In this document: positions 1-64,000 of the stretch, one piece after another
Position numbering within the stretch: the first letter of the stretch is position 1
How the letters are laid out: each line of letters begins with the position of its first letter
Source of the DNA: Mya arenaria
Taxonomy: Eukaryota; Mollusca; Bivalvia; Myida; Myidae
Direction of reading: 5' to 3'
NCBI RefSeq assembly: GCF_026914265.1
Contig: NC_069132.1
Span: 35,582,932-35,646,931 of the forward strand
Length of the DNA stretch: 64,000 nucleotides
Notes under the pieces: generated by a model
Seen by the model: only the letters and a program-made list of their open reading frames with translations
Told to the model about the DNA's origin: nothing
The model's database searches: none
Position numbers and translations under genes: made by a program

Positions 1-2114
1 ACTAACAACAAATAAAGCAACAACCAGAGCAAATGGTCAACTTTTTTAATCAGTTCAAAAAAGAAAACCCAGGGCGGAAAGTCCCTGGAGTCATAGGATC
101 TGTGAAAATTCCCAATTCTTTTGACAAATCACTTCCCTGTACTTAGCTTAGATACTAACCGTAGCATCACTGCATGCGTGTTCAGCATTCACCCCTATTT
201 TGCCATTGGCGTAGGAAATGTACTGGAGGGCTTTGTCAAAGTATCTGTAAAGTAGAACCCCAAGCGTTTAAGCTGCACTCTCACAGATTTACAGTTTTGA
301 CATTTTTTTTTATTTTTTGTCTTGGGATGAGCCTAATTTTCATAAATATCTGCAAACCAGTGATAAAAGACAGTTCGCAGTTTTTCATATTTCCGTTCGA
401 AAATTTATGTTTCATGGCTAAAAGCATTACTATAGGTTTAAGAAAAAAGCATAAAACATCAAATTTTGAAATTAAATATGAAAATCTGCAATCTGATTTT
501 TTGTTAGCAGTCTTATATCACTGGTTTCCATGCATTTTCCCAAAATTTGGCTCGTTCCAATAAAAAAAGTTGTCAAATGTTCAGAAATTCTGTGAGAGTG
601 CAGCTTTAAAGCCTTATCCACAATCTATACTTATAATGTGCAAATTAATATCATGAGTATTGTATTCCAATGTTCGTTCAATTACATGGCTAACATGTAT
701 ATCATTTTGACACCTGCTCTCTCTTTACAGTGTAGGCCTTTATTGTAACATAACATCTTTTTTGCTAGTAAAAATCTGGAAGCATAAATTTGCATAACTT
801 TCCATTTCTATATTGATTTTTTATTATGTTTCACAATGCCTATTGCTGTTTCTTAAGCTTTCAGTTTCTATGGATAATGTATCAAAGTATAAAAAGGGTT
901 AGAACATATGTTATGTAACTTGGCAGATAACCATATTTCACATAAAAAGGTAAAAAATCCCACCTGTTTCTATTATGGAACGGTGTCCTTGTTTTTTAAA
1001 ACAGAAACTTAATACTTAATTAAGATCTGCCAGGTTTTTTAGAAAAAAAAGAATGGTTACAGTTTTTAATGAGTTTGGCTTTTTTTGCTAAGATCTTCCC
1101 ATTCTTGAGGAAAATAAAATGCATTATGTTTCAGATTCACAAAGGATATGGGTAATAAACTGAAAACAAGTGCATTGTATGCAAGGGCAGGTATTCAGAA
1201 ATTGTCTCAGCTGAGCGAAGGAAAACAAAATAACTTCTTTTCAACCACAGTGACGGAACTAGCCATGCTATGAGTACAGTCTGTCAGTATGCACGGGTAA
1301 CTGTTTTAGAATTTGTCAATGCTGAGTGAAAACAAAATACAAAATAACTTCTTTTCAACCACAGTGACGGAACTAGCCATGCTATGTGTATTATCTGTCA
1401 ACATTCACAGGTCTACCATGTTTATTTTGAATGTGCACATGTAATGAATTGAATATATGAGTTATGGGCAACTTTTTTTGTGGCGTTGTGTGTCTTGTTG
1501 CAAGTCTGTATGACATAGGTCTTTGTGCTTTTAAACAAGTTCATAGCTAAGTTTTTGCCTGCTAGGTTGTACTTGTAGTTTCTATTGTATTAGTACCTGA
1601 GGTCCATTTTAACAGTGGTTGATAATCACACCAAGTCTATGACCATACCTTGTCTGTGACCTTGTGAAACAGACCAGCTTTATCTGGGCAAAGTTTGTTC
1701 ACATTTACAATTTACAGATAATTAATGAGGTGTTTTTTTTTTCTTTTAACATTTCATTTCATACAACTAAGTGTTTTATCAAGATTTGAAAAAAAATACA
1801 GATTTTTGTTTAGATCAGATTACATGCATAGAGGCTCAATATCAATGATAAAAGTGCATATTGTAAACATGATACAAAATTAAAAACTGTCTGATCAGGA
1901 AGACACAATTTAGTGCACTGAAACCCTGTAATCTAATATACAACAACAAGTCTGTATAACTTTCCACTTAATATATAGAAAAGTCATGAAAACATTTTAC
2001 AAAAACATACCTCTGAGTGCAGAATGATAAACGAAGTCAGTTATCTGACAAATATGCAGATATCATATTGAACGAGATTATTTGGCACATATTTATATCA
2101 TTTATCATGTGTAC
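1..2114. other. CPT1-like intron 10 (left part); MITE and a tandem duplication
   Basis: No coding sequence can be supported here. The stretch contains a foldback MITE (267-610) and an imperfect tandem duplication at about 1195-1395, where a segment including CAACCACAGTGACGGAACTA recurs after about 115 bp. Otherwise it is AT-rich intron. Confidence 0.6.
267..610. mobile_element. Foldback MITE, family 1, copy A
   Basis: The element opens with TTTAAGCTGCACTCTCACAG and closes with its complement CTGTGAGAGTGCAGCTTTAA. The two halves are largely complementary, so the whole element folds back on itself. The same family recurs at 8903-9243 and 59267-59621. No transposase is present. The superfamily is not assigned; the ends suggest a TTTAA or TA target. 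Confidence 0.85.
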
Positions 2115-5100
2115 CTGTTTGTTCCTTGTCCGGTCATGGAGAACATAGCTTCTTCATCCACATCCTAAAACATAAAATATCAGACCCATTTAACAAGAGA
2201 ACCACTGAAAGATACCCTTGTAGCTTCTGCTTGTCTAGTTTTCCCTCGTGATAAAATCAAGAACTTGGTAAATACAGTTTTTACTGCGGCTTTCATGTAG
2301 GATCCTCGGAACCTATCAATGTTTTGTCCTAAACAAAATGTGGCAGACACGCCCGTCTTGGGATTAAAACATACCCAAGAACCATTGTACAATATGGCAC
2401 ATTTTGAAAATTGGAGATATTGAACAGGCAACTGTAAATAAAACAGCAAACCTTGCCAGTCCTGTTTTTAAGACACCAAGTTTGGTGGTAATTGGTTGTA
2501 TGTTAGCCAAATTTAGAGATCTATATTTTAAGGAAACCGAGGGTCATATCTCTGGAGTGACTTGGACAACTTGGCTGATAAATGAATCTGACAAAGATAT
2601 TCTGCCAATAAACGTATTGTCTACATTTGGCAATGATCATATAAAAGATTTTAAAGTTATTGATCTAACAAGGGCGATTTTTTTCAAGTGACTCGAGCAA
2701 TATGGCTGGGTAATGATCTTGTCCTAGTTATTATGCCCATACACATTCTGACCAAATTTGGTGATGATTTAACAAAGGCTTCTAAAGTAATTCATCAGAC
2801 AAAGCAATTTTACTAATTTCTACATCAAAGGTGATAACTCTCAGGTGACTCTTAGAAGGGATATGGCTGGTTAGCAAAGGTGTCCTTAATATTATACCCC
2901 CACAGATTCCGACCAAATTTGGTGATGATTGGACAAAGGTTTTTTAAGTTAATCATCGGACAACATATTTGACAACAAACGCTTGTACGCCGAAGGTTAC
3001 TATAATAAGTTCTGTTCCACAAATGCGGGTAAACAAATTTGTACAGGTTACATTGAAAGACTTTTGAAAGAATAATATTAACAGACCAAATCCCATCCCC
3101 CCAAACTTTAACATTAATTTTCAATATGAGGGATTTAGGCCAAAAGCAAGCCTCAGGGGCTTTAATCTCTGTTGAAGCTGATATATATTCACTTCAAGGT
3201 ACTTCTTACTTTTTTTTATATGCAAATGTCTAGCATAAAATAACTGAACAAATGTATGAAGGTCTAAAATTTAAAGTTCTTGATCCATCCTGAATTTTAT
3301 CATCCTGCTTTTTAGCCCCAAATCTGAAGCCTTTGTTTGAAAAATATTCAATATTGCATTCAAAATAAAATTGAACTTATTTTCATGAAAAATATTCCAA
3401 ATTGCTTTAGTAAAAAAAAAAGTCAGATGTATGACACCACTATACAAATATAAAAGTGACCCTGACCTTTGGCCTTTCCTCATCTAGGAAGATTATAGTC
3501 AGGCTGCTGTCAATCACTTCAAGGCTTTCCCTGTTCACATCCTTAGCCACCAACTTCTCCCGAGCCTGAATAAAACATTGTAAGTCATTAGTGAGAAAAC
3601 TTTCGTACACTTGATGAAATTATAGAGAAACCCTTTCACACTTCAAGAAATTATTGTGATTTTTTATTCAAATATATGAGCATGTCATAAAATATTTCAC
3701 CTTTTAAAGTTAACAATGTTGTTACCTTTAACAAAGTTAAATCGACCCAATGAATATAGTTTCTAACATGTTATGGGAAGACCAATTACCTTCGCCCAGT
3801 AGTCCCTGTTCTGAGCAGTAAACACACCAATTGGACAAGTGTCCTTTGAATCTGAAGAAGAAAAGAAAGTTAGAAGAACAATTTCCTAACTGAACAAGAT
3901 AACTTCTTTGTTGAATCGTAAGCTGTTTTTCCATACAATATAAATACCTAGGATTGCTGTGAAGGATACTTGTTATAAAAGGCTCAATTTTTAAAGTAAA
4001 TTTTTAAGTGATCAATGAAATACTAGACATCCAAGTATACATTTTCACACAATTTGGACCCAAAATTATAATTATATTTATAGTAACTATTATTGTTTAA
4101 CTCTTAACAACAAAATACATTTTGTGTTTCTTCCAATCGTATGCTCTTCAAATGATTTAAACCAACCCAGGAGTTTGAACATTGAAGCAACATAAAGCTG
4201 TCACATATGTAACAGCGTTACTGTTTGGAAATATAAAAGGAATATTCACAATTTGTGGCATTTTGTGGCTATTTTCAAATTCTTTTGACCCTGACCCAAT
4301 TCACAAAATGTTAAAAAAACACATTAAGAGCTGGTGGTTAGCATAAAGGTATCCACTTTTTAGCCAAGAGGTTGGATTCTGGTCTTTTTTGCATGGTCAC
4401 TTCTTATTGGCGTACATGCCATATTTCTTAGAGTCTTCCCAGGGGTTTTTGGTTTTCATATAACGCAGCAAAGTTGAGCGCAATATCTACATTTATGATA
4501 TATACATGGGTGAAAGTTGGAAATCTTGAGAATCCTGAAAATTTAGCTGCGGGCCGCCTGGGCCCTGTCGGGTCCAGGGCAAAGCCCTAGTAGGGGCCCA
4601 GGGGGGCGAAGCCTGGAAGCTCCTGGGAATTAGTGGTTTTGAGTGCTTGTACAGCACCAAATCCCCCATTTCTCACCATTAGTGTCACAATCAGATAGCC
4701 ATGCCCATCTCCATTTGTTAGTTTGTTTACTTTTTAAGTCCTTAGTGTTTTACACTGGGGGTAGAAACTTCATTTTCAATATTTTTTGCAACGATCTTTT
4801 ATCACAAGAATATTGTTGTTGTTTTTTGAAAGAATCACCTAACCGCCAAAAGACCAGCTATTTTATAGGACTACAGCGTACAGCGAGCCAATCAGAATTG
4901 CCATATTATATCGTTATTCACCGCTACCTAGGCGTTTAAAAAGCGTCTGCAATGTCTTGATGATCGCGAACATTCCCGATTGGGAGCGATTGGCTTTCCT
5001 GTTCGGAACTTATTGGGGGAAACGGTCGAACCAAGCTAGTCTATTTACGACTGTAGCCGAACGCGCTCCGGGCTATCTTCGTAAAAACCCGTAAGCGCGC

Positions 5101-8100
5101 ACCTTGCAATGACGAATCGTTACTAAAAATAAATCACAAAACAGATCGAGTCACTGGAATTTACTTTCGTTTTGGTTTCAACAATTTAAAAGTCGAAGTC
5201 AGGGTTGAGGTAGGCCTATACCCCCTACCCCCCTCCGAAATCTCAACGGATTTACACGATTTGGAAAAGTGATCCCTGAGGACATCGAAAATCCGGAACT
5301 TCCGGAGCAGTCCGGAAAACTTTCACCCATGTATATAAGAATAAATACAGTAACACACTCTCCTCCATGGAATTTCGCACTCATAATATCATGGATGCTT
5401 TCCACTGTCAACCTTGAGGTAGTTTAAAAAAAACAGGGGGATATTGCATGTATGAATTGGATACATCTTTCAATACAAAACAGAGGCGAACATCAATTAA
5501 ACAAAAATATAATGTTAACATTTTACAATACCAGTACTTGAAACATAGATCAAATATTAATTATAGAAGAAGTATTAACTACATGTACAATAAGAATCTT
5601 ACCATCAGCCATTTCACAGATCCTCTGCAACTGAGCATGAATTTCCGGGACCGAGACCTGAACTTCTTTCCCATCGCTGTCGGTCTTAAAAACGTCCATG
5701 GTGAAGTACACTCCCTTTCGGTAAATGACCACATGTTTCTGATCATTGTACGATACAATTTCATCCATGAACGGCTTCGGTCGTCTGACTGTGCAGTAGG
5801 TTTTCCTAAAAGAATGATAAACATGTTGACTATTGAGAGGGTAATTGGTCATCATCATTTTAGCATGGAATCAACTAAACATACTAATAATATCTGTCAT
5901 GTGTTCCCGTTCCAGATAGAAAAATCAGACCCGACGGCACCTGCGTTGATAGGTAACGAGGCTTGCCGAGTTACCAGCTACGCAGCGTGCCCGAGGGTCG
6001 GATTTTTCTATCCGGAACGGACACATATGATAGATATTTTTTCTAGCATACCTTAAATTACATTTTTTGTGAAGAAAGTACATAAGAAAGCGCGTTTTTG
6101 TACATTTCAGCAAAAAGTGTGTGCAATGATGTTTACTGACATCATGACGCGCAGTAATTTGTATTCACTGCATACGTCAATAAGTTCCTTCGCTATCACG
6201 TCTTTTAACGGTTATTTTGTTTTGTTTTTAAGGAATGTTTTTGAAAATTTAATGTTAATGGAACTCATCTATTGAAATCTCATAACTATGGTTACATTAA
6301 GTGTTTAATAAAAGAAATTGAAAGTATTACGTCGCAGCGCCTGACTCATCTGGCATGGGGGGGATGCCAAATGGAGTTTTCCAGCACGGCTGAAATCACC
6401 GGAAATGCCTATCCGGTGTGCTAGAAAACAGTTTACAGCTTATTTCTAACAGAGCTAATACACATACATACATAATCAACATATGTTTTAAAAAAAATAG
6501 CTAAATACAGTCAAAACTCAATATGTCGAAGTCGTAGGGACCTCGGAAAATACTTCAAGATAATGAAGATTCGATATAAGTATTACTTAACCCTTACAAA
6601 ATAAAAAAATGGACGTAACCAAAACATTGAGGTAACAGAGTTCAACATAACGAGTTTCAACTGTAACATTTTATAATCATAGGGCCATCTTAAAAAAAAG
6701 ATTGTTTGCAGCTGCATCTCCCAGAATGTTTCGATTGAGTCAATAGTTTTGGAAACAAGAGAATATCATGCTTTTATGGGGTTTTTTTCTTACTCAAGCC
6801 ATCAAGAGCTGAAAGCAAAAATTGAGCTGGGTAAGTTGGGTGAATACACCACTGCAAACAACTGTTTTTTTAATTAATTTCTTCTTGCTTACTTGTATCC
6901 ATCCATGGTAATGGGGATCAGGTCCTGCATGTACTGGGGCACCAGAGACTCATCACAGATCTGCACATAGTACCTGCAATATATATCACACCGTTGATAC
7001 AGATCTGCACATAGTACCTGCAATATATATCACACTGTTGATACAGATCTGCACATAGTACCTGCAATATATATCACACTGTCGATACAGATCTGCACAT
7101 AGTACCTGCAATATATATCACACTGTAGATACAGATCTGCACATAGTATCTATAGTACCTGCAATATATATCACACTGTTGATACAGATCTGCACATAGT
7201 ACCTGCAATATATATCACACTGTAGATACAGATCTGCCCGTAGTACCTGCAATATATATCACTGTTGATACAGATCTGCACAAAGTACCTGCAATATATA
7301 TCACACTGTCGATACAGATCTGCCCGTAGTACCTGCAATATATATCACTGTTGATACAGATCTGCACAAAGTACCTGCAATATATATCACACTGTAGATA
7401 CAGATCTGCCCGTAGTACCTGCAATATATATCACTGTTGATACAGATCTGCACAAAGTACCTGCAATATATATGTATACAAAAATCTGCACCCGCAGAGA
7501 TTCAATGTGACACTTAAATCTGTTGAAAATTACCTACTAAAAAATAATTCTTTTATTACAAGTCCATGTGCATTGGTCTGAACATGGTTAGCAAGTGACT
7601 AGTAAATCACTTTTTTTTTTCTTAGAGTTATGAATATTCGTTAACTGGGTGGTTCTGTGTCATGGCATTTACGAATAGAATGTTTAAGCCATTTTTGATT
7701 GGTTATGTTTCAAATATTGCACATTGTGTTAAATACACAACTATAGTCATGACCAACATTATAATCAAAAGGCTTCTGTAATGACACCAGCTATGACACT
7801 AACAATTATGATGGTGATAAATTAAGACTTTAAACAATATAACTTTACTAGTAACATTTTAATTGAAACAATGTGCAGTCTACGCCGCTTACACAGCCCC
7901 GCCTTTGGTCATTTACTAGAGTTTGATTGAGTATTTAGATTCTTAAAACACTTCAAAAAAAACTTTCCACAAAACTGCCCCCTGATGAGGCACTGTCTCA
8001 AATGTTCAACTTGTCAGCTATGAGCTATAGGCAAGTTATATTCATTAATACTGTTTGCAAATAGATTTAGCATTTGCAAGTTTTGTATTATAAACTAGTT

Positions 8101-11100
8101 GTGGTGTTTTCACCACACTAATTTGTGATTGCTTGCTGAACAACTTAAAGGGATTAGACACCAGAGGGTCCCAAAAATTGGCAAATACAGTATTTCCTCA
8201 AACCAAACCTAGATTTGTCAATACAAGCTAGTATGAGGCCAATAATATGTCACTTTACATGATCAAAAGAATATTTTGTCGCTGTCTCAGCTGAGTGTAC
8301 CCATTTAAAAATAGCGCATGATGTTTACCAGTTTATAGTGTGTTTATTTCGCATGTGATAGTCATGTGATTAGTACAGATACATATACCAATAGTATTTT
8401 TAAATTTACTGGTAGTAACGTAGTAGACAAACGTGTGTTTACCCCACAATATTGTAGATGAGGTTTGCAGTCCTGGCCAGCTGATTGGTAGATGGTAGAG
8501 TTCTTCTGTCAAGGGCAAAGCAGTTCACATTTACTGAAAAATACCAAAGCAATGAAAACAGTGATGCAGTGACAGAAAATATTGAATTATATATTAAACT
8601 ACTTTAAATTTGTTTTTTTATGAGTGTAACCTATCAATGGAAATGATTTTTTTTCCCAGCACATGACCCGAAAAACTTGTCCACTATGTAAGAATAAACT
8701 CGTCATCTTTTCCACTTTTTTTGTTGGAAAACATGTGGTACATGTAAGAATGATGATAACAATGATATTATAAAATTTGAGAACTACGTGTTGTTTACCT
8801 GCACACGGCTCTCTCCAGCCAAGGTAGGCGTACTGAAGCCAGAACTCTGCAAGCCAATTACGCTTGTTTACTGACCTGCAAGCATAAACATACATGTAAC
8901 TTATAATTTGCACTCTCAAAGATTGAACGTTTTTACATTTTTTTAATTTTTTGTCTTTAAACGAGCTAATTTATGCATGGAAAACAGTCATGTAAGACTG
9001 CTGACAAAAAAATAGATCTCAGATTTTTCAAAAATTGATGTTTTATGCATTTTTCTTAAACCGTTAGTAAAGCTTTTAGCCATTGAACATTAATTTTCAA
9101 ACGGAAATAAGAAAACATGCGATCTGATCTTTTGTCAGCAGTCTTTAATAAAGAGTGTGCAGATATTTACGCAAAAATTGGCTCAATCCAAGACAAGAAA
9201 AAAGTTGTCAAAACGTTTAATCTGTGAGAGTGCAGCTTTAAAGTACGTAAATAATTCAATTATCATAAATGTCCATGTATGGGACACACCCATCGATAGG
9301 ACGCAAACAAAAACATATGTGAAAAATATCATAGATTAAGGACCCAGTAAAAATTGTCAAATCAGAAAGCAAAGATGTTTCATTATTTGTTTTATAAAAT
9401 GGTAGCTCATGTTAGATCCTATGTATCAAATATTCCAAAGGATATACCAAAATTATAGGTTTAAAGTGTTTTTCTCAACATTCCAATGCTTAAGCATTTT
9501 ACATTTTTCCTAAACAGTAAGAAAATCACCATTTTGTTTAAATTTATTTTTATTTTAATTAAAACAAATTGGACCTCAAACATTTTGAATGGAAGAGTTG
9601 GTGCATTGTTAAAGAAACGATAATTATCACATTTTTTATATCTTTGATTTGCTATTTTTTATACCATTCTTGTTTATTTCCAGAGAAAATTGAAAATCCA
9701 ATCTTAAGTCAAAGTGTCGCATTTTTCCAAAGCAGAACAGGCTCTGACCCCATTCCCAATACAGGGAGAGAAAAACACAATAGTAATAAGTTGAGTTAAT
9801 AAAAAACAACAAAACCTACAGCGGTCAGTTACACTAGACTTTATAAACCCACTTTAACTAATCAACGACATGATTATATTTATTCTGTTCTATATATTCA
9901 ACTAGATATTATGTGAATGTAAACAAAGTGTGTCTATTCACCTCAATATTTTCTGCGCAGTTATTAAATACATAGCAGTACAATGTCCAGTCTAATCAAG
10001 ATATTGAATTGGTCTAAAACATCAGAGGTGAATCTCTACATTGAAAACTTTATTGCAGCCTTGCAGACAATTGTCAACTGGTTTGTAAATTTTTTTAGTT
10101 TAGTAACAAAAGGTTTATTGATTGGCTCATTTTTTTATCCATTAATTATTAAGAACCAATAAAACTCTATAATCGAGCATTCAGACTTCACAAACTGCGA
10201 ACTAATTATAACTAAAACTATAAAATTCAATCTCTTAAGTAAAAGATTTACATAAAAACTGACAGATGTTTTTAAATCCACAGTGCATGAAAAAGTTAAA
10301 AGAATGGACATTATTGTATTTACAATGGAACAAGCAGCCAAACAATAAACTACTCGCAATTTTACCATGTGACTCCTACATTGTATACTATTATTTTATC
10401 TACCACTTGCACAAAACTATTGATCGCCCAAGTGTTAATCCACACTCAAACAGCTTTATGGTGTAGTCACACTCTAGCGTATGATAGAAACGTATGTAAT
10501 GCGTGTGAAAATTTTAGAAAAATTACTTATACGCACAGTTTTCCAGCGTTTAAACCTGAGCTATCGACGACAGTCCTTTAGAAACGTATTAATAGCGTGT
10601 GAACAGCGTTTGTATAACGTATAACCAACGTACAGGTAGCGCATGAGAAATGTTTGCGTACGTGTGTTAGCGTATGTCAACTTAAGTCACCGTCAGTGTA
10701 GCGTTTATCACCGTGTGGGTAGCGTATGTAAGCGTATGAGTAACGTATGCATAACGTATGTGAGCTTATGAGTAACGTTTGCATAACGTGTGTGAGCTTT
10801 TGAGTAACGTTTGAGCTGAGACTGCATGTGCTGAGATGCAGAAAGACCTGGAGGAGCCTAACTCTGTCCCTTCATCGTCGAGAAAAAGACCTCAGAATTT
10901 AGACAATGACATCCTCGAGTCCTTGCAGAAGAGAGTTGCTGAATCTGGCAGCATCCTTAAGATGGGAAGTTCCACTTTTTGAGGAATTTGACAGATATGT
11001 CACGCCATCTCTCTGGAGTAATGGGGCAGTTCATCACCTCAGGCAAATACTCATCGATTATGGCTTTTCTAACAACGACTGACATGGTGTTATGCGGGAC

Positions 11101-14100
11101 CCTCCATCCATACTGCATGTTTGCATAAGTGCTTCCAGAGGCAAGATGACGCAACGTCAATGCAAGCTTCAGACCGTGCTTTAGGGAAGGCCTGTACCTA
11201 GTATGATGTTTGAACCGACCCTCTGTAGCAGCTCATCATACATCTCAGGGGGCATACGCACATACATCTCAGGGGGCATAAGCAAGATGTTTTTGAACAA
11301 TCTCTGGTCCTCATTTCTGAGTTCAACCGTGAGCTGGTCATACAGGCCCAACTGACGTCGTCGTCCAATCCATGGTCTCACCTAGTTTACGCTTCTTATT
11401 CCTATCCTCCTTCTTCCTTGTCTTCTATATCGTTGAGCATAATAAATTGTTAAATTAATAAGTTGGTAATGGTGTTGGAAAAGAGCTACCTCCATAGTCT
11501 CTCTGTCGATCTATAACTGAAGAAGATGAGGAAGTGGAACCCTATATATATTTACAGCTCAACTGACCACTTTCATGCTATCGTATGAGATGCATCCTTG
11601 ACATATGAGTAACATACCTTAAGCGTCACTCTAGCATATCAAGCTTATGTCTAGCGTATGATGAGCATATGGGTAACGTATATGCTATACGCTCGCATAC
11701 GCTGAAATTTTTTGAACATGTTGTTCAAAAAAAATATTTTGCCTCTGCGTATAAGAACGCACACTGACGTATGTCAGCGTACTTGGAACGTTAACAACTT
11801 ATGCCTAACATACCCCTAACGTATATCAGCGTATGAGCAATTTTTATCGTACGCTCACATACGTTAATGCCATACGCTATAGTGTGACTGCACCATTAGC
11901 CCAACAGTAATCTATTCTTGAAACTGACCTCTGTTTGAGGTACTGGTGTATCTTTGGCCCCTCCTTCACTCTGAATGTCTCTGTGTCTGTCAGCAGCTGG
12001 ATGTACTCTTCCTCAGGGACAATTGGCTTCATTGAGGTCAGAAACCTGAAAATATAAATACATACAAAGTAACTATTCACAACAACTATTATACTTCTAA
12101 GAAATTCAGTCATCAAACTCAGAACTTTGATTAGATGCTGATTCCAAATATAGTTTTCAGAAATTACTGTTATATTGTTACTTTGGTGATCACTGGATGG
12201 ATGTCTTTCAAATACCAGAACTCCCATGATGACCGAATTTCAAGCTAGGTCCCCCAGGGACCGCTTAAAAAAGTCATTGAGTATAAAACATAATAATGAG
12301 ACCCCATATAACTACCAGAGAATGCAAATATGCCATGAAGGTCACAGAACCTCAGCTAGAAATCATAGGGAAAACCCTGCATGATTTTCATGTAAATTCA
12401 AATTCTTAAAAAAGCCTGTTTTAAAAGCACTATGTACTCAGGCTCATTTCCCACTGCGGCTTTATACAAGGCTTTAAGCTCAAGCTCCTCCAGGTCTAAT
12501 GTATGTTCTCATAGCCCTTCAAAAGTAGTGGTTTCTACTGAGGATACAGACATCCTCACAATCAAAATCAAATCAATTGATATGAAATTATTGTGATTGT
12601 AAATGGCTGATCGTAAGGTCAAATAAGGGATCCTAAATACAAGTACGGTATGTCATTTTTTTAATGCCTGATGACCTTATGATATATTCGTATGATCAAG
12701 AAGGGCGTAAAAAAGGAATATTTAAGATCTAACATCTAAATAAAATATTACAAACATGCTTTTTGTGCCGTGCAAGATGGCAAATTATGACCTTTCATGC
12801 CCAAAACTACGTTGAAAATATAACTAAATTCAAACTGCATTAATTTATCTAATTAATCTTATTAATTTTGTTCTTTTATCTTAAATGATTAGTTATCACA
12901 GCACGCAATACCCTCTCAAATGATACCAAAACTATATCAGATCACCAAGCATCCAAATTTCAGATTATTGACAATTAATGGCTCAATAAAATGACAAGCT
13001 TTATTACACTTCGAATACCTTAATTGGGGATTTTTAAACATTATTTTAGTATAGGATAGAGTTCATTAACTTCTTTGTGGGTTAGTAACCTGGGGGGGGG
13101 GGGGGGGGGGCATAGTCTCTCATTTACGAAGAAGTAACTTAATAAATTCCAATCAACAGAAGTGTTATCCACTCCCAAATTGCATCAGCCTTAAAATTAA
13201 GCCGTGCAGCTGTCAAACTGACCTGTCAATCACAGCAAGATATTGAAACGTCATTTTAATCAGCATTGACACTGCAATTGCACTTTTGCATAATCACACA
13301 GTAGGCATGGCTGTATGGGCAACACTTAATCATGAAAAGTCTTCTTCAGCAATAAGGAACGATTCCTCACAAATAAGAAACTTAACATTTTAAAAATCAA
13401 GCGCCCCTGATTGGCTGAAAATGATGGGCAAACACTTCAATGAATAAGGTGTGTTATATAAGTGGGCACCTTACAACTTCTGATGACATTTTTTCTTAAA
13501 TTGTCTGTAAGTAATTACATGTACTATACAATCATACAATTTAATATTAGTATGAATCATGATATTTGATAAACCACTTCCTTCTTGTTCTCGCAATCGA
13601 AAAGAGAACAACAAGTATGTACTTCACAAGAAAACATATCTGACTTGCTCATTAAATGAAAACTTGAAACAAAGTTATTTTTGTTAGTATAATTTATTGT
13701 TTATTTAGAGGTCTTGATGTTAATTAAATGCTTAAGCCTACCACAGCTAGGCAAATGTTTAACTTTCATAAAAACCACCTTCAATCAAAGATGTTATCGC
13801 CCCAACTACTCGAATATCTACGCATTAGACACTGAAGTAATATGAATACATGTACATGTAGGTATAGATTGTAATTTCAACATATTGTTTTCTTTATTGT
13901 TTATTAAGCTAAAATGATTGTTCATTGAAATAAATTTCTTTACTGCAATTAAGATTGTGTTGTTGTTGTTGTTGTTGTAGTTAATGTAAGACACAAGGGC
14001 TTTGTCAGCCAAGGTGGCACTGTTGTCATCATGCAAAAGATGTGGGACATTAATTAAAAAAGGTTAAAGACTACTTCCATAACTGACTACAAACTATAAT

Positions 14101-16105
14101 AACTGCCAATACTAATTCAATGATTGTTTTATGAGGCAAAAACTTATCTCTGTATACAAAGCTCTTGTTTTTGGTGATTCATGCATAGCATAAAAAGTCA
14201 GTTCCATGGTTAAAATGAATAAGTACCGGTTGCTCATATGTCATAACACATTATAAACCACAAAAACTACCATAAGCCTTATTTTTTAGTCAATACAATT
14301 TGACGGTAGATTTTCAAATTTCTTGAAAAGAAGCTCTTCTTCAGATAATTAGCAAACAACCTTGAGATTATAAAAATATTGTGTTCAGCAAAAAGGAGAA
14401 GAATGGACAGGAAAAATAATGAAAATTTGAAGCCTTGTGATTCTTTGTGAATTTCTTACGAATAGCTGCAAGTGCTTGGAATTTTCAGCCATTCATTGGG
14501 AATGTATACGAATCCCTTTACAAGAATTTTTTTACAAATGGTGTGAGTGTTGCAAACACATTGTGAATGAAGCAATTGGGCAATTAATAGCTCTGGAGAC
14601 TGTGTCTCTTCATTGCTTGTTCTGCAGCTGCCAGACAGTGCAAATGTTTGCAAAACTCGTAAGGACTAGACCTAACGAAAGCGAGCGCTATAAATACATG
14701 TACATTGCGATGATTAAGAATGGCTTCCAAATATTTACAAGTTTGTTGCAAAACATGAAGAATATGCCTTCCTGAGCATGTTGCTAATATAGCAACAATA
14801 AACAAATTTAGCGAGTGGTTAAGAATATTTACAAATTTCTTGTGACCATATTCCGATCATAAAATTATTTGGCAAGAGAATAACTCGCAATACAATTGCA
14901 AGGAATTTGGGACTGAATGAGAGCAGCATTTCATACAAGCATTTCAAGTACTTTATCAATAAATTCACTGTAATTTATATATAGCATTGAATCATATTTT
15001 ATGTTTGTGCTCCATAAAGTCACACCTCAAAACCTGATGATGTCAAACTGTGCCTGTTTTAAGTGATTTTGTACACCCTAATTTAATGGATAATGTTTCT
15101 ACGTGTAGTTTGCTTTTTTCACTTGTGTTTTATTTATTGCCTTAATACTATTTAGTACAGTTTATGAGCTGTTTTTAAGTTAACTGAAGTTTATTGATGA
15201 AGTTTATGAGCTGTTTTTAAGTTAACTGAAGTTTATTGATGAAGTTTATGAGCTGTTTTTAAGTTAACTGAAGTTTATTGATGAAGTTTATGAGCTGTTT
15301 TTAAGTTAACTGAAGTTTATTGATGAAGTTTATGAGCTGTTTTTAAGTTAACTGAAGTTTATTGATGAAGTTTATGAGCTGTTTTTAAGTTAACTGAAGT
15401 TTATTGATGAAGTTTATGAGCTGTTTTTAAGTTAACTGAAGTTTATTGATGAAGTTTATGAGCTGTTTTTAAGTTAACTGAAGTTTATTGATGAAGTTTA
15501 TGAGCTGTTTTTAAGTTAACTGAAGTTTATTGATGAAGTTTATGAGCTGTTTTTAAGTTAACTGAAGTTTATTGATGAAGTTTATGAGCTGTTTTTAAGT
15601 TAACTGAAGTTTATTGATGAAGTTTATGAGCTGTTTTTAAGTTAACTGAAGTTTATTGATGAAGTTTATGAGCTGTTTTTAAGTTAACTGAAGTTTATTG
15701 ATGAAGTTTATGAGCTGTTTTTAAGTTAACTGAAGTTTATTGATGAAGTTTATGAGCTGTTTTTAAGTTAACTGAAGTTTATTGATGAAGTTTATGAGCT
15801 GTTTTTTAAGTTAACTGAAGTTTATTGATGAAGTTTATGAGCTGTTTTTTAAGTTAACTGAAGTTTATTGATGAAGTTTATGAGCTGTTTTTAAGTTAAC
15901 TGAAGTTTATTGATGAAGTTTATGAGCTGTTTTTAAGTTAACTGAAGTTTATTGATGAAGTGTCAATTACTTTCCATTATGAAATACATATCAATCAAAA
16001 TAATACAAATAATTCAAAAAATGCATTCAAAGCATCTTTTCCCATAAAAACTGGGACAAGGTTTCTCTTGCTAATATTAGAATATTTCTATTTACCCTGT
16101 TGGTT

Positions 16106-16147
<42 letters not shown>

Positions 16148-19100
16148 CATCTGTTTTACTTATGTGTAAGAAAGTCTGCTCAGAGCTATTGAAAACCCTT
16201 GGTAACAGCTGCTAACAGCATGGCTTAACATAAGTTTGGAATGATTCATAAATATTAATCTTAAGTGTTTTACTTATACTCCTGTTTCATTTGTTAGACA
16301 ATGGAGGACAATTATTGGCAAACAAACACCACAATTAAATTATACATTAGAAAAATATTAGAATCTTTTTAATCAAATTTATACAAATTGACATTATACC
16401 AAATAGGCCCCAAACTGTTAAACCAATGAACAAATGAGCAAAAAAACTGGACTAAACAAGAGCACTGCCAGACTTTATTTTTTTCTTCAACAAAAAAAAG
16501 ACAAGTGGAAAATGCACTTTCATCAAATTGACCTAAGGGGAAACAAAATCTGAGTTAAGTTTCATTATATATACCTGGTAGATATATAAAATGTTGCATC
16601 TACAAATGACTCCTATTAAATATAGATGTTCCCGTTCGGCAGTAGATCTCAGACAGGAATGTTTCTTGAACAGTCACATTTTACTTTTGTTTTAAAGGAA
16701 ACATAATTTATATCAGATATCTGGTGAAAAAGAATCAGGTTAATATGTATCTCTCTTTTTTTAATCATATTGAATTCAACAAGAAGATATTTAATCTTCG
16801 TTAAGTATGAATGTTTCTAACAAAAAAATACTACAGTTTTGAAAAATAAAAACTGATATCTCAACAAATCAGGTAGGCATCTTGAATTTTTTTTATCAAA
16901 AAATGACTGAGATTCATCCTTCTACTGGTAGCCTTTGGATAGATTAAGTTCCGTGTTTAAAGAATTACAAAAAAGGTAGATGACTGGGTTTTACATAATG
17001 AATGTTTTCTCATTTAGCAGTTGAAATCAAATAATAATAATCTAAATATCTCTGTCACCTGATTGGATCATAAATTAGTTCAATGTAAAATAGGTTAAGG
17101 ACCGATGTATCGTTAACTGACTGGTCACATGTTACATAACATTGAGATGAGTGACATTGACCTGAGGGGGTTTTCATACCATAAAGTGGGACAGTTAGAT
17201 ATCAAAAATAGTTTTGAGTGGGCCCATCTGATAAATGTTTGATATAGTTGTTGACCGAAAATCATGAAATAGTTGACAATGAGTAATAATGATATCATAT
17301 TTCATCACAAGTTTAATTCTGGGGTTACTATCACAGAGCTTTTTCCTGAAATCTTCAATATCTCTTACTTACAATGTAAGAGTAATGATAAACAATAACT
17401 GTCAAATATTCAAAGTTAATTATATATTGAATTATATACTGTAGAAATTATAACTGTATTTCATTATATAAACATGTAGCAAAATATAATCTATAGGTAG
17501 AGTAATACAGTTCAGGAAATTGCCCATTTTGAGGGAAAAAATAACATATTAACTTATGATGCGGCAGCAGCGTCCTTTTACAACACTTAAGTGTTTTCTC
17601 TTCATTTTAAAATTAGATTTATAATGGCATGTTAATTATTATTATAGTATATGTAAATGCATGGACCAGCTTATAACAATAAATTTATCTAATAAGGGGA
17701 CTATAAATTATTTGCTCTACGTTCATCCCCACTTGTCCCCTCTTTATTCTACTGCCCTTTGAAAGTTATTGACTCAAATAAAACTGTCGAACTAGGGTCT
17801 GTATTTGCATATTGGTCTTGTACTGTCGGGAAACGGCATTTATTCATACCTATGTTGTCGATGTATAACATTTACATGTAAAAAAAGAGAAATGTTACGA
17901 TAGTGTTTGTGGTCTCGAAGCACATGTATATGGTCCCTTATGCAATAAGAACGAACACGAACACATATCAAACGGTTAAACATTCATTTAAGAAAAATAA
18001 AAAAAATAGAATGTCACCCCTGCCCCCATTTAAAAAAAATTGTAGATGAAAATTTAGCAATTTACTTATATTTGCCTTATATAAATCTCTTGCTATTTAT
18101 ACAACATTATGATCAAATAAACTTATCTAATGAAAGGCAATAAAATACTTTGTTAATCAATAATTCAACCAGGTTTGCATGAAATACCTTATTCTGTTTT
18201 TATGAAACAGTGATAAATGGTTTGCTTCATTCAGTGATTTAGTTGATATGAATCAATAGCTCCAACTAGAAATGGCTCAGTAGGTTTTGAAGATGCACAT
18301 TGCAGATTTAAGTCGATAAAATCAATTTCATGTCTCACATTGCCTGTTCACTGCAAGCATGTACAATAAAATGTAAACTTTAAAGATGCACTCTTACTCC
18401 CAAATAAGATTTGCCATAATTAATAATGTTGTTTTAATATTCCAAAAAGGATGAATAAATTTCAAAAACGGTGATGAAGGATACCGAGTGTAAGAAATTA
18501 GCATAAAACATGGTATTTCTACCTGATGAGACTATAGTAAATCACAGTAAATCTTATAGCATTCACAAATCATTTAATATTTTTGCGTTTTCTGCTATTA
18601 AATTCGCAGCTACAATCTTGTTATCAGTTGTTAATATTTTCCATAAATGCAGTTTAAGGTTTATCAATCAAAATTTGTGTTTGTTATACATGTATATGTA
18701 TTGATTGTGAATAAGAATGTCACTTTAATATACTCAAGTCATTTTAGCTTTTTTGACAAATATTTTTATAAAGCACTTTAAGCTTACAACAGGAGACTTT
18801 CATAATTTAACAATTTATCATGCCATTTTTTACAGCATCAATTACAAGAGTTTGAATTTCAATTAATATAATTAAACTTGGTTTGCTCATTATCATAGTC
18901 TATGTTCCCAGCTGATATGATAGCTAAGCAACCCAATGAGGACACCCACCTGTCCCGCCTGGTTATCAACAACTAAATACATGTATGCATAGCCAGATCA
19001 ATTGACTTATCAGACCCATGTCACCTTAGTCAAATATGAGTGTGCTTTAAACATAGGGCTAACACGTTTACCACTCAGTCTCAGCACAAACATTGTAATA

Positions 19101-22100
19101 AGTTTTAAGACAAAAATAAAAGTAACTATCAGCTTTTGTGCAGATATACCTGGAAGGAAAAACATATGTTTCATTAAAAAAGCTATTGCACTTACAAACT
19201 GAGTTATAAAATTTATGAACAAGTGCTTCCGCTGTTTAATACCATGTTGTTTAGTTCTGGCTTCCGTAACTTTAATGTTAATATTTATTTTGTTTGATGT
19301 TTATTACACATTAAAGAACACGTCCCAAATGGTAATATATAACATGTTCGCTGAAGTTCTTTGGCTACATGTTGTTAAGGATAACGTTCAATAACAAGTG
19401 TGCAGTTTCAGTGATTGAATATCATTGTTATCCATCCACACACTAGTTATTGTATGGTTAAGCTCCGCCCATTTGTTACCATTTAGGTATAGAAGTTCAT
19501 AAAAAAAACAAATAAACACTTTCAAATGTACAAAATTAATAACAATGTTTGTGCTGAGACTGAAATATAAACATTCTCTTCATATGTGAATTTTTCCTGT
19601 ACATACCTGTCTAGGGTGGCATTGAGTTCTGGTATTGGTAGTCGCGGCAACAGGGGCTCAAAATAGAAGCATGGATACCTGCCGTTTCCTCTCAACAGAC
19701 CCAGCATCAATGCCCACATCTACAAAACAAAAAAGCACACTAGTATAAGACAGTCTTAGAAGGAATAACTAAACAATAAATAGGCATGATATTGTATATA
19801 TCAGAAAACTAGAGGCTAGAAGATATATATTTATATTTAGCAGTTTATAATATTGAGAGATGTTTTCTAACCAATACTGCCAATGGGGATATTGGGATTG
19901 TGTTTTTTCTATTAGTACTCCCAATTGATTATGGATTTAAAAAATTGATTTTCGCCGAACTCAGACATATATAATAGCTTTTCGACTATATTTGATATCG
20001 ATTAATCCCTATGTATAAATAATCATATTTTAAGTTTTGATCCAAACAAAACAAATATATGACAGAGTTAAGCATTTAATTATACAAAGGAAGAAGGTTG
20101 CCCATGCCTGCCTCATGAGGACAGAAGGTTGCTATCAAGGAAGGACAAAATGCAGCACCCATCTATGATAACTCTTTAGCTAAAATTCTATAACTGGTAG
20201 CATGTTTTTGTGCTAAGAGTAGCGTAAATTCAGCAATGACAAAAACTCGGTCCATAGAATTACCGGAATCCCCTTATTACCGGAATCCACCGGAATCCAC
20301 CGGAATCTACCATAATCTGATTAAATTATACCTAAATGTTGTTTGGGGATGTTTTTAAGCTTTAATATATGTAATGTACTAAGAGGTATACCTTTATAAT
20401 CATATTTCCATATACAGAAAGTGACAAGGATTCCGGTACTTTGCAGGTCGGATTGCCGATTATAATGATTTGACCAAGCTACCGGAATCCCCTGAGAAAT
20501 AATAATTAAACTATACTTAAATGTTGTTTGGGGTGTTTTTAATCTTTAATATATGTTATGTACTAAGAGGTATACCTTTATAATCATATTTCCATATACA
20601 GAAAGTGACAAGGATTCCGGTACTTTGCAGGTCGGATTGCCGATTATAATGATTTGACCAAGCTACCGGAATCCCCTGAGAAATAATAATTAAACTATAC
20701 TTAAATGTTGTTTGGGGTGTTTTTAATCTTTAATATATGTTATGTACTAAGAGGTATACCTTTATAATCATATTTCCATATACAGAAAGTGACAAGGATT
20801 CCGGTACTTTGCAGGTCGGATTGCCGATTATAATGATTTGACCAAGCTACCGGAATCCCCTGAGAAATAATAATTAAACTATACTTAAATGTTGTTTGGG
20901 GTGTTTTTAATCTTTAACCTGAGAAATGATAATTAAACTTTACTGAAATGTTTTTGGTACCAAAATCTAATTTAAACTATACGTAAATGTTGTTTGGGGT
21001 ATTTTTAAGCTTTAATATATGTAATGTACTAAGAGGTATACCTTTATAATCATATTTCCATATACAGAAAGTGACAAGGGTTCCGGTAGTTTGCAGGTCG
21101 GATTGCCGATTATAACGATTTGACCAAGCTACCGGAATCCCCTGAGAAATAATAATTAAACTTTACTGAAATGTTGTTTGGGGTGTTTTTAATCTTTAAT
21201 ATATGTTATGTACTAAGAGGTATACCTTTATAATCATATTTCCATATACAGAAAGTGACAAGGATTCCGGTACTTTGCAGGTCGGATTGCCGATTATAAT
21301 GATTTGACCAAGCTACCGGAATCCCCTGAGAAATAATAATTAAACTATACTTAAATGTTGTTTGGGGTGTTTTTAATCTTTAACCTGAGAAATGATAATT
21401 AAACTTTACTGAAATGTTTTTGGTACCAAAATCTAATTTAAACTATACGTAAATGTTGTTTGGGGTATTTTTAAGCTTTAATATATGTAATGTACTAAGA
21501 GGTATACCTTTATAATCATATTTCCATATACAGAAAGTGACAAGGGTTCCGGTAGTTTGCAGGTCGGATTGCCGATTATAACGATTTGACCAAGCTACCG
21601 GAATCCCCTGAGAAATAATAATTAAACTTTACTGAAATGTTTTTGGTACCCAAATCTAATTAAACTATACGTAAATGTTGTTTAGGGTATTTTTAAGCTT
21701 TAATATATGTGTTGTTCTACGAGGTACACCTTTATAATCATATTTCTATATACAGAAAGTGACAAGGATTCCGGTAGTTTGCAGGTCGGATTGCCGATTA
21801 TAATGATTTGACCAAGCTACCGGAATCCCCTGTGAGACAGAATGACTAAATTTCAATACTGTTTTCTTTTTCAGATTTAACGTAGAATACAATAGGAGTA
21901 TTTCAATTACGTTTTTGAAAATGATATTTTGTTGTATATTTGTGTCGTGTTCTATCTATATACCGTATTTCTTTTTTCAATCTGAATGATGTTACTGTAG
22001 CTGGAAGGGAAGACCGCTAACACGTGACAATAGAGTACCAATAATACATAGATGGATGTCGGACAGAATCTGTTTCTTGATCCTTTATAATGTTATTCAT

Positions 22101-23870
22101 GTTGAATGGGGAAAACAAATTCACCGATATAAATGAAAATTTATTTCTCGTAAACAATAAGAACAAGTCACATTTAATTCAAAACATAACCACGCGAATG
22201 AGGAAAAATAGTTTTTTTAGATTAAAACTCTTACTTCATTCTATATTCAAGCATTAACATACTTGAAATAGTGTTGAAATTCAGTTATTTTAGTAATTCA
22301 CAGGGGATTCCGGTAGCCTGGTCAAAACATAATCAGCGGTAAACTACCGGAATCCTTGTCACTTTTAGATTAAAACTCTTACTTCATTCTATATTCAAGC
22401 ATTAACATACTTGAAATAGTGTTGAAATTCAGTTATTTTAGTAATTCACAGGGGATTCCGGTAGCCTGGTCAAAACATAATCAGCGGTAAACTACCGGAA
22501 TCCTTGTCACTTTTAGATTAAAACTCTTACTTCATTCTATATTCAAGCATTAACATACTTGAAATAGTGTTGAAATTCAGTTATTTTAGTAATTCACAGG
22601 GGATTCCGGTAGCCTGGTCAAAACATAATCAGCGGTAAACTACCGGAATCCTTGTCACTTTTAGATTAAAACTCTTACTTCATTCTGTATTCAAGCATTA
22701 ACATACTTGAAATAGTGTTGAAATTCAGTTATTTTAGTAATTCACAGGGGATTCCGGTAGCCTGGTCAAAACATAATCAGCGGTAAACTACCGGAATCCT
22801 TGTCACTTTTAGATTAAAACTCTTACTTCATTCTGTATTCAAGCATTAACATACTTGAAATAGTGTTGAAATTTAGTTATTTTAGTAATTCACAGGGGAT
22901 TCCGGTAGCCTGGTCAAAACATAATCAGCGGTAAACTACCGGAATCCTTGTCACTTTTAGATTAAAACTCTTACTTCGTTCTATATTCAAGCATTAACAT
23001 ACTTGAAATAGTGTTGAAATTCAGTTATTTTAGTAATTCACAGGGGATTCCGGTAGCCTGGTCAAAACATAATCAGAAATCCTTATCCATATTCCTTAAA
23101 TACAGACTTATACTCATTATAGTCATTGTATACTGACATGAAAACTACCGGAATCCCCGTACCCTTTCAGATAGTATGTACGTACATACGCTCATAATGA
23201 TATATAATGGGTAATATAAATAATTAAAACACCTCCAAACACTTATATAAACTAAAAAAATATTAAGTTTTAAATTTAAGTTATTTCTCAGGGGATTCCG
23301 GTAGATTCCGGTGGATTTTGGTAGTTAGGGAGATTCCGGTAATTCTATGCACCCACAAAAACTTGTACTGTTGTTGTCAGGGACTTTTGTTTCCATGAAT
23401 AACCAGCGGCCAATTTTCAGGAAATTTCATAAGACTTCGAGTCAAATAGGATCTTGGATTTCAGTGTACCATTTGAGATGGCTGACAACTATAATGGCTA
23501 GATTACTCACTTTAAATATAAGACATGAAGTACCATTAGGCATTACCTTTGTTGTCGTCGATTTTGGGTTAAACATCCAACCCTGGTAGGCAAGGAGCAT
23601 TTTAAACAAATGCATCCTCATCAGAAGAAACATCTTCGTGGTTCCATAGCCAACTATAAAACCCAGCAGTGCGATGTTCATTTGATACGGGATTCCTGTC
23701 AACTCCATCCATTTTACACCAAAATCGACCAGATTTTCTACACCTGTTGAGAAAACTGTAAACAGTAAAGCAGACAAAAATCCTACTGCGGATGCTTCGC
23801 TAAAGTTGCGTCGATAAATGTCATATGCCCTATTTCTATAGGGCATCATCGAGCCCATTACTCGAAACAT
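2115..23870 (-). CDS. Carnitine O-palmitoyltransferase 1-like gene, 5' part (10 exons)
   Basis: Members of this family move long-chain acyl groups from CoA to carnitine at the outer mitochondrial membrane. Coding exons in gene order: 23870-23547, 19719-19607, 12045-11929, 8875-8799, 8533-8443, 6973-6893, 5805-5603, 3851-3790, 3565-3467 and 2164-2115. All introns are GT-AG and all phases agree, giving 405 codons plus two bases. Recognisable family blocks are LLAYQGWMF after the second membrane segment, LPRLPIPELNATLDR (exon 2), WLAEFWLQYAYL (exon 4), KHVVIYRKG (exon 7), PIGVFTAQNRDYWAK (exon 8), SLEVI..FLDEERPK (exon 9) and TGQGTNR (exon 10). Exon 10 breaks just where family members continue with WFDK, so the catalytic half lies beyond position 1. 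The two N-terminal membrane segments favour CPT1 over CPT2 or carnitine acetyltransferase. The family call is firm; the exact paralogue is not. Confidence 0.88.
2430..3010. repeat. Degenerate dispersed repeat with tandem monomers
   Basis: Two to three diverged monomers of about 150-190 bp lie head to tail. The shared blocks are GACCAAATTTGGTGATGAT (about 2750 and 2911), GGACAAAGG/AACAAAGG, and ATATGGCTGG (2701 and 2862). I recognise this type of sequence as a very common dispersed repeat of mollusc genomes, but I cannot name the family. It lies in intron 9 of the CPT1-like gene. Confidence 0.55.
4331..4450 (+). repeat. Degenerate tRNA-derived SINE head
   Basis: GGTGGTTAGCATAAAGG resembles a tRNA A box and GAGGTTGGATTCTGG a B box, about 35 bp apart. 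This is the pol III promoter layout of a tRNA-derived SINE. No complete cloverleaf can be drawn, so it is not a tRNA gene. Confidence 0.4.
4499..5337. mobile_element. 839-bp element with 20-bp terminal inverted repeats
   Basis: TATATACATGGGTGAAAGTT at 4499-4518 is matched exactly by its reverse complement at 5318-5337. The interior is much richer in G+C than the surrounding intron, for example at 4550-4620 and 5040-5100, and no transposase ORF is visible. A non-autonomous DNA transposon is the simplest reading. A TA target duplication is possible but is hidden in the TATATA ends. Confidence 0.72.
5890..6428. mobile_element. Hairpin-headed TIR element, copy 1
   Basis: A long hairpin (5890-6037) has GATAGAAAAATC pairing with GATTTTTCTATC and an inner stem GGTAAC/GTTACC around the loop core at 5955-5972. 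It is followed by TTTTCTAGCATACC (6039-6052), whose imperfect complement GGTGTGCTAGAAAA closes the element at 6428. A second small hairpin, CACCGG/CCGGTG, lies just inside the right end. The architecture is shared with 40043-40634. The element lies in intron 6 of the CPT1-like gene. Confidence 0.7.
6893..6973 (-). CDS. CPT1-like exon 6, whose acceptor is the source of a tandem repeat
   Basis: This 81-bp exon encodes about residues 241-267 (YYVQICDESL onward to MDGYK). Its upstream intron boundary ATATATTGCAG|GTACTATG, together with the first 19 exon bases, is copied over and over in the adjoining intron at 6974-7472. The phase agrees with exon 5 (GG|G) and exon 7 (AA|G), so the exon at 6973 is the one that keeps the frame. 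Confidence 0.85.
6955..7472 (-). repeat. 44-bp tandem repeat made from the intron 5/exon 6 boundary
   Basis: Twelve copies, counting the real exon edge, of a unit of about 44 bp. In gene sense each unit carries GATATATATTGCAG followed by GTAC and most of the first 19 bases of exon 6. Copies of TACCTGCAATATATA start at 6971, 7015, 7059, 7103, 7156, 7199, 7244, 7287, 7331, 7371, 7416 and 7459. Later units have small substitutions (CCCGTAG for CACATAG) and some lack four bases. The array replicates an intact 3' splice site. Confidence 0.93.
8903..9243. mobile_element. Foldback MITE, family 1, copy B
   Basis: Left end TTTGCACTCTCAAAGATTG and right end CTGTGAGAGTGCAGCTTTAA. The interior matches copies A and C, including GACTGCTGACAAAAA and its inverted partner TTTTGTCAGCAGTC. 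It lies in intron 3 only about 30 bp beyond the exon 4 acceptor at 8876. Confidence 0.83.
10459..11895 (-). mobile_element. Internally deleted PIF/Harbinger transposon
   Basis: Ends TGGTGTAGTCACACTCTAGC and (reversed) TGGTGCAGTCACACTATAGC are flanked by TTA at 10456-10458 and 11896-11898, the 3-bp target duplication typical of Harbinger. Minus-strand reading at 11381-10957 gives fragments WIGRRRQLGLYDQL, MPPEMYDELLQRVG, LTLRHLASGSTYA, GWRVPHNTMSVVVRKAIIDE and KFLKKWNFP. These are the N-terminal helix-turn-helix part of a HARBI1-like transposase. The sequence is frameshifted between about 11181 and 11160, has a 24-bp internal duplication near 11241-11288, and stops where the first catalytic Asp region should begin. 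The flanks are full of short GCGTATG-type repeats. It is non-autonomous and sits 33 bp from exon 3. Confidence 0.9.
15161..15960. repeat. 42-bp minisatellite, 19 copies
   Basis: The unit begins TTTATGAGCTGTTTTTAAGT and is repeated 19 times head to tail with almost no divergence. Two adjacent units near 15800 and 15843 carry one extra T, which accounts exactly for the 800-bp length (19 x 42 + 2). Each unit contains the HpaI-type palindrome GTTAAC. Stops occur in the frames inspected, so it is non-coding. Confidence 0.97.
16111..16146. repeat. TA dinucleotide microsatellite
   Basis: An uninterrupted run of alternating T and A about 36 bp long, in intron 2 of the CPT1-like gene. Confidence 0.9.
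20300..21835 (+). repeat. Satellite array 1: 184-bp units with a 466-bp higher-order pattern
   Basis: GTGACAAGG followed by (A/G)TTCCGGTA occurs at 20421, 20605, 20789, 21071, 21255, 21537 and 21759, with spacings 184, 184, 282, 184, 282 and 222. The long units carry an extra block containing TTTTTGGTACC. The 184+282 pair is repeated, which is a higher-order repeat. Each unit holds an inverted pair, GGATTCCGGTA and TACCGGAATCC, about 60 bp apart. Confidence 0.93.
22221..23085 (-). repeat. Satellite array 2: 148-bp units, inverted relative to array 1
   Basis: GGGGATTCCGGTAGCCTGG begins at 22303, 22451, 22599, 22747, 22895 and 23043, an exact 148-bp period. The module reads as the reverse complement of the array 1 module (TAGCYTGGTCAAA, then ACCGGAATCCTTGTCAC), but the spacer between modules is unrelated in sequence and length. 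Copies are nearly identical, implying recent amplification or homogenisation. Confidence 0.93.
23547..23870 (-). CDS. CPT1-like exon 1: start codon and two membrane segments
   Basis: This exon encodes residues 1-108. An in-frame TAA sits four codons before the ATG, so this is the first possible start unless the AG just before it is a splice acceptor from an upstream exon. Hydrophobic segments fall at about residues 26-44 and 66-84, followed by LLAYQGWMF, which matches the CPT1 block after its second transmembrane helix. The exon ends AAG|gtaatg. The roughly 40-residue cytosolic head that precedes the first helix in vertebrate CPT1, which contributes to malonyl-CoA sensing, is shortened to about 25 unrelated residues. 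Confidence 0.82.
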
Positions 23871-24640
23871 CCTGCGGCCGGCTTAAGAACCTATTTTATC
23901 ATTAAATGTTTTAGAAAAGATGTGGCTTGTTTTTTCTTGTTGACAAGTGATTTGTTGACGTAAACGCCGATATACCCCGAAGCAATCCAAATTGACGAAT
24001 ATGACTTGGTATCACTAAATACCGTACATGGCCGTACGAGATATGTGCGCGTTTATGACTTTCGCAGTTTTGAGACCTACGAAATTTTGAAGCATGATTC
24101 TTCTTCTTGGCTTTGTTGTCTTCTGCTACCTTAAATGAAAGAGAAAAATCCGAATTTAAAATAATGATATTTAAAACATATTTTTTTCACCTTGTGAAAC
24201 TTACTGTTTTACTTAAAATAAAGGCTCATGAATTCCTTTCATTGTTATGTTCAATAAGTGAAGATGAAACCCATTAACCCAGAACCAAAATTATATCATT
24301 ATACCTACTATTAATATCAAAATAATGCAATGCATATTTCACAAGAAAACAAAAAACATTTAAATATCTTGGTTTGCCATTTTTTTATAAAACAACATCA
24401 GTTCTTTAATTTTATAAATCTATATTATTTCCATGAAAGGTCCAAATGGATTATAATTATTCTCTGTATATTAATTAACATTATACCATCTGTTTAAACT
24501 ACACTCATCATTCTATGTTTCTTTGTAAATATAGCTTTTATGATAGACTGAAGAAGCTTTATCTGGTCAGCCCCTTGTCTGCATTTAGTCTTTCCCTTGT
24601 CTTACTATGGTCTTACCTTTGTCTTACCCTAGTGCACTAC
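23871..24640. other. Region upstream of the CPT1-like gene
   Basis: This should contain the minus-strand promoter and 5' leader of the CPT1-like gene. I see no TATA box in a convincing place. A short upstream frame (MLQNFVGLKTAK...) occurs near 24090 on the minus strand. Nothing else is recognised. Confidence 0.4.
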
Positions 24641-25085
24641 GAAGTGCACTGATGGTGAACTGATAGTGAACAAGAAGTTCACTTACTGTCTAGTACAGGA
24701 CATGTACAAGGATGCCATAGGACAAGAAACTATTATATCTGATATCTCTGAAGGGATCTGTTGCGTCTTTGGCCTCGCAAGCTATAAATGGTGGCAGCGG
24801 TAGGATGACGATAATTGCCGGATCGGAGTTGCCTTGCCCATGAGTTTCCCAGGCCAAGACTCGGGTCGAGCCTTCTCGGAGGGGAAAGTAATGTAACGTT
24901 GCTCTGTAGGTAGAAGTGCGTTCATAAAACGTCCATGTACTAAGTCTTGATAATATGCAAATTGGCATAACCAGTTCTCCGCATGGAGGTTCAAAGCCTA
25001 AGTATATGAAACCAGTTGACCCCTTCAGAGTTGAATATACCTTTCTCTGAAGGGATCTGTTGCGTCTCTGGCCTCGCACGTTACA
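24640..25085 (+). mobile_element. Possible LTR-retrotransposon relic
   Basis: A 36-bp direct repeat (24745-24780 and 25044-25079) resembles the end of a long terminal repeat, and TGGTGGCAGCGG at 24789 looks like a tRNA primer-binding site. No gag or pol sequence is present. It is a fragmentary fossil of uncertain family. Confidence 0.3.
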
Positions 25086-25088
25086 CAT

Positions 25089-25391
25089 ATGCACCAGTCA
25101 ATTGTAACCACCACGACCCCCCCCCCAAGGTACCGGGGATAGCCGGGGAAATGGGCCGTGTTTTTACCTTCCCGGTGGCCCCGCAGTGCCGGGTGAATGC
25201 GGTGGTTTTGTATTAGCGCCAAATATAGCGGGGAATGCGCCTTACTTAGGGTCCCTGGGGTGCGGGGATATTTAGCGGGGATTTTACCATCAGTTCGTCC
25301 CCGCAGAGTGGGGGTTTTACCCGGGCTTGGCCGGACCGAAAGTCAAATTTCCCGGACCTGGAGGGACCGTGGTAACAATTGACTGGTGCAT
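25089..25391 (+). mobile_element. GC-rich MITE, family 2, copy 1
   Basis: The left end ATGCACCAGTCAATTGTAAC and the right end, which reads ATGCACCAGTCAATTGTTAC on the other strand, form terminal inverted repeats of about 24 bp. The interior is strikingly rich in CCGG and CCCC/GGGG runs against AT-rich surroundings. Related copies are at 49094-49276 and 60064-60392. Confidence 0.87.
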
Positions 25392-25760
25392 TAAATAATA
25401 TCTTTTCCAGTAATTTCGGTATAAAGGAGTAAAATAATTATAATTCTATTTTTTTCTCTTTTTAAATACATTATGGAAAAAAGGTAAAAATAGCAATGGG
25501 CGAATCCGAAGTGTGGCAAATTGTAAGGAGTATTAAAACTTAGATAATTTAAATGTTTTCAGATGCGATACTCGGAAAATTATTTCCATTTGGGGCCCAA
25601 ATATGAGCGAGTCCCTGTTCTGAGGCTGTACATAGCATAAAGCACAATATTTATTTCTTAAAATGCATAATATTTATACTATGATAACCTTATTATTATT
25701 GTTTTAACATGTTGTGACGACATACGACTTTAGTGTTATGGTTAAGCAGTGTCAATAACA

Positions 25761-26576
25761 GGAACAGAACAGAACAGAACAGAAGTTTATTTCGACTTAT
25801 GCAACAAAGCATCTCGTCAAACAAATATATACAATTATAGAAAATATTTATGCGTGTGATCATCGTTACAAGGTAGCCAATATCAGTAACAATACAAGAT
25901 AGCTCAAGAAATATGGAGATTGTTCACGTATAACAATATTGATAATAATAGATATAAGAAGCTGTTTATCTGGTTATTTAGATACAGTATGGAAATGCAG
26001 ATGATTAGTGGTCACGACAGTGATTGTACGGTTACGACTTCAAAAACAATATCATTGATAAATAGGTTTCTTCTATTATTTGCCTGTACCAAAAAATTAC
26101 ACAAATTTACAATAGTTGTTTTGTTATTACTACTAACTAGTTGAGTAAATTTAAACATGCTGGGTTTTACATAAAAATACTTTTTAATAAAAACTGTACG
26201 TAGGCCATCGAAACAATTACATTTTATAACAAAATGAAAATAATCCTCAATTTCCTGTGTATGGCATAATAAACATAATCTTTCATTTCTTGGCAGTCTG
26301 TTTTGTACCTGCCAGTTTCAATACGTAACCTGTGAGCTGATACACGTGATTGAGTGAGGTATTTTCTATTAGTTTTGTTAAATAGTAAATTAAGATATTC
26401 AGCTATACCAAACGTACTGTGCAGATGCAAATTTGTATAGAATATTAAGTTTCGCACTGTTTGCAATATCAGCACGCCACTTTTGTAGAAAACTATCGAT
26501 TAAACGTTGTTTAAAAACTTGAGCAAAGAGTTTGACAGGACGCGTGGCTATTCCAATTATCTGGGAGTAGTATTGT
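25761..26576 (-). mobile_element. 5'-truncated LINE fragment A
   Basis: On the minus strand a disrupted frame reads SAHRLRIETGRYK, then (after a shift) CNCFDGLRTVFIKKYF and LCKFLVQANNRRN. I recognise this as the C-terminal tail after the reverse transcriptase of a non-LTR retrotransposon. The 3' end at about 25764 carries a short TTCTG-type tandem repeat (CAGAACAGAACAGAACAG on the plus strand), as is usual for LINE tails. The clade is not certain. Confidence 0.62.
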
Positions 26577-28010
26577 TCAAGTCAAGTAAATTTTATTCAC
26601 AAAGTCGGATTGTGTAACAGGACAACATAAGCTCTAAAGAGCCTTTAGGACCAACTTATACATATTAAGCAATTTTCATAATACATAGTTATAATATAAG
26701 CACTTAGTTATATTATTAGCACATTATATATATATAATGAATGAATAATAGGATATTGCAAATACAAGCAAACTAGCTGGCAACTTCAACAACAATTCGT
26801 GCATAGCACTTCATAGCACTAACATATTCATGACAAAAGTAATACAAGCAACTGAATAAAGCATATTAATAAAGTTGGTGTGTTTACAAGCAAACTACTA
26901 GTATCTGGCAACTTCAATTACAGTTCATGCATAGCCCTACGAAGCAGTTAACATACATGTATTCATGACAAGAGATAATACAGGCAGCAGAAAAGCATGT
27001 TAATCAAGCAACAACACCACCAGGATAATAAAGATGAAGCAATTAAGTGAGTACAATCTGCCTAGCAACAAAAACACAATTCATGCATAACACAAACAGT
27101 TCCTAAGCATGAGTATGCACCCCCTGTGGAAACATCCCCTAATTTATGTCGTGTCACATGCTGGACATGAGCATTTTTCACCATTCCATCTTTTTATATG
27201 CGATTTAAACTGATCGAATGATGATATTTGCCTAAAAAGAGTCCGGTAGGAAAGTTCCACAGAGCTGCAGCTCAATACTTTAGGGATTTTTTACCATACA
27301 TAATTGTACCTTTCTGTTCTTGGTTGGGGTATTTCAACTGTGTTTGTATATCTAAAATTGAAATTGGAATTTTTTATGTTTAATAAGATCATGTAAAAAT
27401 TCCGGAATCATCTTATTTAGTATTTTGAAGGGTTTTAGTGCAATTGATCGAATGCGCCTGATTTTTGAAGAGGCTAGCGCTAGACCTGATTTGAGTAGTA
27501 CATTGTAGTTTCTCGTATTTATAGCTACTGTCATAATCTTCATATATGCATCTTAGAGCTCTCTCTTGGATTTGTTCAACTTTCTTAGAATTTCTTTCAC
27601 CTGTGAAGTGCCATGTTAGTGGACAGTTATTACAATTTGACATAATAAAGGAATGGTATATTGTTAATCTGCCAAAGTCTGTTCAAATATTTACTTATTC
27701 TTTTTAGGACATTCAATTGCCTTGATGCTTTTCTACATAAACTAGTGACATGAGATTTGAAGTTTAGTAAAAAAAAACTATCTAAATTTACACCTAGGAG
27801 TTTAACTTCGTCTTCACACTCTATGCAGATATCATGGAATTAAACTTAACGTTTTGTTGATTTGTTGACCTGGGCTACTGCCTGGAACTTTTCAGGATTG
27901 GCTTTCATTTGATTTTTTGAGAACCAGTCTACTAGGGAAATACTGTCATTTTCGACAGTTTCAACCAAGTCACTTATTGAATTACTGGCTTAAGATAGAG
28001 TGATATCGTT
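26577..28010 (-). mobile_element. 5'-truncated LINE fragment B (jockey/CR1-like reverse transcriptase)
   Basis: The minus strand retains LVDWFSKNQMKANPEKFQAV (about 27930-27870), WHFTGERNSKKVEQIQERAL (about 27600), KIRRIRSIALKPFKILNKM (about 27460-27400) and WNGE.CSCPACDTT (about 27200-27150). These are typical C-terminal RT and tail motifs of jockey- or CR1-type LINEs. Frameshifts separate them, so it is dead. The 3' non-coding part (26580-27120) contains two to three imperfect copies of a segment with CAAACTA..TATCTGGCAACTTC. It lies directly upstream of NXF1. Confidence 0.78.
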
Positions 28011-28119
28011 ATTAGTCCCAGTAATTATATAGATAAAGAAAGGCTTCTAAGCACCTTTTTTTCACCACGGCGTTATCTGTACGATAAAGTACGGTAATTA
28101 TGTTACTAGACTCACCCCG

Positions 28120-28163
28120 ACACAGAAATTGATGACGTAGTACGCTTAAGGAAATCCAGAAAC
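28120..28163 (+). promoter_or_regulatory. NXF1 leader with a CRE-like box
   Basis: GATGACGTAG at about 28131-28140 resembles an ATF/CREB site and lies about 25 bp before the start codon. There is no TATA box, as is common for housekeeping genes. The site is short and unproven. Confidence 0.3.
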
Positions 28164-31070
28164 ATGGCCGAGTTCAGGGTGACAACAGATCGAGATGGTT
28201 CGCGATCTTTTAACGGTAAATTCTTTCTCTTACATATTTACCACCGACTTAGTGGTTCATGTAGGCGTTATTACTTGGTACATATAACTTTGAAGGGACT
28301 TAATAAGCCGTACGATAATAAATTATGTCTCATTACATATATGGATACTGTATATTTTTTGTTTCGTTTTGAAGTACGTGACATGTCGCAATGCATGTGT
28401 AACTTACTATAATTTTAAACCGTTTTGAATGATTTGTCCTATTTAGTTCCAATGTTAGTCCAAATAATTGTACGTTTTTTACTATTATTGATATTTTATT
28501 ATTATTGATATGGCAAATGTACCAAAAGTGCACCCCAAAAGTGGATAGTTGTTCCGATCGGGATTCCGGGTTAAAGCATATTGCGTCCATAAAATATCAT
28601 AAAAACAAGAAATATTAATAGATAATGTTTTTTATATAAGTTCCCTACACAAAAAAATAAATATCCAACAAATAATTATGAGTTTGATGGGGTTTTCTTT
28701 ATTTCATTATCTCAAAACATAACGCAAGGCTGTAGTTCACAATTTTACAATAAACGGAGCACTATGGTCATGGCCAAGTTGTTACTATTGTATTAATGAG
28801 GTCTATCACGAAGCTTGTCGGAGGTGGCCGAGTAATTACGATTTGGTAGAGTTGTTCCGCTTGGCATAATTGTTTTCTGTGTCAGTCAAGTTTCGTTTTA
28901 TTGGAAAGGTAGATCGTTTAATGCTTGTTTTGTGCAAAACAGCTTTGTACTTACATGGTAAAGTATGAATATAAACCTTTATTATCCATTTCAAACATAA
29001 AATACTTCACTTAATACAATTTCAATATTTTTAAAACCCACCCAGTTTTTGCACAAACCTGTTTAGACGTGAGGGATTGAAAGACTCCTGTATAGCACGT
29101 CTATTATTTTAGAATAGTTCCAATGTATGATATTTCAGACCATGATGACAGATGGACCCGCGGAGGTGGATCTGGGAGGTATCGCGGGCGAGGTGGAAAC
29201 TTTAACAGGAGGCCAAGACGTAAGCGCAGTGCAAGTTAAAATGAATTGTCACAGAAATTGACAGATCATACAGAATAAGGACTTTTTTCTGCTTATTACA
29301 TGCTTGCATTATCAAAAATGATATGAGTAAACATTCTTTTGACATACAATTATTTAGATTTTGTTGGTTTAATGTGAGTTTTTTATTTGTAGATCAATAA
29401 TGGTAAACGCTCTTCTATGATCTTGACTATGTAATTATCATTTAGTATCAACCAATACAGCAATAGACAGTTGCTTGATTAAGCCATTATACCCGGTAAT
29501 TATTTATACACTAATAGTTCCTTTATTTATATATAGCAAAAAGTTTGCTTATAAATATGTTGAGGTATTGATGAAGATTACATTAAAAACTAATATGCAT
29601 TCTTTAAAATGTATCTAATGATAAAAGTGAGTAATATTTTTAATAATGATAATTTTTTTATTCATGTAACCATGGACCTATAAACCATGGATTGGCAACT
29701 CTCATCTGTGTTAATGCGATAATCTCAAACTCACGCGTGCAGCGGGATTTCATTCCGAGATCTTACCGTGTGGTCATTTTCAAGACGTCCGACATCGGCC
29801 GAATATATACATGTAGGAAAACATTAATTAAAATTGACTTAAATGCGTGGTACTTTTATTTGAGTTGATAATAGTCCAATGGAATCTGATTAAAATCACA
29901 GTTATTAATTATAATTAAATCTATAACGAACAAGGCATTATTAGAAGAGTTGGCGGTAATAACCGAAGATCGCCGTTAATCACCGATCGGAGATTCGGCG
30001 GAATTTTTCGATATTTGCCGAGCGCGCGCTAAGGATTGTGGGTAAATTATTATTTCTTATCGTTTCACCTATATGGGGCAGTTGCCAATCCATGCTTTAT
30101 AGGTCCGTGATGTAACTTAGAGATGGAAAATGATGCTGTTAGATGATATGAGTACAGTACAGTATGTTTCATCCCTTTTTCATACAGGAGGTGGTGGATA
30201 TGGTTACGGAGGGTCAAGTTATAACCGGGGTCGTGGAGGTTACAGTGGGGGTCGTGGACGTGGAGGGGACAGAGATGGACCAGGGCCGCGAAGCCGGCTG
30301 GATGATGATGGAGATGAAACAATGGGCAACAGTGAGACCAAGGACATTGCCAGATAGTATGTAACTATGTATATTAGATAGTGATGATCCGATGATCGAT
30401 TATAATCAAAAATTGATTTGTTGGACCTGAAATTGGCGACAATCGATTTTATTTGGTCATAATCGATCATCGATTCAACCTGCAAGTTGTTTTTGTTCTT
30501 TCCTCTCATTATTTGCGTTTGGTTAATTTTTGCCAATTTTCTCCTTTGAGTTTGTTATTCATTCGGGATTGTACAGTTGTTATGGTTAATAATATGGCGG
30601 AAAGCAACAACAACACTAAATAACTTCAAACATAAGCATAACATAAGCATAGTTACGATATTGTCAGAAACTGAATGTACTATGGATAATCGGTTACTTG
30701 AGTGGAAATGATTCTCAACACTAATATTAGATATTGTAGGGACAATATTCTTGTTTGAATAATCTTCTCTAAAGTCAGTGCACATGTTCACTCATATTTC
30801 ATACATTAGTTTATATGAGTACTTCATTATATGTTGTTAATAAATATTATTGAATTCTTTTAAAAGCAATTTATGTTCCATGATCAAGAGCACTGTTTTG
30901 CTCATTTGAAAAAAAGGATTCCCTTTGAAACAATAAAATAGTTAGTCCATGCTGTAAGTGTCTAACAAGAAGTTATTTGTTTAGCAATCCATATGGAAGA
31001 TCATCTAGAGGCAACTTCAGAGGCAATAGCAAATACAGAAGTGACAACAGAAATAGGCCTACACAAATAG
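28164..31070 (+). CDS. nxf1: NXF1 exons 1-4: RGG-rich N-terminal region
   Basis: Residues 1-129 are arginine- and glycine-rich, with RYRGRGGNFNRRPRR, GGYGYGGSSYNRGRGG and GGRGRGGDRDG in exons 2 and 3, then an acidic break (RLDDDGDE). In known NXF1 the equivalent segment binds RNA non-specifically, contacts ALYREF, and carries the nuclear localisation signal. The repeats here are denser than in the human protein. Exon 3 (169 bp) follows a hAT-like MITE by about 78 bp. Confidence 0.9.
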
Positions 31071-34000
31071 GTAACATTAATTGATTCATGTATGTTTCTC
31101 TCATTCTGTCGAGATACTGCCTTAACTATAGTTTAAAACATTCTGGCACGATTATTTTTTTCTCATGATTTTTTAAGGACTAATCATGGTTATTTTTCCA
31201 TCAAAAAGCTCAGGCAGTTTAAATATTTTGCTAGTAAAACCACTGACTCCAAGTTTATAACATTTGAGCATTTTATACAAAGACTTAATATGTTCCTCTC
31301 CACTTGATACAGGTGGCGATGCGGGCATATTCAAGAGACTGGGGTTGCCACTAGATAGGAAAACGATGGGTGATTCGGATTGGTACAAAGTCACAGTATG
31401 TTTCTACTTCTAAGAATTTTATTTATTTTAGCGGGACAATTGTCTTGTATTATGCCTCTCATTCAAAAGGATAATATTTATTTTGTAATTTTAAAAACAA
31501 AATTCAAAAAGGCAAATAAAATTGTGTGGCTAGGGTTACATCTTGTCCAAAGACAGATAGGGTAAGCAGGCTTTTTTCAATTTGACTTTATGTTAGAACT
31601 ATTTTCAAAACAAATATTAAACAAATATTGTCTTTATTAATTATTCCCAACATTCAATCTTTTTGTTTGATATTTCGAGTATATTAACTTGTCAATATAA
31701 TAACTTAAATTTTGTCTTTATACAGATTCCTTGGGGAAAGAAAACTGAGAAGGATTTTATTCTCAAGAGCATCAATGATCATATAGATGTGCCGTTTGTT
31801 CCAACATATGTAAGTTTCTTGTTTTGTGGCATTAACAATAAACAACTTACACTAGAACTAGGTATACTGTATTTATATGATGTCAAACCTGAGGCAGGTC
31901 TTAAATGATACCAGAAAAAAACAATTTCAGAAGAAAAAAGGAAAAATTCTGAAGTGTATCAGGTTTAAGCGTTACATTTCATTTAGCTATTAAATAATTT
32001 AAATTAATTTGATTTTGTAAAACAAAATAACCTTAATGCGATTAACCTAAATGCAATTATCTTGATATTCATTGCTTTGAATTAAGGCTTGAAAACTTAA
32101 AAGTAGAATGTAACACACCTTATGACGGACACTTAAGGAATGGTGTGCTGAGATTGATTCAGATTGCTTGAGAAGTTTTGTTTTATTTGCGCTGATGCAT
32201 ATATTGATAATTTCTTTGTAGTTTCACTATGAGGATAAGAATGCAGTGTTCTACGTGAATGACAGCCGGGCTGCAGAGGGATTAAAGTCAACTACAAAGA
32301 GAGTCACTATGCCAAATGGCTACAAGGTATGCCATATGGTTTTCTTGTTTTGCCTATGAAGTGTGGCAGACACAAATGGATTTTTTTTCTGGCATCATTG
32401 TTTTCTGCATTCTCACCACACTTTGGTCTCCAATCTATAATTTTGGATCAATTTGGCGACTAGTCTTCAAACTTGGTATGCACATAGGTCATGGTCAGTA
32501 GATGACTGGTTCAAGTCATGGTGACCTTTACTAGAAAAATGATGGGCACCCCTGATAGGCAACACATAATCTGCAGCATTTTAGTTTTTGTTACTACACG
32601 ATCATAGAATTGATAGTGTGTAAAGTTTGCTTCATATAAATAAAAAGATAAAATATTTCTTCCATTGTTCAGAAAGAGGTTGTTGTTGAAACTCTTATTC
32701 AGTTGGGTTTCAGCAATTACGAGCAGATATGAAAGTTTATCATTAAGGATTTTACGAATTTCATGGAATTTGTACTGTATGCTGTTAATATTTAGGTAGC
32801 TTAAGAAGAATGATCTTTTACACCTGTATTTAAATTTTATGGATTTTAAGATTGATAATAAATTTGATGAATATTGATTATTGATGATCATAATTGATTA
32901 TTGGCGACATTAAGCGCCCATCTATGCTTATTCTATTTTATTTGATGTTCACGCCATCAGTACCAAAAAGGTTTATTCTTACTCAAAGAATAGAAGTTGC
33001 TGTGAATGTTGCAAAGAATATTCACCGTTATGAAAAATGTATGTCTTACTATAGCAATTGGTATGAAGAAATTAGATTTAAATTTCAATGCTGACAATTT
33101 CCTTCTTCCAGATGACAATTTTAGTCAAGCCCAGTCAACCACCTAACATTCCGATGGGAAAAGAAGAGATTGATAAACTGAAGGTAAGTCGTGATAGCAA
33201 AAAAACAAGTTGTGTTGAGCTGCAACAATATTCTGGTATTCAAATAAATACAGGTTTACTGATTATACTGAAGATATTGACCTACAATTCACTTTATTTC
33301 GTACCAGTATATTTACAATTTTTGAAGATACAAAAATATTTAGAAAATGCCTAAATCTAAACATGGAGGATAATATCATCAATTGTAAAACATTTTTGTC
33401 TCATGGTTTATGTAAAAATTATGTGTTTAAATCAAGATTCCTGCTGTCAGCTTGTGTCATATTTGTTTGAAGTTCACAATGCATTGTGGTTTATTGAATT
33501 TTATAACACACCAGTGTTACATTATCTTGGCCTCTGAAAAGGACACTAGTTTTGGTTTCTACCCAAGAAACAGAAACAGAATTGATTCATATCACCGAGT
33601 ATCTGCAAGGTTCGCATGATCTGTCTGACCTGCCAGGCAAGTCTGGTAATATTTGGTAAAAAATGGTAGATAATTTGCCAAACTTAAGTAGTCAAAGAAC
33701 AAAATCATTCTAGTTAAATAAGAAATTTTTTCTGGTAAAAGATATTTGAGACATCTGAACTGTCATCACAGTTTTAGATCAGTAGGTATGAAGAAAACTA
33801 ATCTTTAACTTAAGAGTGAATGGCTTCATTCTGTCTTCAGGTGTGTATGAGTAACCGCTACGACCCGGCCACAAAGGCGTTAAACCTGAGTTGTCTCCAT
33901 ACGGACCAAGAGTTGGCACAGAGCAACCTGTTCATGTGCCTTGCCCGACCACAGGTCATGTCCAATGTGGTGAAAGTCATCAAAGAAAACATTCCCGAGG

Positions 34001-34125
34001 TAAACGGCTCTTTTCTAGCTTCTCTGTTTGTGTTGTTTTTGTCAAAGAGGTTGAATTATATTTATCAGGGATGTGATTTGTCTGCGGATTCGCGGAATTC
34101 CGCGGATCTTATGATGGCCCCAGAG

Positions 34126-34157
<32 letters not shown>

Positions 34158-37100
34158 AAATAAAAATAAAATAAAAAATACCTAAAAAAATTATTTGGTT
34201 GCTTTCAGTTGTTTTATTTAATATTCCAGTTTGCTACAAATTTAAAGTCAGGAGAGCCCTCAAAAGAGCTTCTAAAAAGTCATTTTTTCTTCTACAGCAG
34301 TGCGCTTTTGACCCAAAAAGCGCCCATAAACCCATGGCCAAAACAGTTTCAGCCCTCCGGCCCTGCCAGGTCAATCACATCCCTGTTTATGCAAAATCTA
34401 GTATAGTCTTAAGGTTTTAGCTATTAAATGAATTATATTATGATACTGCGCCCTGTCCATTTTTGGTAGCACCCTTCTTTCCTAATGGATTCCAGCATGT
34501 GCATCCTTCAGTCATCTTTGATTTGAATACCTTTGCTACTTTAAGATTGTTTTATCTTTGAAGAATATCTATGTATTGTCACAGTCCTGGTGTTACTTGT
34601 GGTGGCAGAGTCATGCAGAATATTTAACCTTGGCTGTAGCTAAAGAATCGTTATCGATATTCATGTGAAACTTGGATCATATTTTACCAGGCACAATATG
34701 CATATTTTTTTCAAGGAGGGCCCATTCCTTAGGCTTGAATGTGTTGTGCTATGCACCTAGATGGACAATGAGCATATCTATAAAGATATGTATTTAAACA
34801 CTGTGGTATATGTTTCCAGCAGTTAGGTTGGAACATGAAAAAAATCTATGAACTTTTTTGTTCTGTGATGTGACAAACTTTTGTTCTGTTCCAGTTGGTA
34901 CAGCTAGATGTGAGCAACAACAAGCTCCAGAGTCTGGAGCACCTGGGCGGTCTTGTCCCTAGCACGCCCGACATGAAAGTGCTTAACCTGGCTAACAACA
35001 AGGTACGTCAAAGAAAGGGTTGATGTTAGGGAATAGGGAGTTACCATGATTGGTAAGATACAACAAGCAAGAGAATATTGGTAATGGAGTTTGTTATAAA
35101 TTTATCTTCATTTGGAGAAAACACGATGATATGCATCACTCGCTCGTCATTTATGATGATTAATTTTAAACTATCATTTGTCATTGTTAACTTGTTGTTA
35201 ATTTCACCCAATGTTTGCAGATAAACATGTTGGAGGAGTTACGTAAAGTACAGAAGTGGAAGATAGACTGGTTGACTCTGGACGGCAATCCTCTCTGTGA
35301 TAAGTTCAATGATCACACTGCGTATGTCAGGTAATCGGCAAGGAGAAACCAGTCCGGTAAGGTCAGGTTATGTGGAGGGGTTTAAGGTAGAAGGGGAAGG
35401 GGCAGGAAGGGTTTGATTCATGATCGTTTGTCATCAACTGAATTGAGCTAAGTAATCAACTGAATTGAGCTTAGTAATGTTCAGAATTGCTATAATCTGC
35501 CACAATTTAAAATAGAACAAGAGATAAAATAAATGATTGTGTTTTTGGTTTTGTATTCTCATTCAGTGTAGGTTTAAACTCATGCAAAGTCATGCACTAT
35601 AAGTCAAAGATAGTATTAGCCTGATAGCCTGAGAACATAAATGACTCTTTAGTTATTTGTTTATAATGAATCTTTAACTAAAGCTAGGAGTCTGATCATC
35701 AGTCAAATTTCCTTTTCCTGGATCAGAACAGACTGGTTTTAATATATTTTATAGTAGCAATTGTAACATCTGCCATCAAAGTTTCTGTTCATTTAAAGGA
35801 AGAAGAAAAACAGTAGAAAAACCTTATTATAACACCAGATATTGTCACTGTTATAGACTACCTTATTACATTAAGAAAATAATGTATAACCTAACTACAA
35901 ATAGAAAATAATGAATAATTATATTTAAAGCACTCTCTTCATCTAGGTATGTAAAACACCAGTAGCAGGCATGTTTTGATACAAAATGGCTCCAACTAGC
36001 GACCGGGTTGCTGCCCAAAGAAGATAAGTGCAAGTGTGTCACCAATGACGGGTCAAGGCGAGCCAAAAAGGCCGTCGGCCTAAACAGGGGCAGCTTAGCA
36101 CATTGAGAGCAAAAAACACCAAGCCAGTTACATGGCACCCAACATCAGATTGGGGAAAATAGGTTGATGGCTTGGTGTAGTAGATGTGGTCAGATGCTCC
36201 AATGTTACACAGACTGAGGGCAACTCAGTACTGGTTGGCAGCCCAGGAAATGTTTGCTTCTTAGATGTTGTCAGTGTTAAACATTATCTTCTGGCTGTTG
36301 AGTCGTAAAAGGGCACAAAGTACTGGTGTATACTAAACCCAGGAAATGTCTGAAAAAAGGTTCTGAAACACATTGGTCACTAGATTGGTAGCCAATTATC
36401 ATGGCATTTAGTACTGGTACATCCCAGGAAAGATTTAGATCCATCCAATGCCAAAAACATGAAAGCAACTGGGTGTGTTTACAATACAGCAAGATGATAT
36501 ATCTAATTCATTGGATAAACTCATGAATATCGTAGTGTGCTTGTAATTAATATAATAGTTATTGAGAAAAATCCAGTATTTAAAAGTATCATAACTTTGT
36601 TTCGACATGAAATAGTGAAGTGCCATGTAAAGTCTGCTGTCTAACAGAATAACAAGAAATATGCCATGAAAAAAAACTTGTGTCTTACTCCGAAAAACAC
36701 AGTAGCTGTCATTTTGAAAGGATTTTTGTTAATAAAGAAAAATGATGGCAGATAGTATTGAAGATGCAAAAAGGTTCATAAGCATATCTTTGATAATCAT
36801 CCACAAATACAAACAACTGGTCCATGGAAAAGGAATTGGCAAGATTATAATTGATCTTTAATTGAATTAAGATACTTAAACACAAGATCTATTAACATAC
36901 TTAAAAACAAGATCTTTATTTATTCTTATTGTCGTATCTAGCTCAAATCTTAATATCAAGATTGTAAAGACTGCTTGATCATTTGTTATCATTTGCTTGT
37001 TGACTTTAACCACAACTGCTACTGAGCAGTTTCAGACTTGTTTATTTTATGTTTCAGTGGTGTTAGGCGACTATTTCCTAAAGTTTTAAAATTGGTAAGA

Positions 37101-40100
37101 CTAGATGTTACATTGGTTACAAGATGGAAATGAATCTGTTAAGGAGCTATTACATTCAAGCAGCACTTTACAGCAATTTTGCTCATAGCATTATGTTTGA
37201 AATGTAATGCTTTTGAAGACATAAAATAATTATTTTATTAAAGGTTTGCAGCTTATAAACTTTTCCTAATCGTGTTTCATAAATGTTTGTATTAAATGAC
37301 AACTCTTTTGAAATCCTATATATATATTCTTTGCACAAAATTGAAAGTTTAAAGTTAAATCAGACACAACATTAAAAAAAACAGATTTAATGATGCGAAA
37401 AATTACAACAAGCTAGTTTAAATATAAACATCCTACAAGTCGATGTTCTAGACATTTTCATCTGATTTTAACAATAAAAACAGGACAGGTTTGGAATGGT
37501 CTAATTACAGGACACAACTGATCTTCCCCCACCCATCACGTTTGACATTGAAGCAAGAACGGACCTGCCCAAGTCTAAGGTGGGTAAAACAAAAGATAGT
37601 ATATGTCTTTAAGTATATAAAAGTGTGTATAGCTCAAAAATGCCGAAGTCTAAGATGCATACACCAGAGTTAATTTTCGTTGTACAAGTATATATATAGC
37701 TATAACTTTGGTGTTTTAATGTGACTTGTCAGTAATGGTTTTTAAGTCAAATATGTAAATTTGATAACTAAGCAGCATATCAATAGTGAAGATAAGACCC
37801 TCTGACTTCCCGATCATTAATGCTAACAGATGTTTTAATTTTAAAGTCAAAACAGTAACTGGAGACAGGTTATATTGGTGATCCAGTCTTAGAAATTGGC
37901 CTTTTGGACGAACAAGCCACAACCCTTTAACTATTTTGCATGCTATCAAATTTTGTCTACAAGCCCTGCTTTATAAAATCGAGACTTCAAGCAAGCCTGA
38001 AAAGCTTTTTACCTGTGCAAGGCTTGTGGGCTTGTGCTAATTTCTATCATTGGTTATTTATTGTAGTTCTATGATCTCCATCAGAGAGTTTTTGATGGAT
38101 TTTCTGTTTTGTTCTTTTACAGGACAGTTACTTTCCAAATGACACAGTCAAAAATGGTGTAGTGAAGTTCCTAAAAGATTATTTCCTGGTCTACGACTCT
38201 GATGATCGAACAGGATTGGCGGGAGCGTACCATGAGACAGCCATGTTTTCACTGTCCACATCTTATAACCCAACTGTTCAAAACAAGTATGTGGAATTTA
38301 TGTGTTTAATCAAGTTCATGTAATAAATTTTGCTAATTGAATTAAGTCACTTTGAGGAGTCGTGGCCTGTATATTTAGTTTTCCAAATTTTATTATGTTT
38401 ATTTGCTGATTTTATAGTCCAATAAAAGCAGTAGGATGTTTTTAGGTTATCTTATGGAAAATGTTTGTTTTGAATTGAATTAATCATACAGTGTATTGAT
38501 TTGATAATGAAATACTCTGTTGATTATTATATTGTACTTGTTGAAAAGTTTATTCGATGACAGGTATTTTTAAATTAGTAAAAACTTACATATGTGTTTC
38601 TTGTGAGGGGGCAAATGAATTTAAAGCAACTATGGGTAATACAGAAAACTTTTTTAATGTCAAACCTCATTTAACCCTTTGCATGCTGGGTAAATTGTCG
38701 TCTGCTCAAAACTGTCGTCTGGTTTATTCTAAATTTCTTTCAATTTACTTAAAACTTTGGGGATATATTGACTGAGTGGCAAACAGCTTGGAACCTGACC
38801 AGGCGCTGAGTTACTCGGCGTCTGGTCTGGTTCCAAGCTGTTTGCAAAGCCTTTAAAATCACCATCAGCAGCCTAAGCGTTAAAGCTGATTTGTATGTGT
38901 TGATCATTTATTTTTCAGACAGACGTCATTGTCAACCTATATTGATGAAACAAGGAATTTGCTCAGAGTCTACAAAGATACATGTAAGCCAAATACTTGA
39001 TCATTGTATATTACAGGAAATTGTTCGTCTTTGTTTTGATACCAAATTGAAATACAATGTTTCTTTCTCAAATTTAAATGATGGTAACTTGGTTTACATT
39101 TCTTGATAAAGGGCTAGCTATTTTATTTTGACATTTAACCCACATTAAAAAGTTAATTTAATGTGAAAAGGTTGAAATAAAAACAGGAATCTTATCTTCT
39201 AGAATCGCTTTATTTTTCCTCTCTAGGGTTGGTAGTATGTTTAAATGGTTAGGCCAGAATGGTTATAGAAGGTGATTCTTTTCCAATTAAAACTGTGCCT
39301 CTGGTATTGAGATAATTTACTTATAGTTTTGGAACGCAGTTAAGGAGGTGGAAGCTTTTTATCACATTTGTTTTTGAAAAAAAGTGTAGTTAATGTCATA
39401 GTCTTTTTATCATTGCCACATTCAGCACGGTAATGCAAAAGCTTTGGCCAAAACTTTCTTTAAGATATTCTTATGAAATTTTGTACATATCTTACTGGTG
39501 GCCCATAACTCAAACAAACTTTTGTAGCCACTGTAAATCATTGACATACATGTACATATTTTGCTTGTAATATCTGAATTACCTAATATCATTATCTTTT
39601 CCGTAACAGCACGGAAATTCAAGACATTAAAGAACGGCAACAAGATTGTGGCTCAGCTCTGCCTGTTACCAAAGACACAACATGATCCAAACTCCTTCGT
39701 CGTAGACTGCAACTTCGCAACGGTAACTATATTTTGAAAAAATATTAACTGAATTGCAAGATTGATCATGTATTTGTTAAAACATCTTTTTAGCTTGATT
39801 TTCAACACAACTATAACCTGATACAAATCTCACAGAAGTGAATTATATCGGAAGAAAACTGGGGACCGTTCCATTGAAGAGCCTTAGTCACAACCTCAAA
39901 AATCTGAAAAAACATTAAAGATGGCAACTACTAGATTTTGTTGATAATCTCAACTTTGTGTTTGAAAATAATCTAATACTGGCTCAAGTTCAATTAAAAA
40001 AAAATATTGCAGCGTAAAGATAATATAATAGAAAGATTATAAGTATCTTCCATGGCCGAGAGTGTAAGATTCATTCCGACCCGAGCGTAGGGTGTTTTGC

Positions 40101-43100
40101 GGAAACGAGGTTTACCGAGTTTTCGCAAAACTTCCTGCGCGAGGGTCAGGATGAAACTATCTTACACGAGCGGCTATGGTAGATGCTTTTTCTCCCACCT
40201 CAGTTAAACAAAATTAATTAAAAATGTATTTTTTGCTGGAACTCTTTTGTGCTTAGTGAAAATAATTGCGTATGGATATGCGATAGCACGTGGTTGTCAT
40301 GGATACGCGCGCAATGATCCAGTTAATGTTAATAGTCAAATCGGTCTTTTTAAATAGTTCTAAGGAAAATGAAGCATTATTTCTTGAATGGTGCTTGAAA
40401 ACTGTTTTATGGGGACACTTGAAGCGAGAAATAATTAATTAGCGTTCTAAATATTACCATAAGACAAGACTTCCTTGATACTACTGACGACAGTCTTCAA
40501 CAAGGTAGGTAATTATAATGTGGTGACCGTTAAAAAAGAAGTTCCATACGGGCATTTTATCTTCGCCCGTGGGCAAGATAAGAATATCTAGTCTGGTTAA
40601 ATTATTGGATCTACTTATCTGAGGTGGGAGAAAATTTCAACTTGCAACTCAAATATTTAATGAAACGGGGTCCATTGTGAGAGACTAAATGCCAGTGTCC
40701 GTGGTGATTCGCAAACCCACAGCCTTTTGTGTTTAGTAGCTCTTTTTATTGATGTAAACTTTTCTACATACTTTTTTAAGCATATCTATCATAACCTTAT
40801 GATCAAGGACAGATTGAGATTTAAGTTGTGTAAGCCATAAAATATATGTTCTTTGTAAATCAAGACGAGCATGAACATGTGTTTTATAGATTAAATTTAT
40901 AATTCATTGCATTTGATGTCTTTATTTTTACAGGCTCAGATGATCAGTTTCAACATACAGGGAGTTTTTAAAGAAGGTAAGTGAAAACTTACACATACAT
41001 GTTACATGTAAAAGATAGGTATAAAATCCGATAAAATGTTATCAGTGCCATTCAACTGATTTCAACTATGAGCTTGAATTATGATTTCTAATAAATCACA
41101 ATGAGAATCTAACTAAACAATTATCAAGGTGAGAAGCTAGTCTGTGAATGTCAAGGCTGTTTGGGCTAATGTCAAGGCCCAATGGCCTAGGTGAGAAGCC
41201 AGTAGGCTAACGAATGGGCAACCCAAACAAAATCGATTCAATGCGTTGTCTGTGTTGAAATATATGGATGGCATATTTTTTTCCAGTGGACAAGAAGTCT
41301 GACAAGCCGCCGATGAGAGCCTTCAGCAGAACATTTGTAACAGTTGCTAGTGGAAGCGGGTATGTCAGTTTAGCTGGCTTACGTGTTCACAATTACGTTT
41401 AATAAATACATATGGGTAGCAAGTCAGAATACTCTTCTGGCTAATATTTTAGTTAAGTTGAGTTCCTTGGTTAAATGAGAATGAAATGGACACACGTTGT
41501 CATGCCTTTGTGTCGCTCTTTTACTTATAGTTACCTTAATTGCTATTTTTAGATGTAAAATTGAGAATATTTGAAATAGATTTGCTTGCTGATTACTAAT
41601 ATGGAAAATAAATGACCAAAAGTACATCATGTATAAAGTTATTTCAAATAAAATCGTACATCTTCTAAAAACTTTTTCGTTTGTATTATTTCGGTAAAAC
41701 TTTTACATTTTCTTATTCTTCAAACAAAACCATATCAAATGATACTTAATTTATTCTGGGTTACTTGTCATTCAAAATTCAAATTCAAAATTGGTGTATT
41801 GGATTCGACAATCTCACATTTTTTTCTTGTAAATTATTTGGGAATTATTAATCTTTTCATGGCATCTAGATAAAATATCTGTATGAAACTGCTCTACCTT
41901 TCAGCATGGTTATAGTCAATGATGTCTTGACAGTGACCAACGCATCTCCGGACCAAATTCAGGTATCATGCCTAGTCGTCATCATTTTTTCCCCATACTT
42001 TAGAGACTCATCAATCATAATGCAAATTGTTTCCTTTTTGCTTCTTTAAAGAAATAAGCATTTTAGATTTAAGATGAAATGGTCATTTCTAAAATTGAAA
42101 ATGTTTGCATTTTAGTGTACTGAATTAATATTTTTAATAAAATATAGACCCTGTTTTAAAATATTTTTCAAACATCCACTGTCATTCCTACTTTAACAAT
42201 GTACACTTTTTGTCAGACTGCCTTCAAGAACCCGGCCCCCACCCCCTCCTCTAGCCCCATACCCCAGACATCGCCCACAGAACCATTTGCAGCCGCAGGG
42301 CTCACCGAGATACAGACACAGATGGTTGCCAGCTTCATGAATGACTCCAGAATGAACTCTGAGTGGTCGGCAAAGTAGGTTTTTGATTAGCTTATCTGTA
42401 TTTCAAAAAGAAGTCAAGGTATTGTTATGGCTTAGGTGTTCATTTTAATTTATTTATGTTTTTATAGTGTTGTTGTGCCAATTAAAACAAATATATAATT
42501 TTTAAGATATTCGCATGAAACTCGGTACACGTGATGACAATGTGGCAGGTCCCATAACTCTAGGTAAAATGAATATTGAGTTATTCCATTTGGTTAACTG
42601 AGAAAAACAGATGAGCATTTACATCCCCTTGCATTGCTCTTGTCTACTTTCGTTTTTTGGGAACATTTTGAATTTCTATTTTTAAATGTTTAGCTTTGTT
42701 GTGGTTGATTTTGGTGGACATTCATTTTTTTGTTTGATAAACAAACATTCAACAAACAAATGTATATTAACGATTAAGTTATGAACACAAGTACTATGTA
42801 AGAATATGGAAGATAAGGTACATCATTTCTGAATTAAAACTAACAGTTGAGGGCAATAATAAGATGTTTTAAGGAGACGTTTCAGTAATAGTACATTTGT
42901 ACATGTATTATGATGCTGTATTTTCTTTAAACTTTTTATCTTACAACCATTATGAAACAAGTAATAAACAACATTAGATGAATTACTCTTGCATGAGAGT
43001 GTGGTCTTATGCTATGGGTGGGATGAGGGATGTGTTTGGATTGGTGGAAACCTAGTTGTCTTGCTTGGTTACCCGAAACCAAACTCACAAAGGCGGGGAA

Positions 43101-43856
43101 TTGAACCTTGGATGCCTTGGTGGGAAATAAATGCGCGAATCATTGCCCTAACCAGGCAACATCGACTTGTGTGTCTAGGATTAAACTTCAACTGTATGAT
43201 TGAGCTACAACTGTATATTACTGTGTTTTCAGATGTTTGGTACAGAACAACTGGGAGTACGCGAAAGCTGGTCAGAACTTCCTAGAGCTCCAGGTATAGT
43301 AGTATAATACGATTGACTAGTCATCGTTTTATGTTAATCTTTATCTTCAGTTATAAGTAAATCTTTAAAAACGAATTCAGATATGAATAGAAAAACAAAC
43401 AAGCCTAGTAACAGAGAAGAAAATGCACCCTTGGTTGGTTTTACAAGCTTGTCAAAAAATGAGGCCTTGGCTTGGCTATAACTCTAACTTGAAATGACTT
43501 GGAATCTCTATATCTCAAAAGGTGTTCAAGATTTTCACATTACATTCAGTGCACATGTTACCAGTTATAATACACACATGTATATATGAAAGGTGAATGA
43601 CTCTTGCTTAAGTAAAAGTTGAGTGATGCCCCTTTACTGAAGGAAAAAAACCCAGACCAGCGTTGGCTTTCCCTCCCTGTCACTCTTACATTGTTTATTT
43701 AAACTATATATTTTCCACATGAAAGGGATCAAATCAATAGTAAAGTCTAGTTTTCAGATGTCAATAATTGATGATATTTATAAAAAAACAAACAAAAAAA
43801 ATTCTTTTTTTTTCCAGCAAAAGGGCCTTATACCACCAGAAGCATTCAAAACGTAA
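28164..43856 (+). CDS. nxf1: Nuclear RNA export factor 1 (NXF1/TAP), complete, 22 coding exons
   Basis: NXF1 pairs with NXT1 and carries bulk mRNA through nuclear pores. Exons: 28164-28215, 29139-29219, 30188-30356, 30985-31070, 31313-31395, 31726-31809, 32222-32326, 33112-33183, 33841-33999, 34895-35002, 35221-35330, 37058-37094, 37511-37579, 38123-38286, 38919-38983, 39610-39722, 40934-40976, 41287-41359, 41905-41962, 42217-42374, 43233-43293, 43818-43856. They sum to 1989 bases, exactly 662 codons plus TAA, with every junction GT-AG and in phase. Order: RGG-rich head (1-149), RNA-binding domain from DWYKVTIPWGKK, LRRs with LDVSNNKL and LNLANNK, NTF2-like domain with LPKTQHDPNSFVVD and GVFKEVD, and a C-terminal TAP-C/UBA domain with CLVQNNWEYAKAGQNF. 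Human NXF1 has 619 residues; the extra length is mainly in the head. The start AACATGG is a good Kozak context. Confidence 0.96.
29671..30109. mobile_element. hAT-like MITE in NXF1 intron 2
   Basis: Left CATGGACCTATAAACCATGG and right (reversed) CACGGACCTATAAAGCATGG extend to GATTGGCAACT as inverted repeats of about 31 bp. ATGTAAC flanks both sides (29664-29670 and 30110-30116), a 7-bp perfect target duplication that fits the hAT superfamily. No ORF is visible. Confidence 0.85.
31313..33183 (+). CDS. nxf1: NXF1 exons 5-8: RNA-binding (RRM-like) domain
   Basis: Residues about 130-244. DWYKVTIPWGKKTEKDFIL matches the first strand and helix of the TAP RNA-binding domain, followed by VPFVPTYFHYEDKNAVFYVN and the strand MTILVKPSQPP. 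This domain binds the retroviral constitutive transport element in vertebrates and cellular mRNA in general. All four exons keep the phase. Confidence 0.93.
33841..37094 (+). CDS. nxf1: NXF1 exons 9-12: leucine-rich repeat domain
   Basis: Residues about 245-382. SNRYDPATKALNLSCLH opens the domain as in other NXF1 proteins. Two clear repeats follow (LVQLDVSNNKLQSLE, MKVLNLANNKINMLEEL), then WLTLDGNPLCDKF and the cap VRRLFPKVLKL. The last piece is a 37-bp microexon (37058-37094). Intron 11 is the largest of this part at 1.7 kb. Confidence 0.93.
34066..34385. mobile_element. Small MITE with CAGGGATGTG ends
   Basis: CAGGGATGTGATTTG starts the element and CAATCACATCCCTG ends it. TTTAT occurs directly outside both ends. 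Inside are the palindromic GCGGAATTCCGC and a run of 20 C followed by 10 A (34127-34156). The ends resemble hAT-type termini. It sits 66 bp after the exon 9 donor of NXF1. Confidence 0.72.
35331..37057 (+). other. nxf1: NXF1 intron 11
   Basis: Contains three spaced copies of AGTACTGG...CCCAGGAAA near 36225, 36320 and 36408, a weak tandem pattern of about 90 bp. A minus-strand frame at 35866-36138 has no recognisable family. I see no gene. Confidence 0.45.
37511..41962 (+). CDS. nxf1: NXF1 exons 13-19: linker and NTF2-like domain
   Basis: Residues 383-577. The linker LPPPITFDIEARTDLP leads into an NTF2-like fold starting VVKFLKDYFLVYDS and continuing GAYHETAMFSLS, LPKTQHDPNSFVVDC, SFNIQGVFKEVD, RAFSRTFV and MVIVNDVLTVTNA. 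In known NXF1 this domain dimerises with NXT1 and forms one FG-nucleoporin site. Exon 15 (65 bp) and exon 17 (43 bp) are small but in phase. Confidence 0.94.
38669..38884. mobile_element. Hairpin MITE in NXF1 intron 14
   Basis: Imperfect terminal repeats TTTAACCCTTTGCATGCTGG and (reversed) TTTAACGCTTAGGCTGCTG bound a near-perfect hairpin, in which GCAAACAGCTTGGAACC pairs with GGTTCCAAGCTGTTTGC (38780-38846). The element ends 34 bp before exon 15. Confidence 0.7.
40043..40634. mobile_element. Hairpin-headed TIR element, copy 2
   Basis: A hairpin at 40043-40186 has the outer stem GTGTAAGAT/ATCTTACAC, then GACCC/GGGTC and the inner stem TTTTGCG/CGCAAAA around the loop core at 40104-40121. TTTTCTCCCACCTCAG follows it, and CTGAGGTGGGAGAAAA closes the element. 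A second small hairpin (ACGGGC..GCCCGT) lies near the right end. The layout equals that at 5890-6428, though stem sequences differ. It lies in NXF1 intron 16. Confidence 0.72.
42217..43856 (+). CDS. nxf1: NXF1 exons 20-22: proline-rich linker and TAP-C (UBA-like) domain
   Basis: Residues 578-662. The linker FKNPAPTPSSSPIPQTSP is followed by IQTQMVASFMNDSRMNSEWS, CLVQNNWEYAKAGQNFLELQ and KGLIPPEAF before TAA at 43854-43856. NWEY corresponds to the NWDY loop that binds FG repeats in human NXF1. The final exon has only 12 codons. Confidence 0.94.
42965..43168 (-). repeat. tRNA-derived SINE in NXF1 intron 20
   Basis: On the minus strand, GTTGCCTGGTTAGGGCAATG (A-box region) and GGTTCAATTCCCCGCC (B box) lie about 35 bp apart, then about 110 bp of tail leads to a T/A-rich end near 42965. 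This is the organisation of a tRNA-derived SINE. Its head lies 64 bp before exon 21. Confidence 0.7.
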
Positions 43857-44771
43857 TCCTGGATGGAATCTATTTGATTGACTTCAAACGTACATGCAGC
43901 ATACTGGATAGCTCTCTTAGTGACTGTTCATATTCATCAGAGGGGACAGATCTTTGAAGTTTATGAATACAAGATGGAAAAAATAGCTGAATAAATGTCA
44001 AATCATCACTGTGCACACACATTTTTAAAACTGACAGCATTACTGTTACATGTGTTTGGTTAGTGAAAGGTGCTGAAATTTCGTGAAATTCCCAAGAGGA
44101 TCTGTAAAGAGCAGAAGTAGCTGCATTGTCTCCAGTGAGATCAGTATATTGTATCAAAGAGCTGTTGGAAAATCATTATGCTATATTTGATAATCAGCTG
44201 GTTTCCAGTGAGAACAGTACATAGTGTCAAAGAGCAGTAGGAAAATCATTTTGCTATATTTGATAATCAACTGGTTTCCAGTGAAAACGGTACAGAGTGT
44301 CAAAGAACAGTGGAAAAAAAGCTTTATATTATAATGTCTTTGATGTCGTGATATTACTGTGTTTAATTGGTTAACTAATATCTCATGAATTGCTGACAAA
44401 TATTGTACTTGTATCAGTTCTGGTCATGTTAAGATGTACTGAAATATGTCTCCTGTTTTATGTAAATATGTCTCCTGTTTTATGTCGATGTCAATGTTTG
44501 TTTGTTAAATGTCGAGGGGCATAGATGATGCATGTTTTATTTAACTTTTTTACATGTGTTATGTATGAGAATTTTAATTGTAAATTTAATTGTAAATATT
44601 GTAAATATCTCATGATCGAAATAGACAAAATAATGATAGTAGTAATGATGACTTTTATCTCTGTCAATTTGTCAAGTTAGTCAAGTAAGCCAGGAGAAAT
44701 CATGTGTTTTAATTGATATGTTTTGTTTAAACTGATGAGGTCAACAATAAAACTTGAATTAAAAAAAGAGT
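43857..44771 (+). other. nxf1: NXF1 3' untranslated region
   Basis: From the stop codon to just beyond the poly(A) signal. It contains three imperfect tandem copies of a unit of about 73 bp, with CCAGTGAGA at 44132, 44204 and 44278, and the repeated TATGTCTCCTGTTTTATGT near 44446-44484. Confidence 0.65.
44746..44751 (+). terminator. nxf1: Poly(A) signal AATAAA of NXF1
   Basis: AATAAA lies about 890 bp after the stop codon and is followed within 10 bp by an A-rich run at 44757-44767. It is a canonical polyadenylation hexamer on the gene strand. Confidence 0.65.
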
Positions 44772-44984
44772 TATGTACCTTTGAAATTGAACTTTCTCCA
44801 GCCCTTTATGAGAGGTAATGGAGCTTTCCTCTTCCACAGCTTAAGAAGATTTATTCTGATACACGAGATACATGATTAGTATCAAGTTTACCATTGTCTT
44901 ACTTAAAAGTTACATCACTTTTCGATATGGTCCACTATGTTGACTAGTGCAGACCACATGTGTGCTCCAACATTTCTGATTACG

Positions 44985-45430
44985 TATGTCCATTTCCCAC
45001 TCATTGGCACTACAACGGAAGACGTACTGGAGCATAACAAAAGGTTGGGGCTCCAATGAGTGCCATGCTCAACTGTTACAGATCTAATACTACCACAGTG
45101 ATAATTTATTCTATATGGTCCATTTTAGAAACTTTTAAACAATCCAAACAAAAACAGTGATATACAAATTAGTTATCAGATAATTATGCACGTACAAAGG
45201 TTATATTGCAAATTAATGAAACCCATTATGATACAATACCTAGCCTTACATAATATCGGTAGTTTTTCAGAATGGTAGTTTTTCAGAATGCGAATGTAAA
45301 AAAGACTCCTTTACAAAACGGTTACAAAACTACGTAAACAATATAAACACATACAATTACATGTATTCCAATTACTTGAAAGCATTTTGTGTCTCCAGAA
45401 ATATGCCGGTAATGAAATCTTCACTGTGTT
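44985..45430. repeat. Segmental duplication unit 1, part 3' of the fibrinogen-like copy
   Basis: Closely matches 51435-51860, for example TCCCACTCATTG.CA, ATAACAAAAGGTTGGGGCTC and ACAGTGATATACAAATTAGT at both places. It marks the 3'-flank of the duplicated gene block. Confidence 0.82.
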
Positions 45431-45593
45431 TCCAGAGAAGGATTAAGACATCATAGTATGATATAAACGAAAAAAAAAACGACAACAATACTTCACTGGT
45501 TCTGCGCATTTTTGCGGAAAATCAGTCTTCTATCTTTTGCGTGTAATGTTTTGTGATAAAACGTAACCGTAGGGCGTTTCAACTGCGTGAATA

Positions 45594-46392
45594 CTAAATT
45601 TTACGCCTTATTTTCATATCAGCCCTCACAAGAGAGACGCCATTGCCAATCCAATGTTCCCAGGTTATGCCTTGACCTTGTTCGGTATTCCCAAATGCCC
45701 CGTTTAGATTAGCGTCATGGCATCTGTTGTACCACTAGCCACCTTTGTGTCTCTGAGCACAGTTAGCGCTACTGTTATCGATCCTTCGTAGAAAACTTCA
45801 CCCCGTTATGGTGAGCCATGCCATCATTTGCATTTCCAGAGTAGCCGTCGACAAACAAAGTGTACTCACTTTGTGCATCACCCACCGAAAATACTTCGTA
45901 ATTGGCGTAGCGCGTGTCTCCAGTGGTAGCCATCAGGTCATTTTTGAGTTCGTACCGGCCTTGTGAAGTGATCATAGAAATGTTTTGGTTTCCCAGCCAG
46001 AAGTTGTTTGCTAGGTCACCAAATCCCGTTTGATATTCGTTCCACGTCTTGTAGAAGTCAGTGTCCGAGACACGGCGCTGGATCACCGTCCACCCGCCAC
46101 CATCAACGTCCATATCGCAGCTCACGTTAAACCCTGTCTGCATTGGACGGTTGGGATATATTGTGAAGATACCCGACTGTTTCCCGGCTCGTTGCAGTTC
46201 TGTACAGTCCTTTGGCTTTACGTCAGTTGAATGAGTTGACCCGCACGAGTCGTGTACGTTAAGCACAGCGTTATAGTTAACATTAGCGCCGGAGCTTGTC
46301 ACCCAAAAGAACAGACCGATTGCTTGTATAAAGCTTCTTGCCCCCATCATGTCTCCAGACAGAATGTGCAACATTCGGAACTCCTCGGCCAT
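45594..46392 (-). pseudogene. Fibrinogen-related gene copy 1, broken at the 3' end
   Basis: Open from ATG 46392 to 45775, with a secretion signal after MMGARSFIQAIGLFFWVTSS, then DCTEL, FNVSCDMDVDGGGWTVIQRR, the block through NFWLGNQNISMITSQG, and ANDGMAHHNGVKFSTKDR. After STKDR an 8-base shortfall relative to the intact copy shifts the frame, and the downstream Trp pair reads TAG-TGG, so the last third (NGVSLVRADMKIRRKI) is no longer joined. The calcium-site Asp cluster is lost in the same place. The ATG comes from an inserted MITE (see 46373-46706); the ancestral-type start would be 46350. It may still make a truncated secreted protein, but the C-terminal fibrinogen subdomain would be missing. 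Confidence 0.85.
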
Positions 46393-46706
46393 TTTTTTCA
46401 AAAACAACCTCGGATGTATGCAGGTACATCAGTTGAAGTAGTTCGTAAAATTTTGAATTATATCATTAATTAAATGTAGTGTTTTAGAGTTGTATATATT
46501 GATCTAAGTTTAAATTGATTGCCATTGAATTGTATTATTGCAAACATAATAAAGAATCCCAAGAGTTAAATCACAAAGTTTAACTGCTAAATAAAATTAC
46601 TACGCGATCTACTTGCAGCGGACTTAAACGTACCACTTTTTGAGTATGTAAACCGTCCAAATACATCCGAGGTTGTTTTCGATAAAATGGCCGAGGAGCT
46701 CCGAAT
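46373..46706. mobile_element. Mutator-like MITE inserted in fibrinogen-related copy 1
   Basis: ATTCGGAACTCCTCGGCC and (reversed) ATTCGGAGCTCCTCGGCC begin inverted repeats of about 46 bp that run on to AACCTCGGATGTA. GAATGTGCAA flanks both sides (46362-46371 and 46707-46716), and the other two gene copies have this sequence once with no insert. The 9-10 bp target duplication and long inverted repeats point to the Mutator superfamily. No ORF is visible. Confidence 0.88.
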
Positions 46707-46716
46707 GAATGTGCAA

Positions 46717-48780
46717 AATTGTAAACACTCGTCTGTCTAATATTTTTCAAATAATGGGATTCAACAATAGTGGCGTAATTATGCTATTGTTTGAGTGATA
46801 AAATTTAGTGCACATTTAACATCAACATGTTTCAACGACCAAGAAAATATTCTGAACATCAAAGATACTTGATGGTTTTGCATGCACGAATTAATCTTTT
46901 CATCACCGTACCATTATACTAAAAATAAGACTCCGAGTGAACATAGGCAACAATTCATTCAATCTTAAAAAAGAGAATTTTGTCCGAGCGATTATAAAAC
47001 TATGTATCATTAAAATATTATTGCATGCCGAGGCAAGGTGTACCTCGATGCGCCAGATTTGGACTGCTTCTTAAATAATTTGAAATGAGCAAGTGATTGA
47101 AATGGAAAATATAGCTAGTTCAAAGGTCGTGACCCTGTTTAGTTCTGCCAACAACGCTGTAGGATAGTACGTGCTCGACAAAGTTTTGCAGCACTGTTGT
47201 GCCACCACCACACGTAATACATATATCACTCCGTTTAAACTGTTAATTCCTGTGAGATTAATATAAAATGTAGAACAAAACTAATATAAATAGCGAAATA
47301 TGCAAATATAAAAAAGAAACGTTTGCTTCTTTCTTTAAATAGTATTGTTGATTTAATAATATAAGAAAAAAAAAACATTTGCTTTTATTTATTGCTGACA
47401 ACCAATTCCCTTTTGAAGGAGCATTATTGTTCTATTGTTTCTAGCGTGAAAACCATGGCGATTTCGCTGTATGGAGGGTTTGCCGCGAAACTGGCGAAGT
47501 TACTATTAGCTTCACAAACAAGATAACACGATAATATTTATATACTAAAAACAGCAAAACACACATTCACTTTGCTTTGTATTATAACAATATAAACAGG
47601 AAGACAAACAACCACCTGAAAGATCTTAGATAAATGTTGCGTTAATGGTAGACCAAACTTCGAGTTCGAACAAGTATGGCGATTCAAGAGGGTATAACTA
47701 GTTCTATATAGGAAGCCGGAACAGTTTCGCATAACTTCACGTTGTTCTTTTTTGTTAGAAATGCAGATTCAAGGACTCTGATTATATTCTATTGTAAACA
47801 AAAAAAAATATTTCAAGAAAATCGATCCATATTCTTAACAAAGATGGATTCACTACAGAATGCGTTTGAGTATAATGAAGTCGAGCATTGTTTCATTTCA
47901 GTATTCAATCTTTAATGAAAAATGCAAAAATTTTCAACGACTCCTAGCAACGGATTGTTTTAAAGATTTACTCACAAAATATCCAGAAGGCCATGGCCAA
48001 TGTTGACAGATAGGAAATATGTTTGTTCTTTTTCAATTGAATCCAAAATTTATCGGGTCACCAGGCATCAACTTTTAACATCTTAGTTAATGGAGCTATC
48101 AGAGAACTAGGTATTTGTGGGTCGGATCCCTTTCATACTTTGATTAATATACACTATATTTTCGTACACATGTTATTCTGTGAGAGGTTCAGGAAGCTGA
48201 ACAAGAATGTTACAAGAACATTAGTTTGGGCACAACGTTTTAAATACCGTCAAAACGAAATAGTTAAGATAAATGACTCAATAGAAACTATAGGAACGAA
48301 CGCAGTAACCAAAATCCTATCTTTAAGATTGGTTACTATGGAAACTACAGGGACGAACACAAGAACCAAAATAATCGAAACCTAACAGAGACTCAACGAG
48401 AGACACACAACGCCATAAGACAACAGACACATCTTACATAATTATTAAACTTATGTTGTCAAAACATGGTTACTTTCTTGGAACGGTAAATGAAAGAAAT
48501 AAGTCCACCGTGGTGAATATTGATTATTAATGCCTATCTTTAGACATACGTGATGTATATATTTCCAGTAACAAGAAATGAGCCAAGTCCAGCACCAACA
48601 ATTAAGTCCCCGCCCTGTATTTCCCTATCCTCGGCGTCAAATCCTTCACCCGCCGCTGAAAGCCATACATTGCAAACATCTATAATACTAACCTTGTAGA
48701 CGATTAACTGTTTACTGTGGCTTAAATGGAATTTGGTTGGAAGAAATATCGCAAAATGTCCATGCACGTTATAATCCAAT
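46717..48780. repeat. Segmental duplication unit 1, region 5' of the gene copy
   Basis: Matches 53445-55580 almost throughout and, in pieces, 57335-57480, 58525-59265 and 59622-59915. Shared blocks include GCCGCGAAACTGGCGAAGTT, CACACGTAATACATAT and CCAGAAGGCCATGG. No gene is recognised apart from a possible orphan exon at 48550-48655. Confidence 0.8.
48550..48655 (-). other. Possible orphan exon in the duplicated block
   Basis: On the minus strand, CTTTCAG precedes and GTATGT follows a 106-bp open stretch encoding AAGEGFDAEDREIQGGDLIV and then GAGLGSFLVTGNIYIT, part of it hydrophobic. The second duplication unit has the same stretch near 55450-55555 with its frame disturbed. I do not recognise the family. 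Confidence 0.25.
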
Positions 48781-49093
48781 TAATAATTAAATATATTTAA
48801 TGAACGAAAATTAAATGTTGTACATTTACATCTATTGAATACCGTGGTTTTATTTGCTTCAAAACTCAAGTTATGATAATCGGCATGAGGGGCAGCCAAT
48901 CGAAAAAGGTGTAAGTGTACCTACCGTTTTAGATTGATGACATTTACAAATAGTTATCGATCAAGGATAAATGTAAAAAGTCTCTTTCGAACATGGATTA
49001 AATTTAAGACCGTTGATTAAACAAATGGAAACGGTTACGCGGTGTCAGTTTAGCTAAAAGCGTGAACTTTTATTGAAAGTAACAAACTCACAC

Positions 49094-49276
49094 ATGTACC
49101 AGTCAATTGTAACCACGCCCCCACAGGTCCGGGAGTATTCCGGGGATAGCGGGGAAAATGGGCCGTGTTTTTACCTTCCAGGTGACCCGCAGTGCCGAGT
49201 GAATGCGGTGGTTTTGTTTACGCGCCGAAAAAAGTGTGGAATGGGCCTTACTTTGGATGTCCCCAGGGTGCGGACA
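49094..49276 (+). mobile_element. GC-rich MITE, family 2, copy 2, right end missing
   Basis: Begins ATGTACCAGTCAATTGTAAC and continues with AAATGGGCCGTGTTTTTACC and GTGAATGCGGTGGTTTTGT as in copy 1, then stops without the right inverted repeat. Confidence 0.8.
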
Positions 49277-49359
49277 TAAATAATCAATTTGTAATCCCTT
49301 TCAGGCTATTCACTTGGATTGTAAAGTGTCTCTAAAAACTGAATATAAATCAGTTGAAT

Positions 49360-49640
49360 CATGTATGGCCTTTGCAGCATCGATTATTCGAGAGTGTTAA
49401 TAATTTCCTTTTGCTTTGTGTTTTGTCCAAATAAACAGGAAGATAAACAACCACTATACAGGTCTGAAAGAATGGTGAGACCCCTATTAAACAGGAACAG
49501 TTTTTCACTTATGACTTGACCAAATTGTTCGCATTGCTGAAATATCAGGTCGAAATATTTTCTGTTGTAAACCACACATTTGTACAACCATTTATCAATA
49601 AGATAAAAATTAAACTAATACAGAACGTGCCCCCTGCCAT
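49360..49640. repeat. Duplicated segment shared with 56980-57290
   Basis: TAATTTCCTTTTGCTTTGTG, AAATAAACAGGAAGATAAA and GAAAGAATGGTGAGACCC occur in the same order at both places, so this segment belongs to the duplicated neighbourhood of the fibrinogen-related genes. Confidence 0.78.
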
Positions 49641-51050
49641 CTCCAAGTATCATGTCTTTCTTTGAACATACGTATTATCAACAGTATTGACATGGTCACC
49701 TGGCCAATTTCTTACCAAGTGACTATCCCCACTCCTTTTCCAACCGCAACTTAGCAAAATATAATCCTGAAAGCTATACAGTGCACACATATAAAACGTT
49801 GTCAGCCACGGTACTCAATCCGCATATATTAAAAAAGACGAGCATTGGCATCCACTTTTAGGGCTCCTAATGAATAAGACCGTCGGTATCAATTCGTCTG
49901 CGAAGCCTTTTCAAATTTTGAGAGGTCGTCCCATATAATAGGCTAGGTACTAGAGGTATCCTGTCCAGTTTGGTAAGAACAACGAGGATGACCTTGGGCT
50001 ATTTTGAATGAACCATCTTATATGAGTCACCTGTGCTATTCTTCAAGAGTGGCCAATATGATATGTCCCTTTCCGTCTTCTATCTGGATGTATTCAGCTA
50101 CCCCCGCCCCCTTGATGTAGTCGGTATTTCCCTTAGATCTGAGCGCTTCACGTGGGCGAAATTCATCATCCTGTCGATTTTTCTTATTTGGTACAACAGT
50201 GGTCCGCGGGATTTCTGACGTCCTTGGTCCCTGTTTCAGCAGTATCTGCTGCGGACCGCGTGGCTTGGCGTTCGCCTATACTAGTATGCTGTGTCAGAGT
50301 ACATATGATGATCGAGGCGGATTCGTCGGATCGTCCCGTCCGAAAACTAGCTCAATTTGAAAAAAATCATCATGGCGGACAATGATCCAACACGTGAGTT
50401 GAAACACCATTTAGTTAAAACAGGCAAACGACCTTATGCGGTATCATTGTTTTTAAGAAATCCAGAAATAATGGCAACATACAAAAGCTCCATCATTTTG
50501 TTAAAACATGCATTTGTTACTTCAATCAAAACTTTGGAAACAGGTTTGGTATGAACAAAAACGCCCCTAGATTGCATAACTCGTTGATGGATTTTTTTTT
50601 ATTTTCACTGATTTGCTATTCATATTTTTTATGTCTAAACAGAAAGTTGCCTCACTGTCCGATATGTATAATATTGATGTTTACGATAAATGTTACGCAT
50701 ATTTTATATTTTGAACAATTGTTATAAAATATCATTAACAAAATCCATTTTTAATAAAAGTAAATCAAACATATTTAAGAAGTTATTCTTAAATAACTTG
50801 CATTAAACCAAAGTATGTGTTCTCTTTAAATTAAAATGAGGTTTAACTTGAGTATTGAGGGCGTCAGTATATGCTTCGATTCTTTTCTTGCCATATACAC
50901 AATGTTGATCGCTTGTCTTGGTGTGTTTTTAGGAGGTATTAAAATACAAATAAAATAAAAGTAAACGACACGCAACATTATATGTTAAAACATCGAAAAC
51001 AACTTAATCATGTTTGCACGTTTAATTTATATAATGGAAATATTTGCATG
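49641..51050. other. Intergenic; one first-exon-like ATG
   Basis: Mostly AT-rich and unassigned. At 50372-50393 an ATG in good context (ATCATCATGGCGG) encodes MADNDPT and runs into a consensus donor, CAC|gtgagt. Upstream at 50205-50265 the sequence is GC-richer. No following exon was found. Confidence 0.3.
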
Positions 51051-51194
51051 AGCCAGTTGTCTTTATATAGCAAATATTGATATTAAATACTTGTCATACA
51101 TCTTAAATCGTAGTAGCGACTTCAGGGAACTCGCATTACCAGTATAATTTAAATACATAATCTTAAATGACCTCTCCCTTTGACACGACGGGCA

Positions 51195-51525
51195 TTTATT
51201 GGAGCCATACCATTTGGCTAGACGTTGAAAATGCTCCAACGCGTCTACCGTTGTAATGCCAATGAGTGAGAAATGTACGTAAACGGTGAGTATGGTATCT
51301 ATTTTTCCCCTGTGAGAGTTAAATAAAACAAAATCGGGGAATGTAATTCCAAACGGATTGACTATGTTTTGTGTTAAATGTAAAAGTTTTAAACATGAGC
51401 AGCACAGCAGTAAGAGGTCATAATCATCGTTAACGTCTATTTCCCACTCATTGACATTACAACGGAAGAAGCGTTGGAGCATTTTCATCGCATAACAAAA
51501 GGTTGGGGCTCAAATGAGGGCCATG
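51195..51525. repeat. Inverted repeat of a coding-like fragment
   Basis: The minus strand at about 51275-51195 and the plus strand at 51440-51522 carry diverged copies of the same stretch, TT(C)CCACTCATTG.CATTAC, then GCGTTGGAGCATTTTCA. Both read openly as FxLIxITTxxALEHFxR. A third, decayed copy is at 44992-45060. A 141-codon minus-strand frame (51488-51063) spans the hairpin. The family is not recognised. Confidence 0.5.
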
Positions 51526-52085
51526 TTCAACTGTTAAAGTTCTAATACTGCCACAATGATAATATATTCTTTATGGTCCATTTTAGAAACTTTTAAACCA
51601 ATAACAAAAACAGTGATATACAAATTAGTTATCAGATATTTATGCACATACAAACGTTATATTGCAAATAAATGAAACTCTTTAAAGATACAACACATAG
51701 CCTTACATTATATCGGTAGTTTGTTAAAATGTGAATATAAAAATGACATACGTAGGTTACAAAACTACGTAAAACAATATAAACACATACACTCAATCTA
51801 CATGTATTCCCATTACTTGAAAGCATTAGTGTCTCCAGAAATATGCATAGTTTAAGGAATGTTTGGCATGATAATCCCCTGCTGTGCATCTCCTGCTGTT
51901 TGCACTGGTGTCACAGTAGGGGCCAATTTCATGTGTATTCGTTTATTGGCTCAGGGCCATTTAGGGTCCATTTTTATAATAAAACATCCCAAAATGCATA
52001 GCAGGATACTCTGATTGGAGATCTGATAAGACAATTAGGCAATAAGATTAAGATCATTTAACAGAGGTTGTGTACAAATACACGG

Positions 52086-52122
52086 TTTTTTTTTTTTTTT
52101 TTTTTTTTTTGGGGGGGGGGGG
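52086..52122. repeat. T(25)G(12) tract
   Basis: Twenty-five T followed directly by twelve G. It may be a polymerase-slippage tract or partly a sequencing artefact. Confidence 0.85.
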
Positions 52123-52657
52123 TCACTTATAGAATGCTTAAACTAGGCCTTTAAACACTAATAACTGTTTGCTTATATACTCGTATTACAATTTTATGAT
52201 TAATTATTATATTCTATTTTTTTTTATAAAAACAAGACGAAAAATTGTATTATTTTACGGTTTCATCAACGTTTGCATCAAAGTGCACGTGTCCTCCGGG
52301 GCGCTGTAAATCGACAGGATCATTACAAAAACATATACACGACGGTCAAGTACATGGACGATTATGTGTACCAAGTTTCATGATTTTTTCAGAGGAACGT
52401 GGTCATGTTCCTTAACAAATTATATCTTTGCTCAGTTACTCGGATACATTTTTTTCTCACCATAGTTGTGCCAGTCACGTTATCTTAAAATGTAATACTA
52501 TAGAGTGAACCAGATTTGTGTCTTACGAATAAGATTAATGTTTTAATAGTATAAAATGAACGAAACGACAAACACTTCTCAATTGTTCTTCGCGGTATAA
52601 TTGTTAGTTCTAATATTTGCATGAAATGCTTTGGGCATTAAACTGCGGGATTTTTAT

Positions 52658-53426
52658 TTATAATTTACGCCTTATTTTCATATCAGCCCTTATCAGGGAG
52701 ACTTCATTCCCAAGCCAAAGTCCCCAGTTAATACCTTGGCCATCTTGCGTGTTTCCATATTCGCCGTTCAGATTGACACGGTGGCACTTATTATACCACC
52801 ACCTCCCTTTGAACGTCAGAGCACAACTCTCCCCATACATATCGTTGTCACGATCCTTTGTTGAAAATCCCATTCCATTGTGAAGACCCATGCCATCATT
52901 AGCATTTCCAGAGTAACCGTCGACAAACAAAGGGTACTGATTTTGAGCATCACCCACAGAAAACACTTCGTAATTAGCGTAGCGCGTGTCTCCATTTGTA
53001 GCCATAAGGTCAACTCTGAGTTCGTACCAGCCTTGTGAAGTGATCATAGAAATCTTTTGGTTTCCAAGCCAGCAGTTGTTTGCAAGGTCACCAAATCCCG
53101 TTTGATACTTACTCGTTCCACGTCTTGTAGAAGTGTGTGTCCGTGACACGTCGCTGTATCACCGTCCACCCGCCGCCGTCAATGTCCATATCGCAGCTCA
53201 CGTTAAACCCTGTCGGCATTGCATGGTCGGGATATATTGTGTAGATACCTGACTGTTTCTGGAATCGTTGCAGTTATGTACAGTCCTTTGGCTTAACGTC
53301 AGTTGAATGAGTTGACCCGCACGAGTCTTGTACGTTTAGCACAGCGTTATAGTTAATATCAGCGCCGACGCTTGTAAACCAAAAGAACAGACCGATTGCT
53401 TGTATAAAGCTTCTTGTCCCCATCAT
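52658..53426 (-). pseudogene. Fibrinogen-related gene copy 2, broken in the middle
   Basis: The start at 53426 gives MMGTRSFIQAIGLFFWFTSV and then DSCGSTHSTDVKPKDCT, after which a GAA codon has become TAA. Beyond it the domain resumes (FNVSCDMDIDGGGWTVIQRR) until a 4-base insertion at about 53108-53115 (TGGAACGAGTAAGTATC) shifts the frame. The rest is open to the end as YQTGFGDLANNCWLGNQ to MKIRRKL. The C-terminal part keeps both subdomain cysteines (GESCALTFKG, YNKCHRVNLNG) and DRDND, but differs from the intact copy at many residues of the ligand-facing loop. Confidence 0.85.
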
Positions 53427-53444
53427 GTCTCCAGACAGAATGTG

Positions 53445-55580
53445 CAAAATTGTAAATACTCTTCTGTTTAATAGTTTTAAAATAATTGGATCCCACAAAA
53501 GTTGTGTCATTGTGCTATCGTTTGAATGATAAAATCTAGTGCACATATAACATCAACATATTTCAACGACCAGGAAAATATTAAGATTATTTAAGCTACT
53601 TGGTGGTTTTGCATGGAAGAATTAATCTTTTCATCACCGTACCACTACACTAAAAATAGGACTCAGAGTGAACAATGGCAACAATTCATTCAATTTTATA
53701 AAGAGAATTTTGTCCGATCGATTATAAAACTAATGCATCATTAAAATATTATTGCATGCCGAAGCAAGGTGTACCTCAAAGCGCCAGATTTGGACTGCTT
53801 CTTAAATAACTTGAAATGAGCGAGTGATTGAAATGGAAAAAATAGGTACTATTATTACAAAAATTCTATGGTCGTCTGCAAACGACGCAGTAGGATGATA
53901 CGTGCTCGACGAACTTTTGCACCACCACACGTAATACATATTTCACTCCGAGAAAACTGCTAATTTCTGTGAGATTAATATAAAATGTAGAGCAAAACTA
54001 AAATAAATAGCGAAATCTAATAATATAAAAAGAAACATTTACTTCTTTCTTTAAATTAGTATTATTGATCTAATAATATAAAAATAAACATTTGCTTTTT
54101 TATTATTGCTGACAACCAATTCCCTTTTGAAGGAGCATTATTGTTCTATTGCTTCTAACGTGACAACCATGGCGATTTCGCTATATAGAGGGTTTGCCGC
54201 GAAACTGGCGAAGTTACTATCAGCTTCTCAAACAAGATAACACGACAATATCAAGTACTAAAAACAGCAAAACATACATTGGCTTTGTATTATACCAATA
54301 TAAACAGGAATACAAACAACCACCTGAAAGATCTTAGATAAATGTTGCGTTAATGGTAGACCAAACTTCGAGTTCAAACAAGTTTGACGATTCAAGACGG
54401 TATAACTAGTTCTATTTAGGAAGCCGGAACAGTTTCTCATAAATTCAAGTTGTTCTTTTTTGTTAGAAATGCAGATTTAAGGGGTCTGATTATATTTTAT
54501 TGTAAACAATGTTGTTTTTTCTTCTTTCAAGCAAATCGATCCATGTTCTTAACAAAGATGGAATCATTACAGAATGCGTTTGAGTATAATGAAGTCGAGC
54601 ATTGTTTCATTTCAGTATTATTTCTATGAAGTGTAAATTCGTTCTTAAAGAGATGTCTATCGGACGCACGAATTACATGTGAAACAGCAAAATTTGGCAG
54701 ATTGAAATTTGTAAATTGACATTCAATCTTTAATGAAAAATGCAAAATTTTCAACGAATACTAGCAACGGATTTTTTTTTAAGATTTACACACAAAATAT
54801 CCAGAAGGCCATGGCCAATGTTGACAGATACGAAATAAAAAAAACAACATTCAATTGAAATCAAAGTTGTATCGGGTCACCAGTCATCAAACTTCAACAT
54901 CATAGTTAATGGAGCTATAAGAGAACTAGCTTTTTGAGGGTCTGATCCCTTCATTACTTTGATTAATATACACAATAGTTTTTTACACATGTGATTCGGT
55001 GCGAGGTTCAGGAAGCCAAAAAAATGTGACGAGAACTTTTATTTGTAGAAAACGTTTTAAATACCGCCAAAACGAAATAGTTAAGATTAATAACACAATA
55101 AAAACCATAGGGAAGAACGCAGTAACCAAATTCCTACCTTTAAGCTTGGTTACTATGGAAACTACAGAGACAAACACAAGAACCAAACTGATCAAAATCT
55201 AACAAAGACTCAACTAGGGACACACAACGCCATAAGACAACAGACACATCCTGCATAAGTATTAAACTAACGTTATCAATAGATGGAACTTTAGGGTTAC
55301 CGCCTTGGAACGGTCAATGAAAGCAATAAGTCCACCGAGGTAAATATTGATTAATAATAGCAAAACGAAATATGTAAAATTATAGAAGAGCAAAATGTTC
55401 CCAAGGCGGATTTCCCCTTCCCCTCGTATCTTTCTTAAGACATACGTGATGTATATATTTCCAGTTACAAAAAAATGATTCAAGTCCAGCACCAACAATT
55501 CAGTCCCCGCCCTCTCTTTCCCTATCCTTGACGCCAAATTCTTGACCCGCCGCTGAAAGCCATACATTGCACTTATATAT
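53445..55580. repeat. Segmental duplication unit 2, region 5' of the gene copy
   Basis: Collinear with 46717-48780 without the MITE of unit 1. Short indels, such as the missing stretch near 53905-53935, distinguish the units. No intact gene is seen. Confidence 0.8.
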
Positions 55581-55679
55581 TATACTAGTGTTGTAGACGT
55601 GTTACTGTTAACTGCGGTTTAAATGGATTTTGATTGTGTATTTTGATTTATAGTAACGAATTCTGTAAGGAAACACAAT

Positions 55680-56270
55680 TTAAAACTATGAACTCCTTAT
55701 CAGGCTCCATTGACTTTTTAATGGGACATTTATCTTTGAGGATATATAACAGGAGTGTTATGTGCAATTCACTCCATGATGCTTTACAATTCTGTAAAGC
55801 TTGATCTTAATCTAATGGAAAGAGAAAGTTAAAGCCGAGACATAATCATTTTGTAATACGTATCAATCTTCATCCGTTATTAGCTTCATTGACCTCTAAG
55901 CCTGGCCTTGACATTTGAGACGACAGCAACAAAGCTATGTGGGACATGCATTTCAGCGCTATTCTTAAATTCCGTGATTTGTTATCCAACCCCGATTGAA
56001 ATTGAGTAAGTGACAGTCGAGATTACTACTATAATCCATGTCGGGTTTATTGCCCTCTATATGTGGCATTTACTTTTGAGATGTGAACACTAATGTACAC
56101 CTTCCCATGCGGGCTGTACACTAAAGTGAAACTTTTAGTTAGTTGGAAATTTGATTGTGACAGCTGTTTTATAATATTAACGGACGAACCGACATATGGA
56201 ACTACGGACTAATGAACAGACAGTACGCTTTTTATATGCTTCCATTCTTTGGCACAAAATCACACTGTTT
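55680..56270. repeat. Dispersed repeat, copy 1
   Basis: Resembles 60510-61020: ATCAGGCTCCATT, TTGACCT.TAAG, TTGACATTTGAGACG/TTGTCATTTGAAACG and GATTTGTTATCCAA/GATCTGTTATCCAA occur in order, ending in GGAC-rich sequence and TTTTATATGCTTCC. I know this type as an abundant bivalve repeat but cannot name it. Confidence 0.55.
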
Positions 56271-57484
56271 CGCGGCTCTCGGCTATTTTTTACAAACATT
56301 CAGTACCTGATGCTTCATATCTAAAACACGACATTATCTCAATACCGAATATGTAAATGATTAACATCAGCTCGAAAAAAGGTATAGTTTATTGCTATAA
56401 CAAATATATACTTGTGTAACAAGCTTCATATTGTTTCCAATTGTCTAAATACCATCTGATTTTGTACTGTTTTCTCGTTGGGAATGGAGGATTTTCTCTT
56501 TTAACATGAGAAAAACTGAATATTTTCGAATGAATTTTCACCAGGAAAAGTTAGGCTCCTGATCGAAAAATCGTACCAAAAATTCGGCATTTTTAGAAAA
56601 TTGTAAATAGTTAAACATTCTGAAAAAGGTTTCCAAAAGAAAAGGAAACATGACATAACCTGGAGCAATTTGGAACTGTTGCTGTTAGGCAGCTTTTTTT
56701 CAGAGGAAATAAATACTTTTTTTTTCCTTTTAAAGCTTTATTTTAACACAAAATATCGTTTGTGTGAAAAACTGTCGTACTTAAATTGCAAAGAAATGAA
56801 CCTACAGAATGGGCAAATGAAAGGTTTGAGCGAAAAAGTGTTCATTTACATTTACGGAAATACTTATGAATGTCCTTGTTGATACTTGATCACAGAGATC
56901 CGAAATACTGAAAGAGGTCTATGGTATAACATATTATATCAAACTATTAACTTCGATAGTAAAATGTCTTAAAATTGAATATGAATCAGCTGAAGCATGT
57001 ATAGCCTTTGCAACATTGTTTATTAGAGAGTGTAAATAATTTCCTTTTGCTTTGTGTTGCTTCCAAATAAACAGGAAGATAAAAAAAAACACTATACAGA
57101 TCTGAAAGAATGGTGAGACCCTTTTGAAACTGGAACAGTTTCACTTAAGAATTTACCAAATTTTTCGCATCGCTGACAAATCTTAGAGGTCGAAATATTT
57201 CCGGTTGTAAACCACACACTTGTACCTCCATTTATCAAAAAGATCAAAACTAAGTTTAGAACGTGTCCACTGCCATCTTCCTGTATCATGTCTTTCAACG
57301 TACGTATTTTTTAATACGAAAATATAGCTACTGTTTTTACGAAAATTCTAAGGTCGTGACCCTGTTTAGTTCTGCCAACAACGCAGTAGGATGGTACTTG
57401 CTCGACAAAGTTTTGCAGCACTGTTGTGCCACCACCACACGTAATACATATATCACTCCGTTTAAACTGTTAATTCCTGTTGTA

Positions 57485-58260
57485 AAACAATTGTAAAACT
57501 TGTAAAATTGTAAAAAATTGTATTGTAAAACAATAAAGGTTGTAAAGGCGACCGCAAGCCGGTTGAACTAGTAATGTATGTAGGAAAAGAAACAAAAAAC
57601 ACAGCGTTGATTGATAATGGGCATTTATTCAAAATGCCATAAAATAAAATCAAAGTCAACAAGAATAGGTTGACAAGTGTTACGTTATGTTCCCGTAATA
57701 CAATATCAGGGTGGGTAAACCGCCCAGAGAAATACAAAGTTGTAAATAACGTAATATAATGGCAGTACATGTATAAACAGGGAAATAATACATTTTGATG
57801 AAACACAAGTAATAATGAATCAAATGATACAAAGTAAAATGGGCGGCACCCTAGACAGTCAAATTCCTTTTTCCAAGAGAAAATGAGGTGGAGGAGATGG
57901 AGGTGGTGGTTAGTTGAAAAAATTAAACCAAATTGTCGAACGCTTCTATTATGCCAAAGTAAACAAAGGAGATGGCTAAAGAGTCTGAGAGGTCTAGTGA
58001 CCTGATAAGCCCGCGTGCCTTAACAAATCTCCTGATAGGCTAATCGCGGTCAGCTGACTGATAAAGGCACTGCTAAAGAAATATTCGTTGCACAATGACA
58101 TAAAGAATTTTATGTGTGCATAAAATACTATAAACCCGGTTTAGTGGCAATGGGCAAACACCAAAGACATAGAACACAAAATCACAAGCAAGAAACATAG
58201 AACAGCACAATACTCTACAAACAGCACAGTGATAAATACTATATATATATATATATATAA
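57485..58260. repeat. Inserted sequence with a dispersed-repeat end
   Basis: Interrupts duplication unit 3. Its right part (about 58133-58215) shares AAACCCGGTTTAGTGGCA..GGGCAAACACCAAAGAC with 62771-62825 (AAACCCCGTTTAATGGCAC). It is followed by a TA microsatellite at 58242-58260. No coding capacity is recognised. Confidence 0.45.
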
Positions 58261-59266
58261 ATAATTGGTATGTTTATCAAGAATTGTTACCGCATTGGAA
58301 CGGTCAGTAAAATGTAAATTTACTGGGGGTTTAAACCAGTTTATGTGCACAAACCTCACTCTTATCCCAACAATTCTTAATAAAGATAAAACGCAAAAGG
58401 TAAATCTTATCAAAGTATGCATTAACTTGAGGAAACTTATCAATAAAACAAATAATATTAAAAAAACGAAAAGGTAAATCCCAAGTACTTCAATGATTAG
58501 AGATCCCAACTCTATCTGCATAATATATGTTCTATATAGGAAACCGGAACCGTTTCGCATTACTTTAAGTTGTTCTTTTTGTTAGAAATGCAGATTTTGA
58601 GGTCTGATAATATTCTATTGTAAACAATGCTTTATGTTCCTTTTTTCATGCAAATGAATTCATATTCCTAACAAGGATGGGCTCACTGCAAAATGCGTTT
58701 GAGTATAATGAAGTCGAATATTGTGTCAATATCAGTTATATATAAAGTATAAATGTGCACTTGAAAATATGTCTCTCGGACGCACGAATTTTATTCGAAG
58801 CCTGGAAACAGCAGTATTTGGTCAGATTGAAACATGTAAATTGACATTCCATCTTTAATGAAAAATTAAAATTTTTCAACGACTCAAAGCATCGGCTTCG
58901 AAATGATTTGAAAGGGTTAATCGTGCAGAAAAATAGTATTCAATGATTTCAATATATTTTAGGATTTAATTACAAAATATCAAGAAGGCCATGGACCTTG
59001 TGGACACATACATATACATACAGTTTTTTCTGATGATTCAATGCATATTATATTACAAAACTAACACACATTTTTTGCCCATTAAAGACTACCCACGTTT
59101 GATTTAGTTCATCGTTTCATGCATTCTCCTCCAGCCGTTTTTCAAATTATCAAAACGAAATATTTTTTCAATTGAATCCAAATTTGTATCGGGTCACCAG
59201 GCTTCAAAATTTAACATCATAGATAAGGGAGCTACCAGAAGACTAGCTTTTTGTGGGTCGGATCCT

Positions 59267-59621
59267 GTAAAGCTGCACTCTCACAGATTGAACGTGTTGA
59301 CAACTTTTTTATATTTTGTCTTGGAACGAGCCAATCTGTGCGGCAATCCATGGAAACCAGTTGTATAAGACTGCTGACAAAAATTAGAACGCAGATTTTT
59401 ATATTTAAGTTCAAAAATTGTTGTTTTATGCATTTTCTTTAACCGTTAGTAAGGTTTAAGCCATAAAACATTAATTTTCGAACGGAAATATGAAAATCTA
59501 CGAGTTTCTGTCAGTAAGCTTATATCATTGGTTTGAAGATATTACGCAAAATTTTGCCATTTCCAAGACAAAAAATAAAAAAGTTGTAAAAATGGTATAT
59601 CTGTGAGACTGCAGCTTTAAA
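59267..59621. mobile_element. Foldback MITE, family 1, copy C
   Basis: Ends TAAAGCTGCACTCTCACAG and CTGTGAGACTGCAGCTTTAA. Units 1 and 2 run straight from GGATCCCTT.. to ..GATTAATATACAC at this place with no insert, so this copy arrived after the block was duplicated. Confidence 0.87.
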
Positions 59622-60063
59622 TACTATTAATAATATACACTACAGTTTTGTATACATGTGATTATGTGGAAGTGTCCGGTAACCAGACAAAAATTTCAAG
59701 ATTATTAATTTTGTTGAAAACGTCTAAAACGTCTAAAATACTGCAAGAAAGCGCCAGTTAAGATTTAGATTTAAACAATGTAGACACTATAGAAACGAAC
59801 GCAGTAGCCAAAATCCCCTATATGAGTTTGGTTACTAGACCCAACGAGGGGCACACAACGTCATAAGACAACAGACACATCTTGCATAAGTATTAAACTA
59901 ACGTTATCAATACATCAATTACAATACAACAATTATCTTAATTATCTTAAACCCGGATATATCATAACATCATAAAGGCGTCAACTGAAAAATGTTTGAT
60001 ATTTGCCCATTTGTCACCTGGGACCAATTTAACAAAAGAGTGAAATCTGATTTTTCGTAAGTA

Positions 60064-60392
60064 ATGAACAAGTCAATTGTAACCACGGCTCCCAGGTCCG
60101 GAGAATAGCGGGGACATTGACCTTCGGTCCAGTCAAGCCCGGGTAAATCCCCGCGGGGAAGAACTGCTGGTAAAATCCCCGCCGAATGCCCGGGCACCCC
60201 AGGGACCCTATGTAAGGCCCATTCCCCGCTAATTTTGGCGCGAAGACAAAACCACCACATTTACCCGGCACTGCGGTGACGGCTGGTAGGTAAAACACGG
60301 TCCATTTCCCCGGCTATCGCCGGTAAACCCTCGTCGGACCTTGGGGGAGAGGGGGGGGGGGGTGTGGGGCTGGTTACAGTTGACTGATGCAT
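60064..60392 (-). mobile_element. GC-rich MITE, family 2, copy 3, inverted
   Basis: Left end ATGAACAAGTCAATTGTAAC and right end, on the other strand, ATGCATCAGTCAACTGTAAC. The interior matches copy 1 in reverse, for example ACAAAACCACCACATTTACC. A run of G near 60349-60362 may be expanded. Confidence 0.85.
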
Positions 60393-60509
60393 AACGAAGT
60401 CACAGATAAAAATGCAAATTATAAATTTGAAATCCCTATCAGACTGCAATGTTTGAAACGCCGGATGTAACTGTACAAATCTTTGAACTGTGGTCGAAAT
60501 CTAATTTAA

Positions 60510-61020
60510 AGTTGAAGTTATAGCTGAGACAAAAATATCACTATGAAATTTCTATCAGGCTCCATTCCTAATAGGCTTTGTTGACCTGTAAGTGTGACCT
60601 TGTCATTTGAAACGGGAGCAAGAATGCTACACGCGGCATACTGTCCAGCGCTGTACTACAACTATGTGATCTGTTATCCAAATCCGGTTTAAAAGTAGCT
60701 AGTTTTAGCCAGGGGCAGATCCAGATAAATAAAACTCGAACGGTTTTAGAGGGGGTGCGCTCCGCATAAGCCCCCTTCTAAATCTGTTAGTGGCAGCCGA
60801 GGATTAATATTATTACAAAGAAATACCTGTAGGGCTCCTCGACGTCTAAATGTTACCTATACCCTTGAGAGGAGAGCCCAAATGTTATGCACATCATCTC
60901 ATGCTGATGAACAATAATGTGAAGTGAAGATTTAACGGACGGACAGACGGATGGACAGACGGACTAACAGATGCACAGTGCGAGTATTATATGCCTCCTT
61001 TCCCTCTGCACAAAAAGCAT
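60510..61020. repeat. Dispersed repeat, copy 2
   Basis: Partner of 55680-56270. It contains a further GC-rich insert (60715-60800, with GAGGGGGTGCGCTCCGC) and a tetranucleotide-like stretch GGACGGACAGACGGATGGAC at 60937-60956. Confidence 0.55.
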
Positions 61021-62439
61021 AACATGGTGTTATAAACTTCTATGAATCCTGAGCAATAGTCGTTTAGTTGTATAAATTTAGACAGACCGATCTTGACCAT
61101 TCTCTCTTACGATTTTTAATGAATGTTTTTTTTTTTATAATAACGACTTGCATGTTCAACTGTTTGATGATTGTTTTAACATTGTGTTAGTCAAGTACAT
61201 TGCAATAAATATATTTGGTCACATTTGAAGACCACATTGTGAACAAGACCATCACTATTTGTATTGTCGGGGGTTTCAGCTTATCAAGTTATTTAACTCT
61301 TGGTTAAATTTAATGCATTTTTGCTTTTCTGGACATACTCCGTGTTTCATGTAAGCTGCTGACATGAATAGAATTACCTTACTAAGTACTCATAACCATA
61401 GATTATTAAACTTTTCCAATGCTATCTGGTGACTCAAACAATTAATGAGTCAATGTGACTTGTAAAATAGCCCCCACCTAAGTTCTTTGAGTTCAAACCC
61501 CAATAAGGGCATCTTCTTTCGATTTCTCGAAAATGACATCAATACTGGTGGTATCTTGCCAAGAAGCGATCTTCATGTATAGTTTAAAGCTGTCTTTACA
61601 ATGTAGTTTACATAAATGGATATACATTAGCTAGGCTGCACAACTCTTGATTGACACATTTGTTATTTTTTCGCTTAAGTGTATTTACCAGTCATGAATG
61701 CAAAAAAGTAAGTAGTTTCATTGTCAGGTGCGATACTATTAAATAAACGAGAAAAGATTATAGGCATATTTTATTGTTACCAATGGGCGATCTACATGTG
61801 TATTATAGTTTAAAGCTGTCTTTACAATGTAGCTTACATAAATGGAAATAAATAAGCTAGGTTGAATAAATATTGATTGACAAATTTGTAAATTTTTCGC
61901 TGACATGTATTTACCAGTCATGAATGTAAATTAAAAGTAAGTAGTTTCCTTGTCAGGTTTTTTACCATTGAATAAACGAGAATAGACTAAGATTATATGC
62001 TTATTTTATTCTTACAGTAAATACAAAGAACAATGAACAAAACACAACATACGATCTAAAGCATGCATTTGTAGTTCTCTTACTGATTGGTCATTGTAAT
62101 CCAGAGTGTTGTCTTTAAAATGAAATCGTTCACGTGTTATCAATTCAGGCATGGAAAACAATTATTTCGTGTGATATTTGAAAAAATATGCTTGTAACAA
62201 AAAAAAAATCAAAAGTTTTTTGTTGGCATTACGTGTATATTGAAAAATGTTGCACAAAACGCTCTATTTTGCTGCAAAGCGATTGTTTTAACAAAATTTA
62301 AATTTTTTTTTTTTTTGAACGAATTCCTTTAAGGTCTTGTCTTACAACGAAACAAAAACACTTGTTAAATTAATACCTTGTCTTCTGTGTGTAATGCTTT
62401 GGGAAATAGCTTTGCAACCGTGTGCGTTTAAGATGCGTC
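61021..62439. other. Intergenic; tandem duplication only
   Basis: AGTTTAAAGCTGTCTTTACA recurs at 61580 and 61808, followed in both cases by ATAAATGGA and TATTTACCAGTCATGAATG, a duplication of about 230 bp. No gene is seen. Confidence 0.55.
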
Positions 62440-62575
62440 GATATTAAATTGTACACCTTATTTTAACATCAGCCCTTACAAGAGAGATAAAAATCCATAG
62501 TCAATATTCCAAGTTTATGCCTTGACCATGTTCCGTATCGAAATAGGAGTAGCGTTCGGAGTAACGTCATGGCAA
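62440..62575 (-). pseudogene. 3' remnant of a fibrinogen-related gene
   Basis: On the minus strand GGTCAAGGCATAAACTTGGA and CTCTCTTGTAAGGGCTGA correspond to GQGINxE and SLVRAD of the neighbouring copies, with stops and rearrangement between. Only about the last 40 codons survive, and the rest of the gene is gone. Confidence 0.75.
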
Positions 62576-63092
62576 AATGGTTATTTTGTGTTTACATTCT
62601 TTTAGACAGCTTAGATATTATAATGTTCAAATCGATGTAAATCATTCAGATATAATACAGAGAACCGTTCATAATGTCAGTTGTTCGTTATGATGAAAAT
62701 ATAAAATAGACAGTTGAAAGGTTACAATAGATATGAAAAACTACAGAAACAAGCTCAGTCGCCAAAGGTTTAAAAAATAAACCCCGTTTAATGGCACAGG
62801 GTAAACGCCAAAGACAAAGAACACAAAAACAAAAAAAACATGAAAAACAAAAAAAGAGATGAAATCTATATCTACTCGAAAGCCTTTTGCAGATATATTT
62901 CGGAAATGTTGTATTAGTTGTGACACTGGAGTAGGATGAATTGTTTAACATGTATGCTCATGATAGAAAAATCAAAACATTTCTCATTGATTCCTCGCTT
63001 TCTTGAGGAAATTTAATCAGAATTTATATATCTTCTGCGTGTAATGTATTGGGAAAATATTGAAATCTTGTGGCGTTTAAACTGCGTCAATA

Positions 63093-63857
63093 TTAAATTT
63101 GACGCCTAATTTTCATATCGGCTTTCAAAAGAGAAACTTTATTCCCGAGCCAATGTTCCCAGTTAATGCCTTGACCAAATTCCGTATTTCCAAAATCTCC
63201 GTTCAGATTAGAATCATGACAGGTGTTGTACCACCAGGCACCTTTGAACAACTCAGCACAATTAGCGGTATTATTATCGTTATCTCGATCCTTTGTAGAA
63301 AACTTCATTCCATTGTGGTGAGCCATGCCATCATTAGCATTTCCAGAGTAACCGCCGACAAATAAAGTGTACTCGCTTTGTGCATCACCCACTGAAAATA
63401 CTTCGTAATTGGCGTAGCGCATGCTTCCATTTGTAGCCATCAGGTCAATTCTAAGTTCGTACCAGCCTTGTGAAGTGATCATAGAAATCTTTTGGTTTCC
63501 CAGCCAGAAGTTGTTAGCTAGATCACCAAAACCCGTTTGATACTCGCTCCACGTCTTGTAGAAGTCTGTGTCCGAGACACGGCGCTGTATCACAGTCCAC
63601 CCGCCGCCGTCAATGTCCATATCGCAGCTCACGTTAAACCCTGTCGGCATTGCGCGGTCAGGATATATTGTGTGGATACCCGACTGTTTCTGGAAGTGAT
63701 GCAGTTCTGTACAGTCCTTTGGTTTAACATCAGTTGAGTGAGTTGTTCCGCACGAGTCGTGTACGTTTAACACAGCGTTATAGTTAACATCAGCGCCGGC
63801 ACTTGTTAAACAAAGGAACAGACCAATTGCTCGTATAAAGCTTCTTGTCCCCATCAT
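63093..63857 (-). CDS. Fibrinogen-related secreted lectin-like protein, intact
   Basis: Fibrinogen-C-terminal-domain proteins of this kind (ficolin, tachylectin-5 and FREP type) are secreted and commonly bind acetylated sugars or microbial surfaces. The 254-residue intronless frame starts at 63857 with MMGTRSFIRAIGLFLCLTSA, a good signal peptide. A short linker follows, then one fibrinogen domain: DCTEL (first Cys), FNVSCDMDIDGGGWTVIQRR (second Cys), NFWLGNQKISMIT, and the calcium-site run DRDNDNNTANCAELFKGAWW with YNTCHDSNLNG (third and fourth Cys), then GINWEHWLG and MKIRRQI before the stop. All four domain cysteines and the Asp cluster are present. A frame from GTG 63890 would add 11 residues but hides the signal peptide. 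Tandem paralogues lie at 52658 and 45594, and the cluster probably continues to the right. Confidence 0.9.
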   Translation of the reverse strand: MMGTRSFIRAIGLFLCLTSAGADVNYNAVLNVHDSCGTTHSTDVKPKDCTELHHFQKQSGIHTIYPDRAMPTGFNVSCDMDIDGGGWTVIQRRVSDTDFYKTWSEYQTGFGDLANNFWLGNQKISMITSQGWYELRIDLMATNGSMRYANYEVFSVGDAQSEYTLFVGGYSGNANDGMAHHNGMKFSTKDRDNDNNTANCAELFKGAWWYNTCHDSNLNGDFGNTEFGQGINWEHWLGNKVSLLKADMKIRRQI

Positions 63858-64000
63858 GTCTCCAGACAGAATGTGCAAAATTGTAAACACTCCTCTGTTA
63901 AATAGTTTTTAAAATAATAGGATTCAATAATACAGACTTGATTGTGCTATCGGTTGAATAATAAAATCTAGTGCAAATATAATATCAACATGTTTCAACG

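Follow-up and report, generated by a model that had tools for sequence, protein, structure and literature searches.

Introduction

Foldback-type Mutator-like elements (MULEs) with subterminal tandem repeats are already known, and several of them, according to the passages cited here, resemble the locus described below in specific respects. Tm1, a Mutator/Foldback element of root-knot nematodes, encodes a MULE transposase and generates mostly 9-bp target duplications; its ends are asymmetric (CGGTTAA and CCTACCC, the latter reading GGGTAGG on the other strand), and its composite terminal inverted repeats (TIRs) contain a variable number of tandem repeats and are accompanied by deletion derivatives (PMC3169594). 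In Aedes aegypti, the MULEs Muta1 and Muta5 produce duplications of 8–9 bp and carry subterminal tandem repeats that vary in number among derivatives; Muta1 is active in yeast (PMC5225508). Rehavkus-1_TC of Tribolium combines 9-bp duplications with a 164-bp satellite unit in its inverted termini, the arrays being short, mostly of five and eight monomers (PMC10218199, PMC6446971). Plant MULEs with tandem TIRs have ends that are tandemly duplicated and are apparently mobile (PMC3310237), and an 'Ovarian Tumour Gene' is entered for the cnidarian MULE MuDR-6_HM (PMC6446971 Table 1). Galileo of Drosophila has long, internally repetitive TIRs in which tandem repeats of ~210 bp expand and contract, with several transposase-binding sites demonstrated in vitro (PMC3688188, PMC3573991), and Tetris of Drosophila virilis has TIR-internal tandem units of ~220 bp, duplications of 8–10 bp and free satellite arrays of its units (PMC4079207).

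Here we analyze an element in a 64,000-nucleotide stretch of the Mya arenaria genome (contig NC_069132.1, positions 35,582,932 to 35,646,931), referred to as the window. A first-pass annotation, made from the sequence alone, had described the element as a transposon-like structure built from two opposed satellite arrays and had recognized no family with such a layout; close precedents do exist in Tm1, Muta1/Muta5 and Rehavkus-1_TC, and also in the foldback elements Galileo and Tetris. We identify the element as a foldback-type DNA transposon belonging to the Mutator (MULE) superfamily.

Results

Anatomy of the element in the window

The transposon spans 3107 bp (20248–23354), starts with CGGTCCATAG, finishes with CTATGCACCC and is flanked on both sides by an exact 9-bp target duplication (Table 1). 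The perfect 18-bp inverted ends reported in the first-pass annotation are present at 20253–20270 and 23332–23349, but the limits that it had drawn there, 20253–23349, are correct for the inverted ends only, as the duplications place the outer limits 5 bp further out on both sides, at CGGTC... and ...CACCC, the latter reading GGGTG... on the other strand. The inverted repeat is therefore 23 bp long with 2 mismatches. The CGGT and GGGT termini and the duplications lie outside the boxes, and the idea that the ends are merely the outermost satellite boxes is rejected on these grounds.

Between the ends, TRF recovered both proposed arrays, one with 184/282-bp units and an opposed one with 148-bp units (99% matches), as well as the suspected higher-order repeat in array 1, which has a period of 466 bp (20506–21646, 2.5 copies, 98% matches). 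Every array unit carries an inverted box pair, and the terminal box is repeated as the array box. The 8-base core of the box (CCGGAATC/GATTCCGG) occurs 31 times in the 3107 bp, whereas 200 mononucleotide shuffles gave a mean of 0.035. No open frame of at least 110 aa was found anywhere in the window copy.

Table 1. Features of the transposon in the window
Feature	Position in the window	Strand	Basis
Left target site duplication, ACAAAAACT	20239..20247	none	
Terminal inverted repeat, end A, CGGTC + CATAGAATTACCGGAATC	20248..20270	+	
Three close 10-bp boxes, ACCGGAATCC, adjoining end A	20279..20311	+	TRF
Array 1, 184-bp units, some of 282 bp (98 bp extra)	20320..21833 (right border approximate)	+	
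Core separating the two arrays	21834..22214	none	
Array 2, 148-bp units, 5.8 copies, opposite orientation	22215..23076	-	
Subterminal stretch of end B, bearing further boxes	23077..23331	-	
Terminal inverted repeat, end B, GGGTG + CATAGAATTACCGGAATC on the minus strand	23332..23354	-	
Right target site duplication, ACAAAAACT	23355..23363	none	

Two other tandem arrays are present elsewhere in the window, one of 42 bp (15159–15961, 19 copies, 99% matches) and one of 44/86 bp (6955–7473, about 12/6 copies).

Copies in the host genome

A search of the host genome (18 contigs, 1.216 Gb) with the 18-mer, allowing at most 2 mismatches, returned 300+304 matches compared with 15+30 for the reversed control, a part of them falling within two 31-bp satellite arrays; the 23-mer of end A, with at most 3 mismatches, gave 45+56 matches compared with 0 for the control. 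Convergent pairs of the 18-mer are present on many contigs. Copies of this family (family 1) were picked among the matches listed (~100 of 604). One set of twenty loci comprised nine two-ended family-1 copies, one 31-bp satellite and ten loci listed with a single end; three of the ten (L044, L046 and L047) are in fact two-ended and were added to the first 30 copies, 21 of which have exact 9-bp duplications, giving n = 33, and the other seven were excluded. Including the window's own element, an exact 9-bp duplication flanks 22 of the 33 two-ended copies, an exact 10-bp duplication flanks two, and a 9-bp duplication with one mismatch flanks three; the remaining six, among them L018, which has the longest transposase frame, show no recognizable duplication. 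Loci with the same ends, for which the first-pass annotation had proposed to search, thus exist together with their target duplications, and the end pairs across the genome bear out its view of a TIR-bounded DNA transposon with subterminal boxes in opposed arrays. A chance origin of the inverted ends is ruled out by these copies and their duplications.

A dispersed repeat occurs in the window at 25040–25400, 49060–49300 and 60062–60274, and also where L011, L014 and L022 are inserted; it was used as the related empty site for L011 and L022. When the flanks of L011 are joined so as to leave the duplication once, they align straight across 49104–49300 of the window, where the 9 bp occur a single time. 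The joined flanks of L022 cross the site at 25089–25272 with a 5-bp gap in the adjoining C run and mismatches within the 9 bp. The window therefore offers a clean related empty site for L011 and a less clean one for L022.

The 30 mapped copies share one plan, consisting of end A, array 1, a variable core, array 2 and end B. A script confirmed the order of the arrays in 29 of the 30, trivially so in the four copies L010, L021, L036 and L037, where full units are missing from at least one side, and flagged L011. The number of full units per copy ranges from 0 to 10 in array 1 and from 0 to 13 in array 2, and the core may be missing, short, coding or made of other DNA. The CGGT start is found in 28 of the 30 copies and the ACCC end in 25. 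L036 has an exact duplication yet zero full array-1 units, which implies that array 1 is not strictly needed. The core of L023 contains a minus-strand open frame of 1101 aa which, by eye, resembles a LINE endonuclease plus reverse transcriptase.

Kinship of the two arrays

The spacers of the two arrays had been described as unrelated, and the arrays as amplified independently on each side; neither statement held on comparison of the units. The inner spacers, located between the boxes, align between array 1 and array 2 units with a score above that of all 1000 shuffles, and arms of 101 nt are 71% complementary between the arrays. For the outer spacers, shuffles reached the real score 2 times in 1000 with global alignment and 62 times in 1000 with local alignment. 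Judged by these alignments, the 184-bp and 148-bp units are diverged homologues, clearly between the boxes and weakly outside them. This homology makes a single ancestral subterminal unit, which later diverged, a better account than independent amplification, and both sides most likely descend from one such unit.

Unit counts and nearest-unit statistics were taken from the first 30 copies, using 500 shuffles. On side A, the nearest unit lies in the same element in 26.7 of 102 cases (shuffles: mean 4.1, maximum 11.0), and on side B in 43.2 of 174 cases (mean 7.0, maximum 15.6), so that the own-element excess is above all shuffles. As for the outermost units, those on side A are nearest to an outermost unit of another element 27.0 times out of 28 (shuffles: mean 7.3, maximum 14.5), and those on side B 19.0 times out of 27 (mean 4.0, maximum 10.9). 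Unequal exchange within an array, together with a stable edge, would leave such a pattern; because the outermost units correspond between copies, the arrays predate the spread of the copies. The unit numbers of the two sides are loosely related (r = 0.44, 30 copies). The boxes are less variable than the rest of the units (0.010 compared with 0.047 and 0.037), and when box windows are ranked among all 9-bp windows, one of the four stands out (rank 6/139), the others ranking 29/153, 31/153 and 32/139.

Coding copies and superfamily

Two copies, L014 (8.6 kb) and L018 (5.0 kb), have MULE-like transposase open frames inside family-1 ends; they correspond to the longer transposase-encoding relative that the first-pass annotation had suggested looking for. 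The frame of L014 is interrupted by one stop, and an OTU-like frame is present in this copy as well. The frames within family-1 ends score 25.9 and 23.4 bits against the Pfam MULE model, under the curated cut-off of 27.6, and the OTU-like frame of L014 scores 20 bits against the OTU model, under the cut-off of 23.3. Searched against the genome, the transposase gave 111 matches; the relatives L049, L050 and L051 exceed the PF10551 (MULE) cut-off and L052 falls just short (27.1 compared with 27.6). The L018 transposase is 55% identical to those of the L049 and L051 loci. At L050:2074–5103 (C10), an open frame of 1010 aa combines a MULE domain with an OTU match that, at 20.5 bits, stays below the cut-off. 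Ends were searched for but not found at L050 and L052; the two of the four relative loci with resolved ends both carry arrays. The 1010-aa frame of L050 is flanked by 169-bp and 290-bp tandem arrays, which may or may not belong to an element.

An alignment of four proteins shows invariant D, D and E positions; we take these residues to be catalytic, by analogy with DDE transposases. The frames scanned, most of them incomplete, gave no FLYWCH match and no THAP match, and likewise no PHD match came from the frames scanned, which include the 1010-aa frame of L050 and the partial family-1 frames. Among viral contigs, 29 pattern matches to the transposase turned up, none of them a relative, and sequence searches of the PDB for transposase relatives returned none.

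The assignment to the MULE superfamily draws on duplications of 8–11 bp, mostly 9, in both family 1 and the second family described below, and on a MULE DDE transposase, identified through relatives above the PF10551 cut-off and the 55% identity of L018 to two of them. The inverted, internally repetitive ends with a variable repeat number are those of the foldback type, the asymmetric CGGT/GGGT ends agree with those of the Phantom subclass when set against motifs A1 and A2 of Tm1, and the 9-bp duplication and the satellite in the termini are traits shared with Rehavkus. A P-type element (Galileo, P superfamily) was considered and rejected, as such elements make 7-bp duplications and those found here are of 9 bp.

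A second family in the same genome

Loci L049 and L051 define a second family, with ends CGGTGCG and GGGTGCG, exact 9-bp duplications and inverted arrays of ~182–204-bp units that bear the box GTGAAATCCA. This array box differs from that of family 1 and from the terminal box of family 2. The family-2 end pattern, with at most 3 mismatches, has 225+219 matches in the genome and none in the control. In a sample of 14, made up of 12 of the 25 convergent pairs among the matches listed plus L049 and L051, ten duplications are exact at 9 bp, two are of 8 bp, one is of 10 bp, and one copy has no exact duplication. Each family has one C-start end and one G-start end, and all 25 convergent family-2 pairs among the matches listed are of the C/G type. 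The motif GGAATCC, at end positions 18–24 and within TACMGGAATCC, is common to both families (in L049 at one of the two ends only), and a general end pattern gave 171+195 exact matches compared with 0+1 for the control. The inverted arms of family 2 extend up to 1160 bp at 97%, whereas the two sides of family 1 have diverged.

In L061, L062 and L067 the G-start end has a variant form, GGGTACAGGG, where L058 has GGGTGCGGGG; the difference points to a sub-family within family 2. About 0.9 kb downstream of the family-2 copy, at L051:6863–8001, lies an array with 27 copies of a 42-bp unit.

A free 31-bp satellite

Arrays of a 31-bp unit start at C4:63,040,051 (L038/L053) and at about C15:26,000,387 (L054/L055). 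They extend beyond C4:63,047,900 and C15:26,008,500, respectively, thus continuing past the stretches examined, and measure at least about 7.8 kb each; the middle part of the C15 array is known from pattern matches alone. The 31-bp unit includes positions 6–28 of end A with one change, and end A of L014 has the identical change. A 32-base pattern of the satellite has 220+237 matches in the genome and none in the control, and among the matches listed all are at the C4 and C15 sites. The unit shares the TIR sequence, not the 148- or 184-bp unit. Descent of the 31-bp satellite from a transposon end would be the simpler reading of these sequences.

Discussion

In our view the window probably contains a non-autonomous copy of a cut-and-paste MULE of the foldback type, in which the transposase reads the boxes of the arrays, and the arrays, derived from one ancestral unit that has since diverged, grow and shrink. 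This explanation builds on the observed ends, duplications, empty site, coding copies with the same ends, variable arrays and homology of the units, to which it adds binding of the transposase to both terminal and array boxes, which we infer. The MULE DDE transposase supplied by the coding copies would bind the ACCGGAATCC boxes, both the terminal ones and those of the arrays, join the two ends, cut at CGGT and GGGT, and insert the element with a 9-bp stagger. An inverted box pair in each array unit would suit a dimer, and the extra boxes would strengthen recognition of the end, as proposed for Galileo (PMC3688188). An ancestral subterminal unit present at both ends would have diverged into the 184-bp and 148-bp versions, unequal exchange or slippage then lengthening and shortening each array without displacing its outermost unit. 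We counted against this explanation the Pfam scores below the cut-offs, the six of 33 copies without a duplication, the flag on L011, the gap at the L022 empty site, the conservation of the box windows, of which one in four stands out, L036 with no full array-1 unit, and the array box of family 2, which is unlike its terminal box.

Several of these points also fit an alternative in which the transposon is the same MULE but its arrays are passive, having arisen as tandem duplications through slippage or unequal exchange and taking no part in transposase binding. Conservation of the box window in one of four boxes only, the movement of L036 without full array-1 units, the wide spread of unit numbers (0–10 and 0–13) and the family-2 array box that is not its terminal box are all consistent with passive arrays. 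The presence of box-bearing arrays at both ends in two families of one transposase lineage, the repetition of the terminal box as the family-1 array box, and the binding sites reported for the Galileo THAP domain in TIR tandem repeats (PMC3688188) argue against them, and overall we consider passive arrays unlikely, though well short of improbable.

The two other explanations concern the source of the arrays. An origin from bare terminal boxes that spawned two independent satellites, one per side, is favoured by the differences between the arrays in period, in spacing and in most of the outer spacer, and by the loose relation of unit numbers between the sides (r = 0.44); the homology of the spacers, clear between the boxes and weak outside, and the correspondence of the outermost units between copies, which places the arrays before the spread of the copies, make such an origin very improbable. 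Capture of genomic satellites by the transposon appears the most remote of the explanations considered. The free 31-bp arrays with the end sequence on C4 and C15 speak for it, with the direction of descent not proven, but what this unit has in common with the element is the TIR and not the 148-/184-bp unit. Moreover, the 148-bp unit has 278 matches in the genome and, among the matches listed, all but two (C3:77,927,019 and C17:16,783,099) fall either inside a family-1 end or no more than about 5 kb away from one.

A broader possibility, which we put forward tentatively and regard as doubtful, is that this MULE lineage acts as a satellite-making engine. The transposase would read a fixed terminal code (CGGT/GGGT, nine bases, TACMGGAATCC), and additional boxes close to an end would strengthen its grip there, so that arrays of box-bearing units would be selected repeatedly, with different units in the two families; an end that escaped would have given rise to the free 31-bp satellites on two contigs, and the OTU-like partner may counter ubiquitin-based control by the host. 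The origin of satellite DNA is an old question, for which family 1 offers dozens of copies with many array sizes, and the sister family with another unit, together with the free satellites of end sequence, opens the way to asking directly whether the sites bound by the transposase drive the growth of arrays. The family is thus a good place to study how satellite-like DNA arises from mobile DNA.

Comparison with the known systems brings out what sets this lineage apart. The Tm1 unit is about 14 bp with the same motif on both sides, whereas the units here are 148–184 bp with an inverted box pair, and the Tm1 transposase has a FLYWCH domain, the main text making no mention of OTU (PMC3169594). 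Muta1 and Muta5 have 12-bp and 15-bp repeats in TIRs of 145–151 bp and, as described, no long units (PMC5225508). In Rehavkus-1_TC one satellite occupies both termini, and a PHD finger is reported, for which the frames here gave no match (PMC10218199, PMC6446971). Galileo belongs to the P superfamily, with a THAP domain and 7-bp duplications (PMC3688188, PMC3573991). Tetris, for which no coding copy was known in the work cited, has one unit in both TIRs (PMC4079207). In plant MULEs with tandem TIRs, entire TIRs are duplicated, and the abstract does not mention box-pair arrays (PMC3310237); MuDR-6_HM, compared by description only, is listed with no TIR (PMC6446971 Table 1). A literature search for Mutator-like subterminal arrays in molluscs found nothing, and in the literature examined, mostly passages and abstracts without Repbase, the union of long inverted-box-pair units, diverged end arrays, an OTU-like partner, two parallel families and a free end satellite was not found. 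While foldback-type MULEs as such are familiar, the combination of long box-pair units, diverged arrays, an OTU-like partner, a parallel second family and an end-derived satellite appears to be new, and the foldback type gains a MULE lineage in which an OTU-like partner and long-unit arrays occur together.
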